In this document: one piece after another, positions 1 to 64,000 of the stretch | Layout: every line of letters starts with the position of its first letter | Numbering within the stretch: position 1 is the first letter of the stretch | Source of the DNA: Fibrobacter sp. | GTDB taxonomy: Bacteria > Fibrobacterota > Fibrobacteria > Fibrobacterales > Fibrobacteraceae | Length of the DNA stretch: 64,000 nucleotides | Direction of reading: 5' to 3' | Assembly (NCBI GenBank): GCA_017412605.1 | Contig: JAFPWY010000008.1 | Location: forward strand, 62,001 to 126,000 | The notes under the pieces: model-generated | Told to the model about the DNA's origin: nothing | The model's input: only the letters and a program-made list of their open reading frames with translations | Databases searched by the model: none | Position numbers and translations under genes: made by a program

Positions 1-585
1 CAATCGCGATTTGGACATAGCATAATGATGGGATTCCCTGATTTCGTCGTCAACGTACGATTCCAACACGAAATCCCACTCAAAAAGGTAATCCCCATTT
101 GCAAACGGCAAGGCTTCGCCCCAAACCGTATCTAAACGGACAGATGCGTCCCCACCAAAATAGAGCTTTCTTGGAGAATGATCGTCCCTGACAAATACGG
201 CCGGAACGGAATCACTTTTCCCGGTAGACAGCTGGGTCACCTTCACCCCCACCGATTTTAGCGATACAGAGTCACAAGTCGTATAGTCTAGGGTCGCATA
301 AGCCAAGCCGGAAGCAGAGGCATCATAATATTGAGCAGGCCACAAAGCCTTCACGTTCATCGTGCTCTGGAACGGGTACGCTTTCGAATAGCATTCCGCA
401 CGATCAGGGTCAATCTCATCCTCTCCTTCAACGGAATTTTGATCTGGCTCCGTATTTTTTCCTGAAGAATCTTCGGAGCACGAATCTGTCGCATCACAAT
501 GCACCAAGTCGTCATCATCAGACGAGCACGACATGAGTACCAATGCTGCAACAAGAAAAAAGAATTTTTTTATTTCAACACTCAT
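1..585 (-). CDS. Partial lipoprotein, unknown function (runs off left edge)
   Basis: The reading frame is open from an ATG at 585 to the first base of the window (195 codons), so the C-terminus is missing. The N-terminus is a lipoprotein signal: a short Lys-containing head, a hydrophobic stretch and an LMSC lipobox. The cysteine is followed by SSDDDD and a linker rich in Asp, Glu, Ser and Asn. The rest looks like a beta-rich extracellular domain with a few cysteines, and I do not recognise a family. An acidic run directly after the cysteine recurs in other lipoproteins of this window and may mark surface export (inference). The gene is real by signal peptide and uninterrupted frame; its function is unknown. 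Confidence 0.75.
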   Translation of the reverse strand, partial: MSVEIKKFFFLVAALVLMSCSSDDDDLVHCDATDSCSEDSSGKNTEPDQNSVEGEDEIDPDRAECYSKAYPFQSTMNVKALWPAQYYDASASGLAYATLDYTTCDSVSLKSVGVKVTQLSTGKSDSVPAVFVRDDHSPRKLYFGGDASVRLDTVWGEALPFANGDYLFEWDFVLESYVDDEIRESHHYAMSKSRL

Positions 586-620
586 TTTACCCCCTCACAA
601 CAAAACTAATAATCACGGAA

Positions 621-656
621 CAAAAAAAAGAGAACCCCGCTCGTTTGAGCGGGGTT
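621..656 (-). terminator. Rho-independent terminator of gapA
   Basis: A 10-bp stem (AACCCCGCTC / GAGCGGGGTT, 633-656) with a 4-nt loop is followed on the minus strand by a T-rich run (621-632). It lies about 90 bp past the gapA stop codon. Confidence 0.9.
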
Positions 657-743
657 TCTTTGTAAAAGTTTCAAGCGGAAGTGCGGAAATCTAGTTGCCC
701 GAGGGCTGTTGCGTCCGCACCACTAGCGCTTATCCGAAATCAA

Positions 744-1778
<1,035 letters not shown>

Positions 1779-1890
1779 TCACCCTTTAGGGGGTGGTGCG
1801 TTGTTGGCTCCAAAGATACAAAAAATGGGGCCCTTTGTGTAGTTCCGGAAGCAAAAAAAGGGCAAACCGGCAATGGAGGATGGGGAAATA

Positions 1891-2925
1891 CTAGTAGTCC
1901 TTGACACAACGGACGGCGAACGCTTCGTTCAACATCCCAGTGCGCATGGTTGCTTCACCGCTTGGAGGCACCCATAAAGCGAGAGCCTGTTCATGAGATA
2001 CACCATTAAGGTCAGCCATGGGATAGCGCTCGTCAGTCACTTTAGTGTCCGTCCAAAACCAGGCTGGATCTCCGGCATAACCACCCATACCGCCCCAGCC
2101 GTCGCCTCCAAGGGTGTATGTTCCTCCATAATACCTAGCGCCCGAAGGAAGCGCAGCGAAACCATAGTCATCCGTCCCGTCCCACTCCGTAGATCTGAGC
2201 ATACGGCTTTGACGATAAAAGCGATCCAACATCGTTGTATATTCCATATACCAGGGCAGGTGCCAGCCGGAAGGGCAGACTCCCAGCGCAATGGCCCATG
2301 GATAGAGGCGCCCATATTTCTCGCAATACTCCAGCGAATCTTTGTAACAGAAACTGCCGGAATCCATATCCGCCACTGGCTGCAGGTAAGCGTAGTTCAG
2401 GTTCTCCGCCATCCACCACAAATTGCCGATTTTGACCGTCTTGTACGTCTGACCGTCGCGTTCATCCGTCAGCGTACCGTATTCGCAGGAGTCCGTGCTG
2501 TCCGTCCTGCAGGGGGTAGCCTTAACCAATATTTCAGGGTCTACCGTAGAAGACAAAATAATGTTTTCGGTCCCCCTAGAACTCGAAACGGCCTCATTTT
2601 CGCTACTGGAAGAGGATATTTCAGCAGATTCAGATGATTTTACCGATTCAGATGGTTCTGCCGTTCCGGACGATTCTACAGATTCGGACAATTCAGCCAT
2701 TTCGACCGATTCGGCGGGCTTATCAACCGGAACATCAACGGGCTCCGCGACCTCGCTACTGCTAGATTCGTTCGCCGAACTCAGCCCAAAAGAACTCGAA
2801 GTTCCAATCGGCGATTCTGCCAGATCTTCAACAGGCCCCGTTCCCTCGGCCTCATCTCCCCCACACGCCGCAAGGAGAAAAGCAGCCAAGGCCAGCGACA
2901 GCAAGAGCATTTTTCTCGAATACAT
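1891..2925 (-). CDS. FISUMP-domain lipoprotein
   Basis: This is a 344-residue surface-type lipoprotein. A signal peptide with lipobox LAAC (Cys21) is followed by CGGDEAEG and a roughly 100-residue Ser/Glu-rich linker with imperfect repeats of the ESVESS/SESAE type. From about residue 147 to the end it matches the Fibrobacter succinogenes major paralogous domain (TIGR02145): DGQTYKTVKIGNLWWMAENLN near its start, then a CPSGWHLP motif, and a Cys near the C-terminus. The family is greatly expanded in Fibrobacter and has no established biochemical role; adhesion or cell-surface functions are usually suspected. The linker probably holds the domain away from the membrane. The upstream 300 bp belong to the divergent nitrogen operon. 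Confidence 0.85.
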   Translation of the reverse strand: MYSRKMLLLSLALAAFLLAACGGDEAEGTGPVEDLAESPIGTSSSFGLSSANESSSSEVAEPVDVPVDKPAESVEMAELSESVESSGTAEPSESVKSSESAEISSSSSENEAVSSSRGTENIILSSTVDPEILVKATPCRTDSTDSCEYGTLTDERDGQTYKTVKIGNLWWMAENLNYAYLQPVADMDSGSFCYKDSLEYCEKYGRLYPWAIALGVCPSGWHLPWYMEYTTMLDRFYRQSRMLRSTEWDGTDDYGFAALPSGARYYGGTYTLGGDGWGGMGGYAGDPAWFWTDTKVTDERYPMADLNGVSHEQALALWVPPSGEATMRTGMLNEAFAVRCVKDY

Positions 2926-3049
2926 TCGAACCCCACAACAACGGACGCATTCAATCTATATTCTGCACACAAAAAAATCAATAAATGAAAAAGCCGGGAA
3001 AAGCACATATCGCGTTTTCCAAAAGCGCCCATTTCCACGCCGAAAAGTC

Positions 3050-3086
3050 TTTTACATTTTTCACACCAATTACACTAAATGTAAAA
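3050..3086. promoter_or_regulatory. 10-bp inverted repeat upstream of the sigma-54 promoter
   Basis: TTTTACATTT (3050-3059) and AAATGTAAAA (3077-3086) are perfect inverted repeats separated by 17 bp. They are centred about 120 bp upstream of the expected start point of the sigma-54 promoter, a normal position for an NtrC-type enhancer-binding protein. The rest of the 2926-3230 space shows only AT-rich DNA. Confidence 0.5.
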
Positions 3087-3160
3087 CACAAATCGTAAAG
3101 AAAATGCAAAATTTCGGCATTTTCAGCCCAATTTCCCTATTTTTTACGCCATTTCAGACT

Positions 3161-3177
3161 TTGGCACGCCTTTTGCA
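3161..3177 (+). promoter_or_regulatory. Sigma-54 promoter of the P-II/amtB operon
   Basis: TTGGCACGCCTTTTGCA matches the -24/-12 consensus TGGCACG-N4-TTGCA. The invariant GG and GC are exactly 12 bp apart. It lies 54 bp upstream of the P-II start codon. Confidence 0.9.
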
Positions 3178-3230
3178 TAAGAAGGAACGAAATCCATAAT
3201 ACTTTGGACTTCTTCAAAAAAAGGAAAGTT

Positions 3231-3572
3231 ATGAAGCTCGTTACAGCTTACATCCAACCCGAAAGACTAAACCTCGTGAAGCAAGCCCTTTACGAGAGAA
3301 ACATATTCAAGATGTCCGTTACCAATGTGCTGGGCTGTGGCCAGCAGAAGGGTTACAACCAGCGTTTCCGTGGCGTCGTCACCGAAGTGAACTTGCTCAA
3401 GAAGATTTGCTTGAAGATTGCGGTGAACGACGAATTCGTGCAGCCATGCATTGAAGGCATTATCGCAGGTGCCCGTACTGGCGAAATCGGCGACGGCAAG
3501 ATTTTCGTCACGAGCCTCGAGCAGTGCATCAGAATCCGCACCGGTGAAACTGGACCGGAGGCGATTGGATAA
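3231..3572 (+). CDS. Nitrogen regulatory protein P-II, lacking the Tyr51 modification site
   Basis: This 113-residue P-II signal protein (GlnB/GlnK family) senses 2-oxoglutarate and ATP/ADP and, when paired with amtB, normally gates the ammonium channel. The start at 3231 is chosen because AAAGGA lies 7-8 nt upstream and the product begins [10 protein letters not shown] as in the family; a longer TTG-initiated frame is not needed. The C-terminal signature [11 protein letters not shown] and the IRIRTGE segment are present. In the T-loop (about 37-55) the residue aligned with E. coli Tyr51 is Thr51, position 46 is Phe instead of Tyr, and position 49 is Val instead of the cyanobacterial Ser. Neither classical uridylylation nor Ser49 phosphorylation should therefore be possible. 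Located between a sigma-54 promoter and amtB. Confidence 0.93.
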
Positions 3573-3574
3573 AA

Positions 3575-3695
3575 GGGAATAGGGACTAGGTTCTAGAAAC
3601 TAGGGATTTGATTACGCAATGCGTGAGTCTCATAAGGGCGGCAACGCCGCCATTATCTCCACTAGATCCTAACCCCTAATCTCTAACCCCTATTC
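3575..3695. repeat. Palindromic element with degenerate 7-nt-repeat arms (copy H1)
   Basis: The left arm (3575-3606) consists of variations on GGGACTA/GGTTCTA. The right arm (3661-3695) is its imperfect reverse complement, built of units such as CCTAACC and CCTAATC. The core holds ACGCAATGCGT and the perfect hairpin GGCGGC-AAC-GCCGCC (3637-3651). On the minus strand the core begins ATAATGGCG, a sequence shared with the elements at 28285 and 48448. The whole space between the P-II gene and amtB is this element. Confidence 0.75.
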
Positions 3696-3718
3696 ACTAT
3701 TTAAAAGGAATTTTTTCA

Positions 3719-4984
3719 ATGAACGAAGTTACACAAGTCGTACCTGTCAGCGACGCCATCTTTATGACAGAAAACATTTGGATCATGATCAGCGCCATGC
3801 TGGTGTTCATCATGGGTCTAGGCTTTGCCTGCGTGGAAGCGGGTCTCGTGCGTGCGAAGTGCGCCGCCAACGTGGCATTCAAAAACATCGCGGTCCCCGC
3901 TATAGGCATCACGATGTACGCCCTGATAGGTTTCGGGCTCATGTACCCGGGAACTTTCAACGGGATTCTCGGTTTCGCAGGCTTCGGCATCGGCGACTGG
4001 GCGAACCCCTCTAGCTTCACCGCAGCCTACAACGGTCACTTTACGCTGTTTGCCGACTGGCTGTTCCAGGCAATGTTTGCAGCAACCGCAGCTACTATCG
4101 TGTCTGGTGCAGTCGCCGAGCGCGTGAAGCTCAACTCCTTCCTGGTCTTTACCCTCGTCTACGTGGCACTCGTCTACCCCATCGTGGGTAGCTGGACATG
4201 GGGCGGCGGCTGGCTTTCGACCATCGGCAAGGCTGGCTTCCATGACCTCGCTGGTTCTACGCTCGTCCACTCCGTGGGTGGCTGGGCAGCTCTCGCCGGC
4301 GTGATGATTCTCGGACCGCGTATCGGTAAGTACGTGAACGGAAAGGTTCATGCCATCCCGGCCCACAACATTCCGCTTGCAACTGTCGGTGTGTTCATGC
4401 TCTGGTTCGGTTGGTGGGGATTCAACGCCGGTTCTGCCCTCTCCGGCGACCCGAAGGCTACTAGCTGGATTCTTGTGACCACGAACCTCGCCGCTGTTGC
4501 AGGCATCATTACCGCAACGCTCACAAGCTGGATTGTCTCGAAGAAGCCCGACGCCACCATGGCCCTCAACGGATGCCTTGCCGGTCTCGTGGCAATCACT
4601 GCCGGTGCCGACGTGGTGACCCCGCTCTCCTCCTGGATTATCGGTGCCATCGCTGGTGTGCTCGTCGTGGGTGCTGTGTTCCTGTTCGACCGCCTGCACT
4701 TGGACGACCCGGTCGGTGCGCTCTCGGTTCACCTGGTGAACGGTGTGTGGGGCACGATCGCCGTGGGTATCTTCGATATGACTGGCGACTACAGCGTGCT
4801 CACCCAGCTCATCGGTGTCGCCGCCTACGCTGTCCCGTGCTTCGGTGCTGCTAGCCTGATTTTCTTCGCCATCAAGAAGACTATGGGCCTCCGCGTTACC
4901 GAACGTCAAGAACTCCGCGGCCTCGACCAAAGCGAACACGGACAAGAATCCTACAGCGGATTCCAAATCTTCAGCAACATGTAA
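3719..4984 (+). CDS. amtB: Ammonium transporter AmtB
   Basis: This inner-membrane channel conducts ammonium into the cell and belongs to the Amt/Rh family. It has 421 residues and about 11 hydrophobic segments. The Amt signature DLAGSTLVHSVGG lies at 176-188 with the first pore His at 184; the second pore His is at 338 in the VHLVNGVWG segment. The GSWTWGGGWL motif precedes the signature. The start has AAGGAA about 9 nt upstream. It is the second gene of a sigma-54-driven operon after P-II, so it is expected to be induced under nitrogen limitation and blocked by P-II when nitrogen returns. A palindromic repeat separates the two genes and could reduce expression of amtB relative to P-II (inference). 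Confidence 0.96.
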   Translation: MNEVTQVVPVSDAIFMTENIWIMISAMLVFIMGLGFACVEAGLVRAKCAANVAFKNIAVPAIGITMYALIGFGLMYPGTFNGILGFAGFGIGDWANPSSFTAAYNGHFTLFADWLFQAMFAATAATIVSGAVAERVKLNSFLVFTLVYVALVYPIVGSWTWGGGWLSTIGKAGFHDLAGSTLVHSVGGWAALAGVMILGPRIGKYVNGKVHAIPAHNIPLATVGVFMLWFGWWGFNAGSALSGDPKATSWILVTTNLAAVAGIITATLTSWIVSKKPDATMALNGCLAGLVAITAGADVVTPLSSWIIGAIAGVLVVGAVFLFDRLHLDDPVGALSVHLVNGVWGTIAVGIFDMTGDYSVLTQLIGVAAYAVPCFGAASLIFFAIKKTMGLRVTERQELRGLDQSEHGQESYSGFQIFSNM

Positions 4985-5003
4985 CAGTACTCTCCTAATA
5001 ACG

Positions 5004-5041
5004 GGGGCGATGCCGATTCCAACCGGTGTCGCCCTTTTTTT
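5004..5041 (+). terminator. Terminator after amtB
   Basis: GGGCGATGCCG pairs imperfectly with CGGTGTCGCCC and is followed by seven or more T residues. Confidence 0.85.
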
Positions 5042-5167
5042 ACTTATATTTTATCTGTATGAAAAGAAGGGGACAACATAATCAAAACATCCTTGATATA
5101 TCCCGAAACCACACCACACATCTTGTTATCTTTTGACAACTTGCGTATAATTTTTATATTACCAATC

Positions 5168-6517
5168 ATGAAGAAAATACTTTATTTTTCAGGCATACTC
5201 TTTCTACTCTCCATTACAGCTTGTTCCGAAACATATTCCGTAGATTCAAAAATGGATATATGGCAAGCAGAAAGAGATTTGCTAGACAGTATTTCTTCAA
5301 GTTGGACATCTACAATCTGCTTTGAGTATACGCCAACTGGACTAAACCATCAATTTTTTGAAGGCTATCGATCTTCAACGGACGTGATTGACACTTTCTT
5401 TTTCAACTCTCAAGTGCCAGAATTTCGAATCAAAGTACATTTTGTTGACACTAATGTATGCAACTACACAAACACTCAGATTATGCTAAATGGAGAAATA
5501 ATTCAAGGTCACAAATATCCCTATGATTCTACTCAAATGGATTTTAATGGCAACACACTTTTTCCAGATCAAACATATACATTCACCATTCAATACGACT
5601 CTCTATTATGTGGAAACATACGCGAAACACATGTTTTTATACCATCAACAGTGCCAAATTCTCCCATCCACACAGAAGTCGGATTTGAACCTAGAGGAAA
5701 TTATGATCATTATTTCGCCAAAGGGCATTTTTTTTCAAGGGTTTATCCTGCCTATTACATGCAACAATACAAAGTTTGGGCAGACACACTAAATTCAAAA
5801 TGTTTTTTAAAGACACCTGTTGACTCCATCCAACTAAAAATGGTATTTGAGGAAAAAGCACAAACCGACTACGAATATCCCAGCGCAATGATTGCAATAA
5901 ACGACTCTGCCAAACTTGTAGAATTTCTCCAAGGAGAATCTGTTGCCATTCTAAGTTGCGCCTTAGTTTATCAAAGCGGGACTATTCCCGTTCAAGTGGA
6001 CCACGTAAATTACTATTCAGAAAAAATATATTTTAGAGAAGTCCAAAAAAATCGCATAGTAGAAGCATATTGGACAAAAGGAAAACAACTTGTATTGCGT
6101 ACCAACCAAAATAAAGCCGTGGAAAAAATTTGGATAAAGGTAGCCAATAATGGAAAAACTGAGTACCACTTCATAACAGGAGGATCTGCTGGATGCTACG
6201 GCAATTCATGTTACCGTTATTTACCTGCAGATGAAATTTATAGCCATCCCGATTCTTCTACAAAAAACGACTCCATTCTAGTCTTGGCCGCCTTTAACCA
6301 GGAAGCCCTTTCTTCCTATAAAGAATACAGCTTTCAGAATAGAATGAATTCCGATTTTATAATAAATCATCGGATACAAGAATACGATACTCTTGCCTTA
6401 GGAGAACTTTTTGAATCAATTCTTGATTCAATTAAATCTGCGCCCTCCGATTTCTATTATTTTGACGCCATCAAAGTTGAAGGATACGTAGATTCCCTGT
6501 ATAATTTGCCTTGGTAG
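5168..6517 (+). CDS. Lipoprotein of unknown function, AT-rich gene
   Basis: The predicted product is a 449-residue lipoprotein: Lys-Lys head, hydrophobic core and ITAC lipobox, then the mature protein starting CSETYS. The start at 5168 is chosen because it gives a canonical signal peptide; the upstream in-frame extension to 5093 would bury it. No strong Shine-Dalgarno sequence is visible. The mature part is rich in Tyr, Phe, Asn and Asp and looks beta-rich, with several Cys that could form disulfides. I recognise no domain. The gene is much more AT-rich than amtB and aconitase on either side, which may reflect low expression or acquisition from elsewhere. Confidence 0.75.
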   Translation: MKKILYFSGILFLLSITACSETYSVDSKMDIWQAERDLLDSISSSWTSTICFEYTPTGLNHQFFEGYRSSTDVIDTFFFNSQVPEFRIKVHFVDTNVCNYTNTQIMLNGEIIQGHKYPYDSTQMDFNGNTLFPDQTYTFTIQYDSLLCGNIRETHVFIPSTVPNSPIHTEVGFEPRGNYDHYFAKGHFFSRVYPAYYMQQYKVWADTLNSKCFLKTPVDSIQLKMVFEEKAQTDYEYPSAMIAINDSAKLVEFLQGESVAILSCALVYQSGTIPVQVDHVNYYSEKIYFREVQKNRIVEAYWTKGKQLVLRTNQNKAVEKIWIKVANNGKTEYHFITGGSAGCYGNSCYRYLPADEIYSHPDSSTKNDSILVLAAFNQEALSSYKEYSFQNRMNSDFIINHRIQEYDTLALGELFESILDSIKSAPSDFYYFDAIKVEGYVDSLYNLPW

Positions 6518-6581
6518 CGCAAAATCAACCCTCTAGGACTCGACTAAACGGAGCCATTTTTCTATCTTTGCCCCCGAAAGA

Positions 6582-6680
6582 AGTAAACAGTATACAGTGA
6601 TCAGTAAACAGGAATGTAAAAGGAACGTTCTTATTACAATCCCAACCACTAATCACTAACCACTAACCACCAACCACTAG
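6582..6680. repeat. Palindromic element with degenerate 7-nt-repeat arms (copy H3)
   Basis: The left arm (6582-6612) has units like AGTAAAC and AGTGATC. The right arm (6644-6680) has four to five tandem units of the type ACTAACC/ACTAATC, the approximate reverse complement of the left arm. The core contains GAACGTTC nested in TGTAA...TTACA. The element ends 8 nt before the aconitase start codon. Confidence 0.7.
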
Positions 6681-6688
6681 CCGCTATT

Positions 6689-8962
6689 ATGCTTTTCAAT
6701 TTCGACATGATCCAGGGCGTCTATGCCCGCATTCCTGCCCGCGTTGAAGCTGCCCGCAAGCAGCTGGGCCGTCCGCTCACCCTCGCCGAAAAGATTATCT
6801 ACAGCCACCTGATCGATGGCGCCGAGAACAGAATTTACGAACGCGGCAAGGATTTTGCCGAATTCCACCCCGACCGCGTGGCCATGCAGGACGCTACCGC
6901 CCAGATGGCCCTGCTCCAGTTTACCACCGCCGGTAAGGCCCGCGTGGCTGTGCCGAGCTCCGTGCACTGCGACCACTTGATTATCGCCCGCGAAGGTGTC
7001 GAGCGTGACCTCCCCCGCGCCAAGGAAGAAAGCAAGGAAGTGTACGACTTCTTGCAGTCCGTCTCTGCCAAGTACGGCATTGACTGCTGGCTCCCGGGTG
7101 CTGGCATCATCCACCAGGTGGTGCTCGAAAACTACGCCTTCCCGGGCGGAATGATGATCGGTACCGACTCCCACACCGTGAACGCTGGCGGTCTCGGCAT
7201 GCTCGCGATTGGCGTGGGCGGTGCAGACGCCGTGGACGCCATGGTCGGCCTCCCGTGGGAACTCAAGTACCCGAAGATGATCGGCGTGAAGCTCACCGGC
7301 AAACTCCAGGGCTTCGCTACCGCCAAGGACATCATCCTCAAGCTCGCTGGCATCCTCACTGTTAAGGGTGGCACCAACGCCATTATCGAATACTTTGGCG
7401 AAGGCGCACGCAGCCTCTCCGCTACCGGCAAGGCAACGATCGCCAACATGGGTGCCGAAGTGGGCGCTACCTGCTCTACCTTCAGCTACGACGATTCCAT
7501 GAGCCGCTACCTCAAGGTGACTGGCCGTGCCGACGTGGCCGCCGCTGCCGACAAGATTACAGAACACCTCAAGGCCGACCCCGAAGTCGAAGCAAATCCG
7601 GAAAAATATTTTGACCGCGTCGTGGAAATTGACCTGAGCACGCTCGTGCCGCACTTCAACGGCCCGTTCAGCCCGGACCGCGCCTACGCCGTGACCGACA
7701 TGGCAGAATCCCTCAAGGCCACCGAAACCAAGCCGGAATCTACGCCGGTCGTAAGCGCCGCCCTCATCGGTTCTTGCACGAACTCCAGCTACGAAGACCT
7801 CTTCATGGCCGCGAACATGATCAAGCAGGCCCTCGCCAAGGGTCTTTCCCCGAAGTGCCCGCTCCTCATCAACCCGGGTTCTGAACAGGTGCGCTACACC
7901 GCCGAACGCGACGGCCTCATCGACTTGTTCAAGCAGTTCGGTGCAACGATTATGACGAACGCCTGCGGTCCTTGCATTGGCCGTTGGGACCGTGCCGGTG
8001 CCGACAAGAAGGAACTCAACACCATCGTTCACAGCTTTAACCGCAACTTCGCCAAGCGCGCCGACGGCAACCCGAACACACACGCCTTTGTGGCAAGCCC
8101 GCTCATGGCCGTGATTGCCGCCCTCTCCGGCGACATCCGCTTCAACCCGATGACCGACACCCTCGTGAATAACGAAGGCAAGGCCGTCAAGCTCGACCCG
8201 CCGGAGCAGTGCGAACTGCCGCCGAAGGGCTTTGAAGTCAAGGACGCCGGCTATCAGGCTCCGGCCGAAGACGGTTCCAAGATTACCGTTTCCATCAACC
8301 CCGAAAGCAAGCGCCTCCAGGCCCTCGCACCGTTCGCGGCTTGGGACGGCAAGGACATCACTGGCGCCCCGATCCTCATCAAGGCCAAGGGCAAGTGCAC
8401 CACCGACCATATTTCCATGGCCGGTCCGTGGCTCAACTACCGCGGTCACCTCGAAAACATTTCGAACAACATGCTCATCGGCGCCGTGAACGCTTTCAAC
8501 GGCGAAACGAACAAGGTTCTCTGCCAGTGCGGTGAATACAAGGAAGTTCCGGAACTCGCCAAGATTTACAAGGCCAAGGGCACGGGCTCCATCGTCATCG
8601 GTGACGAAAACTACGGCGAAGGTTCCAGCCGCGAACACGCCGCCATGGAACCGCGTTTCCTCGGTGTGAAGGCCGTGATCGTGAAGAGCTTCGCCCGCAT
8701 TCACGAAACGAACCTCAAGAAGCAGGGCATGCTCGCCCTCACCTTCAAGAACGCCGCCGACTACGACAAGATTGAAGAACAGGACGTGTTCGACATCGTT
8801 GGCCTCACCAAGTTCGCTCCGGGTTCCGAGTTCACGCTCGTCGCCCACCACAAGGATGGCTCCGTCGACAACATCGCCCTCAGCCACACCTACAACGAAC
8901 AGCAGTGGGCATGGTTCAAGGCAGGCTCCGCCCTCAACCTGATCCGCGCGAACAACAAGTAA
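6689..8962 (+). CDS. Aconitate hydratase, mitochondrial-type
   Basis: Converts citrate to isocitrate through cis-aconitate in the cytoplasmic TCA cycle, using a [4Fe-4S] cluster. The 757-residue length and sequence fit the mitochondrial-type aconitase subfamily, also known from other FCB-group bacteria, rather than AcnA (about 890 residues) or AcnB. The cluster ligands are Cys363 (in GSCTNSS), Cys426 and Cys429 (NACGPC). The IGTDSHT motif lies near 157-163 and the C-terminal swivelling domain carries [10 protein letters not shown] near 641-650. The ATG at 6689 has no visible Shine-Dalgarno sequence because a repeat element occupies the leader. Codon bias suggests high expression. A terminator follows. 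Confidence 0.95.
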
Positions 8963-9013
8963 TCGCAGGGAAATCGCTATAAAACGCTAATTTCCTAGCG
9001 CAAAACTTTCAAG

Positions 9014-9042
9014 GAACGGAATGCACAATTCCGTTCTTTTTT
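9014..9042 (+). terminator. Terminator after aconitase
   Basis: GAACGGAAT and ATTCCGTTC (9014-9036) form a 9-bp stem with a 5-nt loop, followed by six T residues. It overlaps the stop codon of the converging minus-strand gene. Confidence 0.88.
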
Positions 9043-10363
9043 ATTCATTATTCGTCTGTACGGACTTCAGGCGATTCTTAAGCGCATCCACTTCGGCCTG
9101 CTCCATACCGAGTGCAACCAGGTATTTTTCTGTTGCAGCTGCCAGGTCGGCATTATCGAAATCCGAGATATCGACACCCACCGTATGGTATGAGTTCCGC
9201 ATATTCATGGCGATAATGTCCTTAAGCAAATCCACCTGATCCTGAGTCAAGGCAACCTGCATGTTATCAACCACGCTGCAATAGTTTATGAACGTCTTTG
9301 CATAATCCGTCTTGATTTCGTCAGCAGTCGCCCCCATCAGCGCCTCGAGCACCGCTATCGAGAACCCGGTCCGGTCCATGCCATAAGTGCAATGCAACAG
9401 GTAGGGGCCCTCATGTTCAATCATAAAGCGGTAGCCTTTGACAAGCCCATCCTTGAACACCTTGTTCACAAATGCCGGAGGGACCCCAAGGAAAATCGCA
9501 TTCTGCGTTGCATAATAGGAATCGGCAAAGTCCCTGTATGTCATGGCCGTTTCCATGCCTTCGGCAAAATCCACGAAGGTCGCAACTCCAGCCACCTTGG
9601 CCAGGGAATCGGCATACAAATTGCGACCCAGCGACGGATCGATTGGGCTTGATGAACGATACAAGACACCCTCGCCCATTCCCGTCGTGTTCACCTTCCT
9701 GAAATTCGCAAATTCCTCAATGGAAAGAGTCGGATATGCCTCCAAATAATACGACATCGTCAGATGTTGACGCATTTCCAAATATTTGGTATAACCGCCC
9801 TTTTCCTTAATTTTCACAGAAACATTTATCGGGAATTTGACATCGCGCCCGATACCAATGGCTTCTGCAGGGTCCCCATTTAGAACCTCAAAAGAAACAT
9901 AGCCCGAGCCGTCACCGACACTTAAAAGAAATTCTCCTACAGAGACCTCGCCTCTGTATCCAACCACAGGGACATCCACCGTATCGTAGCCTTCCACCAT
10001 CAACGTAACGAGATCGCCACGTTCAAATATGGTCAAGAACGAATCTGCCCTGAAATTGAGATTCATAGAAGCATAATAGAACAGATCCAAAGTGTCTTCT
10101 ATAATCGTCGCCGAAATCTCGGTGATTTTCTCTGCGGGAACGATTTCCGTAGATTCCGATGAACCGACAGAAGAACAGGACGGATTTTCGATAAAAGAAC
10201 TGCTTGAAAAAAACTCTGACGATGAACTTGATTCTTCAACGATAACTGCGCTACTTTCACCACTCACAAGGGCGGCACTGCTACTATCATCGTCGCCACA
10301 AGCGACAAAGCCGGCACAGACAAGGCAAGCCGTCAGCAATAAAAATCTTAGAAATTGACGCAT
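9041..10363 (-). CDS. Lipoprotein with tyrosine-phosphatase-like domain
   Basis: This 440-residue protein has a lipoprotein signal with lipobox FVAC (Cys22), a CGDDDSSSA start to the mature chain and a Ser-rich linker to about residue 75. A beta-rich middle region (about 80-210) leads into a C-terminal domain that resembles the bacterial Tyr/Ser phosphatase family (IphP-like, PF13350): LYRSSSP at about 234-240 and the catalytic P-loop HCTYGMDRTG with Cys325 and Arg331 (CX5R). It is predicted to be a phosphatase attached to the outer membrane or cell surface; the substrate is unknown. It is the last of three consecutive lipoprotein genes and follows its neighbour by 34 bp. The phosphatase call rests on the P-loop and spacing. 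Confidence 0.85.
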   Translation of the reverse strand: MRQFLRFLLLTACLVCAGFVACGDDDSSSAALVSGESSAVIVEESSSSSEFFSSSSFIENPSCSSVGSSESTEIVPAEKITEISATIIEDTLDLFYYASMNLNFRADSFLTIFERGDLVTLMVEGYDTVDVPVVGYRGEVSVGEFLLSVGDGSGYVSFEVLNGDPAEAIGIGRDVKFPINVSVKIKEKGGYTKYLEMRQHLTMSYYLEAYPTLSIEEFANFRKVNTTGMGEGVLYRSSSPIDPSLGRNLYADSLAKVAGVATFVDFAEGMETAMTYRDFADSYYATQNAIFLGVPPAFVNKVFKDGLVKGYRFMIEHEGPYLLHCTYGMDRTGFSIAVLEALMGATADEIKTDYAKTFINYCSVVDNMQVALTQDQVDLLKDIIAMNMRNSYHTVGVDISDFDNADLAAATEKYLVALGMEQAEVDALKNRLKSVQTNNE

Positions 10364-10397
10364 GATAACTTGAATATACTCTTTTTTTCAAAAGTAT

Positions 10398-11912
10398 TTA
10401 CGGTTTCAGCAATAGTTTCTTGTTTTCCAAGAGGCCTTCGTTGTCAAAGCGGACGGTCGGATTTTGGCCTTTTTTGAAGGATTCTTCACTTTCGTAGAGG
10501 GAAAGGGCGATGGAAACTCCCGGCTGGGTCGCAACATTCGCCTTCCCCGCAGCCTTATAGACAAAGGAGAAATCCTGCGAACCGCCGTCCTTGAAAGTCG
10601 CCTTGGGAATGCGAACGGTCTCGCCAATTTGCGCGAGCGCCTTGCCCGTAGAGTCTACGAATTCCGCCACCATGTAGACATCGAAGAAACAGGGGGCCAC
10701 GCCGGTATTCTTGACGGTAATGTTCAGCGTGCTTGTAGTGTCTTTGGCGTTTTCGATGGTTACCAATTCCGCTTGCGTTACCACGAAATTGTAGCCAATG
10801 ACCTTGCTCATGGAATCGGCAAGGACTTTATTGTCCTTGTAAAAATTGTAACCGCAATCGCTGTCCTGGTCCAGAACGTAGTAAGTCAAGTGGGCCGAAG
10901 TAATCGCATCCACCCAGCGTTCCGGAGTCCACTTCTGATTTCCCCCGGGAATCAGATCGTCGTAAGCAAGCATCGTCTTGTAACCGGCTATATTTTCGGC
11001 AATAGTCGGTAGATTCGCATTGTACGCCCGCAACAAAGTATCCGGCCTGCCGGGAATGCCAATGAACCCATCATCTCGCTTGGTAATGCCGAGTTCAAGC
11101 GCATGCGTATAAACATCGCCAAAACCGTTAGATGGCAGAACCAACTGAGTTTTCTTGAACAGGGATGCGTAATAGTCCAGCATGTCGATCAACACCGAAT
11201 CGGCTGGCATTTCACTCCCCAATATGTGAGATGTGTGCCATTCGCCCCATTCGCCAAAAGTGCGGATGTCAATGTATTCTATGCGCGGATCGCCATCGTA
11301 TTTTTCGGCCAGAGCCTTTGCAAACTCCTTTGCTGCCCAAATATAGATGGAATCATCCCAGACCGGAGCGTATGCATGGTAGTCAGTCCCACGCAAGTCA
11401 ATCTGTATCTTCTTCGCCCCCATTTCGTAGACAAAAGGCGGAGTCCAATCGTAATCCTCTTCTGGCGGAAAATCGCTCTTGATAAAAGATGGCGTGTACG
11501 GCAACACGCGCAAGGCGTAGCCCATGTTGTGCTCGGCCAAAGCATTCAAAAGTTTTTCCAATTCCGTCCAGTCGTAAACACCTTTTGCCGGGTTCAACTT
11601 GTTCCACTGCTGATGGCCGGAACCATAGGAGACAAGGTCCCACGCTTTGTTGTTCAGGGAACCGTAAGGGCCGTATTCGAACTCCGGCACGAACACCCAA
11701 GCGCCACCCGTCGGAACCGTAAATCCCTTGTGCGGGTTGGAAAGCGGGCCGTCGAAACGCTTGAGCGCGTAGGTGATTTTGGTAGTGTCGGCAACAACCG
11801 CGCTGTTTTCGTCGCCCTCGGGGCCGGAACTGCTCGCGTCATCGCCACAAGCGACAAAACCCATGCACACAAAGAATGCAATCAATACTAAAAATTTCGA
11901 ATCTCTATGCAT
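10398..11912 (-). CDS. Lipoprotein with glycosidase-like TIM barrel and DUF4832-like C-terminus
   Basis: With the start at 11912 the protein has 504 residues and a typical lipoprotein leader (lipobox FVAC, Cys22, then GDDASSSG) that closely resembles the leader of the downstream phosphatase-like protein. An alternative ATG at 11936 would add eight residues. From about residue 45 it looks like a (beta/alpha)8 glycosidase-like barrel: NPHKGF near 59-64, then a DIRTFGEWGEWH segment (215-226) whose two Glu residues are candidate catalytic acids. The last 130 residues form a beta-sandwich like the DUF4832 family. I infer action on an extracellular carbohydrate, but no known CAZy family can be assigned from sight. 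The upstream lipoprotein ends 27 bp before this start. Confidence 0.8.
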   Translation of the reverse strand: MHRDSKFLVLIAFFVCMGFVACGDDASSSGPEGDENSAVVADTTKITYALKRFDGPLSNPHKGFTVPTGGAWVFVPEFEYGPYGSLNNKAWDLVSYGSGHQQWNKLNPAKGVYDWTELEKLLNALAEHNMGYALRVLPYTPSFIKSDFPPEEDYDWTPPFVYEMGAKKIQIDLRGTDYHAYAPVWDDSIYIWAAKEFAKALAEKYDGDPRIEYIDIRTFGEWGEWHTSHILGSEMPADSVLIDMLDYYASLFKKTQLVLPSNGFGDVYTHALELGITKRDDGFIGIPGRPDTLLRAYNANLPTIAENIAGYKTMLAYDDLIPGGNQKWTPERWVDAITSAHLTYYVLDQDSDCGYNFYKDNKVLADSMSKVIGYNFVVTQAELVTIENAKDTTSTLNITVKNTGVAPCFFDVYMVAEFVDSTGKALAQIGETVRIPKATFKDGGSQDFSFVYKAAGKANVATQPGVSIALSLYESEESFKKGQNPTVRFDNEGLLENKKLLLKP

Positions 11913-11939
11913 AGGTAAAATCACGATTAAATCCATTCC

Positions 11940-12599
11940 CTATTCAGGCTGAGAAGCCTTTATTTCAACCGTATTTTCTTGAAAAGTAATCGGGAATGTT
12001 GCAACGGTTTCTCCCGATTCAACCTTCGGGAACGTCCAATGGCTTACAGCTATTCTGACATCTTTTTCAAATTCTTTGTTATTTGTAGTCGACAAAACAA
12101 TCTGGCATTCTTTAACAGAACCATCTGCCAACAGTTTTATCTTTAAAATCATTGTTCCTTCAAAAAAATGTTCTGGATTCTGTTTTAAATATTTGTTATA
12201 AATATGACGCAATGCCTGTGTTCGTTTTTCCAAACCGGCAAAAACAGAATCTCTTCCAAGAGCACTGCCTTTGGCAATGGTTATTTGATTTTTAACTAGT
12301 GGTTGAACCGCCCCCTTATTTTTTGAAGGGCGCTTTAAAGAATCCCTCGACTTTTTCACTAAGAAAAATGAACACCCATTGCAACCATAAAGCGTTACGC
12401 TCGCTTCATTCAGAATACTTGAATCTTTTACTTCAGGTTTCTCATCAACTCTTTTTTTCACATTCTGCAATTGAACAAGCACAGAATCATCCTGCTTGGT
12501 GGTATCGTCAGCTTTTTCGGAATCGTTACAACCGGCCCACAGCGCCGCTGCGGTCATCAGAACAATCTTCCCAAGGCATTTGCTAAAAAGTCGAGCCAT
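11940..12599 (-). CDS. Lipoprotein with AgmX/PglI (TonB-C-like) C-terminal domain
   Basis: This 219-residue protein has a lipoprotein-type signal (hydrophobic stretch ending WAGC). It is first of the three lipoprotein genes on this strand. After a polar linker, the C-terminal 100 residues follow the pattern of the AgmX/PglI C-terminal family, a relative of the TonB C-terminal fold: a helix with RTQALRHIYNKYL, then a strand pair (GTMILKIKLLADGSVKE) and the SHWTFPK motif. Such proteins are common in Fibrobacter and delta-proteobacteria and their function is mostly undefined. Lipobox and domain are seen; the role is unknown. A divergent CLC gene starts 92 bp away. Confidence 0.75.
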   Translation of the reverse strand: MARLFSKCLGKIVLMTAAALWAGCNDSEKADDTTKQDDSVLVQLQNVKKRVDEKPEVKDSSILNEASVTLYGCNGCSFFLVKKSRDSLKRPSKNKGAVQPLVKNQITIAKGSALGRDSVFAGLEKRTQALRHIYNKYLKQNPEHFFEGTMILKIKLLADGSVKECQIVLSTTNNKEFEKDVRIAVSHWTFPKVESGETVATFPITFQENTVEIKASQPE

Positions 12600-12690
12600 A
12601 ATTTAAGTATAGCAAAAAAGCACCATTTCCGTATCCCTTTCCGTTCAAGAACTTTTTTTCTAAATTTGGCGGCGAAAAAAAGGGTATGCG

Positions 12691-14043
12691 ATGAATTTCA
12701 ATAATTGGCAAGAGATGTTCCGGAACATGAGCCCCGAGATGAAGGAACAGGCCATGAACATGGCCAAGGCCAAAGTCAAGGAAAAAATAATGCATTGGCT
12801 CTCCCAGCCAATCCTGATTGCGGTCGCGCTGGTCCTCGGTGCCATTGTCGGTGCGCTCACCGCATTTTTCGGTTCTATCCTGCAAAATGTCACCGCCATC
12901 CGCGATGCAAACCCGCTGTACTGGATTCCGGCACTCGCCCTGGGCGGCATCGCCATCGTACTCACCTACCGCAAGTTCGGCAACGGCTCGGAACGCGGCA
13001 TGGGAATCATTTTCGATGTCGCGCACGGCAAGGAAAGGGAAATTCCCCTGCGCCTCATCCCGCTCATCATGGTGACCACGTGGGTCACGCACCTCTTTGG
13101 CGGCAGTTCGGGCCGCGAAGGCGTGGCAATGCAGATCGGCGCCACCCTCGGGCACAACATGAGTTCCAAGATTCATGTGGAAAACGCCCCCCGAGTCTTA
13201 CTCGTGGCAGGCATGGCCGCCGGTTTCGCCGGTCTATTCCAGACCCCGATGGCAGCCATTGCACTCTCGCTCGAAATCCTTCTTGCCGCCCACCTCGAAA
13301 TAGCGGCCTTGCTCCCCGCAACTGTCGCCGCCGTGGCAGCCTACAAGGTCTCCGAAACGCTCGGCTACGAGAAATTCTCGATAGATCTGAACGCCTTCTC
13401 GCCCGACTGGAATATCGCAAGCCTGTTCTACGGCGAAGCCGGCCTTGACATCTACTTTATCCTCAAGCTCGTGGTGCTCGGCATCCTCTTCGGGATTGTC
13501 GGTGGCGGATTCGCAAGGCTCCTCCCCCTCTCTAAGAAATTGTTTGCGCTCAAGTTCCCGAACCCAATCAAGCGCGTCGCCATCATGGGCATTGTCCTGA
13601 GCGCCTTGCTGCTTCTGTTCTGGCAAGGGCGTTATTCCGGTCTCGGCACGAACCTCACCGATATTTGCTTTGGCAACGCTGCCGCCCTTTCGGCAAACGA
13701 CGCGGGCATCTACGCTTACGACTGGATTTTAAAACTGCTGTTTACCATCGTCACGCTCTCGGTCGGGTTCCAGGGCGGCGAAGTCACCCCGTTATTCACC
13801 ATCGGCGCTACGTTCGGAGCCGTCATCGCTGCAATCGTGGGCGTTCCCTTCCCGCTTGCAGCGGCTCTCGGTTATGCAGCCGTCTTCGGTGGCGCCACGA
13901 ATACGCTGTTCGCCCCCATCCTTGTCGGCGCAGAGATTTTCGGATTCGACACGCTCCCTGCCTTCTTTATCGTATGCACGATAGCCTACGCGTGCAACGG
14001 CGGCAAGTCCATCTACGCGCAAAAGAAGCTCCGTCTCAAGTAA
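12691..14043 (+). CDS. CLC-family channel/antiporter, CLC-F-like
   Basis: This 450-residue inner-membrane protein has about ten or more hydrophobic helices after a soluble N-terminal helix (1-35). Conserved CLC motifs are GGSSGREGV (about 137-145, the GREGP-type motif) and GGEVTPLF (about 361, in place of GxFxP). GGEVTPLF and GREG-V are, as I recall, typical of the CLC-F branch, which exports fluoride in exchange for protons; chloride transport cannot be excluded. I saw no fluoride riboswitch in the 91-bp leader. The start has AAGGG about 6 nt upstream. No terminator is seen on this strand. Confidence 0.85.
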   Translation: MNFNNWQEMFRNMSPEMKEQAMNMAKAKVKEKIMHWLSQPILIAVALVLGAIVGALTAFFGSILQNVTAIRDANPLYWIPALALGGIAIVLTYRKFGNGSERGMGIIFDVAHGKEREIPLRLIPLIMVTTWVTHLFGGSSGREGVAMQIGATLGHNMSSKIHVENAPRVLLVAGMAAGFAGLFQTPMAAIALSLEILLAAHLEIAALLPATVAAVAAYKVSETLGYEKFSIDLNAFSPDWNIASLFYGEAGLDIYFILKLVVLGILFGIVGGGFARLLPLSKKLFALKFPNPIKRVAIMGIVLSALLLLFWQGRYSGLGTNLTDICFGNAAALSANDAGIYAYDWILKLLFTIVTLSVGFQGGEVTPLFTIGATFGAVIAAIVGVPFPLAAALGYAAVFGGATNTLFAPILVGAEIFGFDTLPAFFIVCTIAYACNGGKSIYAQKKLRLK

Positions 14044-14073
14044 GCAAACAGCACTCTTCCCCATTGTCTTTCC

Positions 14074-14108
14074 ATAAAAAAGTCCAGCAAGCTCAACTTG
14101 CTGGACTT
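14074..14108 (-). terminator. Terminator of the PAS/zinc-ribbon operon
   Basis: AAGTCCAGCAAG (14080-14091) and CTTGCTGGACTT (14097-14108) form a perfect 12-bp stem. On the minus strand it is followed by a T run (14074-14081), so it serves the minus-strand operon, not the CLC gene. Confidence 0.9.
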
Positions 14109-14158
14109 AGGAGATATGATGAAGTACTAAAATGAATTAGGCTTTTAGTAAACCGACG

Positions 14159-14683
14159 CTACATTTGCGCAGCGACAGCGGATATATGAAAAGCTTCGGG
14201 ATAAGCCTTAGCTGTGCAGGAACCGCAAAGCATGCGCATGCGGGTCTCGGCAAGAGTCGACACGCGGATCTGTTCGCCGCAGTGCGCGCACTTGGCCAGG
14301 AACACAACCGAGGAGGTCTTGACATCGTTTTCCTCGACAACCGGAGCGACTTCCTTGTCGCCAAGACGGCGAATCGTATTGCGGAAAATCATGCGGCCTT
14401 CGGCATCCTGAACAATTTCGCGAACGATGCTGCACTTGAAGCTGCGGCCCTTGCGGTTACGCATGCGGGATACGAAATGGTGTTGCGCAGTGCTGTTGCA
14501 GTTGCGGAACTCTTCCCATTCCTTTTCGTGGCGATACAGGTCCGTGACGTAGTGCCACATCACCTCGTCTTCGCTCTTGAATCCGAACATGCGGCAGAAG
14601 CGCTTGTTCCCGCTGATAAGGCGACCATGTTCGTTAACTTCGAAACAGGCCGTTTCCAGTGAATTTAGATCCATGCCCATCAT
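14159..14683 (-). CDS. PAS-domain protein with C-terminal zinc ribbon
   Basis: This 174-residue soluble protein has an N-terminal PAS fold (about 8-110): FEVNEHGRLISGNKRFCRMFG, then the HEKEWEEF helix and a C-terminal beta strand region with RMIFRNTIRRLG. After a linker, two CxxC knuckles (CAHC near 132-135 and CGSC near 153-156) form a likely zinc ribbon. It has no kinase, cyclase or DNA-binding domain. The ATG at 14683 overlaps the stop of the upstream lipoprotein gene (ATGA) and AGGAGG lies 8 nt upstream, so it is translationally coupled. I infer a cytoplasmic sensor or adaptor working with the TIGR02147 regulator encoded first in the operon; its signal is unknown. Confidence 0.82.
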   Translation of the reverse strand: MMGMDLNSLETACFEVNEHGRLISGNKRFCRMFGFKSEDEVMWHYVTDLYRHEKEWEEFRNCNSTAQHHFVSRMRNRKGRSFKCSIVREIVQDAEGRMIFRNTIRRLGDKEVAPVVEENDVKTSSVVFLAKCAHCGEQIRVSTLAETRMRMLCGSCTAKAYPEAFHISAVAAQM

Positions 14684-16113
14684 AGTGCACCTCCTTTAAG
14701 ATAGTAGCGATAGAGCACATCCACTGCATTAATGGCGTTATTGCTCAATCGTACATCGTCTAACTTGATATTCATGTCTTCCTTGCCGAAAATTATGGGT
14801 TCGGCAGAAGAACCAATCTTCTTGACGGACGTCTTCACGGTATCGACCAGCTGGCCGTCCACGTACATCGAGAGCGAGGAACCATTCCACACAACTGCAA
14901 CGTACATCCACTTGTCCGTTTCAATTTCATCGGAGAACACGGCGTTCTCGCAACCCAGAGAATCCTCTCCGGAGCCTTCCGCAAGGAAGAATGCGAGTTT
15001 CGGTTTCTTCACGCCACATTCGCCCCTGACCACAGAAAGGCTAAACACATCCTGGTCACCGCTAGAGCCGAAGCCAAGCTTACCAACGATATTTGCACGG
15101 TGTACCGATTTCGGCGGGAGCTTATCCACGTTGACCCAAGCTTCAAGCGTCAACTCGGTCGCATCGTCCAAAGCATTGCGGTCGTTTTCGACAATACCAT
15201 ACTGATCGTGCTCGTTGAGTTCGATAGCGTTGCGGGACACGCCTTCCGTCAGTTCCGGATAGCCGTAGAAGAGCACCCCTTCGGTGCGGCCACGGGCATC
15301 GCTAGAGACCTTACCTTCAAAGCCATCGGAAAGGTAATCCAAAGGCCACCAGCAGAGCGTACCATATTCCGGAGAAAGCGGCAGCAGCATGTCCTTTGTC
15401 GCCTCGGAGTTCACGAGCTGGACATCGGCAGAATCATCCGACTCAACGGAATCAACCACTGCGATACCGGAATCGGGAGCAACCTTTTCCAAGACAACAT
15501 CGATCAAATCCACCGGATAGGGACCATTGAAGGCTGCCTTGCCGTCCTTGAACTCACCCACATAGAACACATCGACAAAGCGAACCGGATCCGGAGACTT
15601 CGCAAGCACAGGATAAGTGCCTTCGGGGACCTTCTTGAAGCTGAACTTGCCCTTGTCGGAAGTCTTGGCTTCCCACGGGCTACCGGGGATATAGACAACC
15701 ACTTCCGTCGCGGCCGTATCGTCGCGGAGGTAGACCTTGCCGGAAACATCCGTCGAGGCGACCAGGCGTGCGGTCACTTCCATATTCTGGCCATAGTAGT
15801 TGACACGCTTGTACATGGCAGACTTGCCCTTTGTGGCAGAAAGCCCGTAGGCTCCTTGGCGGACGAGGGAGAACTCGAAGCGGCCTTCGGAATCCGTCGT
15901 GTCGACCAAGTCAGAAATATTCGCCTTGGTATGGCGCGCAAATACGCGGACATTGGCCTGCGGCTCGCCCTTCTCGTTCACAAGGATACCGGCCAAAGCG
16001 TTAGTTTCTTCTCCAAAACCACCCGCAGTATCTTCAGGAGTACAAGCAGCAAAGAAACCTACTGCCGCCACCACACACCAGCTCACCAGCACGCAAATAA
16101 ACTTCTTATTCAT
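14680..16113 (-). CDS. Lipoprotein with carboxypeptidase-regulatory-like repeats and LamG domain
   Basis: This 477-residue protein has a lipoprotein signal ending FAAC. The mature part starts with two carboxypeptidase regulatory-like (CNA-B-like) beta modules: about 38-105 (ALAGILVNEKGEPQANVRV) and about 120-175 (DVSGKVYLRDDTAATEVVV). A middle region of about 80 residues follows. The C-terminal 210 residues form a LamG/concanavalin-like jelly roll with LTLEAWVNVDKLPP and IKLDDVRLSNNA, the calcium- and sugar-binding type of fold. It is likely a cell-surface carbohydrate-binding lipoprotein. Its start overlaps the regulator gene by 8 bp, with GGAGGGG 5 nt upstream of the ATG, and its stop overlaps the PAS gene. 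Confidence 0.85.
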   Translation of the reverse strand: MNKKFICVLVSWCVVAAVGFFAACTPEDTAGGFGEETNALAGILVNEKGEPQANVRVFARHTKANISDLVDTTDSEGRFEFSLVRQGAYGLSATKGKSAMYKRVNYYGQNMEVTARLVASTDVSGKVYLRDDTAATEVVVYIPGSPWEAKTSDKGKFSFKKVPEGTYPVLAKSPDPVRFVDVFYVGEFKDGKAAFNGPYPVDLIDVVLEKVAPDSGIAVVDSVESDDSADVQLVNSEATKDMLLPLSPEYGTLCWWPLDYLSDGFEGKVSSDARGRTEGVLFYGYPELTEGVSRNAIELNEHDQYGIVENDRNALDDATELTLEAWVNVDKLPPKSVHRANIVGKLGFGSSGDQDVFSLSVVRGECGVKKPKLAFFLAEGSGEDSLGCENAVFSDEIETDKWMYVAVVWNGSSLSMYVDGQLVDTVKTSVKKIGSSAEPIIFGKEDMNIKLDDVRLSNNAINAVDVLYRYYLKGGAL

Positions 16114-16951
16114 GGTCCCCTCCTTCGACTTCGATGAAGTCCTTGGTCAGGGGGAACAACTGCACATTCATGCGGTAAACGCGTTCGGCACCGGAATCGT
16201 CCATGACAATGGCTCCGATGCGGCGGCGGAAATCGGCGATTTCCTTAACAATCTTGTGGAACGCCACCTCGGAAACACCGAGGGTCATTCCGGAAATATC
16301 CCTTTCATCCACAGGAACCTCGTCAATCGCCTTGACGGCGAGGTTACCCATCTGACGGTGCATGTCGCGCACGGCAAGCGCGGTAACGTCGATATCGCCC
16401 GTAGTCACGGACTTGCTCGCCTGCACGTAATTGCCTTCGTCATCCTTTTTCAGGAGACCCAGTTCGGTCAACATAGCAAGGGACTTCTTGACCTCGGCAG
16501 TGGTGACCCCGAACTTGACCTGTTCGGCCATTTTAGCCGGAGTGGCGCCCTTCATCTTCGGGGCGAGTTCGCGGAGAACCGGATTGTGCCAGGTTTCGAA
16601 ATAATCATACTGGTCAGCACCGACGAGATTCACAGAATTCTCTTCGGCGACGGAGCGCATATTCCTGTAAATTTTCTTCTTTGCCGAAGAATCCTTGCTC
16701 TGGTTAAACGCCACCAGAAGGCGGAAATACTGCAGATCGACACCGACAAGGCCCATTGCGGCGGCCACGCGTTCGACACCCACCTCGCTCAGGTTCGCCT
16801 TTCCATCGCAAACGAGCTTCAGGAACACCGGGGAGGAATATCCCGCGGCCTTGGCGAAATCACGCCAAGTGTACCCGGAGCGATCCTTATGCTCCGAATA
16901 GAAGTCGCGCATGTAAATGCGAAAATTATTGTATTCCATCACGGGTTTCAT
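16106..16951 (-). CDS. TIGR02147-family regulator
   Basis: This 281-residue cytoplasmic protein matches the TIGR02147 (Fsuc_second, DUF4423) family, found in Fibrobacter and a few other phyla such as the bdellovibrios. The N-terminal 65 residues form an HTH-like region (YTWRDFAKAAGYSSPVFLKL, then GVERVAAAMGL). The rest is the family core with helices and a winged-helix-like MLTELGLLKKDDEGNYV (about 150-170). It heads an overlapping operon with a surface lipoprotein and a PAS protein, which suggests it controls them. The ATG at 16951 has no strong Shine-Dalgarno sequence; an alternative ATG lies 12 bp downstream. Repeated ATGATACAA sites lie upstream. Confidence 0.85.
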   Translation of the reverse strand: MKPVMEYNNFRIYMRDFYSEHKDRSGYTWRDFAKAAGYSSPVFLKLVCDGKANLSEVGVERVAAAMGLVGVDLQYFRLLVAFNQSKDSSAKKKIYRNMRSVAEENSVNLVGADQYDYFETWHNPVLRELAPKMKGATPAKMAEQVKFGVTTAEVKKSLAMLTELGLLKKDDEGNYVQASKSVTTGDIDVTALAVRDMHRQMGNLAVKAIDEVPVDERDISGMTLGVSEVAFHKIVKEIADFRRRIGAIVMDDSGAERVYRMNVQLFPLTKDFIEVEGGDHE

Positions 16952-16994
16952 GTTTCTTAATTTATATTAACATTTCCGAAAAAGCAATAGGGTC

Positions 16995-17084
16995 ATGATA
17001 CAAAAATCAACTTTTTTAATCATAATCTCAATTTTTGCCGAAATTTTATCAAAAACGCCAAAAAAGTTATGATACAAGAAATCA
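16995..17084. promoter_or_regulatory. Two direct copies of ATGATACAA-N-ATCA upstream of the regulator
   Basis: ATGATACAAAAATCA (16995-17009) and ATGATACAAGAAATCA (17069-17084) lie 44 and 118 bp upstream of the TIGR02147 gene. Each contains TGAT...ATCA half-sites. On the minus strand TATCAT could also serve as a -10 box. The rest of 16952-17160 is AT-rich without other clear signals. Confidence 0.4.
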
Positions 17085-17160
17085 GAAATAGCGTGATTTT
17101 TCGCACAAGCTGGAATATTCCGTTTAATATGGCATTTTTCGAAAAAATGTGCGAAAACGC

Positions 17161-17194
17161 AAAAAAAAGCCCCCGAACACGCGGAACGGGGGGC
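17161..17194 (-). terminator. Terminator of the GH5 gene
   Basis: GCCCCC...GGGGGC (17169-17194) followed on the minus strand by eight T residues (17161-17168), 30 bp past the GH5 stop codon. Confidence 0.9.
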
Positions 17195-17224
17195 TAAAAT
17201 ACCGAAAAAACAGGTTTTTTGGGG

Positions 17225-18838
17225 CTAGATATCCTTGATGACCATGATACCGCTGCGCTCGATCTTGGGATACTGGCGCATGCCTTCCCCGCCATGGCCA
17301 CTATCGAGGACCTCGAGAAGTTCACCGGAAGCGGAATACAGCTGGAGCTGCCACGGGCCGTTGGGCGCGTTGAAGAACCCGGAATTCTTCTGGACATTGC
17401 GCTGGAACGTACGGTTCAGGCGGTCGGCCACGCTGCGGGCGTGAACGAGCGAGATGTCGGCCAGTGTCCAGGAAATGGGCACGCCGCCCATGTCGTAGAT
17501 GAGCAGGGCGTCCGTATCGGAGTCCTCCTTCATCGTGAATTTCCAGCTGAAGTTCTGCCAGCTCGTACTCAAGTCGAGGATACGTCCGTTCGCATAAGGG
17601 ACATAGCTCTCGCTGTCCTTCTTGATGTTCACATTCAGAGTACGAGGCTTGTCGGCCTTGGCTCGCATGCTAAAGATGTAGGTAAGGCCCTTGCGCAAAG
17701 TAAGCCTCTGCTTGAACTGCAGGCTCCAGGTTTCCTTGCCAGCGGACTTCACGTCGAAGCGGACCTCGCCGCCCTTGACAATTACGTCGGCCTTGCCGCC
17801 CCAGAAATCGGTGATCCAGCCCAGAAGAGGCGGTTCAGCGGAAAAGTCTCCGTTCTCGATAAGGTTCGCGCCAGTTCCCTGGGAACCCGTCGTATAGTTC
17901 TTGTTCTGGATAAAAGCCGGGATGACGCTCGTATTCTGGATACCCAGCGGGCTGTCCACCGCGACTTCCTTGCCCCAGCCTATCAAGGTGTTGTAGGAAC
18001 CGTGTGCAGTCATGTCCATTTCGGGACTGTCGAAGTTGCCCGGCCCCCAGCTCCAAGCAAGCCAGCCGATGTTCAGGCGTTCGCATTCCGCCATGATGTG
18101 CCTGTACGGAATTTCCTTCACGTCGCCAGCCGCCACCGGGGCAAACTCGCCCACGATAAGAGGCAGTTTGAGTTCCACGGACTTCTCGAGGACACCCGTA
18201 ACACGCGCCTCGACGGTATCGTAGCCGCTGGAAACGTCGTGCCTTTCGGAAGGCCACCACATATGAATGGAGAAAATGAGGTTGTGCTCGGGGTCGGCCT
18301 GCAAAAGCTTATGCCCCATGCGGAAGATGTTCTTTTCGCTCTGGCCCCAGAAGTCAGCGTCAATCATGATGGGGACGCGGATTCCGGCAGCGCGCATCTT
18401 GATAACGATGGTGCTGTAGGCCTCAAAAAAGTCGTTCGGATCCTGTTCGGCATCGCCGGGCTCGTTGCCGATATTGATGATAAGGTATTCCTGGTGATTA
18501 CTGATGACCTGAAGGGTCTCGTCGCGAAGCCAGAAATCCAGCGCATCGGGCAGACGGCGCCAGTTTCCCGTGGTATCGTGGATTTCGGCGATAGGGATCA
18601 TCCCGTTCGCAATGGAAAGGCCGATGATATTGTCGAGGTCGCTAATACGGCCACGGGTATTCCAGACAATACGGACACAATTGGCACCAGTCTTCGCAAT
18701 TTCAGGAATCGTTTTACCGTCCCGGTCGGTCCAAATGAACATGTGGTTCACGCCGCGCAAGACAACCTTCTCGTTGTCCTTGCTGTAAAGGAATCGGTCT
18801 TGTACAAAAAATCCAGGTTTGGCAGGAGCCCTATTCAT
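17225..18838 (-). CDS. GH5 glycoside hydrolase, mannanase-like, with CBM, no signal peptide
   Basis: This 537-residue enzyme has an N-terminal GH5 barrel (about 10-320) similar in pattern to bacterial endo-beta-1,4-mannanases of subfamily GH5_8: GVNHMF (29-34), the acid/base in NIGNEP (Glu126), a MIDADFWGQ segment, IHMWWP and the nucleophile in VGEF (Glu231), then GWLAWSWG. A beta-sandwich of the CBM4/9/CBM11-like type spans about 345-470 (LIENGDFSAEPPLLGW). The final 50 residues (WQLQLYSASGELLEV...GIMVIKDI) resemble a C-terminal sorting-like module. The start is fixed by AAAAGGA upstream and an in-frame TAA 21 bp before the ATG, so no classical signal peptide is encoded. Secretion would need another route, or the enzyme acts inside the cell. 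A TGTGA-N6-TCACA site lies about 150 bp upstream. Confidence 0.88.
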   Translation of the reverse strand: MNRAPAKPGFFVQDRFLYSKDNEKVVLRGVNHMFIWTDRDGKTIPEIAKTGANCVRIVWNTRGRISDLDNIIGLSIANGMIPIAEIHDTTGNWRRLPDALDFWLRDETLQVISNHQEYLIINIGNEPGDAEQDPNDFFEAYSTIVIKMRAAGIRVPIMIDADFWGQSEKNIFRMGHKLLQADPEHNLIFSIHMWWPSERHDVSSGYDTVEARVTGVLEKSVELKLPLIVGEFAPVAAGDVKEIPYRHIMAECERLNIGWLAWSWGPGNFDSPEMDMTAHGSYNTLIGWGKEVAVDSPLGIQNTSVIPAFIQNKNYTTGSQGTGANLIENGDFSAEPPLLGWITDFWGGKADVIVKGGEVRFDVKSAGKETWSLQFKQRLTLRKGLTYIFSMRAKADKPRTLNVNIKKDSESYVPYANGRILDLSTSWQNFSWKFTMKEDSDTDALLIYDMGGVPISWTLADISLVHARSVADRLNRTFQRNVQKNSGFFNAPNGPWQLQLYSASGELLEVLDSGHGGEGMRQYPKIERSGIMVIKDI

Positions 18839-18983
18839 CTCTAAAAATCCTTTTCGCTTTTAAGTCCCCAAAACAGGGAGCATCACATCAACAATAAATT
18901 ACTTCGTAAAAATACAAAAAAAATCGCAAAAAAAGCAAAAAAATAACACTGCAAAACGAAGCAAGATTTTTTACAAAGTAGCG

Positions 18984-18999
18984 TGTGATACAAATCACA
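18984..18999. promoter_or_regulatory. CRP/FNR-type palindrome
   Basis: TGTGATACAAATCACA is a perfect TGTGA-N6-TCACA palindrome, the consensus of Crp-family regulators. It lies 146-161 bp upstream of the GH5 start and overlaps the stop codon of the preceding minus-strand gene. The rest of the 18839-18983 leader is AT-rich. Confidence 0.55.
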
Positions 19000-19882
19000 T
19001 ACAGCCATGAGACAACGCAAGCGAGCGGCTGCGCGCCACGGCCGAAGGCAGGTTGGCTCCACCTAGACCGTCACCACCCCGTTTCTCCGAGTTTCTGCCG
19101 CCAATGGTAAGCGAAGAGGCATCCACCTGGCGTTCGGTCAGGTGTTTCCAGTAGCGGACAGGCAGGCAACGCTTAAGGAGTTCCGGGTTCAGCCGTTCCT
19201 TGATGGCCATGGAGTCGTAGTAGGACTTCCACATGCGCGCGAACTCGTCGGACCGTTCGATTCCGGCGATGGCCTCCGGGTCCTCGACCGACACGAGCTG
19301 TACTTGCCCCCCTTCGTAACAGACGCCATAACGGCGCCGTACATCGACAATAGCCCAGCGGCCGTTAGGGAAACGGGAACGGAAATGCGGGGCCAGCATG
19401 TCAACCACGTTGTACTTGGGCTCTATCGCGGAAATGTACATGCCGTCCGGAGCCTTGCCGAACCGCACCGCCCCGAGCATGAAGCCCTGTTCCCGGCGGA
19501 CGGAACGGGCCACGGTAAACAGCGGCAGCATCTCGTCGCTCGTCGGGTTCCTGGCGTAGTTACGGCCTTCCTGGGCAAAGAGCTTGCGCAGGTAAGCGAA
19601 AATCTTCATCTCGATTCCCGGTTCCTCGGACCTAAAAGCGCAATCGAGCAGGCTCAGGATATCCTCGCCCGCCATGTTCAGGATGGCACGACGCAACCTG
19701 CGGGCGGATTCTTCGTCCGACTCCACCCGGAATGGCTGCAAGAAAAGGTCCGGTGCCGCACCCTCCTCCGCCGCGTAGGGCCGAACCGGGACGATGTCGC
19801 CCACGTCAAGATGCTGGCGGTATATCTCGAACACGACACTCAAAAAACCGTCAAAAGAGGAATCGTAATGGATAGCGAGCAT
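18995..19882 (-). CDS. TIGR03915-family putative DNA repair/modification protein
   Basis: This 295-residue protein fits TIGR03915 (DUF4130-type), encoded almost always beside the TIGR03916 radical SAM protein. The start at 19882 gives MLAIHYDSSFDGFLSVVFEIY, the usual N-terminus of this family; the longer frame to 19975 overlaps the partner gene and is not needed. Conserved features are the Arg-rich GRNYARNPTSDEMLP segment, the FGKAPDGMYISAIEPKYNVVDMLAPHF core and the RYWKHLTERQ motif. The activity is unproven; a role in repair or modification of DNA is presumed because the partner carries a helix-hairpin-helix. It starts 13 bp after its partner. Confidence 0.88.
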   Translation of the reverse strand: MLAIHYDSSFDGFLSVVFEIYRQHLDVGDIVPVRPYAAEEGAAPDLFLQPFRVESDEESARRLRRAILNMAGEDILSLLDCAFRSEEPGIEMKIFAYLRKLFAQEGRNYARNPTSDEMLPLFTVARSVRREQGFMLGAVRFGKAPDGMYISAIEPKYNVVDMLAPHFRSRFPNGRWAIVDVRRRYGVCYEGGQVQLVSVEDPEAIAGIERSDEFARMWKSYYDSMAIKERLNPELLKRCLPVRYWKHLTERQVDASSLTIGGRNSEKRGGDGLGGANLPSAVARSRSLALSHGCM

Positions 19883-19895
19883 GGCAAAGACCTGC

Positions 19896-21158
19896 CTATA
19901 GGGAAACAGCCGCCGGCAAGGCGGGAACGTAGTTATCGAACAGGCCGAGCTGTTCGGGCTTCTTTTTGACCACAAGGAGCGGGCGCACCATCTCGGGATA
20001 AAGCCTGCGGAGGCTCGCCGGCGTATCGGGATGGTAGATGAAATACTTGGCGCGTTTCAGCACGACACCCATCTTTTTCAGGGTTTCCAGGCGGATACGG
20101 GAAAAGCGACGGCCGCTCACGATGAGCCGGGCTGACTTGACACCGATTCCCGGAACACGCAGGATAGACTCGTAATCCGCCGTCTGCAAGTCGACCGGGA
20201 AAAATTCCGGATGCCGGAGCGCCCACATGGCCTTCGGGTCGAGATCCACGTCCAGATTGGGGTTCGTCTCGTCCAGAATTTCGTCGTGACTGAAATTGTA
20301 GAAACGCATGAGCCAGTCCGCCTGGTAAAGGCGGTGCTCGCGCAGCAGGGGCGGCTTGCTCGAAATCGCGGGCAGCCGCTTGTCCGCATTGATGGGGATG
20401 TACCCAGAAAAGTACACGCGCTTCATCTGCTGTTGCTGGTAAAATCCTGCCGAGAGCCTGAGAATCTGCAGGTCCGTCTCCCCCGACGCCCCGACAATCA
20501 TCTGCGTGCTCTGCCCCGCCGGCAAAAACTTGGGCGAATGCCTGGCATGGTCGGAATCGTAGCCGATCTTGCGCTCGGCAAGGAAGTTCATGGGGCGGTA
20601 AATGGACTCGTAATTCTTTTCGGGAGCGAGGTACTGCAATGCGGAATCCGAGGGAATCTCGATGTTGACGCTGCTGCGGTCGGCATAGAGCCCGGCCTCG
20701 AAAAGCAGACGCGCGCTGGCCCCGGGAATCGCCTTCAAGTGGATGTAGCCGCCAAAATGGTGGACCGTCCGCAGTTCCTTCGCCACACGGACAAGCATCT
20801 CCATCGTGTTGTCCGGCGAACCGACAACCGCCGAACTCAGGAAAAGCCCCTCGATGTAGTTGCATCGGTAGAATTCCATCGTCAGGTTGACCAGTTCCTT
20901 GGGCGTAAATGTCGCCCTGGGAATGTCGTTGCTGCGGCGGTTCACGCAGTAAGCGCAGTCGTACTTGCAAGCGTTGCTGAACAGCACCTTCAAGAGGGAA
21001 ATGCAGCGCCCGTCCGCTGCCCAGGTATGGCATATGCCTGCCTCGCAGCCGCTGCCGAAGCCCCCTTTCGGAGCGCAGCGGGACGACCCGCTCGAAGAAC
21101 ACGACACGTCGTACTTGGCCGCATCGCCTAAAATATTCAACTTTTCACGAAGGTCCAT
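19896..21158 (-). CDS. TIGR03916-family radical SAM protein, putative DNA modification/repair
   Basis: This 420-residue radical S-adenosylmethionine enzyme starts at 21158, where AAAGGAG lies about 10 nt upstream; the longer frame to 21230 adds an unrelated hydrophobic tail. Near the N-terminus is a Cys-containing segment (YDVSCSSSGSSR...GICHTW), followed by the [4Fe-4S] cluster motif CKYDCAYC (CxxxCxxC) near 64-71. A barrel region follows, and a helix-hairpin-helix (VPGIGVKSARLIVSGR) lies near 325-340, which suggests DNA or nucleic-acid binding. It is the partner of the TIGR03915 protein downstream. Family-level knowledge gives only a putative DNA repair/modification role; the substrate is unknown. 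Confidence 0.9.
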   Translation of the reverse strand: MDLREKLNILGDAAKYDVSCSSSGSSRCAPKGGFGSGCEAGICHTWAADGRCISLLKVLFSNACKYDCAYCVNRRSNDIPRATFTPKELVNLTMEFYRCNYIEGLFLSSAVVGSPDNTMEMLVRVAKELRTVHHFGGYIHLKAIPGASARLLFEAGLYADRSSVNIEIPSDSALQYLAPEKNYESIYRPMNFLAERKIGYDSDHARHSPKFLPAGQSTQMIVGASGETDLQILRLSAGFYQQQQMKRVYFSGYIPINADKRLPAISSKPPLLREHRLYQADWLMRFYNFSHDEILDETNPNLDVDLDPKAMWALRHPEFFPVDLQTADYESILRVPGIGVKSARLIVSGRRFSRIRLETLKKMGVVLKRAKYFIYHPDTPASLRRLYPEMVRPLLVVKKKPEQLGLFDNYVPALPAAVSL

Positions 21159-21332
21159 CCGTTCACTTGCTCCTTTGAACACTAATATAACAAAAGGTGC
21201 ACATAAAAGCAATAGCTCTGGTAAAATCAAACGGGAAAATCGAAAAAAAACAAAAAAACAACAACCTTTTTTTTACACAGATCGGACAGCAGGGCCCCCC
21301 ACGAAAAAGTTATTTCTTTAATTTTTTTTGCT

Positions 21333-21352
21333 ATCTTGTTACCATCTTGTTA
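21333..21352. repeat. Tandem ATCTTGTTA repeats upstream of the HD-GYP gene
   Basis: ATCTTGTTA occurs at 21333-21341 and 21344-21352, 11 bp apart (one helical turn), about 50-70 bp before the HD-GYP start. The arrangement resembles a head-to-tail operator for a dimeric regulator. The rest of 21159-21401 is A/T-tract-rich with no other clear feature. Confidence 0.35.
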
Positions 21353-21401
21353 TTTTCATAATAAATTATACTTGTAAGGATTTATAAATTTAGAGGCGGC
21401 T

Positions 21402-23564
21402 ATGAAAAAAGTCTCTTTGTCTAAATCAAAACAATTACTATTCGCGGTTGGATTAATTGTCGTAGCACTCCTCGCGAACATCATACCCGCAAAAATCGCC
21501 CTCGCCCTCGGAATCCCCGTTTACCTAGACTGCATAGGCACAATTGTCGCTGCCATGCTCGGCGGAACGCTCCCTGCCGTAATCGTCGGATTCTTCTCTA
21601 ACACGATCGACAGTTTCTCCAACTGGGAAACCCTCTATTACGGGCTCATCAGCATCCTTATCGGCGTAGCCACCGCCCTCTTCCAGCAATACGGGTTCTT
21701 CAAGAAAATCACAAAAATATGTATCGCAATCGTTACCTTCGCCATGCTGGGAGGCGTACTCGGCTCCATCCTCACCTACTTCCTCTACGGCTACGACTTC
21801 GGCGAAGGCATCTCGGCCCCATTCGCTATAGCCATACACAACAAGTTCGGGTTCTCGGTATTCTTCTCCCAGTTGTCGGCAGATTTCTTCCTCGACATCA
21901 TCGACAAGACTATAGTCCTTACCGCAGCCATCATTATCTATCGCAAGATTTCGCTCCACCTGAAAGCGATTTTCAGTCACGTATTCCTCTTCGACCCGAA
22001 CATGGGCGAACGCACCAAGATGGCCACGAACCACCTCATCAAGCGCTCCCTGCTGCGTAAGGTCGTAGTCATGGTCATCGTCGCCGAGATCCTGCTCGGA
22101 GCCCTGGCCAGCACGACAGGTTTCTTCCTCTACCGCCAGGTCACGATTGCGAGAAACAAGGCCATCGCGCAGGGCGTTGGAGCCTCCGCAGCCGCAATTA
22201 TCGACGGGAACCGGGCCGAGGAGTGGGAGACCATGGGCCATGCGGCACCCGGCTATGACGACATCGAAAAGGACCTGTACCGAATTCGCGATGGCTTCCC
22301 GCAAGTATTCTACCTCTACGTCTACAGGATTACCAACGACAGCAGCGTCGTCATTTTCGACTTGGAAGCAAGGGACACGAGCGGAGTGCTACCGGACAAG
22401 CCCGGCGACAGAGTCGCATTCAACCAGGGATTTGCGCCCGTGCGGGAGAACCTCATCCGAGGAGAGCGAGTCGAGCCCATCATCACAATCGACGAATACG
22501 GTTGGCTGATGACGGCCTACGAGCCGTTGAAAAACTCCGCGGGGAAAACCGTGGCCTACGTGGGTGTCGACATTGCGATGGGCGACCTCATCTACGAAGA
22601 GGCCAAGTTCTTCATCAAGCTGCTTACGATGTTCTTCGGTCTTTCCATAATCATCATGAGCATCATCCTCGAACTCGTAAACCGAGGCATCGTGCATCCG
22701 GTGAACCGCATGGCAGCAGCCTCGATCCACTTCGCCTACAGCTTGGAACAGGGCCGCGTGGACAGCCTTCTCGAACTTGAATCCCTGAAGATCCGCACCT
22801 TCGACGAAATTGAATACCTATACAAGGCGTTAACCAAGACTTGCAAAGACTCCGTCGACTTCATTCGCAGGCTAGAGGCCGCTGCCGCCCGCATCACGCG
22901 AATGCAAGACGAAATCATTATCAACTTCGCAGAAATGGTCGAAGCAAGAGACACGAGTACAGGCGACCACATTAAGAAAACGGCGTTCTACGTGGAAGCA
23001 ATCGCCGACGAGCTCCAGAAGGAAGGCAAGTTCAGCGAGATACTGACAGACAGCTACAAGGACAAGCTCAAACGCTCCGCGCCGCTCCACGATATCGGCA
23101 AGATTGCGGTGTCCGACTTGATTTTGAACAAGCCGGGCAAGCTCACCGACGAAGAATTCGCCATCATGAAGAGCCATACCACGCAGGGCATGAAGATTCT
23201 TTCCAAGATCGAGGCGAATGCGAACAACACCATGGACGACAACTACCTGAAGGAGGCCATAGAAATGGCGCACTTCCACCACGAGAAATGGGATGGTTCG
23301 GGCTACCCCACCGGAATCAAGGGCGAAGAGATTCCTTTGTCCGCAAGAATCATGGCCGTGGCCGACGTATTCGATGCACTTGTGGCCGAACGCGTGTACA
23401 AGAAGCCGTTCACCTACGAAAAAGCCATGGCCATTATCACCGAAGGTTCGGGCAAGCATTTCGACCCGGTCGTCGTGGAAGCGTTCTGCCATATTTCGGA
23501 GCGTCTCTACAACGAACGGACCAAACTGAACAAGTCAGAACAGCCACCGGAAACGCAAGCCTAA
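21402..23564 (+). CDS. Membrane-bound HD-GYP phosphodiesterase with ECF-like membrane domain and sensor domain
   Basis: A 720-residue inner-membrane signalling protein. Residues 1-200 form about six transmembrane helices resembling a vitamin-transporter S-component type bundle (PVYLDCIGTIVAAMLGG). A further helix (about 223-245) leads to a periplasmic Cache-like sensor region (about 246-400), then another helix and a HAMP-like segment (HPVNRM). The C-terminal HD-GYP domain (about 495-705) keeps HDIGK (about 563) and the GYP triad (about 633), so hydrolysis of cyclic di-GMP is expected. The ATG follows AGAGG. It stands alone; no cyclase is nearby. It likely couples an external signal to motility or adhesion. 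Confidence 0.92.
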   Translation: MKKVSLSKSKQLLFAVGLIVVALLANIIPAKIALALGIPVYLDCIGTIVAAMLGGTLPAVIVGFFSNTIDSFSNWETLYYGLISILIGVATALFQQYGFFKKITKICIAIVTFAMLGGVLGSILTYFLYGYDFGEGISAPFAIAIHNKFGFSVFFSQLSADFFLDIIDKTIVLTAAIIIYRKISLHLKAIFSHVFLFDPNMGERTKMATNHLIKRSLLRKVVVMVIVAEILLGALASTTGFFLYRQVTIARNKAIAQGVGASAAAIIDGNRAEEWETMGHAAPGYDDIEKDLYRIRDGFPQVFYLYVYRITNDSSVVIFDLEARDTSGVLPDKPGDRVAFNQGFAPVRENLIRGERVEPIITIDEYGWLMTAYEPLKNSAGKTVAYVGVDIAMGDLIYEEAKFFIKLLTMFFGLSIIIMSIILELVNRGIVHPVNRMAAASIHFAYSLEQGRVDSLLELESLKIRTFDEIEYLYKALTKTCKDSVDFIRRLEAAAARITRMQDEIIINFAEMVEARDTSTGDHIKKTAFYVEAIADELQKEGKFSEILTDSYKDKLKRSAPLHDIGKIAVSDLILNKPGKLTDEEFAIMKSHTTQGMKILSKIEANANNTMDDNYLKEAIEMAHFHHEKWDGSGYPTGIKGEEIPLSARIMAVADVFDALVAERVYKKPFTYEKAMAIITEGSGKHFDPVVVEAFCHISERLYNERTKLNKSEQPPETQA

Positions 23565-23587
23565 TCCATTGAACATACTACAAAGAA

Positions 23588-23609
23588 CGCGGTCCCTAAA
23601 GGGGCCGCG
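23588..23609. terminator. Possible bidirectional terminator between converging genes
   Basis: CGCGGTCCC and GGGGCCGCG (23588-23596 / 23601-23609) form a GC-rich stem. T tracts are poor on both sides, so termination is only probable. Confidence 0.5.
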
Positions 23610-23645
23610 ATTCAATTATACAAGCATCAATCGCTTAATCAGCAA

Positions 23646-24791
23646 TTAGAACAAAGCGATATTGTAAGGAGGAAGGGCACCCTTCGGCTGCTTGATGGTA
23701 TTCTTCTTCTTGCCGTTCCACGTGACAACAGCAGAAGCGCCGCGATCACCGACATAGAGCAAACCATCGTCAATAGCCATGGAGCCGGACATGTCGGTAA
23801 AGCCGTCAATGTCTTCGACCTTCTTGGAAGAAAGATTCACCTTCTTCAAGGACTGCACGGCAGCGTAGTTTTCGTCGTAGCCGAGGTTGATTGCCACATA
23901 GGCAATTTCGTCTTCGACGACCATCGAAGCAACGCCGCCACCCAGCTTTTCACCGGAAATCATCACTTCGGATTTCTTCTTGGAGACATTCACCTTCTCG
24001 ATACCGCGCTTACTGTCGGCATCGGTGCCAGAAGCCGCATTGTATTCACCATGGGTCGCCACATAGACTTCACCATCGACAATGGCAATGGTCGAGGGGT
24101 TCTTGGTCTTGAGCTGGATAGTATCCTTCAAGTCGCCCGAGGAAGCATCGTAGATAGCGAGCAGGCCCTTGGGATAAGTAGTCACCCAGTTTTCATCCAT
24201 CGTGTAGCGCTGGAACAAGACATAAAGGGTACCGTCATCGAGTTCGATGTCGGCTACATACGGGGAATTTTCGCCTTCGTAAGCAAACTTTCCAGTTTTG
24301 ATAGACTTTTTAACTTTGCCATCCTTCGTCGAAATCTTCACCAGGGAATCGGCATTCTGCAATGCGACCCAGGCCTGATCTCCATCGAAAGCCATGTCGG
24401 TCGGATTCGCATCATCGTCCAAGGAAACCTGCCACACCACGGCCTTCTTGCCTTCGGATTCCAGCTTGTCGGGGTCAATCTTTGTAATGTTGTCCGCACC
24501 CTTGCGTTCCAGCACGTAGAGGTCAGCACCGTTCGTAACGACCTTGGAATCCTGGTGGAAGGAGAGGCTCTTCTTGGAGATTTCGCCATCCTTGTCAATC
24601 CAGCGGAGTTCGCCGGTCTTGTAGTCGGAGCCGAATACGACACCGGCTACGGAAACCTCGACTTCTTCCGGGGCGCTGCTGGAACTGGAGTCGTCGCCGC
24701 AAGCCGTCATAAAGACGAGAGAGGCAATGGACAATGCAGCGAAGGATTGCTTCGCCACACTCGCAATGACATTCTTTTTCATTTTATTCAT
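23646..24791 (-). CDS. Beta-propeller lipoprotein, BtuG-like, downstream of btuB
   Basis: This 381-residue protein has a lipoprotein signal ending MTAC and a CGDDSSSSS start to the mature chain. The mature part consists of repeated blades of the YncE/NHL-like beta-propeller type (NPTDMAFDGDQAWVALQNADSLVKI; NPSTIAIVDGEVYVATHG; SGSMAIDDGLLYVGDRGASAV). It starts 43 bp after a TonB-dependent receptor gene under a cobalamin riboswitch. In Bacteroides, BtuG is a surface propeller lipoprotein that binds vitamin B12 and works with BtuB; position and fold suggest the same here (inference). The ATG has AAAGGA 7 nt upstream. Oddly, the signal peptide encodes VIASVAKQS, the translation of a palindromic repeat (24744-24771). 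Confidence 0.82.
   Translation of the reverse strand: MNKMKKNVIASVAKQSFAALSIASLVFMTACGDDSSSSSAPEEVEVSVAGVVFGSDYKTGELRWIDKDGEISKKSLSFHQDSKVVTNGADLYVLERKGADNITKIDPDKLESEGKKAVVWQVSLDDDANPTDMAFDGDQAWVALQNADSLVKISTKDGKVKKSIKTGKFAYEGENSPYVADIELDDGTLYVLFQRYTMDENWVTTYPKGLLAIYDASSGDLKDTIQLKTKNPSTIAIVDGEVYVATHGEYNAASGTDADSKRGIEKVNVSKKKSEVMISGEKLGGGVASMVVEDEIAYVAINLGYDENYAAVQSLKKVNLSSKKVEDIDGFTDMSGSMAIDDGLLYVGDRGASAVVTWNGKKKNTIKQPKGALPPYNIALF
24744..24771. repeat. CATTGCGAG...GCAATC-type repeat inside the signal peptide coding region
   Basis: On the minus strand GTCATTGCGAG and GAAGCAATCC flank a 7-nt centre. This matches the arms of the repeat at 30244-30335 and a class of palindromes seen in many bacteria. 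It is read in frame as VIASVAKQS. Confidence 0.7.
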
Positions 24792-24834
24792 ATTGTGTTC
24801 CTTTTCTGGCTTTACGCATTTTTTTGCGCGGGGG

Positions 24835-26895
24835 CTAGAACCCCTGTATTATGGTGAACTTGTATTCCCTCCCCGGCATGGGGAACGGGGTATAAAAATT
24901 GCGGTACTGTTCGTCGGTGATGTTATCCACAGAAAAAGCGAGGCGAGTTTTCTCAAATGGCAGGTAAGAAAGAACAGCGCGGTGGTTTGCCACAGCCGGC
25001 TGGTCCATACGGTTTGCACGGTCGCTGTACATGATGCTGCGCCATTCCGACGCCCACATCAAATCCAGATGCAGCGGCAAGTGGAGCGTGGCCTCGGCAA
25101 AATAGCTGCAGTCGGGCTCCCCGGGGAGCTTGTTCCCGTTATACGTATCCGATTTCGAGCGGTCTTCTGTCTTCTGGAATGTGGCACGCAACACGACATC
25201 CAAGAATTTTGCAGGAGTGCTGTTCAGTTCGAATTCGGCACCGCGCACCCGTGAACGGGCTATGTTTTCGGCATGCAGGTGTTCCACGACAATCACCCAG
25301 CAAATACCGTCTTCGATATGCGATTCAAAATACGCAGCCCTCAAGGACGTGTGGCCTCCCGGCACCTTGAACAAGCCAGAAGCCTCGAACTTGGTCGCCT
25401 TTTCCCGTTTGAGTTTCGGATTCGATAAGGCTCCCGGGAAGGTTCCGTAAAGTTCCATCAATGCGGGCTGCTGGTAAAAACGACCCAGCGAAACCTCCCC
25501 CGTCACCGGAATTTCAGAATTCCCTAGGCGCGTGTAGGCGCGCCCCGAAAGAGTCAAATCACGGTCTTCAGCTTCATCCAGGGTACGGCCCCCTGTGGGC
25601 AACACAAAAGTTCCCTCGTCCAGACGGTCCTTCAAAAAATGCACTGAGCCCTCTCCTCCGAGTCCCGCATACTTGAAAAGCTGGTAATACAGGTCTCCGG
25701 AGCTCACCAAGTTCAAGCGATCCAGCGCCCAGTCCTTAGAGACACCACGCGCTTCGGCACGTTCCCATTCCGCAGCCAAACGGGCAGCGCCCTTCAGGCG
25801 GTTCCACAAAGTCCACTCGGCCGAAACCTCGGGGACGAGCTTGTAGACTGCCGCCCCATATTCCAGGAACTCGTTACTCGAATAGCCCAGATGGTCCAAC
25901 GGGTAATAGGAACTCGAAACATTCTTGTCGAACCGGTACGAAATGCCGCCATACAAGAAAAGCGCATCGTCAAAAAAACCGGGCGATTCCAGGCCATAGC
26001 GGATAAGCGCCGACTCCCCGACAAAATCGGCAACAACGGTCTGCTGTTCTTCTTTGCCTGGATTTCCGCCCTCAAACCGAGTTGCCGTCACAGACAACGT
26101 CGAGAAAGAACCGTTCCCGTGCAGCATGCGGAACTGCGCATTGCCCGACACGTCCGTATATTCCGCATTTTGGCGCGTGGCCGTGAAGTCATCGTCGTCG
26201 TTGTACTGCGTCCCGTTGCGGTTCGTGTACTCATAGTCGTTGTCGGAATGCCTGGTGGCAAACGAAGAGGCGAACATAATGCTATCAGTCACCGGCGAAC
26301 TCACCTGGAAGGCCCCCTCCCACGTGTTGTGGTTCCCATAAGCAAGCAAGACGCGACCGCCTCTCTTCACGGCATTCTTCGTCACGAAATTGACGGCACC
26401 GCCGAGTCCCGTCACGCCGAACTTCGCAGGGACATTGCCCTTGAACACCTCGACTTTTTCCATCTGGTTCAGGTCGATGGACGCAAGGTTCACCGCGCCG
26501 CCACTCGCATCGTTCAGCGGGACCCCGTCCACACAAATCAAGATGTTCCTCGCCGCAATCCCGCGAATGGACACCGACTGGAAACTCCCGAGACCGCCCT
26601 GCTTGTAAGCCTGGATCCCAGGAAGGGTCGAAAGGAGGTCCGCCGCCGTCAGCGACTTGCCCTCCCAGGCCGACGAATTGATTTCGGTATAGCTTACATC
26701 TTGTGCGGGCAGGTAACCGGTAGCGCTCACCACATCCGAAGAGCCCAAATCTTGCACCGGGTCGTTTGCAGAAACGATAGACACATCCTCCGGGGAACCT
26801 TCCGAAGGAGGAACAGCGGCACTGCCCGCCCAAGCAAGGGCACAGCACCAAAAAGCCGCAACGCATGCAGCCTTAAAGAATGACGTCTTTCGCAT
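24835..26895 (-). CDS. btuB: TonB-dependent receptor, cobalamin (BtuB-like)
   Basis: This 686-residue outer-membrane receptor has a signal peptide (1-24). A TonB-box-like DVVSATG (54-60) precedes the plug domain (about 68-180): LLSTLPGIQ, SVSIRGIAARNILICVDGVPLND and VEVFKGNVPAKFG are typical. The beta barrel fills the rest and ends in a C-terminal Phe. It imports a substrate with TonB/ExbBD energy. A cobalamin riboswitch directly upstream identifies the substrate as vitamin B12 or another corrinoid. The start is the ATG at 26895, preceded by AGAGG; a TTG one codon earlier is not needed. It forms an operon with the beta-propeller lipoprotein. The inner-membrane BtuFCD genes are not in this window. 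Confidence 0.93.
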   Translation of the reverse strand: MRKTSFFKAACVAAFWCCALAWAGSAAVPPSEGSPEDVSIVSANDPVQDLGSSDVVSATGYLPAQDVSYTEINSSAWEGKSLTAADLLSTLPGIQAYKQGGLGSFQSVSIRGIAARNILICVDGVPLNDASGGAVNLASIDLNQMEKVEVFKGNVPAKFGVTGLGGAVNFVTKNAVKRGGRVLLAYGNHNTWEGAFQVSSPVTDSIMFASSFATRHSDNDYEYTNRNGTQYNDDDDFTATRQNAEYTDVSGNAQFRMLHGNGSFSTLSVTATRFEGGNPGKEEQQTVVADFVGESALIRYGLESPGFFDDALFLYGGISYRFDKNVSSSYYPLDHLGYSSNEFLEYGAAVYKLVPEVSAEWTLWNRLKGAARLAAEWERAEARGVSKDWALDRLNLVSSGDLYYQLFKYAGLGGEGSVHFLKDRLDEGTFVLPTGGRTLDEAEDRDLTLSGRAYTRLGNSEIPVTGEVSLGRFYQQPALMELYGTFPGALSNPKLKREKATKFEASGLFKVPGGHTSLRAAYFESHIEDGICWVIVVEHLHAENIARSRVRGAEFELNSTPAKFLDVVLRATFQKTEDRSKSDTYNGNKLPGEPDCSYFAEATLHLPLHLDLMWASEWRSIMYSDRANRMDQPAVANHRAVLSYLPFEKTRLAFSVDNITDEQYRNFYTPFPMPGREYKFTIIQGF

Positions 26896-26910
26896 CAAAC
26901 CTCTAAAAAA

Positions 26911-27090
26911 CGTTTTTGCAGTTCTTCTGGCTCGGGGATCGTCCTACGCCGGCTCCTTCGCATGCAAGCACACTGGTTTCGAAATTCTGCCGGTTTCGTC
27001 CTCCCTTACAGCGGCGGGACCGCTCCGGTTTTTCACCGGATTCTCTCCGACCAGGCATACGCCAAATCGGGCTTTTCGGGGCACAAAAAC
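26911..27090 (-). promoter_or_regulatory. Cobalamin riboswitch
   Basis: Reading the minus strand from 27090: GTGCC near the 5' side, then the conserved block GAGAATCCGGTGAAAAACCG, the GCGGTCCCGCCGCTGT segment, and the 3' GAGCCAGAAGA box (about 26922-26936). These are the hallmarks of the B12 aptamer. Between aptamer and start codon lies AAAAACGTTTTTT, a small self-complementary T-rich hairpin that may be the expression platform, then AGAGG and the btuB ATG. High cobalamin should shut off the operon. Confidence 0.95.
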
Positions 27091-27176
27091 TATTTGCGAA
27101 AAATTTACATATATGAGGGGGTATTGTAAAGGGCCGTACAAACGACGGCCCTCTATACAATCGACATTGTCAAGGA

Positions 27177-28037
27177 TTACTTTTGTTCTTGAGCAGGAGC
27201 TTCGGCCGCAGAGGCCTTGGCGGCAGCGGTATCCTTTGCCGCAGAATCCTTCGCCGTGGAATCGTTGGCGGCAGCCGCAGAATCCAGCGCAGCCTGCTGC
27301 TGCCTCATGAGCTCTTCACGCTTTTTTTGCATGTGCTCGCGGACCTTCACAACATAGCGGTCGTTGACGGCCTTGATGGAATCCATCGGGAACTGCGTCT
27401 TGTAGTTAGAGTCCAGCACGTTCAGGCAAGCCTCGCGGAGACCCTGGATAAAGTAAGTGAGGTCGAATTCCTGGTCGAACTGCCTTTCGACACCGTGGAA
27501 CATGATGTCGAGCTGAGTACCCATGATATAGGAATACTTCTGGATAGGCGTCGTCTTTTCGCCAATCGTGACCGTAACATTCCGATACTTCGCAGCCGGC
27601 TTGATGGGAAGCGTATTCATGGCAGAATCCACGTAAGCGCGGAGTTTCGAGATGTCGCCATTGAAAGACATTTCGGTTGCGCTGTCGGGCCTTGCAAGTT
27701 TCTGACGTTCGGCAGCCTGTTCGGCAAAATAGGAATCAACCACCGGCATGGAATCGCGCGGAATCTGGAGCTTGAAGTTCGTGTCCTTGAAGGCCTTCGA
27801 ATTGTCGAGCACACCCTGAACAAGGTAATCGATTTCGAAATACTCGCCGAGCTGTCGCCCGATGTTCTTGAAGCTCGGCCCACCGAACTGGGAACCCAGC
27901 ATGTAAGAGAACTTCTGGTCGTCGGTCGTGGTCGCGTCGATTTTGACTTCGGCGACAGCGGTCTGACGGGGCTGCAGCATATCGCAAGCCGAAAGGGCCA
28001 GCAAGGCAATACCAAAGGCAATTATTTTAGATTTCAT
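27177..28037 (-). CDS. Lipoprotein with two FKBP-N-like domains and no PPIase domain
   Basis: This 286-residue protein has a lipoprotein signal with lipobox LSAC followed by Asp at +2 (CDMLQP), unlike the surface-type lipoproteins here. Two copies of an all-helical domain follow: about 38-110 (QKFSYMLGSQFG ... IDYLVQGVLDNSKAF ... VDSYFAEQAAERQ) and about 160-240 (QKYSYIMGTQLD ... LTYFIQGLREACLNV ... VNDRYVVKVREH). Both resemble the FKBP-type N-terminal dimerisation domain (domain_amino). No FKBP catalytic domain is present. The tail is an Ala/Ser/Lys/Asp-rich low-complexity region. It may act as a periplasmic chaperone scaffold (inference). The ATG follows AAGGAA. Confidence 0.75.
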   Translation of the reverse strand: MKSKIIAFGIALLALSACDMLQPRQTAVAEVKIDATTTDDQKFSYMLGSQFGGPSFKNIGRQLGEYFEIDYLVQGVLDNSKAFKDTNFKLQIPRDSMPVVDSYFAEQAAERQKLARPDSATEMSFNGDISKLRAYVDSAMNTLPIKPAAKYRNVTVTIGEKTTPIQKYSYIMGTQLDIMFHGVERQFDQEFDLTYFIQGLREACLNVLDSNYKTQFPMDSIKAVNDRYVVKVREHMQKKREELMRQQQAALDSAAAANDSTAKDSAAKDTAAAKASAAEAPAQEQK

Positions 28038-28286
28038 AGTTCCTTCCGAGGTGAAATTTTCAAATAAAATATAGTAATATGAGTACTACAGAAGGAACTG
28101 CGAAATGCGTTCGTTGAATGTAGTTTGGTATAAGTCGGGAAGTGGATCCCCATACGGAAGGACTCGTCAAAATAGCTGTTATCGTGACATTCAACATTAT
28201 GTCCGTCAGCTCCTGCGCCGCCCCATTCGAGGGGGTGCCCGGAAACCCTTTTGGGGCTGTAGGCAGGGGGAAACGTCCCCCTTTTA
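28038..28286 (+). other. Unassigned structured region upstream of aspS, possible small RNA or leader
   Basis: No convincing gene fills 28038-28442. AAATATAGTAATAT (about 28070) could be a -10 region. A 9-bp hairpin with one bulge lies at 28215-28238 and a strong terminator-like hairpin GGGGGA-AACG-TCCCCC plus TTTT at 28267-28286. A 60-codon frame (28105-28287) starts after AAGGA and ends inside the terminator, but its Arg/Gly-rich product looks like no protein. Arms ATTTC-N2-AGTTCCTTC (28031-28046) and its reverse complement (about 28091-28106) make the divergent start regions symmetrical. It matches no RNA family that I recognise. Confidence 0.35.
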
Positions 28287-28400
28287 GACGAAAGAACGGC
28301 TCTTTGAGCCTACAGACTAAAGACGAAAGTGAAATAATGGCGCTTCGCGCTTGCTAAGGCATAAAATCTCTCGCCTTTCGTCTCTCGTCTCTCGTCTAAT
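28285..28400 (+). repeat. Palindromic repeat element R, copy A
   Basis: A 116-bp element with inverted ends TTAGACGA...TCGTCTAA. Internal order: TTAGACGAAAGAACGG, small hairpin GGCTC-TTT-GAGCC, CCTACAGAC, 7-nt GACGAAA/GACGAGA-type units, core ATAATGGCGCTTCGCGC, then CTCTCGT units. A second copy lies inverted at 48448-48545. It ends 42 bp before aspS. Confidence 0.85.
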
Positions 28401-28442
28401 TTCTATATTTTGCCCCGAAAAATTATCTTCAAGGATACTAAC

Positions 28443-30236
28443 ATGAAACGTACTCATAACTGCGGCCAGCTGCGCAAGGCAGATGTTGGCCAGACCGTAA
28501 CACTCGCCGGTTGGGTGGACCGCCGCCGCGACCATGGTGGTGTGATTTTTGTGGACCTCCGCGACAAGTATGGCAAGACCCAGATCGTCTTCAACCCCGA
28601 CTACAACGCCGACGTGATGAAGACCGCCGAACAGCTCCGCAACGAATACGTGATTACGGTGACCGGCAAGGTTTACGCCCGCGAAGAGGGCAACACGAAC
28701 GAGAAGCTCGCCACGGGTGAAATCGAAGTCAAGATCGACCAGATCGAGATCCTGAACGCGGCCCTCACCTCCCCCTTGGCCATCAACGACCCGAACGAAG
28801 AGTGCAAGGAAAACGACGACCTGCGCCTGCAGTACCGCTACCTGGACCTGCGCCGTCCGTGGATCCAGAAGAAGCTGTTGCTCAAGAGCCGCTTCCTCAA
28901 GGCCGTGTACGACTTCTTCTACGCTAACGGTTTCGAAAACATCGAGACTCCGGTGCTCTGCAAGTCCACTCCGGAAGGCGCCCGCGACTACCTGGTGCCG
29001 TCCCGCGTGAACCCGGGCAAGTTCTACGCCCTCCCGCAGTCCCCGCAACAGTACAAGCAGCTCTTGATGATTGCCGGCATGGACCGCTACTTCCAGATTG
29101 CCAAGTGCTTCCGCGACGAAGACCTCCGCGCCGACCGTCAGCCGGAATTCACGCAGATTGACGTCGAAATGTCCTTCGTGGACCAGGACGACGTGATGGC
29201 CATGTTCGACAAGTTCGTGACCGAAGTTCTCGGCAAGGTCTGGGACTTTGAACCGCCCAAAAAGATCCGCCGCATGAAGTGGCACGAAGCCATGCTCAAG
29301 TACGGTTCCGACAAGCCGGACCTCCGCTTCGACCTCGAAATCCACGATGTGTCTGAAATCGGTGCCAAGTCCGAATTCGGTGTGTTCAAGAACTGCGTTG
29401 CCGCCGGTGGCAAGATCCGCGGTATCGCCGCCAAGGGCTGCGTGGACTTCACCCGCAAGCAGATTGACGAACTCACGGCCTACGTGGGCAAGTACGGTTC
29501 CAAGGGCCTCGTATGGATGCGCGTCAAGGAAAACGACGAAGTGGAAACCCAGGTCGGCAAGTTCTTTACGACTGAACAGCTCAACGAACTGCGCGACGCC
29601 GTCGGTGCCAAGTGCGGCGACATGATGTTCTTCATCGCCGGTCCGGAAAAGGTTGCTGCTACGGCTATGGGCCAGCTCCGTCTGGAAGTCGCCCGCATCA
29701 AGGGCCTCCGCGATCCGAAGAAGCGCGAGTTCGTGTGGATTACCGAATTCCCGATGTTCGAATACAGCGACACCGAAGGCCGCTACATGGCCATGCACCA
29801 CCCGTTCACCAACCCGCTCCCGGAACACCTCGACATGATGCTCGGTGGCAACCTCAAGGATTGCAACGCCGAAGCCTACGACCTTGTTCTGAACGGCGTG
29901 GAAATCGGTGGTGGTTCTATCCGTATCCACAACCCGGAAGTCCAGGAGAAGGTGTTCCGCCTGTTGGGCCTCTCCGAAGAACAGGTGAAGGAAAAGTTCG
30001 GCTTCTTCGTCGACGCATTCAAGTACGGCGCTCCTCCGCACGGCGGCTTGGCCTTCGGTCTCGACCGCGTCGTGGCTACCATGGAAGGTGAAGAATCCAT
30101 CCGCGACTTCATCGCGTTCCCGAAGAACACCAGTGCTTCGAGCCCGATGGACCAGTGCCCGAGCGAAGTCGACCTCCAGCAGCTGCAGGACATCCACATC
30201 TCCGTGCAGATGCCGAAACAGGCTGATAAAAAGTAA
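28443..30236 (+). CDS. aspS: Aspartyl-tRNA synthetase, probably non-discriminating
   Basis: Attaches aspartate to tRNA in the cytoplasm; class II synthetase of 597 residues with the bacterial GAD insertion domain (about 300-420). The start at 28443 follows AAGGA by 9-10 nt and gives the standard N-terminus; a TTG frame from 28410 is not needed. The anticodon-binding OB domain is at 1-105, motif 2 near FRDEDLRADRQPEFTQ, and motif 3 in GLAFGLDRVV near the C-terminus. His31 (RRRDHGG) replaces the Leu of discriminating enzymes, and Gly83 follows, as in enzymes that also charge tRNA-Asn with Asp for later amidation by GatCAB. That prediction is from family knowledge. Two tRNA-Asp genes lie at 48 kb. 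Confidence 0.96.
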   Translation: MKRTHNCGQLRKADVGQTVTLAGWVDRRRDHGGVIFVDLRDKYGKTQIVFNPDYNADVMKTAEQLRNEYVITVTGKVYAREEGNTNEKLATGEIEVKIDQIEILNAALTSPLAINDPNEECKENDDLRLQYRYLDLRRPWIQKKLLLKSRFLKAVYDFFYANGFENIETPVLCKSTPEGARDYLVPSRVNPGKFYALPQSPQQYKQLLMIAGMDRYFQIAKCFRDEDLRADRQPEFTQIDVEMSFVDQDDVMAMFDKFVTEVLGKVWDFEPPKKIRRMKWHEAMLKYGSDKPDLRFDLEIHDVSEIGAKSEFGVFKNCVAAGGKIRGIAAKGCVDFTRKQIDELTAYVGKYGSKGLVWMRVKENDEVETQVGKFFTTEQLNELRDAVGAKCGDMMFFIAGPEKVAATAMGQLRLEVARIKGLRDPKKREFVWITEFPMFEYSDTEGRYMAMHHPFTNPLPEHLDMMLGGNLKDCNAEAYDLVLNGVEIGGGSIRIHNPEVQEKVFRLLGLSEEQVKEKFGFFVDAFKYGAPPHGGLAFGLDRVVATMEGEESIRDFIAFPKNTSASSPMDQCPSEVDLQQLQDIHISVQMPKQADKK

Positions 30237-30243
30237 TGTTTGA

Positions 30244-30335
30244 CTAGATTGCGACCACCACGCTTCCTCCCACGCTACGCTCGGAGCAGGTGTGGCTCGT
30301 GGCAGGCTCTCCCTTGCGGGGGCTCGCAATGACAA
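30244..30335. repeat. CATTGCGAG...GCAATC-type palindromic repeat
   Basis: CTAGATTGCGACC at one end and GGCTCGCAATGACAAG at the other are the arms; the interior has smaller GC-rich hairpins. It has the same arms as the element inside the propeller lipoprotein gene. Confidence 0.7.
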
Positions 30336-30347
30336 GCATATAAATTG

Positions 30348-30380
30348 CCCCGCGGAAAACCGCGGGGTTTCTTGCTTTTT
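30348..30380 (+). terminator. Terminator after aspS
   Basis: CCCCGCGG-AAAA-CCGCGGGG (30348-30367) followed by TTTCTTGCTTTTT. It may also act on the converging minus-strand gene, where the T tract is weaker. Confidence 0.9.
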
Positions 30381-31917
30381 AGAACTTCACGCCGACACCG
30401 GCTGATACGGCAAAGCCGTTCCTGAACGCATGGGACGCCACAAAGCGCATCTTTTTCATTAAGGCGCTGTCCGATTTTTCGGACTTCTCCATTTTTTCCG
30501 TTTTCTCTGTCTCCGGAGTTTCTTTGTGGGATGATGAATGCTTACCACCGCCACCTCCCCCTTTTTTCGGAGGTTTAGTCTCGGGTTCTGCATCATCTTC
30601 TATTTTCTCATAGCCGTACGAAAAAGGAATCAGCTGCCCAACGCCAACCGAAGCGAAAAAACGGTTTCCCGGAGACTCGAGACGGCCCGTTGCAGCGATT
30701 ACGGTTCCAGCAACACTGGCTTCATACTTGAACTCATCCGTTGATTGATTGACGTAGAACAATCCCGACTTTTCCTTGCGCAGATACACATGGATGTCCG
30801 ATTCCGCATAAAATAGATCGGCAGACACTTCAGGCGAAAGGCGCCAGCGGCCTATGGAACAAGTACTGGAAAAAGATACGCCGAAATCAGCGACATACGA
30901 ATCGACATCGCCATAGACGCGGAAGGACCTCTGAAAAACGACGAAGGACAGCGTTCGCAGCGTAGCATCCGAGACAGAGCGATTGGGAGCTAGAGTCTCG
31001 TAGAAGCGCCTTGATTCCCAGGGAATATTCACATCGACAGTCATGTATGCTGCACGCAATTTAAAAAGCGAAGCCTTGCCCACTTCACGGCCGTAAGCGG
31101 CATGGAACAGGTTTACATCAACACCCAAGGGCAAGTAGGCAAATCTCTTTTCGTCAATTTCGCCGTCGTCTTCTTCGCGCAACAATCCAAACAAATGGAG
31201 ATCGGCATTGACGTAGCTATACATTAGCGAAAAACTATTTTTTCCGACTTTTAAAAGATAACGGGCATCCCACGCCCAAAATCGGGACGAATCACTGAAT
31301 ACATAACCCGTACGGTTTTCCATATCGGGTTCGGTATTCCCATATGTTAGGCCCGTTCGAAAATCTCCGTTGAAAAATTTTGATCCGGCATAGAGCCTCC
31401 TAAACGTCAGTTGATCCGTAAAGACGCCATTAACGACCGGAACGAAATCCATTCCCGACGACGATTCCCAAGTAAAGCCGTCGTGTTCGAGCCATCCCCT
31501 GCCAAACGAAGCTCCGGCATAGGCCAAGGAATCCAACGTATACCAACGGGATGAAAAAACAAACAGAGGCAATGAATAAACATCCACCTCGAATTCTAGA
31601 TGCCGATATTCACGGACAACCGAAATATCGCCGAAAGAAGACGACCCCCTATCGGACAATGTCCACGAATGCATCTTGGATTTTCCTCGATGCCGTAGAA
31701 AGAAATCGTACGAGGCATATCCATATGCGGCATCAAAGTTCCATCCGTCAACGCTTAACGAATCATTGATTTCGCACCCTTTCGTACTCGCTTCCTTGCC
31801 TGGCAAATCCAAAAGAAAGAGCCCGCCACACCGGACGAGCCCCTGATTTGTCCAGGCATTGCTGCTAACGGAAAGAAGCAACAATGCCAGAATGCTGGAG
31901 CAGACAAGATGACGCAC
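30379..31917 (-). CDS. Putative outer-membrane beta-barrel protein
   Basis: This 512-residue protein starts at a GTG (31917) seven bases after the stop of the upstream lipoprotein gene, and no ATG with a signal peptide is available. Residues 1-21 form a signal peptide (ALLLLSVSSNA). The rest alternates hydrophobic and polar residues with many Tyr, Phe and Trp, as in barrel strands, and ends VGVKF, with a C-terminal Phe. A low-complexity insert near 430-475 (KGGGGGGKHSSSH, then EKTEKMEKSEK) probably forms a flexible loop. I recognise no family. Its close linkage to a lipoprotein and a Wzc-type kinase suggests an envelope complex (inference). Confidence 0.7.
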   Translation of the reverse strand: MRHLVCSSILALLLLSVSSNAWTNQGLVRCGGLFLLDLPGKEASTKGCEINDSLSVDGWNFDAAYGYASYDFFLRHRGKSKMHSWTLSDRGSSSFGDISVVREYRHLEFEVDVYSLPLFVFSSRWYTLDSLAYAGASFGRGWLEHDGFTWESSSGMDFVPVVNGVFTDQLTFRRLYAGSKFFNGDFRTGLTYGNTEPDMENRTGYVFSDSSRFWAWDARYLLKVGKNSFSLMYSYVNADLHLFGLLREEDDGEIDEKRFAYLPLGVDVNLFHAAYGREVGKASLFKLRAAYMTVDVNIPWESRRFYETLAPNRSVSDATLRTLSFVVFQRSFRVYGDVDSYVADFGVSFSSTCSIGRWRLSPEVSADLFYAESDIHVYLRKEKSGLFYVNQSTDEFKYEASVAGTVIAATGRLESPGNRFFASVGVGQLIPFSYGYEKIEDDAEPETKPPKKGGGGGGKHSSSHKETPETEKTEKMEKSEKSDSALMKKMRFVASHAFRNGFAVSAGVGVKF

Positions 31918-31924
31918 AGACTAA

Positions 31925-33520
31925 TTAGATTGCGTCAAGGAAGTCCCAAAGATCCTTCTGCGTCTTGAACTGCGGGAAAATTCCGCCGAACGTAGGATCC
32001 GGGAAGATTATGTTGTTCGGACCATCATCGGGCAGGACCAAATCTTTATCGATAAAGCGGGAAACCGGGACCGTCTTTTCGCCATTCTTGTCGGTAAAGT
32101 AGAACGTATTCAGGTCGCTCTTGTCCTCGAAAGAATAATACGGAAGGAACGCTTCGAATCCATCACCCTGCTCAAAGAACTTGCGGAAGACGCATTCCAG
32201 CTCTTCGCCATTAACGGAAACCGTCACGGAACCGCGGACACCATCAAGAGCATCATCGATCTTGTCTATAAGTTCCTGCAGGTCGCCCTTGCTCACATCG
32301 GCATCGGCACCACGGCCGACAATGTACAGGTCATTAGTCTGGGAGCCCGGCTTTGACGCCTCGGCAATGCTGTATTCAAAAGCATCCTTGACTTCGGACA
32401 AGGCACTATCGAGAAGCGTGGGAACAGACATCCAAGCGAACTTCTTCTTAGAATCAACCTTCGTAAACGTGCCGTTCACGCCGATGAGATTCTCAAGAAC
32501 CTTAACCACTGCCGTTTGGTCTTCGTCCAGTTCGCGTTCATCGAAGACGTCTTCGAGAAGCTTCAAATCCTTCATCCAGGAGTAGTCGCCGTTATCGTCA
32601 ATTTCAAAGTTCAACGACGTGGCCACCAAGATCACGGCCTTAGTCGCAAACAGTCCACCTAGGATCACACCGAATTCGCTCTTGTCCAATTCACGAACGA
32701 AATCAACATTTTCTACTCGCATAAAATAATCGTCCTGGGCAAGGACATACTGCATATAGGAAATAGCCGTATCAATCGTCGGAAGGACTTCTTCAAGGAG
32801 AACCTTCTGGGTATTCTTTGTAAAGGTGCGTTCATTGGAAGACATTTCTTCTGCCATCTGGACAAAATCGTCGATGGAAGAAATATTACCATTGAACCAA
32901 TGCTTGTAATCGCTAGCGAGATTACCAAGCGTTTCGTTGTTAACCAGGTCCACGACAGAGGTCACGGCATAGCCCAACTTGGCCCCGCAACTATTCGGAT
33001 ACTTGTCGATAATCCGCTTGTACATGGGCTTCAATTCGGTCGTTCTGTCTTCAAGGTCTTCCTTATCAAGATCGGCCAGAGCTTCAAAGATATCGGCAGC
33101 TTTCTTGTTCACTGCAGTCAAGGCCAGAAGACCTTTGCTGTCCATGACCAAGTCACAATCTGCAAATCCCTTGGTCGTTGTTTCGCCCGGATTGGACTTG
33201 GACGAAGACGACTTGGTTTCATCGGACGTTTTGCCGCCCTCTTTTTTAGAAGACGAACTAGAAACCTTCGTGTTCTTGGCCGAAGAGGAACTCAAGGTCG
33301 TTTTTCCCCCTGGAACAGAAGATGACATCGGGGTGGTCTTTCCACCTTCGACAGAAGAAGACGAAGTATTTCCTAAAAGATCATCCAGGTCGTCTAAAGT
33401 GAACGACGAACTCATCGCCGTCAGATCAATAGGCTTTGTTGTTGAATGACTATCATCGGAACAAGCACCCAACATGAACAGAAAAGACAACGAAGCAACA
33501 GCCAATAAATATTTTGACAT
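31925..33520 (-). CDS. Large lipoprotein with Ser/Lys linker, unknown function
   Basis: This 531-residue protein has a lipoprotein signal with lipobox LGAC and a CSDDSHSTT start to the mature chain. Residues 30-120 form a linker with repeats of GGKTT and SSSS (EGGKTTPMSSS, PGGKTTLSSSS). The globular remainder is mostly helical (ADIFEALADLDKEDLEDRTTELKPMYKRIIDKYPNS), reminiscent of a TPR-like array, followed by a Phe/Asp-rich C-terminal region. No named domain is recognised. AGGAGG precedes the ATG. It lies 52 bp after the kinase gene and 7 bp before the barrel gene, so the three are probably co-transcribed. Confidence 0.8.
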   Translation of the reverse strand: MSKYLLAVASLSFLFMLGACSDDSHSTTKPIDLTAMSSSFTLDDLDDLLGNTSSSSVEGGKTTPMSSSVPGGKTTLSSSSAKNTKVSSSSSKKEGGKTSDETKSSSSKSNPGETTTKGFADCDLVMDSKGLLALTAVNKKAADIFEALADLDKEDLEDRTTELKPMYKRIIDKYPNSCGAKLGYAVTSVVDLVNNETLGNLASDYKHWFNGNISSIDDFVQMAEEMSSNERTFTKNTQKVLLEEVLPTIDTAISYMQYVLAQDDYFMRVENVDFVRELDKSEFGVILGGLFATKAVILVATSLNFEIDDNGDYSWMKDLKLLEDVFDERELDEDQTAVVKVLENLIGVNGTFTKVDSKKKFAWMSVPTLLDSALSEVKDAFEYSIAEASKPGSQTNDLYIVGRGADADVSKGDLQELIDKIDDALDGVRGSVTVSVNGEELECVFRKFFEQGDGFEAFLPYYSFEDKSDLNTFYFTDKNGEKTVPVSRFIDKDLVLPDDGPNNIIFPDPTFGGIFPQFKTQKDLWDFLDAI

Positions 33521-33572
33521 TTTAGCCCTCCTTTTTTTATAAAATACTCACTTTATTCGAGAAAAACAAGAT

Positions 33573-35747
33573 TTATTCTTTCTTTTCTCGTTTTCCTCGA
33601 CCGTAATAACCATAGCCATAGCCATAACGGTAATAGCCGTAACCATAGTGACCCGGCTCGTGTTCGCAGTGGTTCATCACGAACGCGCCTGGCTTCTGCG
33701 CATAGCGGCGCATCTTTTCGATGGCTTCCTTTATCTCGTTAATGCTATGCTTGCCGTAATGCAGCACATACAGGCCAAAATCGACCAAGGGATACACAAG
33801 CTCCGCATCGGTAACCAGGTTGAGCGGAGGCGTATCGATAAACACCATATCGAACTTTTCGCGAACCTCGTCGACGAGTTTTTTCATGTTGTCGCCACGC
33901 AGCAATTCGCAGGCAGCCGACAAAGCCTTGCCCGATCCAATTATATGGAGGCCGCTCACGGGATGCTTCACCATGGCCGTTTCAAGCGAAGCCTTGCCGC
34001 CTAAAATTTCCGCCAAACCGAATTCGCCCTTGCCGCGCAACATGCCCAGACGCATGTCGGCATCGATCAACAAGACCTTCTTTCCGCTTTCAGCAAAGAG
34101 CGAAGCGAGGTTCAACGAAACAAAGCTCTTGCCCACGCCGGGAATAAGACCGGTAATCATGACAACCTTATGCTCCAAAGACGGCAGCGAGAATTCCATT
34201 GCCGTCTGCAACGAACGGAAGGCCTCGCTTACGGGATCTTCGGGCTTGGTGATTACGAAAGGCGTTCCACGCCTCAAATGGCCATGTCCCTTGAGGGAAC
34301 GGCTAGTGGATTGCGGAATCTTGGCGAGTACGCTCAGGTCGGTAGCGCGTTCCACCTCAAGGCTGCTGCGTACGCCATTCTTGAGGATTCTTCTCAAGAA
34401 CACAATAAGGATTCCGACCATAAGGCACGCTGCAATGGAGCAAACAAAGATGTTGAATTTTTTCGGTTTGCTCTGGATGGGTTCAATCTGCGCATAGTCG
34501 ACGATGCGGACATTACCGACTTCACCGGCACGCACCACGCGCAGCTGCTGGATATTGTTCAGCATGTTCGTGTAGACTTCATTATTGACGGCAACTTCTT
34601 CCTGCAGGCGAAGGACTTCTTGCTGCGTCAAAGGCATCGTCTCGGCGGTCTTCTTGAGTTTCGAGAGTTCCGCACGCAGGCGGTCCTGCTGCTTGACGAT
34701 GGTACGGACGTTCGGGTGTTCTTCCTTGAACAGGCGCATCAAGCTCTGGCGCTGCTGTTCCAGCTCAAGAATTTGGCGTTGCAGGTCCACTTCCTTTTCA
34801 AGGTGAGCCCTTGTTTCACCCGTCATATCGACAGAACCAATCTTGTAGCGGTAATCGGCAAGAATCTTTTCGGCGCTGTCCAGCTTCATCTTGACACCGG
34901 GAAGTTGAGCTTCCAGGAACTCGAGAGTCTTCTGGGCCTCGGCACTGCGCATTTCCACATTCTGGCGCAGGTATGTCTTGGCGATGGTATTCAAAATAGA
35001 CGCGGCACGGTCAGGATAGCGATGGCTCAGGCTCACACCGATAATGCCCGTCTGCTTTCCTCTCTCCGAAACAGAAAGGGACCTTGCCAATTTTCGGACC
35101 GCCATCAGCGGATTGGTCTGGCGAAGCACGAACTTTTCACCATCCGAAGCACGCATCAGCTTAACACAAATCACAAGCGTGTCTCCCGCATACGGCGCAG
35201 ACAGGCGGTCTCCTACATTGCCTTCGAGCAGCTTGCTTCCTTCGGGCGTGTAGACGGCATAAGTATTCGGGCTGCGGACTTCGGCAATCCATCGTTCAGT
35301 GCGAGCAATATCCGGAATGCGGAGTTCCTCGATATCCATGCGGCCTTCGCGGTGCAGAAGGCGGTTCAGTTTGCTGATCGGCATTGCGCTATAAGCCAAC
35401 CGCTCGGCATCAACCACATAGTCCAGCACCATACGGCTCTTGATCAGTTCAATCTCGGCATCTGCCGGGCTCGACACATCCAAAAGGGCACCCATTTCGC
35501 CCATGGCCTTGGTTGCCTTGTTACCACCCTTGACGTTCACCTGCAAAAGCGCATCGCTCGTAAACTGCGGGCGGATCCACATGCCAACGCCCACTCCTAT
35601 CACAGCCCCAAGGATCATACATGCCAGCAAGAAGAGTTTGCGGCTCCAAAGAATGGACAGCGCATCAAGCAAAGTAATTGAATCCGGCGTCGTAGGAAGC
35701 TGCAGTTGAGCTAAGTTAATCGTCGGGGTATTCTCTTTTTCAGCCAT
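33573..35747 (-). CDS. Wzc-type polysaccharide co-polymerase with BY-kinase domain
   Basis: The start at 35747 (AAGGA 6 nt upstream) gives a 724-residue inner-membrane protein. It has a Wzz domain between two transmembrane helices (about 36-56 and 425-445) with long periplasmic helices, a GNVR-type segment (GVSLSHRYPDRAASILNTIAKTYL) and coiled coil. The cytoplasmic kinase domain has Walker A GVGKS (about 533-537), Walker A' LLIDAD (about 560) and Walker B FIDTPP (about 636). The last 25 residues carry nine tyrosines, the usual autophosphorylation cluster. Such proteins control chain length and export of polysaccharides with an OPX partner, but none is encoded here; neighbours are a lipoprotein, an outer-membrane barrel and OmpA. 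Confidence 0.93.
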   Translation of the reverse strand: MAEKENTPTINLAQLQLPTTPDSITLLDALSILWSRKLFLLACMILGAVIGVGVGMWIRPQFTSDALLQVNVKGGNKATKAMGEMGALLDVSSPADAEIELIKSRMVLDYVVDAERLAYSAMPISKLNRLLHREGRMDIEELRIPDIARTERWIAEVRSPNTYAVYTPEGSKLLEGNVGDRLSAPYAGDTLVICVKLMRASDGEKFVLRQTNPLMAVRKLARSLSVSERGKQTGIIGVSLSHRYPDRAASILNTIAKTYLRQNVEMRSAEAQKTLEFLEAQLPGVKMKLDSAEKILADYRYKIGSVDMTGETRAHLEKEVDLQRQILELEQQRQSLMRLFKEEHPNVRTIVKQQDRLRAELSKLKKTAETMPLTQQEVLRLQEEVAVNNEVYTNMLNNIQQLRVVRAGEVGNVRIVDYAQIEPIQSKPKKFNIFVCSIAACLMVGILIVFLRRILKNGVRSSLEVERATDLSVLAKIPQSTSRSLKGHGHLRRGTPFVITKPEDPVSEAFRSLQTAMEFSLPSLEHKVVMITGLIPGVGKSFVSLNLASLFAESGKKVLLIDADMRLGMLRGKGEFGLAEILGGKASLETAMVKHPVSGLHIIGSGKALSAACELLRGDNMKKLVDEVREKFDMVFIDTPPLNLVTDAELVYPLVDFGLYVLHYGKHSINEIKEAIEKMRRYAQKPGAFVMNHCEHEPGHYGYGYYRYGYGYGYYGRGKREKKE

Positions 35748-35778
35748 AAAAATCCTTGTCTGCAATACGCAAATAAAA

Positions 35779-35821
35779 ATAAAAAAAACGTCGAGGAACA
35801 ATGGAATTGTTCTTCGACGTT
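35779..35821 (-). terminator. Terminator of the OmpA-family gene
   Basis: AACGTCGAGGAACAAT (35787-35802) pairs with ATTGTTCTTCGACGTT (35806-35821) almost perfectly, and the minus strand then has a T run (35779-35788). Confidence 0.9.
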
Positions 35822-35846
35822 ATCCTTACAGGTAAGATATTCCGCC

Positions 35847-37622
35847 CTATTCGTTGCTAATCGGGACCATTTCTACACGGCGATTAATCTGGCGACCTTC
35901 CTTGCTGTTGTTGCTGGCGATAGGCCTTGTGTTGCCATAGCCAACAGCGCGCAGGCGAGATTCCGCGACGCCTCTCTTCACGAGATAGTCAACAACCGTC
36001 TGGGCGCGCCTCTGCGAGAGGTCCATGTTGTAATCGTCTTTTCCCGTATTGTCGGTATGTCCCTGCACTTCAAGGCTTGCGCTGGGGAACTTATTCATCA
36101 AGCGGGCGACATCGTTGAGCGTTCCGAAGCTCCTCTGCGTAAGCTTGGCAGAATTCGTCTGGAAGCGGATTCCCTTCTTCAGTTCGTCAAGGTCTTCCTT
36201 CTTGTTCACCGGGCAACCGACAGAGTCGATGACCACTCCGGGGAGCGTATTGGGGCACTTGTCCTTGTTGTCGGGCACGCCGTCCTTGTCGAAGTCCGGA
36301 ATGCATCCGTTGCTGTCCACTTCGGCGCCAGCCTCGGTGTTGGGGCACTTGTCCTTATAGTCAGGCACTCCATCCTTGTCATGGTCAGGCGGGCAGCCGT
36401 CTGCACCAACTTCAACACCCTGCTTGGTATTGGGGCACTTGTCCACATCGTCAGGAACGCCGTCGTTGTCAAAGTCCGTCTTCTTGGGTTCTTCCTTCTT
36501 CGTGGTATCCTTCATGATAATCACGATGGTATCGCGTTGCGGTTCATGCTTGATGACAATGGTATCGCGAAGCGGACGATCCGCCTTCTCATCCGTACCA
36601 CCGAAGCGGATGGTGAGCAATGCGGCTCCAGCCCAAAGCGGCGTGGGCGTGTAACAGAAGGAACCTTCGTGTCCGCGTTCACCCGAGTAGTGGATGGTCT
36701 TGCCATGGCATCCCTTCATTTCCTCGTCGTAATCGAAGCCGAGGTTCTTGAAGGTACGGGCTGCAATATCCATACCGATAGCGAAATCAACATTCTTGGT
36801 CAAGTGGAAACGCATACCCGGAGTCACAAGCATCGGATCGTAGAACGGGTCAACAAAGTAGTCGCCCTTTTCCTGCAAGCGCATTTCACCGCTAAATTCA
36901 ACGAAGAAGTCGACAATCGAAATCGGGACAAGGTTCAAGCCAGTGCTATACACGAGCGTCATAGCCTCACCATCTCCCGTAGGAATGACAAGACCAGCAG
37001 ATCCGTTCCACCGTAAGGGGATGTTTCTCTTGGTGAAGTCCATCGTGAGAGCCAAACCAGCACCGAAAGCCCAGCTATCGGCGGTGAGCGGGTGCGTGTA
37101 GCCTTCGCCGTTCAAGTACCAGGCGTGTCTCGGACGGACACCGGCCTGAGTTTCACCCGTAGGAGCATAAGCGTCTAACAAGAGAGCGACGCTCCAGATG
37201 CGGTTCGTGTCGAAGGGTGCGCGAATCTTGGCAAAGATGTCCAAGTCACCACGACCAATAGCCCACATGTTCGAGGCACCGCCCGGGCTGTCCGGAGCAT
37301 GGTCGTAGTAGAGAGGCATGCTAACACCGAGGTCTAAGAAATCCAACAGACCTATCCCGATGAAGAAGTCACCGGACATAGTTGCGGCCCAATCCAAGAA
37401 GGCATGGCGTTGACCATCCATTTCATAGCCACCACCACGAGTAAAGGCCCAAGCGTCAGTGGCTATGGTTCCACCAGTACCGACTACGGTATTCCACTGG
37501 CCAAGGGTTTTAGCGTTAATCTGATGTAAACCATCAGATCCCCCGGCCACGATGCCGGAATGGGCAAACGATAGGCCAGACGCCAATAGCGCACAGCCCA
37601 ATACTTTGTTAATTAAACGCAC
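35847..37622 (-). CDS. OmpA-family outer-membrane protein with TSP type-3 repeats
   Basis: This 591-residue protein starts at a GTG with AAGGAG 7 nt upstream. Signal peptide 1-20 (ending SFAHS). Residues 21-345 form a beta-barrel-like domain with aromatic strands. Then come two IVI-containing spacer repeats (RDTIVI) and three thrombospondin type-3-like calcium-binding repeats (about 385-465; D-x-D-x-DGVPD-x2-DKCPNT). The C-terminal OmpA/MotB peptidoglycan-binding domain (about 470-591) has the NSAKLTQRS and LEVQGHTDNTG motifs and the YGNTRP and NRRVEM segments. It anchors the outer membrane to the cell wall. It has its own terminator and is probably highly expressed. This architecture is common in Fibrobacter and the FCB group. 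Confidence 0.93.
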   Translation of the reverse strand: MRLINKVLGCALLASGLSFAHSGIVAGGSDGLHQINAKTLGQWNTVVGTGGTIATDAWAFTRGGGYEMDGQRHAFLDWAATMSGDFFIGIGLLDFLDLGVSMPLYYDHAPDSPGGASNMWAIGRGDLDIFAKIRAPFDTNRIWSVALLLDAYAPTGETQAGVRPRHAWYLNGEGYTHPLTADSWAFGAGLALTMDFTKRNIPLRWNGSAGLVIPTGDGEAMTLVYSTGLNLVPISIVDFFVEFSGEMRLQEKGDYFVDPFYDPMLVTPGMRFHLTKNVDFAIGMDIAARTFKNLGFDYDEEMKGCHGKTIHYSGERGHEGSFCYTPTPLWAGAALLTIRFGGTDEKADRPLRDTIVIKHEPQRDTIVIIMKDTTKKEEPKKTDFDNDGVPDDVDKCPNTKQGVEVGADGCPPDHDKDGVPDYKDKCPNTEAGAEVDSNGCIPDFDKDGVPDNKDKCPNTLPGVVIDSVGCPVNKKEDLDELKKGIRFQTNSAKLTQRSFGTLNDVARLMNKFPSASLEVQGHTDNTGKDDYNMDLSQRRAQTVVDYLVKRGVAESRLRAVGYGNTRPIASNNSKEGRQINRRVEMVPISNE

Positions 37623-37744
37623 CTTAAAACTCCTTCTGGATTTTCGGTTTTTAATTCATATATAAAATAACAAATAAATAAAGCCTCGCAGTGAGTTATG
37701 CCTACCGCTATTGCATTTCACATAAAAAAAACGAAAAAAAGCGC

Positions 37745-37781
37745 AAAAAAAAGCCCCCATTCCCATTCAGAGAACAGGGCT
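37745..37781 (-). terminator. Terminator of the 49-aa gene
   Basis: AGCCC...GGGCT (37752-37756 / 37777-37781) followed on the minus strand by a run of eight T; it overlaps the stop codon of the small gene. Confidence 0.75.
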
Positions 37782-37929
37782 ACGCAGCACCGCGCTTGTC
37801 GGCCGCTTCACGAAGCACTTTTAGAAAATAAGACGAATCGCCGCTTTTCCAGGCTTTTTCAATAGCCTGGAGAGCAGCCCGATCCGTGCTAAAATTCAGT
37901 TTTTCAACTGTATTTTGGCTCTGGTTCAT
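37780..37929 (-). CDS. Small hypothetical protein, 49 residues
   Basis: The ATG at 37929 is preceded by GAAGGGG at 6 nt spacing, and a terminator follows the stop, so this is likely a real monocistronic gene. A longer in-frame version to 38031 is not needed. The product MNQSQNTVEKLNF...ADKRGAA is soluble, polar and predicted helical in its second half (AALQAIEKAWKSGDSSYFLKVLREAADK). I recognise no family. The surrounding space (37623-37744 and 37930-38105) is AT-rich and shows no other feature. Confidence 0.6.
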   Translation of the reverse strand: MNQSQNTVEKLNFSTDRAALQAIEKAWKSGDSSYFLKVLREAADKRGAA

Positions 37930-38105
37930 GTTTTTCCCCTTCCTGAAAAGCAAGCTTTTTGTAAGATTAAATATAAAACAACGCCCGAACCACGTCAAGA
38001 GGTTGTCCTCAATACACCCCAAATAAGCCATAAGGCATAAGGGATTGCGTTTATTTTAAAAGAAAATGTAAGAATTATGCATTCAACACCCAGATTCCCG
38101 ATTCA

Positions 38106-39002
38106 TCAGGGTTTTTCCGGAGTCGCATTTTTCTTATGACGGCCGATATTCTTGAATTCCGGCGTCAGACTGGCACAAGCGGTATCCTTCGGCAAGGAGC
38201 GGTACAGCACGAGTTCCTTAGTAAAGAACCCCTTGGTCGAAGAACTGACAGTCCACTTGTTCCCGGCAGCGCAACTACCGAGCTGCACCTTGTTTTCGGC
38301 AACAAAGCGAGAGCCCGTCACCTTGTACTTGAAATAATCCGTCTGCGCCGTATCGGGGAGCTGCAAGGATTTCGGCCCACCGATATCGTTGTTCCGTGCA
38401 AAATAAGCCTTCTGCGCATCCACATAGCCCGCAGCCCAGTCCTGCATGTCCTTGAGCGCCGATTCCACATTGGCAACCTGCTGCCTTTCGGAAAAGCCCG
38501 AGAACACAGCTAAAAGCACGACAAGGAGCACAATTCCAGCCGAACAACCGGCAATAGTAATCTTGGTGCGTTTCGATAGCGGAGTCGCAACGACAGGCTC
38601 CGCATCATCGAGCAACCCTTCCATCGGCTCGACCATGTCCCACTTGAGCAGGCGCAGCGCGACCAAGACATGTACTGCCTGCTTGGGAAAAGCGATACAC
38701 ACCACGGCCACAAGCAAAATCAAGATGCCGATAACGAGAATGATCGTCAGGGCCGTTTCGGCAGTAGGCAACAAGGCATTGACGTCCTTGACCATCGCCA
38801 GGAGTTGCTTGTCTTCGGCAAAATTCCTCGACGCAATCCTGCCCGTAAAGTTGGAATAACGCGCGAGCGCAAGGTGAATCGCATCGGTGGCTATAGCCAG
38901 AACAGCCGTAAGCACCCTCGACACGAGAACAAAGATCATGCCAATAAAGGCAATCATCGCTCCGACAAGGCGGACCGTGCGTATGGGTGTCAATCCGTTC
39001 AT
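38106..39002 (-). CDS. Membrane protein with pilin-like C-terminal domain
   Basis: This 298-residue protein has three hydrophobic helices (about 12-34, 83-105 and 150-172). The third precedes a helix (VANVESALKDMQDWAAGYVDAQKAYFARNNDIG) and a beta-rich tail with Cys residues (LGSCAAGNKW, DTACASLTPEFKNIG). This tail resembles the globular domain of Fibrobacter type IV pilin-like proteins. No prepilin cleavage site is visible. Its ATG overlaps the stop of the upstream lipid acyltransferase gene by 4 bp (ATGA), so the two are coupled. The function is unknown; a link to membrane lipid remodelling is only suggested by the operon. Confidence 0.6.
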   Translation of the reverse strand: MNGLTPIRTVRLVGAMIAFIGMIFVLVSRVLTAVLAIATDAIHLALARYSNFTGRIASRNFAEDKQLLAMVKDVNALLPTAETALTIILVIGILILLVAVVCIAFPKQAVHVLVALRLLKWDMVEPMEGLLDDAEPVVATPLSKRTKITIAGCSAGIVLLVVLLAVFSGFSERQQVANVESALKDMQDWAAGYVDAQKAYFARNNDIGGPKSLQLPDTAQTDYFKYKVTGSRFVAENKVQLGSCAAGNKWTVSSSTKGFFTKELVLYRSLPKDTACASLTPEFKNIGRHKKNATPEKP

Positions 39003-42000
39003 TTCTTCGCCACCAATTCCTTGGCCAATTTTTTCGCCGTTGTAAAGTCAGCCTTACCCGTACCGAGCTTGGGCACCTTGTCCACAGCAAACGCCGCCGC
39101 CGGGAGCATAATCGGCGGGAACCCACTTGCACGCAGTTCCGAAAGCACGTCCTTCGGATCCTTGTCGCCTTGGTACAGGAGCACAATCTTTTCGCCCTTC
39201 GCCGAATCAGGGATAGCCGTCACCACGTAGTCGCAGCCTTCAAGCACCGGCGTATCCTGAATCTTCTTCTCGACAGCACCGAGGCTAACCATCTCGCCAC
39301 CCAGCTTAGCAAAGCGGCTGTAACGGTCGACAATCGTGAGGAATCCATCTTCGTCGAGGAAACCCTTGTCACCCGTGCGGTAGTAACGCTTGCCGTCGAT
39401 TTGCACCATCACGCTTTGGGTGCGTTCGGGATCCTTGAGGTAACCCACCATCACCTGGCAACCGCCAATCAGGACCATGCCCGCCTCGCCTGTCGGCAAC
39501 GGCTTGTTCGTTTCGGGGTCCACAATCAGGAACTGGGAACCCGGGAGCGCCATGCCCACCGTACCCGGCTTGTTGTTCACCTGCATGGTCATGTAGTCGC
39601 TGCGGAGATTGTTCTCGGTGTTGATCGATGCCACCGGGGCCGTCTCGGTACAACCGTACCCTTCGTAAATTTCCTTGCCGAACTTGAGACGGAACGCAGT
39701 CACCAGTTCCGGACGCAAAGCCTCGGCACCAGCAATAATCAGGCGCACGTACTTGAGCGCCATCGGGTGTACGTAACGGCTAATCGTAAACGCACGCAGG
39801 AATGTCGGGGTCGCAACAAACGCAGACACGCGGAATTCCGCACAAACTCGCGCCATCGTCTTCACATCGGTCGGGTCGGCCACCGTCACGATGGGGCACC
39901 CTTCCGTAAGGTTCAAAAGCGTCGTCACCGTAAGGCCAAAGCTATGGAACAGCGGGAGTTCCGAGAGCATCACGTCGGCACGCGTCACGTTGAAAATACA
40001 GGCGAGCTGCTGGATGTTGCCCATGAGGTTCCTGTGGCTCAGCATCACACCCTTGGGCGTGCCTTCGGAACCGGAACTGAACATGATGGCCGCAATGCTG
40101 TCGAGCGACACGCGCTTGCGGAAGCAGAACTTGATAAGCCAGCTCGGGGCGAACATGCAGAACACGAGGAAGAACGCAATCTTCGCCTTCGGGATTTCCT
40201 TCATGAAATCTTCAGCGTAGAACAAACGAAGTTTATCGCTCGCAATCTTGGAGTAGTCGTTCCCGCGGCCTTTCAGTTTCTCGATGAACTGACGGCTCGT
40301 TATCACGGACTTCACATCGGCACGTTCGGCACAGAACTTCACGTTGTCGACCGACGAGGTGTAGTTCAGGTTCACGTTCGTCTTGCCCAAGAGCCAAAGA
40401 GCGAGGTTCACGATGACTCCTGCGGGGCTCGGCGGGAGCATGATGCCCACGTTATTTTCGTCGGAACCGAGAATCTTCTTCAGGTGCCTGCTGAACGCGA
40501 CAACCGCGCCCATCAGTTTGTAACCGGAGAAATGGCCTCCATCAGGGTTGTAAATGGCAGGGCCGTTCTTGATATGGCGCTTGTACGTACGAATCCAGCT
40601 ATCGGCAATCGGGTGGACAAACGAAACAGCATAGCTCCACGCATCAATCGAAACCTTACGGACAATAGCGCGGACCTCGTTAGGCGGAGTGGAGGCAGGA
40701 ATCGGTTCACCGAAGGCAACCGTCACGACGCGTTCAGAAGAGGCGCCGTACATGTCGGAATCGCTATAGCTGTAGTTACTGCCCCAAAGCCCCTGGATGT
40801 AGAAGGGCAACACCTGGGCTTCCGTTCCCTCGACAACCTTCGAGTAGTCAATGGTAAACGGTTCAACGTGCGGGGACTTGGACACTTCGCCGGTGGGGAA
40901 AAATACAACCGCGCGGCCTTCCAGCAAAGCCTGGTGAATGCGGTCCATAGCCGATTCCTGATGGCGAGAGTCGTAACGGATGACACCCATGCGCTTGAGC
41001 AATGCACGTAAGTACCATTTTTCGAAGTGGTCCTTACTCGTCGCAATAGTGAGCGAACGCGGGGATGCCATCTGCACCATAGCCCAGTCGATAAAGCTGT
41101 GGTGGTTGCCGACCAAGAGAATCGGGCCATCGTTCGGAATATTCTGGACACCGAGAACGCGAATCTGGTACTTGTTGAAAACCAAACGAAGAATGGAACG
41201 GATAAGCGCCTGGGGCAAATTAGAAATGGCCCAGACAAACACGCCTATCGAAATAATGGCCAGACCGATAAAGTAAAGCTGCGGAGGAATCGCCGTATAG
41301 TGGCGCATCCAGGAGAACAGGAACAGGAACGCGACCAGCACGACCGCCTGGATCAAATTAGCAAGCGCAAGGACCCAGCCCGAATTGTTCGGACGCGTAT
41401 TGTACTGGAGCAAGGCGTTCACCGGCACAAGGAACATGCCACCGCAGAAACCGATAAGCGTGTACAAGATAGCGAGTGCAACCGGATGCACGAGGAACGG
41501 GACGAGGAACATGCAGACAGAGACAAAAATCATGCCCAGAGGAATGAACCCGGTCTCAATGAAGTCCTTGGATTTCTGCGCCGCAAAGATGGAGCCCAGC
41601 ATGAGACCCACCATCGCGAACGGCAGCATGTTCTGGATCATGTTGATGTCGTTCGAACCGGAAAGGTCCTGGAACATGAGTACGAACACCTGAGCCATAG
41701 CCCAGAACATCGCGAGGGCGATAATCGAAGCCCTGAGCGTGGAATGACGCCAACCGATGCCGAACTTACGGCGGGACTTGTAGAAATTCAGGTTCAGGTT
41801 CTCGTAACGGACTTTCGGAACAAGGAAACTTGCGACCGTACCAAGAACACTGATTCCCGTCAAGACCCACGGGATAACCACCGACCGCGAAATAATCACC
41901 CCGACCGCCTCGTAGGACGCACTTTCATTGAGTTCAACGAGGTTCACGGCAACAATAACAAGGCCAGAAGCGAAGATAATGCTTATCAGCGAGAAAATCT

Positions 42001-42427
42001 GGAGAAAAGCGTTCGAGTAGCTCAAGTTGCGGACGCCAAACATCTCCTTGAGGATCGTGTACTTGGCCACGCTGTGAACGGCAAAACCAGACGAAAGACC
42101 AATGGAAAGCCAGAAGGCAACTCTCGGGCACCCGCAAGTCACAAGAACAGACATTGCAATAACAAAAGCCGTCATGAACAAGGCTGACCAAGCCAAGACC
42201 TTGTTCTTCGAGAACTTGTTGGCCAAGAACCCGGCTGGGAAGAACATCAGTACGTAGGGGGCGATAAAGAATATCTGAAGCATGAAGCTCTGCCAAATCT
42301 GGCCACTTTTCCCAGCTGTGAACGACCCCGACAGGATTTTCTGTGCATAGATAAATACGCCCATCTGCACAAAGGTCATTGCGAGAATGGATAAGAAAAA
42401 TCTTACCGAACCCTTAATTTTCCACAT
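38999..42427 (-). CDS. LplT-PlsC-Aas three-domain fusion, lysophospholipid flippase/acyltransferase/acyl-ACP synthetase
   Basis: The start at 42427 (AAGGA 8 nt upstream) gives 1142 residues; the longer TTG-initiated frame is not needed. Residues 1-430 form an MFS transporter of the LplT type with about 12 helices. Next is a PlsC acyltransferase domain with NHHSFID (about 441; HX4D) and FPTGEVSK (about 508). The C-terminal half is an AMP-binding acyl-ACP synthetase with SSGSEGTPKG (about 786) and YGCTETAP, TGDKG motifs. In E. coli the flippase and the Aas enzyme are separate proteins that salvage lysophosphatidylethanolamine; here all three are fused, an arrangement known in several phyla. It lies in the inner membrane and overlaps the pilin-like gene. 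Confidence 0.93.
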   Translation of the reverse strand: MWKIKGSVRFFLSILAMTFVQMGVFIYAQKILSGSFTAGKSGQIWQSFMLQIFFIAPYVLMFFPAGFLANKFSKNKVLAWSALFMTAFVIAMSVLVTCGCPRVAFWLSIGLSSGFAVHSVAKYTILKEMFGVRNLSYSNAFLQIFSLISIIFASGLVIVAVNLVELNESASYEAVGVIISRSVVIPWVLTGISVLGTVASFLVPKVRYENLNLNFYKSRRKFGIGWRHSTLRASIIALAMFWAMAQVFVLMFQDLSGSNDINMIQNMLPFAMVGLMLGSIFAAQKSKDFIETGFIPLGMIFVSVCMFLVPFLVHPVALAILYTLIGFCGGMFLVPVNALLQYNTRPNNSGWVLALANLIQAVVLVAFLFLFSWMRHYTAIPPQLYFIGLAIISIGVFVWAISNLPQALIRSILRLVFNKYQIRVLGVQNIPNDGPILLVGNHHSFIDWAMVQMASPRSLTIATSKDHFEKWYLRALLKRMGVIRYDSRHQESAMDRIHQALLEGRAVVFFPTGEVSKSPHVEPFTIDYSKVVEGTEAQVLPFYIQGLWGSNYSYSDSDMYGASSERVVTVAFGEPIPASTPPNEVRAIVRKVSIDAWSYAVSFVHPIADSWIRTYKRHIKNGPAIYNPDGGHFSGYKLMGAVVAFSRHLKKILGSDENNVGIMLPPSPAGVIVNLALWLLGKTNVNLNYTSSVDNVKFCAERADVKSVITSRQFIEKLKGRGNDYSKIASDKLRLFYAEDFMKEIPKAKIAFFLVFCMFAPSWLIKFCFRKRVSLDSIAAIMFSSGSEGTPKGVMLSHRNLMGNIQQLACIFNVTRADVMLSELPLFHSFGLTVTTLLNLTEGCPIVTVADPTDVKTMARVCAEFRVSAFVATPTFLRAFTISRYVHPMALKYVRLIIAGAEALRPELVTAFRLKFGKEIYEGYGCTETAPVASINTENNLRSDYMTMQVNNKPGTVGMALPGSQFLIVDPETNKPLPTGEAGMVLIGGCQVMVGYLKDPERTQSVMVQIDGKRYYRTGDKGFLDEDGFLTIVDRYSRFAKLGGEMVSLGAVEKKIQDTPVLEGCDYVVTAIPDSAKGEKIVLLYQGDKDPKDVLSELRASGFPPIMLPAAAFAVDKVPKLGTGKADFTTAKKLAKELVAKK

Positions 42428-42508
42428 ATTCGAGTCCTTGATGAATATTGGAAATAAAGATATAAATCCACGCTCCAAAAATGGGGACTGGATGTTTTAA
42501 ATAATATT

Positions 42509-43885
42509 TCAGGGCCTCCCACGTTCCATTAGCGCTTCAATTTCGGCAACAGTCCTGGGAATACGTCTAGAAAGGTTTACATGTCCGGTCTTGGTGATGA
42601 GCAAATCGTCCTCGATGCGGATACCGATTTTCTCGCTGTACCGCTTGCCCCCGATCGTCGCCGAGAATGTTCCGTAAAGCCCCGGTTCGCACGAAATCAT
42701 CATGCCCGGTTCAAGCACGGTCGTCAGCGAACGGCTTCCCGGATCGCCCTCGTGAATCTGCTCACCGATAAAATGGCTCACTCCATGCGGACGTCGGTCG
42801 TACAGCAGCTTATAAGTGCCGCAAGCCCCCTTCACCAGACGGGTCTCCAGCGCCTCCATGATAAAGTCCCAAGGAATGTTTCCAATCTCCCTGAGAGAGA
42901 CTCCCGGACGGACCGCCTTGCGGTATTCAGCAGCGGAATCCAGCACGATTTCGTACAACATTTTCTGCAAGGGATTGAATTTGCCGTTTACGGGGATGGT
43001 CCGCGAGATATCGCTGTGCAACGTTCCCACGCGGGTGCCGAAATCCAGCAGCACAAGGCTCCCCTTCTTGAGCGGTTCATCCTTCTTTACGTAATGCAGG
43101 CAGCAGGCGTTCTCGCCCGAAGCGACAATGGTCGGGAAAGCCAGGTCACCGTCGCCGCCAAGGAGTAGCTGATGGTCTAGGAACAGGCCCAGATCACGTT
43201 CCCCCTTGAACGTAGGCATCGCTTTCAACAGTTCACGGAAAGCCTTGTCTGTGGCCACTTGCGCGCACTTCGCCTCATCGATACGCGGGGCATCCAGCGG
43301 GAGCCTCAGTTCCCAGTGCAAGGTGGCAACGCTACGCACGGCAACCTTCCGCCGCCTTAGGACACGCTCAAGTTTTTGCTTGAACTTCCAGTTGTGGTCG
43401 CCTTGGAATTTGTCATGAAAAAACGCATAAATGAACGGCTTCGAACCTTTCTTGCTCGCAAAAGATTCAAGGGTTTCATAAAACTTGTCGGCAGGCCGGA
43501 CATCCTTGATTCCCGTCAGCCGGGCCGCCTCGGAGTCGCCTTCCAGATAACCTATCCTCTTGCCCACCCAGAATTCCTTGAAAGGGTCTTTTTTCGGAAC
43601 GAACAGGATTTCAGACTTGGATGCGGGGTCGAGCAGCAAAAAGCACCCGGCCTGGTTCACCCCCGTCAAAAAGAGGAACGCTGGTTCTTGAATAAACTTT
43701 GTCCAAGTGGAGGTGAATGCTTCCTCGCACCCGGGATCCACGGGCATACCCGAAAAAACGCATGTGGAATCCAATTTTTCCATCAAGGCACGACGTCTGG
43801 CACGGTAAATATCCCTGGAATCATGTTTAAAAGAAGATACAAATACCTGAGAATAGGCTTTCGCCAAAGAAAAATCCTTTTGCAT
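42509..43885 (-). CDS. M24 metallopeptidase, Xaa-Pro aminopeptidase-like
   Basis: This 458-residue cytoplasmic protein has an N-terminal aminopeptidase P domain (about 25-195) and a C-terminal pita-bread fold. The five metal ligands are in place: Asp281, Asp292, His371, Glu400 and Glu425, with HGVSHF and EPGLY around two of them. It should remove N-terminal residues preceding proline, with two manganese ions. The ATG at 43885 lacks a clear Shine-Dalgarno sequence; the TTTTACCTATGCA context is nearly the same as at the lipoprotein start at 11912, perhaps by chance. The fusion gene starts 81 bp downstream of its stop. Confidence 0.92.
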   Translation of the reverse strand: MQKDFSLAKAYSQVFVSSFKHDSRDIYRARRRALMEKLDSTCVFSGMPVDPGCEEAFTSTWTKFIQEPAFLFLTGVNQAGCFLLLDPASKSEILFVPKKDPFKEFWVGKRIGYLEGDSEAARLTGIKDVRPADKFYETLESFASKKGSKPFIYAFFHDKFQGDHNWKFKQKLERVLRRRKVAVRSVATLHWELRLPLDAPRIDEAKCAQVATDKAFRELLKAMPTFKGERDLGLFLDHQLLLGGDGDLAFPTIVASGENACCLHYVKKDEPLKKGSLVLLDFGTRVGTLHSDISRTIPVNGKFNPLQKMLYEIVLDSAAEYRKAVRPGVSLREIGNIPWDFIMEALETRLVKGACGTYKLLYDRRPHGVSHFIGEQIHEGDPGSRSLTTVLEPGMMISCEPGLYGTFSATIGGKRYSEKIGIRIEDDLLITKTGHVNLSRRIPRTVAEIEALMERGRP

Positions 43886-43969
43886 AGGTAAAAATTTATG
43901 TTTTTTACAATTGTTTGCCTTTTAACAATATATATTTAGGCTACCACAGACTAGAATGGAGCCTGAATA

Positions 43970-44284
43970 ATGATTTTAAAGAATTGGAAACTCATCCTCG
44001 CTGCTCTCAGCCTTGCCATGTTCACCGCTTGCGCCGGTTCCTCCGGTGGTAGCGACGATAGTGGTGACGACGAATACTCCTACGAAGACGATGGCAGCGG
44101 CAACACCGTAAAGAAGAAAAAAGCGCCCGTGAAGGTCGACAAGAACGAACTCAAGGAGTCCGAAAAGGAAGCCATGGCTCTCACCGAAGAGAACCACAAG
44201 CTCCGTAAGGAAATCTTCGACGCCAAGAACAAGCTCGGTTTGCCCACCGGTCAAGGGAGCGACGACGCTTCTGCCGGTGAATGA
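43970..44284 (+). CDS. Small lipoprotein with coiled-coil segment
   Basis: A 104-residue lipoprotein with lipobox FTAC. The mature part is a Gly/Ser/Asp-rich linker (SGGSDDSGDDEYSYEDD), then a Lys-rich helix (VDKNELKESEKEAMALTEENHKLRKEIFDAKNKLGL, here described in two parts: residues 55-70 and 70-88) likely to form a coiled coil. GGAG lies 8 nt before the ATG. Its stop overlaps the phoH start by 4 bp. The role is unknown; a structural, Lpp-like spacer is one possibility. Confidence 0.75.
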   Translation: MILKNWKLILAALSLAMFTACAGSSGGSDDSGDDEYSYEDDGSGNTVKKKKAPVKVDKNELKESEKEAMALTEENHKLRKEIFDAKNKLGLPTGQGSDDASAGE

Positions 44285-45231
44285 TTAACGAAGAGCATTA
44301 TCATATTTCCGACGACCTGAAGCGCATCGTTTCAGGCGAGAACGAGACGGTTTTCCGATTGCTGGAGAGCCGTTTTTCTGTTGAGATACAGACGCGGCTC
44401 CCGGGGCTCCGAATCAAGCCCCGCAAGGGTGCCGACATGGAAGGAGTCCTCTCCGTGCTGGACCAGCTGAAGATGTCAGCCAAGCACGGCGACGGCATGA
44501 CAGCCAAACAGCTCGACCGGATTCTCGGGCCGACAGTCACCCCCTCAGCCAAGTCCGTACCCGACACCCCCATCTTCCGCAACAGGTTCGGCATCGCCAT
44601 CTCGGCAAAGACGCCGTCGCAGGTGGAACTGGTCGACGCCGTCGAAAAGAACGACGTCATATTCGCGAAGGGCCCCGCAGGCACCGGCAAGACATTCCTC
44701 GCCGTGACGCTTGCCGTCGCAAGCCTGGAGCGCCACGAGGCCGAGAAGATTTGTCTTGTCCGACCGGCGGTCGAGGCCGGCGAGTCGCTCGGCTACCTGC
44801 CCGGCGACCTCAAGGAAAAAATCGCGCCCTACCTACGCCCGATTCACGACAGCCTGTCCGAACTTTTGCCCCCCGAAAAGCTGCGCCGGTACGAAGAATC
44901 CGGAGCCATCGAAGTGGCCCCCCTCGCCTACATGCGCGGACGCACGCTAAAACGGGCATTCATCATCCTCGACGAGGCGCAAAACACGACAATTGCGCAG
45001 ATGAAAATGTTCCTCACGCGCCTTGGCCCCCACAGTAAAGCTATCATTACAGGTGACGCCACGCAGGTTGACCTTGCCAAGGGACAGGTTTCCGGTCTGG
45101 AACATGCCATGAAAATCTTGAAGGGGATTCCCGGAATCGCGCAAGTGCAGTTCACGGCAACCGACATCCTACGCCACCACCTGGTCAAGGACATCCTGGA
45201 CGCCTACGGACAAAAGGAAAAAAAGAAATGA
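44281..45231 (+). CDS. phoH: PhoH-family ATPase
   Basis: This 316-residue cytoplasmic protein is PhoH/YbeZ-like. An N-terminal KH-like region (1-95) precedes a P-loop ATPase with Walker A GPAGTGKT (131-138), the [16 protein letters not shown] segment typical of PhoH, and Walker [10 protein letters not shown] (about 225-233). The family is linked to RNA processing and ribosome maturation, usually beside the endonuclease YbeY, which is not found next door here. Its ATG overlaps the upstream small lipoprotein and its stop overlaps pgpH, so the three genes are translationally coupled. Confidence 0.95.
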
Positions 45232-47507
45232 AGAAAAAACAGATGAAGCTTCACCTCTTTATCGGATGGCTACTCATACTAGGCATCGCTTTCTTGCTTT
45301 TCCCGGACAAGAACGTAGCCGTGCAAGCCGAACGCCCGCACCTGGGGCAGCTCAGCACCCGCACCATCGTCGCCCCCATCAACTTCGAGGTTCCCAAGAC
45401 CGAACAGGAAATCGAGCAGGAACGCAACCGTGCTGCCGAAAAAATCAACGCCATCTTCGAGTTCAATACCGACGAGAGCAACCGCATCTACGACGACCTG
45501 AAGCAATACCTCTCCAAGCTCGCCTCGTACGGTGCGCTCCAGTCCCAGATCAATTCGGCAGTCGATGACGAGAACCCCATCCAGCCGAAGGTGCAGCAGG
45601 CTTCACGTCTGTACGAAACCCTCAAGTCACGCCTTTCCCCCTCGGCCATCAAGCAACTGAGCGTCAACTCCAAGGCCAGGGATTCCCTGCTATCCCAGTT
45701 CAACAGGATGCTTCAGAAGGGCGTCTCGAACACCTATATTGCAAGTTCCGAAACAGCCGTCCAGCTGTACCGCGACACCTACAACGTGCAGGAGCTCAAG
45801 TACATCATCTACAACAAGCCTAACGTAGCGCTCATCAAGGACAACGCAGAAATAACTCTCGAAGTCAGTTCCATCCAGCCGGTCCAGCGCAGCATTGACG
45901 AGGCGTTCGCCGAACTGCAGCTCAGTTTCCCCAAGGACCAAGGCATCCTGAGCGCCTTCTATGAAGCTTTGTACGTGTTCACGTTGCCGAACGTATTCTA
46001 CCTCGACAAGGAAACGATGAGCCGCAAGCAGCAGGCCCGCGACAAGGTCACTCGCATCAAGGGCATGATTCCGCGCGGCATGGAAATTGTGACGCAGGGC
46101 TCCCCCGTCACCAAGGAAATCCTGGAAAGGATCGATGCTCTGCAGCTCGCCCAGAAAAAAGAAGAGAACTCCAGAGTGCTCACGGCCCCGTACGGGCACT
46201 TCCTGATGTTCCTCATCGTCATCACGGCATTCTACCTCTTCATGCTGGTGGTCTCGACGCACTCGATGTTCAGAACGCCCAGGCAGCTTTGGAGTTTGTC
46301 TGTACTCGTCGCTTTGCAGCTGTTCGCCTTCTGGGGCGGCAAGTACCTGGCCGACTTCCTGAGCCAGACTCCCGAGCTCGCCACCATTTCCGAGAAAGTC
46401 GACTTCATGTGGCTGTACCCGTTTGCCTTCACGCCGGTCATCGCGACCGTTCTCTACGACAGACGCCTGAGTACCGGATTCTGCGTATTCTCCGCATTCA
46501 CGTTCGGCATCCTCAACGGCTACGACCTCGCAGCGACCATCGCGGTCATCCTGGTTCTCTTCACCACGACACAGCCGCTGACCCGCATGCGCTACCGCGT
46601 TCAATTCTTGTGGGGAATCTTCGCCGGCATCGGTTCCTTGGCCGTCGCCATCACGATTATGTTCCTGCTGCGTAACCGCATGGAATTCGCCTCGTTCTAC
46701 CAGACACTCATCGCCGCAAGCGTAAACGTCATCGCCTGTACTGCAATCGCCTCCGTATTGTTCATGCACTTGATCGAGCGCATCCATGGCATCACGACCG
46801 TGCTTACGCTCATGGAAATGTCCGACTTCAACAGGCCGGCCCTCAAGCGCATCTCGGAACTTGCCCCCGGCACCTTCCACCACAGCATCCAGGTCTCGAA
46901 CCTCGCCGAAAAAGTCGCCGACAGCATCGGCGCCAACTCGCTCCTCGTCCGCGTCATGGCGCTCTACCACGACCTCGGCAAGACGATGCGTCCGGAATAC
47001 TTCACCGAGAACCAGAAGCAGGGCGTGAACCCGCACAACTCGCTCGACCCCTACCAGTCCGTCAAGATCATCACGGGACACGTGGAGCACGGGGCCGTCC
47101 TCGCAAAGGAGTACAAGATTCCCGACCTCGTCGCGGCGGGCATCACCGAGCACCACGGTACGACCATCATCCAGTACTTCTACCACAAGGCACTCGAAGA
47201 GACCACGGACACTGACAAGGTCGTCAAGGAAGAGGATTTCCGCTACAAGGGCCCGAAGCCGCAAAGCAAGGAAACCGCCATCCTCATGCTCGCCGACATC
47301 ATCGAGGCCACCAGCCGCTCCATGACAGACACCTCCCCCGAAAGCCTGGAAGAAATGATCCACAAGACCATCCAGGGCCGCTTCATGGAAGGCCAGTTCA
47401 ACGAAAGCGACCTTTCCATCAAGGAACTGTTCAAGCTGGAGAAGGCGTTCCTGCACAGCCTCGACGGCACGTACCACACCCGCGTGAAATACCCGGGACA
47501 GAGGTAG
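45228..47507 (+). CDS. 7TM-HD phosphodiesterase, PgpH/YqfF family
   Basis: This 759-residue inner-membrane protein has an N-terminal helix, an extracytoplasmic domain (about 35-320), seven transmembrane helices (about 325-530) and a cytoplasmic HD domain starting near 540. [10 protein letters not shown] (about 549), YHDLGK (about 580) and the later HVEHG and EHHGTT motifs supply metal ligands. Relatives such as PgpH of Listeria hydrolyse cyclic di-AMP to pApA. In this organism cyclic di-AMP turnover is therefore likely, although no cyclase gene is in view. The phoH-pgpH order is conserved in many bacteria. A palindromic repeat follows directly. Confidence 0.93.
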
Positions 47508-47510
47508 TCA

Positions 47511-47629
47511 GGGGCTAGAATCTAGGTTCTAGAGGCTAGGGCGAAATATCACGGCTTCACCGTCTTATATTGACGCACGAAGTGCGTAATTCTTATTCAC
47601 TAACCTCTAGTCTCTCACCTCTAGCCTAA
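47511..47629. repeat. Palindromic element with degenerate 7-nt-repeat arms (copy H2)
   Basis: The left arm (47511-47541) has units such as GGCTAGA, ATCTAGG and TTCTAGA. The right arm (47596-47629) has ACTAACC, TCTAGTC and TCTCACC units, its approximate reverse complement. The core holds CGG-CTTCA-CCG and the perfect hairpin ACGCAC-GAA-GTGCGT (47573-47587). It has the same architecture as H1 between P-II and amtB. Confidence 0.75.
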
Positions 47630-47663
47630 ATCCAATTATTTCGCCAAAAAACCGAAGAATCGG

Positions 47664-47691
47664 TTGACAATGGCCATAAACTTTGTATATT
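47664..47691 (+). promoter_or_regulatory. Sigma-70-type promoter of the DUF3098-tRNA unit
   Basis: TTGACA and TATATT separated by 16 bp, followed by TGGC. It is nearly the same as the promoter at 48192. It starts a unit containing the small membrane protein, tRNA-Val and the first tRNA-Asp. Confidence 0.75.
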
Positions 47692-47729
47692 TGGCTCTGT
47701 AACTTTGAGAACGAATAGAAGGTTATCTG

Positions 47730-47921
47730 ATGAATAAAAAGAATCTCATTCTTATTGCGGTCGGTGTCCTGATGCTCGTCATCGGTTTCTTCTGCCTTGC
47801 CTCGGGCCCGGCAGATAATCCGGTATCCCTCACGGTTGCCCCCATCATCCTCTCTATCGCCTACCTGGTGATCATCCCGCTTGGGATTCTCTGGAGCGGC
47901 AAGAAAGAGGAAAAGAAATAA
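47730..47921 (+). CDS. DUF3098-like small membrane protein
   Basis: This 63-residue protein has two transmembrane helices (about 6-26 and 34-55) and a Lys/Glu-rich tail. Its pattern (two short helices, SGPADNP between them, LTVAPIIL at the start of the second) resembles the DUF3098 family common in Bacteroidetes. The function is unknown. AGAAGG precedes the ATG. The gene sits between a strong promoter and a tRNA-Val gene 7 bp after its stop codon, so it appears to be part of the tRNA transcript. Confidence 0.8.
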   Translation: MNKKNLILIAVGVLMLVIGFFCLASGPADNPVSLTVAPIILSIAYLVIIPLGILWSGKKEEKK

Positions 47922-47928
47922 TTTTCTC

Positions 47929-48003
47929 GGGCGATTAGCTCAGTTGGTTCAGAGCGTCTGCCTTACAAGCAGAATGTCAGCGGTTCGAATCCGTTATCGC
48001 CCA
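47929..48003 (+). tRNA. tRNA-Val (anticodon TAC)
   Basis: A full cloverleaf: acceptor GGGCGAT/ATCGCCC, anticodon stem TCTGC/GCAGA with loop CTTACAA, and a normal T loop (GGTTCGAATCC). The discriminator is A; CCA is not encoded. It reads GUA and probably GUG. Confidence 0.96.
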
Positions 48004-48026
48004 CTACCGAAAGTCGGAAACGATTT

Positions 48027-48102
48027 GGGGTGGTAGCTCAATTTTGGTTAGAGCACCGGCCTGTCACGCCGGAGGTTGCGAGTTCAAGCCTCGTCTATCC
48101 CG
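48027..48102 (+). tRNA. tRNA-Asp (anticodon GTC), first copy
   Basis: Anticodon stem CCGGC/GCCGG with loop CTGTCAC. The acceptor GGGGTGG/CTATCCC includes two G-T pairs; discriminator G as expected for Asp; CCA is not encoded. It lies 23 bp after tRNA-Val on the same transcript. Confidence 0.95.
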
Positions 48103-48107
48103 CGAAA

Positions 48108-48141
48108 AAGTCCTCTCGAAAGAGAGGGCTTTTCGTTTTTT
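48108..48141 (+). terminator. Terminator of the Val-Asp tRNA unit
   Basis: AAGTCCTCTC-GAAA-GAGAGGGCTT followed by TTCGTTTTTT. Confidence 0.9.
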
Positions 48142-48191
48142 GCAAAACATCGATTTCATAAAAAAAAGAAGAATTAACTTTGAAAACACCC

Positions 48192-48220
48192 TTGACAGGA
48201 TCCAAAATAATTAATATATT
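48192..48220 (+). promoter_or_regulatory. Sigma-70-type promoter of the second tRNA-Asp
   Basis: TTGACA and TATATT with 17-bp spacing, 13 bp before the tRNA. TATATTTGGC is shared with the promoter at 47664. Confidence 0.85.
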
Positions 48221-48232
48221 TGGCAAACCACT

Positions 48233-48308
48233 GGGGTGGTAGCTCAATTTTGGTTAGAGCACCGGCCTGTCACGCCGGAGGTTGCGAGTTCAAGCCTCGT
48301 CTATCCCG
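48233..48308 (+). tRNA. tRNA-Asp (anticodon GTC), second copy
   Basis: Identical to the copy at 48027-48102 over all 76 nt. The downstream terminator is also duplicated, with only single-base differences. Confidence 0.95.
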
Positions 48309-48313
48309 CGAAA

Positions 48314-48340
48314 AAGCCCTCTCGAAAGAGAGGGCTTTTC
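48314..48340 (+). terminator. Terminator of the second tRNA-Asp
   Basis: AAGCCCTCTC-GAAA-GAGAGGGCTT followed by TTC and further T residues. Confidence 0.9.
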
Positions 48341-48371
48341 GTTTATTGTGCAAAGCATGGCAAATTAAAAA

Positions 48372-48398
48372 CACCTTTCAGCAAGAGAGGTGCTTTTT
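48372..48398 (+). terminator. Additional terminator-like hairpin
   Basis: CACCTTTC and GAGAGGTG (48372-48379 / 48385-48392) plus CTTTTT. It lies just downstream of the previous terminator with no gene between them. Confidence 0.6.
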
Positions 48399-48416
48399 CG
48401 TTTGTATTTAATTTTC

Positions 48417-48449
48417 GTAAAAAAAAGAACCCGTTTCCGGGCCCTTTTT
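48417..48449. terminator. Bidirectional terminator between the tRNAs and glyQS
   Basis: CCCG-TTTC-CGGG (48430-48441), with T residues on the plus strand (48445-48449) and a T run on the minus strand (48417-48426). On the minus strand it serves glyQS, whose 3' UTR then contains repeat R copy B. Confidence 0.7.
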
Positions 48450-48545
48450 AGACGAGAGATAAAATCAAGTACACGATGCGCGAAGCGCCATTATAAATCT
48501 TTCGTCTCTCGTCTGTAGGCCCGCAAGGGCCGTTCTTTCGTCTAA
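48448..48545 (-). repeat. Palindromic repeat element R, copy B
   Basis: A 98-bp inverted copy of the element at 28285. Read on the minus strand: TTAGACGAAAGAACGG, small hairpin GGCCC-TTGC-GGGCC, CCTACAGAC, GACGAGA/GACGAAA units, core ATAATGGCGCTTCGCGC, then ATCTCTCGTCTAA. It begins 2 bp after the glyQS stop codon. Confidence 0.85.
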
Positions 48546-48547
48546 CC

Positions 48548-49960
48548 TTAGCAGCCGAGTTTGGCGGACAGGTAAGCTTCGAGTTCGTCGATCTTCACCA
48601 GTTCCTGCTTCATGGAATCGCGTTCGCGAACCGTCACGAAACCGAGCTTTGCCGGATCGGATTCACCCTCGCCCACGGTGTCGAAGTCGACGGTCACGCA
48701 GAACGGCGTGCCGAGTTCGTCCTGACGGCGGTAGCGCTTACCGATGGACTGCGTTTCATCGTATTCAACGTTCCAGCGGTTGAGAAGCTTCTGGTAGAGT
48801 TCTTCGGCCTTGGCCTTCACCTGGCCCTTCTTCACGAGCGGAAGAACGGCAACCTTCACCGGAGCAATCTTCGGGTCGAAGTGGAGCACGGTACGTTCGT
48901 CGTTTTCGAGCTTTTCCACGTCGTAGGCGTCGCAGAGGAGCACGAGTAGCAGGCGTTCCACACCGAGGGACGGTTCCACGACGTACGGGATGTAGCGCTT
49001 GTTCTGGACCGGGTCAATGTATTCCTGCTTGACCTTGGATTCGTTCTGGTGCTGCGTCAAGTCGTAGTTCGTACGGCTTGCGATACCCCAGAGTTCGCCC
49101 CAGCCGAACGGGAATTCGTATTCGACGTCGGTGGTGCCGTTACTGTAGTGGGAAAGTTCTTCCTTGGCATGTTCGCGGAGGCGGAGCTTTTCCTTGTTCA
49201 CGCCGAGGTCGTTCACGAGCCAGTCGAAGCAGTACTTGCGCCAGAAGTTGTACCAGTCAAGTTCGGTACCCGGTTCGCAGAAGAACTCGAGTTCCATCTG
49301 TTCGAATTCGCGGGTACGGAAGATGAAGTTACCCGGAGTGATTTCGTTACGGAAGGACTTACCGATCTGACCCACACCGAACGGAATGCGCGGGCGGACG
49401 TTGTCGACAATGTTCTTAAAGTCCACGAAGATACCCTGGGCCGTTTCCGGACGCAGGTAGACCTTGTTGCCTTCGCCTTCGATCACGCCGATTTCGGTCT
49501 GGAACATCAGGTTGAATGCACGGGGCTTGGTCCAGTCGGTCTTGCCGCAGGTCGGGCATTCAATCTTGTTGTCCATCATCATCTGGTGGACTTCGTCAAA
49601 GTTCTTGCCGGCGCAACAGCCTTCGCCGAGCTTGTCTTCCAAGAGTTGGTCGGCACGGAAACGTTCGTGGCAAGCGAGGCAGTCGACCAGCGGGTCAGAG
49701 AAGTTGCCCACGTGGCCGGAGGCCTTCCAAACGCGGGGGTTCAAAAGAATGGAGCTATCGAGACCGAGCACATCCTGGCGGCTCGTCACAAACTTCTTCC
49801 ACCAGAGGTTCTTGATGTTGCGCTTCAGTTCCACGCCATACGGACCGTAGTCCCAAGTGTTGGCGAGGCCGTCGTAAATTTCGGAGCCGGGGAAAATGAA
49901 ACCGCGGCGCTTGCAGAGGGAGATGATGTCCTTGAGGGCATCCTGAACTTTCTTTGCCAT
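48548..49960 (-). CDS. glyQS: Glycyl-tRNA synthetase, dimeric (alpha2) type
   Basis: Charges tRNA-Gly with glycine in the cytoplasm. The 470-residue single-chain form is the alpha2, eukaryote/archaea-like type rather than the two-subunit bacterial GlyQ/GlyS. The N-terminal SLCKRRGFIFPGSEIYDG, then YGPYGVELK, motif 2 around FRNEITPGNFIFRTREFEQME and motif 3 in VEPSLGVERLLL are all typical. An insertion with zinc-type Cys pairs (CLACHERF ... CCAGKN ... CPTCGKTDW, about 94-142) is present. The C-terminal anticodon-binding domain starts near 360 (APVKVAVLPLVKKG). AAAGGA lies 8-9 nt upstream of the ATG. No T-box leader is seen. Confidence 0.96.
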   Translation of the reverse strand: MAKKVQDALKDIISLCKRRGFIFPGSEIYDGLANTWDYGPYGVELKRNIKNLWWKKFVTSRQDVLGLDSSILLNPRVWKASGHVGNFSDPLVDCLACHERFRADQLLEDKLGEGCCAGKNFDEVHQMMMDNKIECPTCGKTDWTKPRAFNLMFQTEIGVIEGEGNKVYLRPETAQGIFVDFKNIVDNVRPRIPFGVGQIGKSFRNEITPGNFIFRTREFEQMELEFFCEPGTELDWYNFWRKYCFDWLVNDLGVNKEKLRLREHAKEELSHYSNGTTDVEYEFPFGWGELWGIASRTNYDLTQHQNESKVKQEYIDPVQNKRYIPYVVEPSLGVERLLLVLLCDAYDVEKLENDERTVLHFDPKIAPVKVAVLPLVKKGQVKAKAEELYQKLLNRWNVEYDETQSIGKRYRRQDELGTPFCVTVDFDTVGEGESDPAKLGFVTVRERDSMKQELVKIDELEAYLSAKLGC

Positions 49961-50121
49961 TTTATAATCCTTTATCGGCAGGCGCTTCGGCGTGCCGGAC
50001 TAGGAACCTACCTGGATGATAGGCCCTGACGGCACAAATATAGAAAATAGACGATACGCGAGCGAAGAAAAATAGAACTGAATGCGACACGACAATGGTC
50101 TTTATCCATTTCACGAATCAA

Positions 50122-50553
50122 TCACTCTTTCAATATTTCCGCATGGCGGATAATCGGGTACGATTCCCCGCTTTCTTCCTTGACATTATCGAAGTAGCCG
50201 ATAATCACGATGGTCTCCCCTTCGGCAGGATATTCGTCCGGGAACTTACGCGGTTTTGCAAGCGAAAAGGCAAGTCCCTGGGAACAGCAGGCCAGAGCAT
50301 CCGCAATGACACAACCGTAAAAGCGCTGGTCGGTTTCGTTATCGTAATAGCTCGAAAACACGCCCTTCATCTTGATGCGCATTCCAACGAACTTCTGGGG
50401 AGTCGTCACCATCTGATTAACTTGCGCAAAGACCATGGTGCTACTCATGCGCGAAAGGTCTATATCGATTTTGCTTGTTCCTTTCGCCTTCGGGTCCTTC
50501 GCAAGCACCGATACAGCCACGACAAGCAAAAACGCCAGAATAACTTTATACAA
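50122..50553 (-). CDS. Exported OB-fold-like protein of the zinc operon
   Basis: The start is a TTG at 50553, one base after the znuB stop codon, with GAGGGG 7 nt upstream; this yields 143 residues beginning with a clean signal peptide (VILAFLLVVAVSVLA). Longer frames run back into znuB. The mature region has alternating strands with the pattern of an OB fold and the segment GCVIADALACCSQGLAFSL. That CC-x-G-hydrophobic pattern recalls the C-terminal part of the DUF1980/TIGR03943 family linked to zinc regulation. It is probably periplasmic and may help deliver or buffer zinc (inference). It is the last gene of the operon. Confidence 0.7.
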   Translation of the reverse strand: MYKVILAFLLVVAVSVLAKDPKAKGTSKIDIDLSRMSSTMVFAQVNQMVTTPQKFVGMRIKMKGVFSSYYDNETDQRFYGCVIADALACCSQGLAFSLAKPRKFPDEYPAEGETIVIIGYFDNVKEESGESYPIIRHAEILKE

Positions 50554-50554
50554 A

Positions 50555-51406
50555 TCAGACCCCTCGTCCACGGAACAGGCTAACCCCATAGAACAAGCAG
50601 AACGCCACGATGTCTGCAGCCACGATAGTCGAACCCACAGGAGTTCCCGCAAGGATGGCGATGACAATCCCAATGAGCGAGCACACCACCGAAATAATAG
50701 CCGCAGCCACAGTCACCGAGAAGAAGCTCTTGAACACACGCATAGCCGAAAGCGCCGGGAAGACAACCAGTGCAGAGACCAGGAGGGCTCCCACCAAGTT
50801 CATCGCAAGCACGATGATAACCGCCACGATAACCGCAATCATCAGGTTGAAAAGGGTCGTATTGACGCCCGTCGCCCGCGCAAAATTCTCGTCAAAGGTT
50901 ATGGCAAAAATCTTGTGATAGAAAAGCACGAATGTCAAAAGCACCACGCACGAGAGCACCACGCACAGGTAGACCTCCTCGATTTTCAGCGTGAGAATCG
51001 AAGTGGAGCCAAAAAGCGTAGTACACACGTCGCCCGAGATATTCGCCGACGTAGAGAAGATATTCATGAGCAGGTAGCCTATGGCTAGCGCCCCCACCGA
51101 AACCATGGCGATGGCAGCATCTCCCTTGATGCGCGCATTCCTGCCCGTACAGAGCAGCAGCACGGCAACCGCCACCGTCACAGGCAAAATAAGCAGCATA
51201 TTGTTCGTCACCTTGAGCACCGCCGCAATAGCGAGGGCACCGAATGCCACATGAGAAAGGCCGTCACCGATATAAGAGTAGCGCTTGAGCACAAGCGTCA
51301 CGCCCAACAGCGACGAGCAAAGCGATACGAGTACGCCCACCACGATGGCGTAGCGCACAAAGGGAAAATCCAGATAGAACGAAAGTTTCTCGACAAGTTC
51401 GGGCAT
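50555..51406 (-). CDS. znuB: Zinc ABC transporter permease, ZnuB-like
   Basis: This 283-residue inner-membrane permease belongs to the ABC-3 family for zinc or manganese. It has about eight helices, with the family features GVTLVLKRYSYIGDGLSHVAFGALA near the N-terminus (residues 35-60, described in parts) and the cytoplasmic loop HKIFAITFDENFARATG. Zinc is the likely substrate because a Zur-type regulator and a His-rich binding protein are in the same operon. It starts 2 bp after the ATPase gene ends and is followed after 1 bp by the OB-fold gene. Confidence 0.93.
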   Translation of the reverse strand: MPELVEKLSFYLDFPFVRYAIVVGVLVSLCSSLLGVTLVLKRYSYIGDGLSHVAFGALAIAAVLKVTNNMLLILPVTVAVAVLLLCTGRNARIKGDAAIAMVSVGALAIGYLLMNIFSTSANISGDVCTTLFGSTSILTLKIEEVYLCVVLSCVVLLTFVLFYHKIFAITFDENFARATGVNTTLFNLMIAVIVAVIIVLAMNLVGALLVSALVVFPALSAMRVFKSFFSVTVAAAIISVVCSLIGIVIAILAGTPVGSTIVAADIVAFCLFYGVSLFRGRGV

Positions 51407-51408
51407 GG

Positions 51409-52065
51409 CTACTTTCCCTTCACTGAAATATCGTTGAAGTCCATCACGCGGTTAGCATCATCCAAGGCAGTATCCACGTCGTGAGTTACCATGACAACCG
51501 TCATTCCCTTTTGATGGAGGTCCTCAATGATGCGGTACATCGTCTCAGTCGATTCAGGATCGAGCCCCGTCACCGGTTCATCCAGGAGCAACAGGCGTTC
51601 GGCAGCGCAGAGGGCCCGGGCCAAAAGCACGCGCTGCTTTTGGCCTCCCGAAAGCTCGCGGAAGCACGACTTCGCGAGACTTTCGGTGCGGGTTAGCGCC
51701 ATGCATTCCATGGCGCGATCCCGCTGGGCCCGCCGGTAAAACGGAAGCAAGCGGTGCTTACCTTGGAAAGCCGATAATACAATTTCTTCCACCGAAGCGG
51801 GAAAATCCTTCTGGACCACGGTCATCTGCGGCAAGAATCCAATCTCGCTGCGTTGCAGGCCATCGCAAAATTCGATACTGCCCGATCTAGGCGAGAGCAG
51901 GCCCGAAAGCCCACGGAGGAACGTCGTCTTCCCGGAGCCATTACGTCCGATGATACAGAGGTAATCGCCCACGTTCACATCGTAATCCAGGTCGCGCACG
52001 AGATCCTTGCTCCCGTAACCGAGAGTCAACTGACGACATTTTATCAATGTTTTCGTTTCGTTCAT
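51409..52065 (-). CDS. znuC: Zinc ABC transporter ATPase, ZnuC-like
   Basis: A 218-residue ABC ATPase with Walker A GRNGSGKTT, the signature LSGGQKQRV and Walker B LLLLDEP, then the H-loop THD. It energises uptake through ZnuB. The start at 52065 is chosen because GGGA lies at good spacing; an in-frame TTG at 52089 lies inside a palindromic repeat and is unlikely. Its stop is 2 bp before znuB. Confidence 0.94.
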   Translation of the reverse strand: MNETKTLIKCRQLTLGYGSKDLVRDLDYDVNVGDYLCIIGRNGSGKTTFLRGLSGLLSPRSGSIEFCDGLQRSEIGFLPQMTVVQKDFPASVEEIVLSAFQGKHRLLPFYRRAQRDRAMECMALTRTESLAKSCFRELSGGQKQRVLLARALCAAERLLLLDEPVTGLDPESTETMYRIIEDLHQKGMTVVMVTHDVDTALDDANRVMDFNDISVKGK

Positions 52066-52082
52066 GTTTTTTCCCAATGATT

Positions 52083-52133
52083 CCTTCAACAGGCCCAGTG
52101 AACTTGACGCAAGGTCACTGAGCTTGCCGAAAA
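52083..52133. repeat. GAGCTTG-type palindromic repeat between znuA and znuC
   Basis: CAGTGAACTT (52096-52105) and AAGGTCACTG (52111-52120) form a stem with one mismatch; flanking CCTTCAACAGGC and GAGCTTGCCGAAAAG extend the inverted repeat. Similar GAGCTTGTCGAAGG palindromes are scattered in many bacterial genomes. No T tract follows. Confidence 0.65.
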
Positions 52134-52141
52134 GACCGTAT

Positions 52142-53191
52142 CTACTTTAACGCCTTCTTCAAAACGTCGAGGTTCGACTGCATGATTGTCAGGTAATCCA
52201 GTCCTTCCTTAATTTGGGCATCTGTCACGGACTGCATGGAATTCAGCGTCAAGATTTCGACGTCCTTCGATTTCTTGCTTGCATCAAGGATGGTTCGGGC
52301 GATTTTTCCGTTGCCGCCTTCAATCGTGAATATGGCCGGCAGCGATAGAGAATCCATCTTCCCCGCAAGGAACGTAACCGTTTCGAAGCTCGCCTCGCTT
52401 TCGGCGGAACACCCAACAAACGCGGCATAATACTTAATGCCATAATCATCCACCAGATAACGAAACGGGAACCGGTCGCCGAAGAGGATAGTCTTATGCT
52501 CCACATTTGCGACAGCCGTGGCAAAGGCCCCGTCCAGATTGTAGAGCTTTGCAGCATACATGGCTCCATTCATCTTGTAGATTGCGGCATTGGAAGGATC
52601 CAGTTTTCCCAAGGACTCCGCGAGGGCGTTCACCAGAATTATGGCATTCTTGAGAGAGAGCCAGATATGCTCATCGTTTTCGACCTCTTCCTCGTGGTGA
52701 TGGTGCTCATGTTCATGCGCCTCGGCATGTTCATGATGTTCATGTTCTTCGACATTCTCCCCTGCCTCTTCACTCTCGTCTTTCGTCTCAGCTTGCATGC
52801 CTTCCACGATTTCTTCTTCCTTCACGCGGTTACCGAGAGATTCCATGAGGTTCACAGCGATGCGCCCTTCCTTCGGAGTCGCAGCCAGAGCCTTCCCAAT
52901 CCACTCGTCGGATTCCCCGCCCACGTAAACGACCATATCGGCCCCGGCGATAGATGCGATATCCTGAGCCGAGGGCTTGTAGCTGTGTAGGTCGGTTCCG
53001 TTCTTGATGAGCAACTTCAGGTCAACCGCATCGGCACGGTCGCCCAGAATGTTCTTGAGCCAGTCGTACTGCGGGTAAATCGTAGCGACGACGGAAATCT
53101 TCTTCGTGGAGCCTTTCTCTCCGGAACCCGCACCACAAGCGGAAAGCAGCATCGCTACCGCCAAAAATGCAAAAATTGCAAACTTTTTCAT
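52142..53191 (-). CDS. znuA: Zinc-binding lipoprotein of ABC transporter, ZnuA-like
   Basis: This 349-residue substrate-binding protein has a lipoprotein signal with lipobox LSAC. The cysteine is followed by GAGSGEKG, without the acidic run of the surface-type lipoproteins, consistent with a periplasmic location. The metal-binding domain has TIYPQYDW near the N-terminus, HSYKPSAQD, a long His/Glu-rich loop (about 145-172) typical of zinc-specific members, and HIWLS following it. AAAGGA precedes the ATG. A palindromic repeat lies between it and znuC and may give it higher expression than the permease genes. Confidence 0.95.
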   Translation of the reverse strand: MKKFAIFAFLAVAMLLSACGAGSGEKGSTKKISVVATIYPQYDWLKNILGDRADAVDLKLLIKNGTDLHSYKPSAQDIASIAGADMVVYVGGESDEWIGKALAATPKEGRIAVNLMESLGNRVKEEEIVEGMQAETKDESEEAGENVEEHEHHEHAEAHEHEHHHHEEEVENDEHIWLSLKNAIILVNALAESLGKLDPSNAAIYKMNGAMYAAKLYNLDGAFATAVANVEHKTILFGDRFPFRYLVDDYGIKYYAAFVGCSAESEASFETVTFLAGKMDSLSLPAIFTIEGGNGKIARTILDASKKSKDVEILTLNSMQSVTDAQIKEGLDYLTIMQSNLDVLKKALK

Positions 53192-53260
53192 TAAATGTCC
53201 TTTACCCTTCCGGGCAATTTTGAATTGTGATTTTTCCTAGCGTTTTTTGCGAGCAGGAAA

Positions 53261-53527
53261 TCAATTCAATAAAAGGACCTTCTGAGAAACGAGGGTATGC
53301 GTTCCCGACGGAACAATCTTGAAGCTGACCAGCCTAAAGAAGAAACAACGAATCGCAATAACGAAAGGCGCCACGACAATTTCCATGCAGACCGAAATCA
53401 CTTCTAGGCAGCGATGGATATGGTGGCACACATGGCAATGTTCGCCATGACAATGGTGCTCCAGGTGCCGTGACACGTAAATCGACGCGAGTACGACCAG
53501 CAATCTGTCGAACAGAGCCTTAACCAT
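53261..53527 (-). CDS. Small His/Cys-rich membrane protein coupled to zur
   Basis: This 88-residue protein starts at an ATG overlapping the end of zur by 8 bp. One hydrophobic helix (about 3-18) is followed by residues 21-40, which hold nine His and four Cys, spaced C-x4-C-x2-C with an extra Cys at 40; this is an obvious metal-binding cluster. A second hydrophobic segment follows (about 44-70). Short proteins with an HHC-x-GE-x-C-x-VC pattern occur next to zinc regulators and transporters in some Firmicutes, to my recollection. I infer zinc binding at the membrane. A longer frame starting at 54064 is a shadow of zur. Confidence 0.7.
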   Translation of the reverse strand: MVKALFDRLLVVLASIYVSRHLEHHCHGEHCHVCHHIHRCLEVISVCMEIVVAPFVIAIRCFFFRLVSFKIVPSGTHTLVSQKVLLLN

Positions 53528-53921
53528 GGCGAGCACGCCTCCTCGAACAACTGGAGCAACGGCCAAGCAGTACGGACTGCTGCTGATCCAGTTCGAAGCC
53601 CTTGATCCGCTGCAGCGAAAGTTGCAGCATTTTGAGTGCCGTACCGTCCAAGTGGAAAAACTTGCCGCATTTCTTGCAAACGAGGTGCATTTTCGCTTCG
53701 CAACGGCCAGGACCCGTATAACGGTACTGTAACTCGTTATTGGCTTCTGCGCCCACGATTTGCACCACCCCCGCCTTTTCCAAGCGGGAAAGATTGCGAT
53801 AGACCGTAGAGAGGGAAACCTCGGGCAGGCTCTGCGCAAGGTCCGACGCCTTGAAAATCCGGTCAGGATTTTCTGCCATGCAATCAAGAATCCGCTGTCG
53901 TGCCTGCGTTTTGTATTCCAC
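53520..53921 (-). CDS. zur: Fur-family regulator, probably Zur
   Basis: This 133-residue repressor starts at a GTG (53921) with AGAGGA upstream. The winged helix is at about 5-75 (QARQRILDCMAENPDRIF, then LSTVYRNLSRLEKAGVV, the usual recognition helix). The dimerisation domain has CKKC and CSSC knuckles that hold structural zinc, and HLVCKKCG follows the hinge. It heads a six-gene zinc uptake operon, which argues for Zur rather than Fur or PerR. A 25-bp palindrome 59 bp upstream is the expected operator, so the operon should repress itself when zinc is plentiful. Confidence 0.9.
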   Translation of the reverse strand: MEYKTQARQRILDCMAENPDRIFKASDLAQSLPEVSLSTVYRNLSRLEKAGVVQIVGAEANNELQYRYTGPGRCEAKMHLVCKKCGKFFHLDGTALKMLQLSLQRIKGFELDQQQSVLLGRCSSCSRRRARHG

Positions 53922-53979
53922 TTTTTCCTCTGTCCTCGAACGAACCGCAAATTTTTGGGGTAATGTCGCCCACCGGAAC

Positions 53980-54004
53980 CAATTTGCAAATCATTCGCAA
54001 ATTG
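53980..54004. promoter_or_regulatory. 25-bp palindrome, likely Zur box
   Basis: CAATTTGCAAAT, a central C, and ATTCGCAAATTG form a 12-1-12 palindrome with 11 of 12 pairs matching. The inner 7-1-7 (TGCAAAT-C-ATTCGCA) has the usual Fur-family geometry. It is the only such site I saw in the window. Confidence 0.75.
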
Positions 54005-54168
54005 AAATTTAGCAAAAAAGTTCCACCCCGTCAACGAACAAGGCATATTCCGGCCCAAAGCCATTTAAAAACGCTCCCGTCTCACAAAGTAACTTGCAAT
54101 GACATAAAAAGGGCTATTCCCAAACCCTAGCGGTTGCCACGACGTAAAGATTGTCATAAATTTATGGC

Positions 54169-55827
54169 ATGAATCAGAATCGTGAAAACTGGGGTTCCAA
54201 GATTGGAGTCATCCTCGCCGTCGCCGGTTCGGCGGTCGGGCTCGGCAACTTCCTTCGATTCCCCGTACAGGCGGCCACCAACGGCGGTGGCGCATTCATT
54301 ATCCCCTACCTCATCGCATTCCTCCTGCTGGGCATCCCGCTTGCGTGGATGGAATGGACGCTCGGCCGCTACGCGGGCAGGCAAGGCTACGGCACCGCCC
54401 CGAGCACGCTCCACATCATCTTCGGCAAGAAGAAACCCTGGGCAAAGCACCTGGGTTCCATCGGCCTCTTGCCGCCCATCTTCATCGTTTTCTACTACGT
54501 GTTCATCCAGTCGTGGATCCTCGCGTTCGCCTACTACTCGCTCACGGGCAAGCTCATGGAAGTTACGGCCCAGGGCAGCGCCGCGGTGACGCAGTTCTTC
54601 GGCGACTTCATCATGCTCAAGACATGCGTGGGCCCCATTCCCGTCGCGATTCTATTCTTCCTCATCACGTTCGCCTGCAACATGGTCGTCCTCGCCTTCG
54701 GCGTGCGCAAAGGCATCGAGCGCGTGAACAAGATTTGCATGCCCATCCTGCTTATTCTCGGCATCATCCTCGTGGTGCGCGTGCTGACGCTCCCGGATAT
54801 CGGCAAGGGGCTTGCCTTCATGTGGAACCCGAACTTTAGCGAACTCGCCAATCCCAAGGTCTGGATGGCGGCCGCAGGCCAGGTGTTCTTCACCATGAGT
54901 CTCGGTATGGGCATCATCTGGTGCTACGCGAGCTACCTCAAGCCCAAGGAAGACCTTGTGCTTTCTTCGCTTACGGCCAGCGCCACGAACGGCTTTGCCG
55001 AAATCATCATCGGCGGCACGGTCGTCATCCCCATCGCAGTCATCATCGCGGGCGCGAACATCGAGGAATGCGCGAAGCTCGGCACCTTCGGGCTTGGCTT
55101 CCAGACCATGCCTTACGTGTTCGGCACACTTCCGCTCGGCGGCGTCCTGCAGACGGTCTGGTTCGCCCTGCTCTTCTTCGCAGGCATCACCAGCGCCATT
55201 TCTATCATCCAGCCGCTGATCAGCTTCTGCGAAGACGACCTCAAGTTCAGCCGCAGAAAGTCAGTCACGACCATCAGCACCATCACCTTTATCGGCGGCC
55301 TCACCGCCATCTTCGGGCTTGCAGCCGGCACGGTCGACGAACTCGACTTCTGGGGCGGCACGTTCCTGCTCGTGGTGTTCGGCGCTATCCAGGCGCTCTT
55401 GTTCTCGTTCATCCTCGGTCGCAAAAAAGTGAAGACCGACGACGGCTCCGAAGACAACGAGGCGTTCGCCTTGATGAACGAAGGTTCGCAGCTTAAGCTT
55501 CCCCGCTTCTTCAGGCCCATCATCCAGTATGTCTGCCCGGCCTACCTGATTATACTGCTCGTGTCGTTCACGCTGACCGACGGTCTTCCGCTCATTACGC
55601 TGAGCAACATTCCCGCCGACGCGAAGGTCACCTTCCTCGGCTCGGAATTCTCGCAGCTGTATTTCACCTGGGGCTTTCGCGGATTCCTGCTTTTGCTGGT
55701 CGTCTTGCTGAACGTCGCCATCGCCTACGCCTGGCGCAAGGGTGGCACCGCAGAACGCGGGCGAAGCTCGGGCATCCAGAAGATGCCTATCGGCAATTCC
55801 GACGAAACCACGACTAAGGAGGCATAA
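54169..55827 (+). CDS. Sodium-dependent NSS-family amino acid transporter
   Basis: This 552-residue inner-membrane transporter has about 12 helices and belongs to the neurotransmitter:sodium symporter family. The N-terminal WGSKIGVILAVAGSAVGLGNFLRFP is the family signature (described as residues 8-32), and NGGGAFIIPY follows. Proteins of this type take up amino acids with sodium; the substrate cannot be read from sequence. The next gene encodes a 35-residue single-helix protein, as in MetP/MetS-type pairs. The ATG at 54169 lacks a clear Shine-Dalgarno sequence, and the divergent zur operon lies upstream. The region 54005-54168 shows no other clear signal. Confidence 0.92.
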   Translation: MNQNRENWGSKIGVILAVAGSAVGLGNFLRFPVQAATNGGGAFIIPYLIAFLLLGIPLAWMEWTLGRYAGRQGYGTAPSTLHIIFGKKKPWAKHLGSIGLLPPIFIVFYYVFIQSWILAFAYYSLTGKLMEVTAQGSAAVTQFFGDFIMLKTCVGPIPVAILFFLITFACNMVVLAFGVRKGIERVNKICMPILLILGIILVVRVLTLPDIGKGLAFMWNPNFSELANPKVWMAAAGQVFFTMSLGMGIIWCYASYLKPKEDLVLSSLTASATNGFAEIIIGGTVVIPIAVIIAGANIEECAKLGTFGLGFQTMPYVFGTLPLGGVLQTVWFALLFFAGITSAISIIQPLISFCEDDLKFSRRKSVTTISTITFIGGLTAIFGLAAGTVDELDFWGGTFLLVVFGAIQALLFSFILGRKKVKTDDGSEDNEAFALMNEGSQLKLPRFFRPIIQYVCPAYLIILLVSFTLTDGLPLITLSNIPADAKVTFLGSEFSQLYFTWGFRGFLLLLVVLLNVAIAYAWRKGGTAERGRSSGIQKMPIGNSDETTTKEA

Positions 55828-55828
55828 C

Positions 55829-55936
55829 ATGGACGCAGAATTCACAACCGGCGGACTCGTCTTTATGCTCACCTCGTGGGCGGCAATTATCGGGCTGTGC
55901 GCCTTCTGCTTTGCGAAGGTATTCAAGAAAAAATAA
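55829..55936 (+). CDS. MetS-like small subunit of NSS transporter, 35 residues
   Basis: AGGAGG lies 6-7 nt before the ATG, which comes 1 bp after the transporter stop codon. The product has one transmembrane helix (about 9-29) and a KVFKKK tail. Small single-helix subunits of this kind (MetS family, symporter small accessory proteins) are encoded directly after NSS transporters and are needed for their activity in Corynebacterium. The gene is easily missed because of its length, but its ribosome site, coupling and topology all support it. Confidence 0.85.
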   Translation: MDAEFTTGGLVFMLTSWAAIIGLCAFCFAKVFKKK

Positions 55937-55946
55937 AGGAACGTTT

Positions 55947-56447
55947 ATGGATATCCAAAAGAAAATCGAAGAACTGGGCTTGTTTCTACCGGCCTGCCCG
56001 AAACCCCTAGCGTCGTACGTTCCTGCGAACCGTATCGACAACCTCATCTACGTCTCGGGGCAGCTCCCCTCCATCAAGGGCGACCTCGGATCGTATGTCG
56101 GGTCCGTTCCGTCCAGCATGTCTCCCGAAGTTGCTGCTAGGGCGGCAGGCCTCTGCCTGCTCAACAGCATTGCAGCAGCCATGTCCGTGCTGCAACCCGG
56201 TGAAACGCTCAAGCTAGTGCAGATGCAGGGTTTTATCCAGTCCGACCCCGACTTCCACGAACAGGCGGCCATCCTGAACGGAGCAAGCAACCTCGCCGTG
56301 AAAATTTTCGAAAGGAACGGATATCATGCGCGCACGGCCGTCGGCGTTTCGTGCCTCCCGAAAAACGCAGTCGTCGAACTGAGCTGCATATTCCAGGTCA
56401 TCGCAGACGAATCCAAGTTCACGGGACGTAACGACTGGCTGCTCTAA
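55947..56447 (+). CDS. Rid-family protein (YjgF/YER057c/UK114), lacking the catalytic Arg
   Basis: This 166-residue protein starts at 55947 with AAAGGA upstream, 10 bp after the 35-aa gene. It matches the Rid superfamily: NLIYVSGQLPSIKGDL and the KLVQMQGFIQSDPDF segment, then a C-terminal VSCLPKNAVVELSCIF. RidA proteins deaminate reactive imines using an Arg in the motif RLP; here the residue is Cys (SCLP), so it belongs to a Rid subgroup without the classical active site. Its linkage to an amino acid transporter suggests a role in handling products of amino acid breakdown. Confidence 0.9.
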   Translation: MDIQKKIEELGLFLPACPKPLASYVPANRIDNLIYVSGQLPSIKGDLGSYVGSVPSSMSPEVAARAAGLCLLNSIAAAMSVLQPGETLKLVQMQGFIQSDPDFHEQAAILNGASNLAVKIFERNGYHARTAVGVSCLPKNAVVELSCIFQVIADESKFTGRNDWLL

Positions 56448-56460
56448 GGCTCTCTAAGCC

Positions 56461-56964
56461 TTACGGCATGACGGTCTTAAGCCATTCACGCATTTCGTAA
56501 ACATCAACGCCCGCAGTCAATGACTTGCGGGCAATTTTTGCACCCGCAGCGGTCGCCATCTTGTGCGGATTGAGTTCAAAGCCGACGCGACCCAAATCCA
56601 GACGGTCGGCATCGTAGCAAGTATCTATGGTCGCATCGCCCGTGGAACGTTCCTTTGTATGGAACTTGCAGGCGTGGTAGAGCTTTTCGAACTGTTCCTG
56701 CGTAATGTCGAGGAGCTTTTCCTCGAAGCACCGCTTGGCAAATTCCGCCCCGCGCTCGCCATGTTCGCCATCGTAACCATCGTCCTCGCGCTTGCTGTCA
56801 TGAAAGAGCGCGAACAGGCGCACCACCGTGATGTCCGCATGCGTAACCTTCGCAAGGCTCACCCCGTTAAACTCCACCTGCCGCCAATGTGCAAGACCGT
56901 GGATGTTCGAATCGAACACCCGGTTCTCGTAGACGAAATCTTGCAAGGCAGCGAAGTCAATCAT
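56461..56964 (-). CDS. HD-domain hydrolase
   Basis: A 167-residue soluble protein of the HD superfamily. Likely metal ligands are His22 and His26 region (HGLAHW), the HD pair in FALFHDSKRED, HGERGAEFAKR, and the later Asp in CYDADRLDL. The reaction is unknown; such short HD proteins act on nucleotides or phosphate esters. No Shine-Dalgarno sequence is visible because a repeat arm lies directly before the ATG. It is downstream of mutS on the same strand. Confidence 0.82.
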   Translation of the reverse strand: MIDFAALQDFVYENRVFDSNIHGLAHWRQVEFNGVSLAKVTHADITVVRLFALFHDSKREDDGYDGEHGERGAEFAKRCFEEKLLDITQEQFEKLYHACKFHTKERSTGDATIDTCYDADRLDLGRVGFELNPHKMATAAGAKIARKSLTAGVDVYEMREWLKTVMP

Positions 56965-57003
56965 AGAGCGGTGAGCAGTGAGCGATGAGGTATGAGGTGT
57001 GAA
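56965..57003. repeat. Single arm of a degenerate 7-nt repeat (H4)
   Basis: Consecutive units GGTGAGC, AGTGAGC, GATGAGG, TATGAGG and TGTGAAA fill the gap between the HD gene and mutS. No complementary arm is present, so this is a half-element or remnant. Confidence 0.6.
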
Positions 57004-57018
57004 ATGCGGAGCACCGAC

Positions 57019-59631
57019 CTATTTCCCGTAGTTCTCCTTCAGTTCGGTCAGGCATTGCAGTGCCTGGAGCGGGGTCATTTCTTCGGGTTTCAGGCGGCGG
57101 ATTTCTTCCTTGAGCAACTGCGTGGATTCGTCGGGAGGCGCGAACAAGTCGACCTGCGGCTTTTCCATGAGTTTCTTGTGCGTCGCTCCGTCGCTCGGGT
57201 CAATCTTCTGCTTTTCGAGGCGCAGCAAAATTTTGCGGGCACGGCGCAGCACATTGTTCGGGAGCCCAGCCATCTCGGCCACGTGAATGCCGTAGCTCGA
57301 ATCGCAGGCACCCGCCAAGATCTTGTGCAAAAAGACGAGCTTGTCGCCCTTTTCCTGAACGGCTACCTGGTAGTTCCCAGCATGTTCCAGGCTATCCACA
57401 AGTCCAGTCAATTCATGATAGTGCGTCGCAAACAGCGTAATGGCGGCGCGGGCCGGTTCGTCGTGCAAGGTTTCGACAATCGCCCAGGCAATAGAAAGTC
57501 CGTCGAAGGTGCTCGTCCCGCGGCCGATTTCGTCGAGCAGCACGAGGCTGTGCGCAGTCGCATTGCGCAAGATGTTCGCCGTCTCGATCATCTCGACCAT
57601 GAATGTCGAGAGGCCACGGCTCAGGCGGTCGCTCGCGCCCACACGCGTAAAGATGCGGTCCACCACGCCGATGCGGGCACTTTCGGCAGGCACGAAGCAG
57701 CCGATTTGCGCCATCAGCACAATCAAGCCTGTCTGGCGAAGGTAAGTCGATTTACCGGCCATGTTCGGCCCCGTGATGAGCATGAGTCGCGTCGCCTCGG
57801 GCGAAAGCGAGACATCGTTCGGAATAAAGTCCAAGTCCGGATTCACGGCGACAATCACCGGATGGAACCCGCCCTTGATTTCAATTCCCGAACCTTCAAA
57901 GACTTCGGGGCGCACGTAGTTGTACTTGCGTGCGGCACGGGCAAAACTGTAGAGCGTATCGACGCGGGCAATCGCGTTCGCAATTTCCTGCAGTTCGGCA
58001 CGCCAGCTATTCACGCGCTCGCGCAGTTCGCAGAAAATCTTGTATTCAAGCGCATGGATGTTCACTTCCGCGTTGCTGATGACGGATTCGCATTCCTTCA
58101 TCTCGGGAGTGATGTAGCGTTCGGCGTTCACCGTCGTCTGCTTGCGGATATATTCGTCGGGAATCGGGCTCGTGGCCTTCGCCATCGCGGCACGGGTCAC
58201 TTCGATGTAGTAGCCGAACACACGGTTGTAGCCGACCTTCAGGCTCGAGATTCCGAGGCGTTCGCGTTCACGGACTTCGAGCGAAGCAATCCATTCGCGG
58301 CGGTCCTTGATGTCGGCGTTCATCGCGTCGAGTTCCGCATTGGCACCCGCGCGAATCATGCCGCCCTCGCGTACGGTCAGCGGCAGGTCGTCGTTGAATT
58401 GACTCAAAAGTTCTTCGCCACGGCCTCGGGCGGCAATGAGGGCCGTTCGCATCGGTTCAAAAATCGGGGAACGCAAACCCTCGAGCACATCGGCCACCTT
58501 GGACGCCTGCGAAAGCGAACGGCCCATGCCCGCCAAGTCGCGGGCATTCGCGCGCCCGGACCCCACACGGCCCATCAGGCGTTCCATGTCGAGAATGGAC
58601 GTCAACGATTCCTTGAGTTCGTCGAGCGCGACCGGGTTGTTCACCAGTTCCTCGACCGCTTCCTCGCGTTCGCGGATGCGGTCCACCGAAATCAGCGGAT
58701 GGCTCACCCAGTCCTTCAGGTTTCGCCCGCCCATCGCCGTCACCGTGAAGTCGAGCACGTAACAGAGCGTGCTGCTGATGTCGTCGGCATTCAGCGGGCG
58801 TACCAGTTCCAGATTCCTGAGCGTACTCGGGTCAAGCGTCATGTAGTCGTCGAGATTCAGAATCTCGAGGTTCGTAAAATGCGAAAGTTCGGACTTCTTC
58901 TGGTCCATCAGGTACTGGAGCAAGGCCCCCGTCACCTGCGTTTCGGCAATGCGCCCGTCAAGGCCGAGCCCGTCCAGGGCCTCCACCTTGAAATGCGAGA
59001 ACAGAACGTCCTTTGCGGCATCTTCGCCAAACAAAAAAGCCGGCAGTTCCGTCACCAAAATATTCTCGGAGCGGATCAAGTCCATCACGCCAGAGGGAAT
59101 CACGGTCCCTTCGGGCACCACGACTTCCTTGGGCATACGGCGACAGAACTCGCATTCGAACGCCTGTTGCGAGCTCTTGCAAGCCGCCAGGTAGCCTGTC
59201 GTCACGTCGGCAATCGCAAACGAGATGCCGTCTTTTTCGGGGATGAACGAGCAAAGGAAATTGGCCTCCTTCGCATTCAAGTTCGATTCGCTCATCGCGG
59301 TGCCCGCACTGATAATCTCAACGATATCGCGCTTGACAATCCCCTTCGCGAGCTTCGGGTCTTCGACCTGCTCGCAGATAGCGATGCGGTAGCCAGCAGC
59401 CACCATCTTGGGCACGTAGCGTTCGGCAGCATGGTGCGGGAACCCGCACAGGGGCGTGGCCCCGGCGGCGCCATTGTTACGGCTCGTGAGCGTAAGCCCC
59501 AAAATCTTGGAGGCGATGACGGCGTCGTCCTCGAAAAGTTCGAAGAAGTCGCCCATGCGGAAAAACAATATGCAGCCGGGATTCTGTTTCTTTATCTCGT
59601 AATATTGCTGCATCAACGGGGTTGCGGCCAT
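57019..59631 (-). CDS. mutS: DNA mismatch repair protein MutS
   Basis: An 870-residue MutS1. The mismatch-reading Phe-x-Glu is F29-F-E31 in MGDFFELF. Connector, lever and clamp domains follow; the ATPase has Walker A GPNMAGKST (about 622) and the LLDEIGRGTSTFDG signature, with THYHEL behind it. The C-terminus ends after the helix-turn-helix dimerisation region (LQALQCLTELKENYGK). It recognises base mismatches and recruits MutL, not present here. The ATG overlaps the scpB stop codon by one base (TAATG), so translation is coupled. Confidence 0.97.
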   Translation of the reverse strand: MAATPLMQQYYEIKKQNPGCILFFRMGDFFELFEDDAVIASKILGLTLTSRNNGAAGATPLCGFPHHAAERYVPKMVAAGYRIAICEQVEDPKLAKGIVKRDIVEIISAGTAMSESNLNAKEANFLCSFIPEKDGISFAIADVTTGYLAACKSSQQAFECEFCRRMPKEVVVPEGTVIPSGVMDLIRSENILVTELPAFLFGEDAAKDVLFSHFKVEALDGLGLDGRIAETQVTGALLQYLMDQKKSELSHFTNLEILNLDDYMTLDPSTLRNLELVRPLNADDISSTLCYVLDFTVTAMGGRNLKDWVSHPLISVDRIREREEAVEELVNNPVALDELKESLTSILDMERLMGRVGSGRANARDLAGMGRSLSQASKVADVLEGLRSPIFEPMRTALIAARGRGEELLSQFNDDLPLTVREGGMIRAGANAELDAMNADIKDRREWIASLEVRERERLGISSLKVGYNRVFGYYIEVTRAAMAKATSPIPDEYIRKQTTVNAERYITPEMKECESVISNAEVNIHALEYKIFCELRERVNSWRAELQEIANAIARVDTLYSFARAARKYNYVRPEVFEGSGIEIKGGFHPVIVAVNPDLDFIPNDVSLSPEATRLMLITGPNMAGKSTYLRQTGLIVLMAQIGCFVPAESARIGVVDRIFTRVGASDRLSRGLSTFMVEMIETANILRNATAHSLVLLDEIGRGTSTFDGLSIAWAIVETLHDEPARAAITLFATHYHELTGLVDSLEHAGNYQVAVQEKGDKLVFLHKILAGACDSSYGIHVAEMAGLPNNVLRRARKILLRLEKQKIDPSDGATHKKLMEKPQVDLFAPPDESTQLLKEEIRRLKPEEMTPLQALQCLTELKENYGK

Positions 59632-60335
59632 TACGCATCCCCCATGGAGAGTTCCACCTGTTCAGGATTCTCTTCGGGCGGAGCCATCACTTCGGGTTCG
59701 GACTCCTGCTTCGCGTACTGCGGAACCAGGGCACCCGCTTCCAGAAGTTCACTGAACTCGCGCAGGCGCGGCAAATCTTCGGGAATGCGGTTGATGCCGA
59801 AATACTTCATGAACTCCTGCGTGGTCACGTAGGTATAGGGGTTGCCGACAGTCTCGGCACGTGCGCCCAGCGCGATAAAGCCCTTGTCCAGCAAGTTGCG
59901 GATTGGGCCGTCCGCCGACGACACGCCGCGCACCTGTTCGATGGCCGCCTTGGTAATCGGCTGCTGGTAAGCGATGACGGCAAGCGTTTCGAGCGCTGCC
60001 TGGGAAAGTCGCCTGGCATTGGCCTCGGGGAAAAGCTTGCGGACCCACGGATAATACTTGGCACGGGTGCGGAAGCGGTAGCCTCCGGCCTGTTCCACAA
60101 TCTCGAACGGGGCATTAATCTTGTTCAGGGAATCGTTCGCCAGAATCAGCGCATCCGCGACGGTACGCGCGTCCAGGAAATCGCCGAGAATCTCGCGCAA
60201 TTTTTTCAGGGTCACAATATCGGGCGAAGCAAAGACTAGCGCCTGGATAATTCTCGCCAAGTCCTCACGGCTCTCCACTTTCGGGAGTTCCGCAGATTCC
60301 TCGGCCAAATCGTCTAAGTTCTGGTTTTCTTCCAT
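59631..60335 (-). CDS. scpB: Segregation and condensation protein ScpB
   Basis: This 234-residue protein is the winged-helix kleisin-associated subunit of the SMC complex. Two winged helices cover about 25-190: LARIIQALVFASPDIVT, then LSQAALETLAVIAYQQPITKAAIEQVRGVSS, the family signature, and TYVTTQEFMKYFGI. The C-terminal 50 residues form an acidic tail. AAAGGG precedes the ATG. ScpA is not encoded in the window. It is coupled to mutS downstream and follows proB by 22 bp. Confidence 0.95.
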   Translation of the reverse strand: MEENQNLDDLAEESAELPKVESREDLARIIQALVFASPDIVTLKKLREILGDFLDARTVADALILANDSLNKINAPFEIVEQAGGYRFRTRAKYYPWVRKLFPEANARRLSQAALETLAVIAYQQPITKAAIEQVRGVSSADGPIRNLLDKGFIALGARAETVGNPYTYVTTQEFMKYFGINRIPEDLPRLREFSELLEAGALVPQYAKQESEPEVMAPPEENPEQVELSMGDA

Positions 60336-60357
60336 GATTCCCTTTCAGTTATAATGA

Positions 60358-61497
<1,140 letters not shown>

Positions 61498-61550
61498 ACA
61501 ACTAAAAAATAGAATGTATCAGCGCAACGAAAGAAGTAGGCGAAGAAAAA

Positions 61551-62384
61551 CTAGCGGAAAACAGCGGTTTTACCGTTCTCGAACCGAACAATGCGTGTCG
61601 AGCCCGTCGCCTTTAGCGACCCCTGCCAGATGCCACTACGGATAAAGACTCCGTTCACGTCGAACTCGCTGTAACGCAAGCCCAGCAAAGAACCGTTTAC
61701 CGGTGCCTCGCGCGAAATGAAGAGCGGTTTTTCCGTCGAATCAGGAGTTGTCACATTCGCAGAATCCCCCTCCTGGACGCCAGCGGAATCCTTCGGTTGC
61801 TCACCTACCGGATCTTTTGCCGACGTGTCTACCTGGACGAGAACCGAAGATTCGGCTAGAATTTTTTTTTGAGGGAGGCGCGCAAAGTCCTCTTCTGGAA
61901 TTCCTCCCGAAGCTCCTCCACCAGCACCCGATTGAAAATAACACGTCAAAGGATTATCTTCGCATTTTTTCTTAAAGACTATATCCGTATTTATAATACG
62001 GGCATCACCCGAAATAATCTTCTCTATCAATGTTTGGGCACTATCCTTCGACATATTGAGGACACCCCAACTCTGCCAATTCATGAACTCATAACGCATA
62101 ACTCTTGCCATCACATAATAAAGGGAATCGGGCAAAGACATGCAATAAATCCGAATTTTGGGAACATGCGGTTCAGAAAAAACCGCACAATTTGTATCTA
62201 GCGTTGAATAATATGCAAGCCCCTGTTCCGGCGCATAATTGACATACAGAGTGTCAACGGCAAGAACTTTTGATGAGTCAATATTCAAATAGCCTTTTTC
62301 GAACTGGAGGTTGGCCCACCATACCCCGACAGCACTCCATGCCGAAGCTACAAATAACGCGACAGATATTAATATCAGCCTCAT
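61551..62384 (-). CDS. Secreted protein of unknown function
   Basis: This 277-residue protein starts with a signal peptide (LILISVALFVASAWSA) and AAGGAGG lies just upstream. The first 150 residues have WxW and NYAPEQGLAYYSTLDTN segments and two likely disulfide Cys pairs; then a Gly-rich stretch, a Ser/Asp/Glu-rich linker (about 190-225) and a short C-terminal beta module (LLGLRYSEFDVNGVFIRSG ... VRFENGKTAVFR) follow. That last module resembles a C-terminal sorting-type domain, but I am not certain. It starts 13 bp after the stop of the larger secreted protein, so they form an operon. Confidence 0.7.
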   Translation of the reverse strand: MRLILISVALFVASAWSAVGVWWANLQFEKGYLNIDSSKVLAVDTLYVNYAPEQGLAYYSTLDTNCAVFSEPHVPKIRIYCMSLPDSLYYVMARVMRYEFMNWQSWGVLNMSKDSAQTLIEKIISGDARIINTDIVFKKKCEDNPLTCYFQSGAGGGASGGIPEEDFARLPQKKILAESSVLVQVDTSAKDPVGEQPKDSAGVQEGDSANVTTPDSTEKPLFISREAPVNGSLLGLRYSEFDVNGVFIRSGIWQGSLKATGSTRIVRFENGKTAVFR

Positions 62385-62397
62385 AGAGCCTCCTTTT

Positions 62398-64000
62398 TTA
62401 GACCATATCCGTCAATGGGATGGGACTGAAATGCACCCGATAGATGGTCAATCCATTTCCCAAATAAATTTTTTTGGCAACAAACGAACCATACGCATTT
62501 CTTTGTATCCGCTCCAAAGCCAAGTCACACCACCTTGCATGAATCGTTCCCGCCCAGTTTCCCTCAATATGGATATTGCCGGGAGCGTACTCTATTAATT
62601 TAAATCCTTTTGCAACAGTTTGCAAGTCTGAATTGACAATTTGCGCACTCCAATTCAGGGATCCATCAGCAATAATCACAGTTTCGCGCCCTGGATTCAA
62701 AAATTCAACTTTACTTCCGCTTTCCAAAGAGATGTTACCCACATGTATCGTACCAGCGCCTAATTTTAATGTGCCACCAGGCCGAACTGTCAAATTTTTA
62801 TACGAAATATTAGGATTCAACGTGATAGTTTGACCAGATTCAACAAACAATTCGGTCCAATTTTCCTTACCAATCAACGAATGGTGAAGATTGTCAGAAA
62901 CGACATACGGCCATTCACCCACATTATGCACACTCGTCGTTCCTGTCACAGACGCATTTGAGCCAACATTCGGTGACAAAGCCCCCATCGGCAAAGAATA
63001 AATGGAGGCATTTCCCACAACATGAGCATTATCTCGTAACTGAACTCCACCCTTTGAGAAAACATCACCAATCGTAGAATTTGCACCCACAGAAATCGAA
63101 TGGTAAGGCACATCATACTCTGAAGCGACCTGACAGAATCCGTGCATTCCTGAATTACAAGTCACGCCATCTCCAACATTGATTCCTTCAAAGGCATATA
63201 TACCAACTAAGCTTGGAGCATCCCATAAGGTATTTTCTACAGGGTTGAAATTCGTAGCATAATCATCAGCAATATTATACGGATCTGTTTCGTTATGGTC
63301 CACATAACCATTATGATTTAAATCTTCGTCTCCATCCCAAAGGCCATCATTGCTCGGGTGATCCGAATCTACATCCATTTCTGCACGGAATCCATCGTTA
63401 TCGATATCGGCAAACAGTTCGAAGCGGAGAACATCTCCAAAGGGATATCTATTAAGTTCTCCCTCAGAATCGTAATGCTCATACCTATAAGCCCCCAGAC
63501 TTACATTATATATTGTTTCGTATCCACCACCAGGGACCGGAACCTGCACATTCTTGTAGAGGGGTTCCTTTATCGTATAAGAGAAAATCTCTACCTTATC
63601 TTCTATGCCATCCAAATCAGAATGTTCATTATAGGGATTTGAATGGAAACGTTCAATCTCATCAAAATCAACAATTCCATCACCATCGGAATCATTATGG
63701 ACACGCCAATCAGTCATCCTCGGATTTGTGACATATTTAGGAACAAAATAATAATCAACAGCTATATTTGAATTGTTCGTCCACTCGACTTCCCCTCCAT
63801 TTTTAACATTTACTCGATGCACTTGGAAATTATCCCCAGAATATCTGTAGCCATCAACAGTCATTATATGACCATTTTGAAGGTAGTAAATAGGACGACC
63901 CGCATTGATATGATGTTTTACAAAATTTTCGTTAAAAGAGGCTCCACAATAAGGGGCTTCCGGTCCAGGGAAGCAGCCATGTTCCAACTGAGAATCTTCT
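62398..64000 (-). CDS. Partial secreted protein: C10/C39-like peptidase remnant, Ca-binding repeats, C-terminal beta region
   Basis: The frame stays open to the right edge, so the N-terminus is missing. At the visible start lies INAGRPIYYLQNGHIMTVDGY (residues near 28-48 of the visible part), which resembles the His-containing end of papain-like C10/C39 peptidases, followed by an aromatic VEWTNN segment. Next are Asp-rich calcium-binding loops (DSDGDGIVDFDEIE; DLDGIEDKVEI; DLNHNGYVDHNETDPY) similar to type-3/dockerin motifs. The last 230 residues are Gly/Asn-rich, with SISVGANSTIGDV and NLTVRPGGTLKLGAG suggesting a right-handed beta-helix. It is AT-rich. Probably a large extracellular peptidase or adhesin. 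Confidence 0.7.
   Translation of the reverse strand, partial: EDSQLEHGCFPGPEAPYCGASFNENFVKHHINAGRPIYYLQNGHIMTVDGYRYSGDNFQVHRVNVKNGGEVEWTNNSNIAVDYYFVPKYVTNPRMTDWRVHNDSDGDGIVDFDEIERFHSNPYNEHSDLDGIEDKVEIFSYTIKEPLYKNVQVPVPGGGYETIYNVSLGAYRYEHYDSEGELNRYPFGDVLRFELFADIDNDGFRAEMDVDSDHPSNDGLWDGDEDLNHNGYVDHNETDPYNIADDYATNFNPVENTLWDAPSLVGIYAFEGINVGDGVTCNSGMHGFCQVASEYDVPYHSISVGANSTIGDVFSKGGVQLRDNAHVVGNASIYSLPMGALSPNVGSNASVTGTTSVHNVGEWPYVVSDNLHHSLIGKENWTELFVESGQTITLNPNISYKNLTVRPGGTLKLGAGTIHVGNISLESGSKVEFLNPGRETVIIADGSLNWSAQIVNSDLQTVAKGFKLIEYAPGNIHIEGNWAGTIHARWCDLALERIQRNAYGSFVAKKIYLGNGLTIYRVHFSPIPLTDMV

Follow-up and report, generated by a model that had tools for sequence, protein, structure and literature searches.

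The regulatory and coding features of the locus

The window analysed here is a stretch of DNA, 64,000 nucleotides in length, from Fibrobacter sp., an organism of the rumen or gut. On its reverse strand it carries an operon in which a cobalamin riboswitch is followed by btuB, encoding a TonB-dependent transporter, and then by a gene for a predicted lipoprotein (Table 1). The locus had initially been delimited as positions 23646-27090; the locus itself was borne out, but the upper limit proved slightly short, since the aptamer reaches 27103.

Table 1. Positions of the features of the btuB operon and its surroundings within the window.
Feature	Position	Strand	Evidence or remark
Promoter-like sites TTTACA-17-TAAATT, just before the aptamer	27102..27130	-	Consensus scan, 9/12 matches
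Cobalamin riboswitch aptamer (RF00174)	27103-26900	-	Full-length cmscan match, 93.4 bits
Shine-Dalgarno sequence AGAGG of btuB	26904-26900	-	Read from sequence
btuB, TonB-dependent corrinoid transporter, 686 aa	26895-24835	-	Plug domain PF07715, E 2e-18; ATG start, alternative TTG at 26898
BtuG-like seven-bladed β-propeller lipoprotein, 381 aa	24791-23646	-	AlphaFold2 model; Foldseek and VIA-align matches; conserved across Fibrobacterota
Dispersed palindromic repeat GTCATTGCGAG-N4-GCGAAGCAATC	24745..24770	-	Inside the propeller signal-peptide codons (VIASVAKQS)
Lipobox Cys31 codon, with GDDSSSSS after the Cys	24701-24699	-	Read from sequence
GC-rich palindrome of 8 bp, possible terminator	23589..23608		Between the ends of the convergent operon and HD-domain gene; found by eye

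The aptamer match spans RF00174 model positions 1-189 at 93.4 bits (E 6e-22; gathering score 31.5), and it is the sole RF00174 match in the 3.53-Mb genome, which is 99.5% complete. Consistent with the initial annotation, the aptamer lies directly before btuB. It is full length and ends on the btuB Shine-Dalgarno sequence, the 3' strand of P1 abutting the AGAGG, with the ATG of btuB following at 26895. A similar layout, with GAGG at or just past the aptamer end and an ATG 4-9 nt further on, is found in most of the forward-oriented Fibrobacter relatives. A terminator scan of the leader called no terminator-like site on the operon strand, and transcriptional attenuation was set aside on these grounds. 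Because the Shine-Dalgarno sequence lies at the P1 end of the aptamer and no terminator was called in the leader, control of the btuB operon would most likely be translational. The promoter-like sites are weak candidates, given that three were found in the region and 1.7 are expected by chance. The terminator scan, which requires a T run, did not pick up the short GC-rich palindrome downstream of the operon.

The btuB product combines a TonB plug, a BtuB-type outer-membrane barrel and a B12 context. When the PDB was searched by sequence, E. coli BtuB was among its nearest solved relatives. The AlphaFold model of the transporter (pLDDT 81) is nearest in fold to BtuB3, XusA and BtuB1 of B. theta, with E. 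coli BtuB also among the matches, and its top four structural matches are all chains of the lid-capped transporters BtuB3, XusA and BtuB1. Against the NCBIfam TonB-B12 equivalog TIGR01779 the protein scores 96.8 bits, below the cutoff of 599.7 bits. Because this score is so far under the cutoff, the assignment was made through fold and regulation, and together the model and the riboswitch point to a divergent BtuB with B12 as its substrate.

Candidates for the remainder of the B12 pathway were located by family searches for btuCD, btuF and metH. These identified one strong FecCD permease that has an ATPase next to it (contig 1), one Peripla_BP_2 protein (contig 2) and a B12-binding protein of 1,214 aa (contig 3), which by its size is MetH. 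In the genome-wide RF00174 search none of these genes was associated with a riboswitch. The combination of a B12 transporter, a binding protein and an ABC transporter is the same as in the E. coli BtuB-BtuF-BtuCD system; unlike the system proposed for Fibrobacter, however, that of E. coli has no surface propeller partner.

Fold of the propeller lipoprotein and its relation to BtuG

The gene after btuB had been annotated from the outset as encoding a β-propeller lipoprotein, with structure prediction as the proposed check and any fold other than a propeller as the refuting outcome, and both the predicted lipid anchor and the fold were upheld. The lipobox reads ..MTAC31, and Cys31 is invariant or nearly so (at least 90% in the family alignments). 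An AlphaFold2 model generated from the 381-aa protein and 44 relatives is a seven-bladed propeller with a mean pLDDT of 89 (approximately 96 in the domain), in which closure is achieved by one C-terminal strand together with three from the N-terminus (1+3), and in the PDB it matches BtuG1 and BtuG2 best. The fold escapes searches with the single sequence: Pfam gave no match above cutoff for the 381-aa lipoprotein, and phmmer against the PDB returned no match, to BtuG or otherwise.

When the model was compared with the whole PDB using Foldseek, chains of BtuG1 and BtuG2 occupied ranks 1-4, followed by XusB, a designed propeller, 3dsm (BtuG) and others. Using VIA-align 2, again with the whole PDB, chains of BtuG1, BtuG2 and BtuG3 occupied ranks 1-10 (Z 28.3-29.6), with 290-296 residues superposed at 2.6-3.0 Å; below them came the archaeal surface propeller 1l0q (Z 27.8) and XusB (Z 25.6). 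For the modelled structure this order clearly favours BtuG, albeit by a small margin over other propellers because propellers all resemble one another.

When family conservation was mapped onto the propeller, the conserved loop residues came to lie on one face: of the 40 most conserved positions, 15 are in pocket-side loops and one is in back-side loops (Fisher p 0.011). The mean conservation of the two sets of loops differs only weakly and is no more than suggestive (p 0.07). The window propeller carries a net charge of -16, and BtuG2, counted identically, one of -15. The acidic start after the cysteine that the initial annotation had pointed out is indeed present but is not specific, as several other lipoproteins of the window also have it. 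In the six positions following the cysteine the D/E fraction is 0.26 for the propellers and 0.14 for the remaining lipoproteins predicted at these loci; an acidic/serine start is enriched in the propellers, yet it is common in other Fibrobacter lipoproteins.

At the level of sequence the relationship to BtuG is marginal. A family profile found BtuG1 in the PDB at 1e-4, and hhalign of the family with BtuG2, whose query sequence agreed at every residue with 8bai and 3dsm and whose residue numbering was checked, gave an E-value of 1.6e-5 at a probability of 79%. In the paper describing the discovery of BtuG, homologues were defined by a BlastP E-value below 1e-10 to BtuG1-3, with divergent genes also accepted by fold match (PMC6143338); the window protein does not show sequence similarity at that level. 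The upper-ligand pocket of BtuG2 is narrowed by the aromatic residues W194, W272 and Y316 (PMC10404256), and these are not conserved in the Fibrobacter family, where Q194/R195, Gly and Ser/Gly take their places in a profile alignment that is approximate in these regions. Residue Y250 of the blade-5 loop, which is conserved in the family, aligns to within one position of Tyr239 of BtuG2. Because the pocket aromatics of BtuG2 are not kept, the binding chemistry of the Fibrobacter propeller may differ from that of BtuG2.

The Pfam family DUF5074 (PF16819), which BtuG2 matches at 2e-20, gave no match to the window propeller. It matches four of 45 propeller-family members, the best at 7e-10, in deep Fibrobacterota, and its matches in the genomes are btuB-linked propellers such as those of G118, G134, G141 and G142. 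Since E. coli and an archaeon also turn up in that search, a DUF5074 match does not single out BtuG.

Hallmarks of BtuG include sub-picomolar corrinoid binding, a stable lid complex with BtuB, and an export signal together with surface exposure. The Fibrobacter protein shares with BtuG1, BtuG2 and BtuG3 of B. thetaiotaomicron (8blw, 8bmx, 8p97; PMC6143338, PMC10404256), which are its nearest PDB structures, the seven-bladed propeller, the lipobox cysteine as N-terminal lipidation signal, a btuB neighbour in a locus under cobalamin riboswitch control and a strongly negative charge. It differs from them in belonging to another phylum, in an identity of only 11-17% and in the absence of the BtuG2 pocket aromatics. 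Further differences from the BtuG of Bacteroides are that the Fibrobacter genome has a single riboswitch-btuB-propeller locus, that one clade of the family is circularly permuted, and that the Fibrobacter propeller is not known to carry an export signal of the Bacteroides type. Because the sequence similarity is marginal and the aromatic pocket residues are not conserved, the window protein is best described as BtuG-like and not as BtuG in the strict sense. The likeness originally proposed therefore stands for the fold, the lipobox and the btuB partner gene, but does not extend to BtuG identity at the sequence level, where phmmer was empty and hhalign marginal.

Conservation and operon context across Fibrobacterota, and circular permutation in one clade

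A search covering the phylum Fibrobacterota found the propeller family in 154 of 167 genomes and in 39 of 40 genera. Within Fibrobacteraceae it is present in 100 of the 111 genomes, a handful of these matches being to the signal-peptide repeat alone. At 121 of 148 propeller loci an above-cutoff riboswitch precedes the propeller on its own strand at a distance of 2.0-5.2 kb, and btuB occupies the interval in nearly all of the loci read; almost everywhere a single propeller gene follows immediately after a single btuB. The order riboswitch-btuB-propeller is far beyond chance, being repeated in over 100 genomes.

Outside Fibrobacteraceae the operon often takes the form riboswitch-btuB-propeller-btuF-btuD-btuC-cobQ, and in one genome it reads riboswitch-cbiR-cobU-cobT-cobS-btuB-propeller-btuF-btuD-btuC. 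In these deep-lineage operons the propeller thus lies between btuB and btuF, in the company of btuDC and of genes for cobyric acid synthase, CobA, CbiR, CobU, CobT or CobS. This context provides the strongest argument that the propeller may have a corrinoid function, and the phylum-wide linkage to the riboswitch, btuB, btuFDC and salvage genes likewise supports such a role.

In two genera of termite lineages (g2 and g4) the propeller gene has, at 12 loci, a riboswitch match immediately in front of it, at a distance of 47-178 nt. Most of these matches are below the RF00174 cutoff, and several of the aptamers score best as AdoCbl-II, some of them above the AdoCbl-II cutoff. The order in Candidatus Fibrimonas termitidis (L233) is aptamer-propeller-btuB, and at locus L100 an aptamer-led propeller gene is found with no btuB beside it. 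More generally, the propeller gene in termite-lineage genomes can stand alone or occur in several copies. Tandem propellers behind one btuB are found at locus L219. The presence of an aptamer directly before the propeller, even where btuB is missing, suggests that the propeller responds to corrinoid through a switch of its own.

Among 153 sampled propeller entries, which include some loci sampled twice, 13 show the blade order 4-7, 1-3 behind a long serine-rich tether. The idea that these relatives of 500 aa are propellers with an internal gap was rejected, as the domain order shows circular permutation. In the BtuB tree all permuted-propeller entries lie on one side of a single branch (SH-aLRT 99), corresponding to one change. 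Propeller type, permuted or not, tracks the BtuB tree and not the genus: the permuted group includes members of g6 and g11, congeners of which have a normal propeller with other BtuB types. Given this mixture of types within g6 and g11 on the BtuB tree, transfer between genera appears to have carried the propeller type and its btuB together. That propeller type follows BtuB lineage also supports, from the sequence side, the view that the two proteins form a functional pair.

A model for corrinoid uptake and its alternatives

Taken with a probability of roughly 0.78, our preferred reading is that btuB and the propeller gene constitute a corrinoid-repressed outer-membrane uptake unit, in which a surface propeller captures corrinoid as the lid of BtuB. 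At low cellular corrinoid the aptamer would be empty and the ribosome site of btuB open, and BtuB and the propeller lipoprotein would be made. The propeller would be held by its lipid anchor, most likely on the outer face of the outer membrane, and corrinoids would be captured in its central pocket. Positioned over BtuB as a lid, it would then hand the ligand down for TonB-driven import. The last steps of uptake, which supply MetH, would fall to BtuF and BtuCD, whose genes lie at other sites in this genome and share the btuB operon in deeper lineages. Once corrinoid is plentiful, the ligand would stabilise P1, thereby hiding the Shine-Dalgarno sequence and turning the operon off.

A lid is not the only way in which a surface propeller could serve BtuB. 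It might instead be a free or loosely associated corrinoid reservoir, like BtuH or BtuJ, that delivers to the transporter transiently. Such a role would suit the termite-lineage propellers that have their own riboswitch and occur alone or in multiple copies, the permuted clade, in which the long serine-rich linker moves the anchor point, and the tandem propellers of L219. We consider it unlikely, however, in view of the nearly constant pairing of one propeller directly after one btuB, the tracking of BtuB lineage by propeller type, as for a tight pair, and the closeness of the BtuB model to lid-capped transporters. Still less probable is a lipoprotein that faces the periplasm and assists BtuB structurally or in the manner of a chaperone, comparable to outer-membrane propellers such as BamB. 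Some family members do match PQQ_2/BamB weakly, and we know of no lipoprotein export signal for Fibrobacterota that would mark surface proteins; the fold ranking, however, puts BtuG over BamB, and the D/E-rich residues after the cysteine would fit an export signal without proving one.

A shade more improbable still is that the propeller binds some other ligand, such as a siderophore, and is simply co-regulated with btuB. The precedent is XusB of Bacteroides, a propeller lipoprotein that binds siderophores and has the TonB-dependent transporter XusA as its partner (PMC13142918). The Fibrobacter locus shares this pairing of lipoprotein and transporter, and both XusB and XusA are among the fold matches, but XusB scores under every BtuG chain among the matches listed. 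Moreover, the Fibrobacter genes lie not in an iron-acquisition locus but under a cobalamin riboswitch, which in some relatives directly precedes the propeller alone, and in others the operon includes btuFDC and cobalamin salvage genes.

BtuG has been reported in Bacteroidetes only (PMC6143338), and lipoprotein-capped TonB-dependent transporters have been called exclusive to Bacteroidetes (PMC10404256). Literature searches pairing BtuG with Fibrobacter, or Fibrobacter with cobalamin or lipoprotein, found nothing, most subscription papers and preprints being outside the search. Fibrobacterota are another phylum of the FCB group, and a near-universal propeller lid there, if true, would imply greater age or mobility of the system than has been assumed; it would also place major rumen cellulose degraders among the organisms that compete for corrinoids with high affinity.

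A fixed N-terminal hinge has been described for BtuBG. Judged from the domain order of the permuted proteins, if these are lids at all, that hinge cannot be universal. We would go further only tentatively, and with rather more doubt than conviction, in proposing that propeller-capped BtuB is a Fibrobacterota-wide trait and not a Bacteroidetes invention, and that the lid may work independently of the N-terminal hinge with its anchor on a different side; the latter is suggested because the permuted propeller occurs on an otherwise ordinary BtuB lineage. The natural circular permutation offers a ready-made experiment on lid hinging.

The signal-peptide codons of the propeller gene also carry a dispersed palindromic repeat. 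A candidate propeller paralogue at C7:201938-202153 was rejected, the match being due to this same repeat in the signal peptide of another lipoprotein. Allowing up to two mismatches, the genome contains eight copies of the repeat, compared with none for the control.

Permuted and tandem propellers

The BtuG-like propellers of L101-L113, loci sampled from Fibrobacterota genomes, are circularly permuted (blades 4-7 followed by blades 1-3) and bear serine-rich tethers. On the tree of accompanying BtuB transporters they form one group, distributed over three genera along with their btuB. At locus L219 a single btuB is followed by two propeller lipoproteins in tandem.

Cobalamin riboswitch loci

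A complete operon for corrinoid remodelling and uptake was found in genome G166, with the order riboswitch-cbiR-cobU-cobT-cobS-btuB-propeller-btuF-btuD-btuC. In genome G012, ∼ 12.5 kb holds four cobalamin-type riboswitches. They precede a propeller-containing lipoprotein cluster, a Fib_succ_major lipoprotein of 1,340 aa, genes for an anaerobic ribonucleotide reductase (nrdD and an activase-like gene) and btuB. In genome G129 two cobalamin riboswitches lie back to back on opposite strands, with ∼ 450 bases between them.

Lipoprotein starts and a dispersed repeat

In many predicted lipoproteins of the window the residues after the cysteine give a C-(G/S)-D-D start or one like it, which may be a signal for lipoprotein sorting in Fibrobacter. 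The dispersed palindromic repeat GTCATTGCGAG-N4-GCGAAGCAATC has 8 genome copies, compared with 0 in the reverse-read control, and is positioned in-frame within the signal peptide in two or more lipoproteins that are unrelated to each other, where its coding product is VIASVAKQS-like residues. This arrangement is reminiscent of Rickettsia palindromic elements.

Coordinates of propeller, riboswitch, lipoprotein and repeat features
Feature	Location	Strand	Remark
Circularly permuted propeller	L107:6476-7966		example
Tandem propeller lipoprotein 1	L219:5340-6458
Tandem propeller lipoprotein 2	L219:6568-7950
Corrinoid operon	L168:143-9279		genome G166
Multi-riboswitch cluster	L120:702-13170		genome G012
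Cobalamin riboswitch	G129 C156:4072-4256	minus
Cobalamin riboswitch	G129 C156:4704-4914	plus
Lipoproteins with C-(G/S)-D-D-like start	window 1-585, 1891-2925, 9041-10363, 10398-11936, 31925-33520	minus	predicted
Palindromic repeat	window 24745-24770	minus	copy in window
Palindromic repeat	genome C7:202110-202135		second placed copy; six further places
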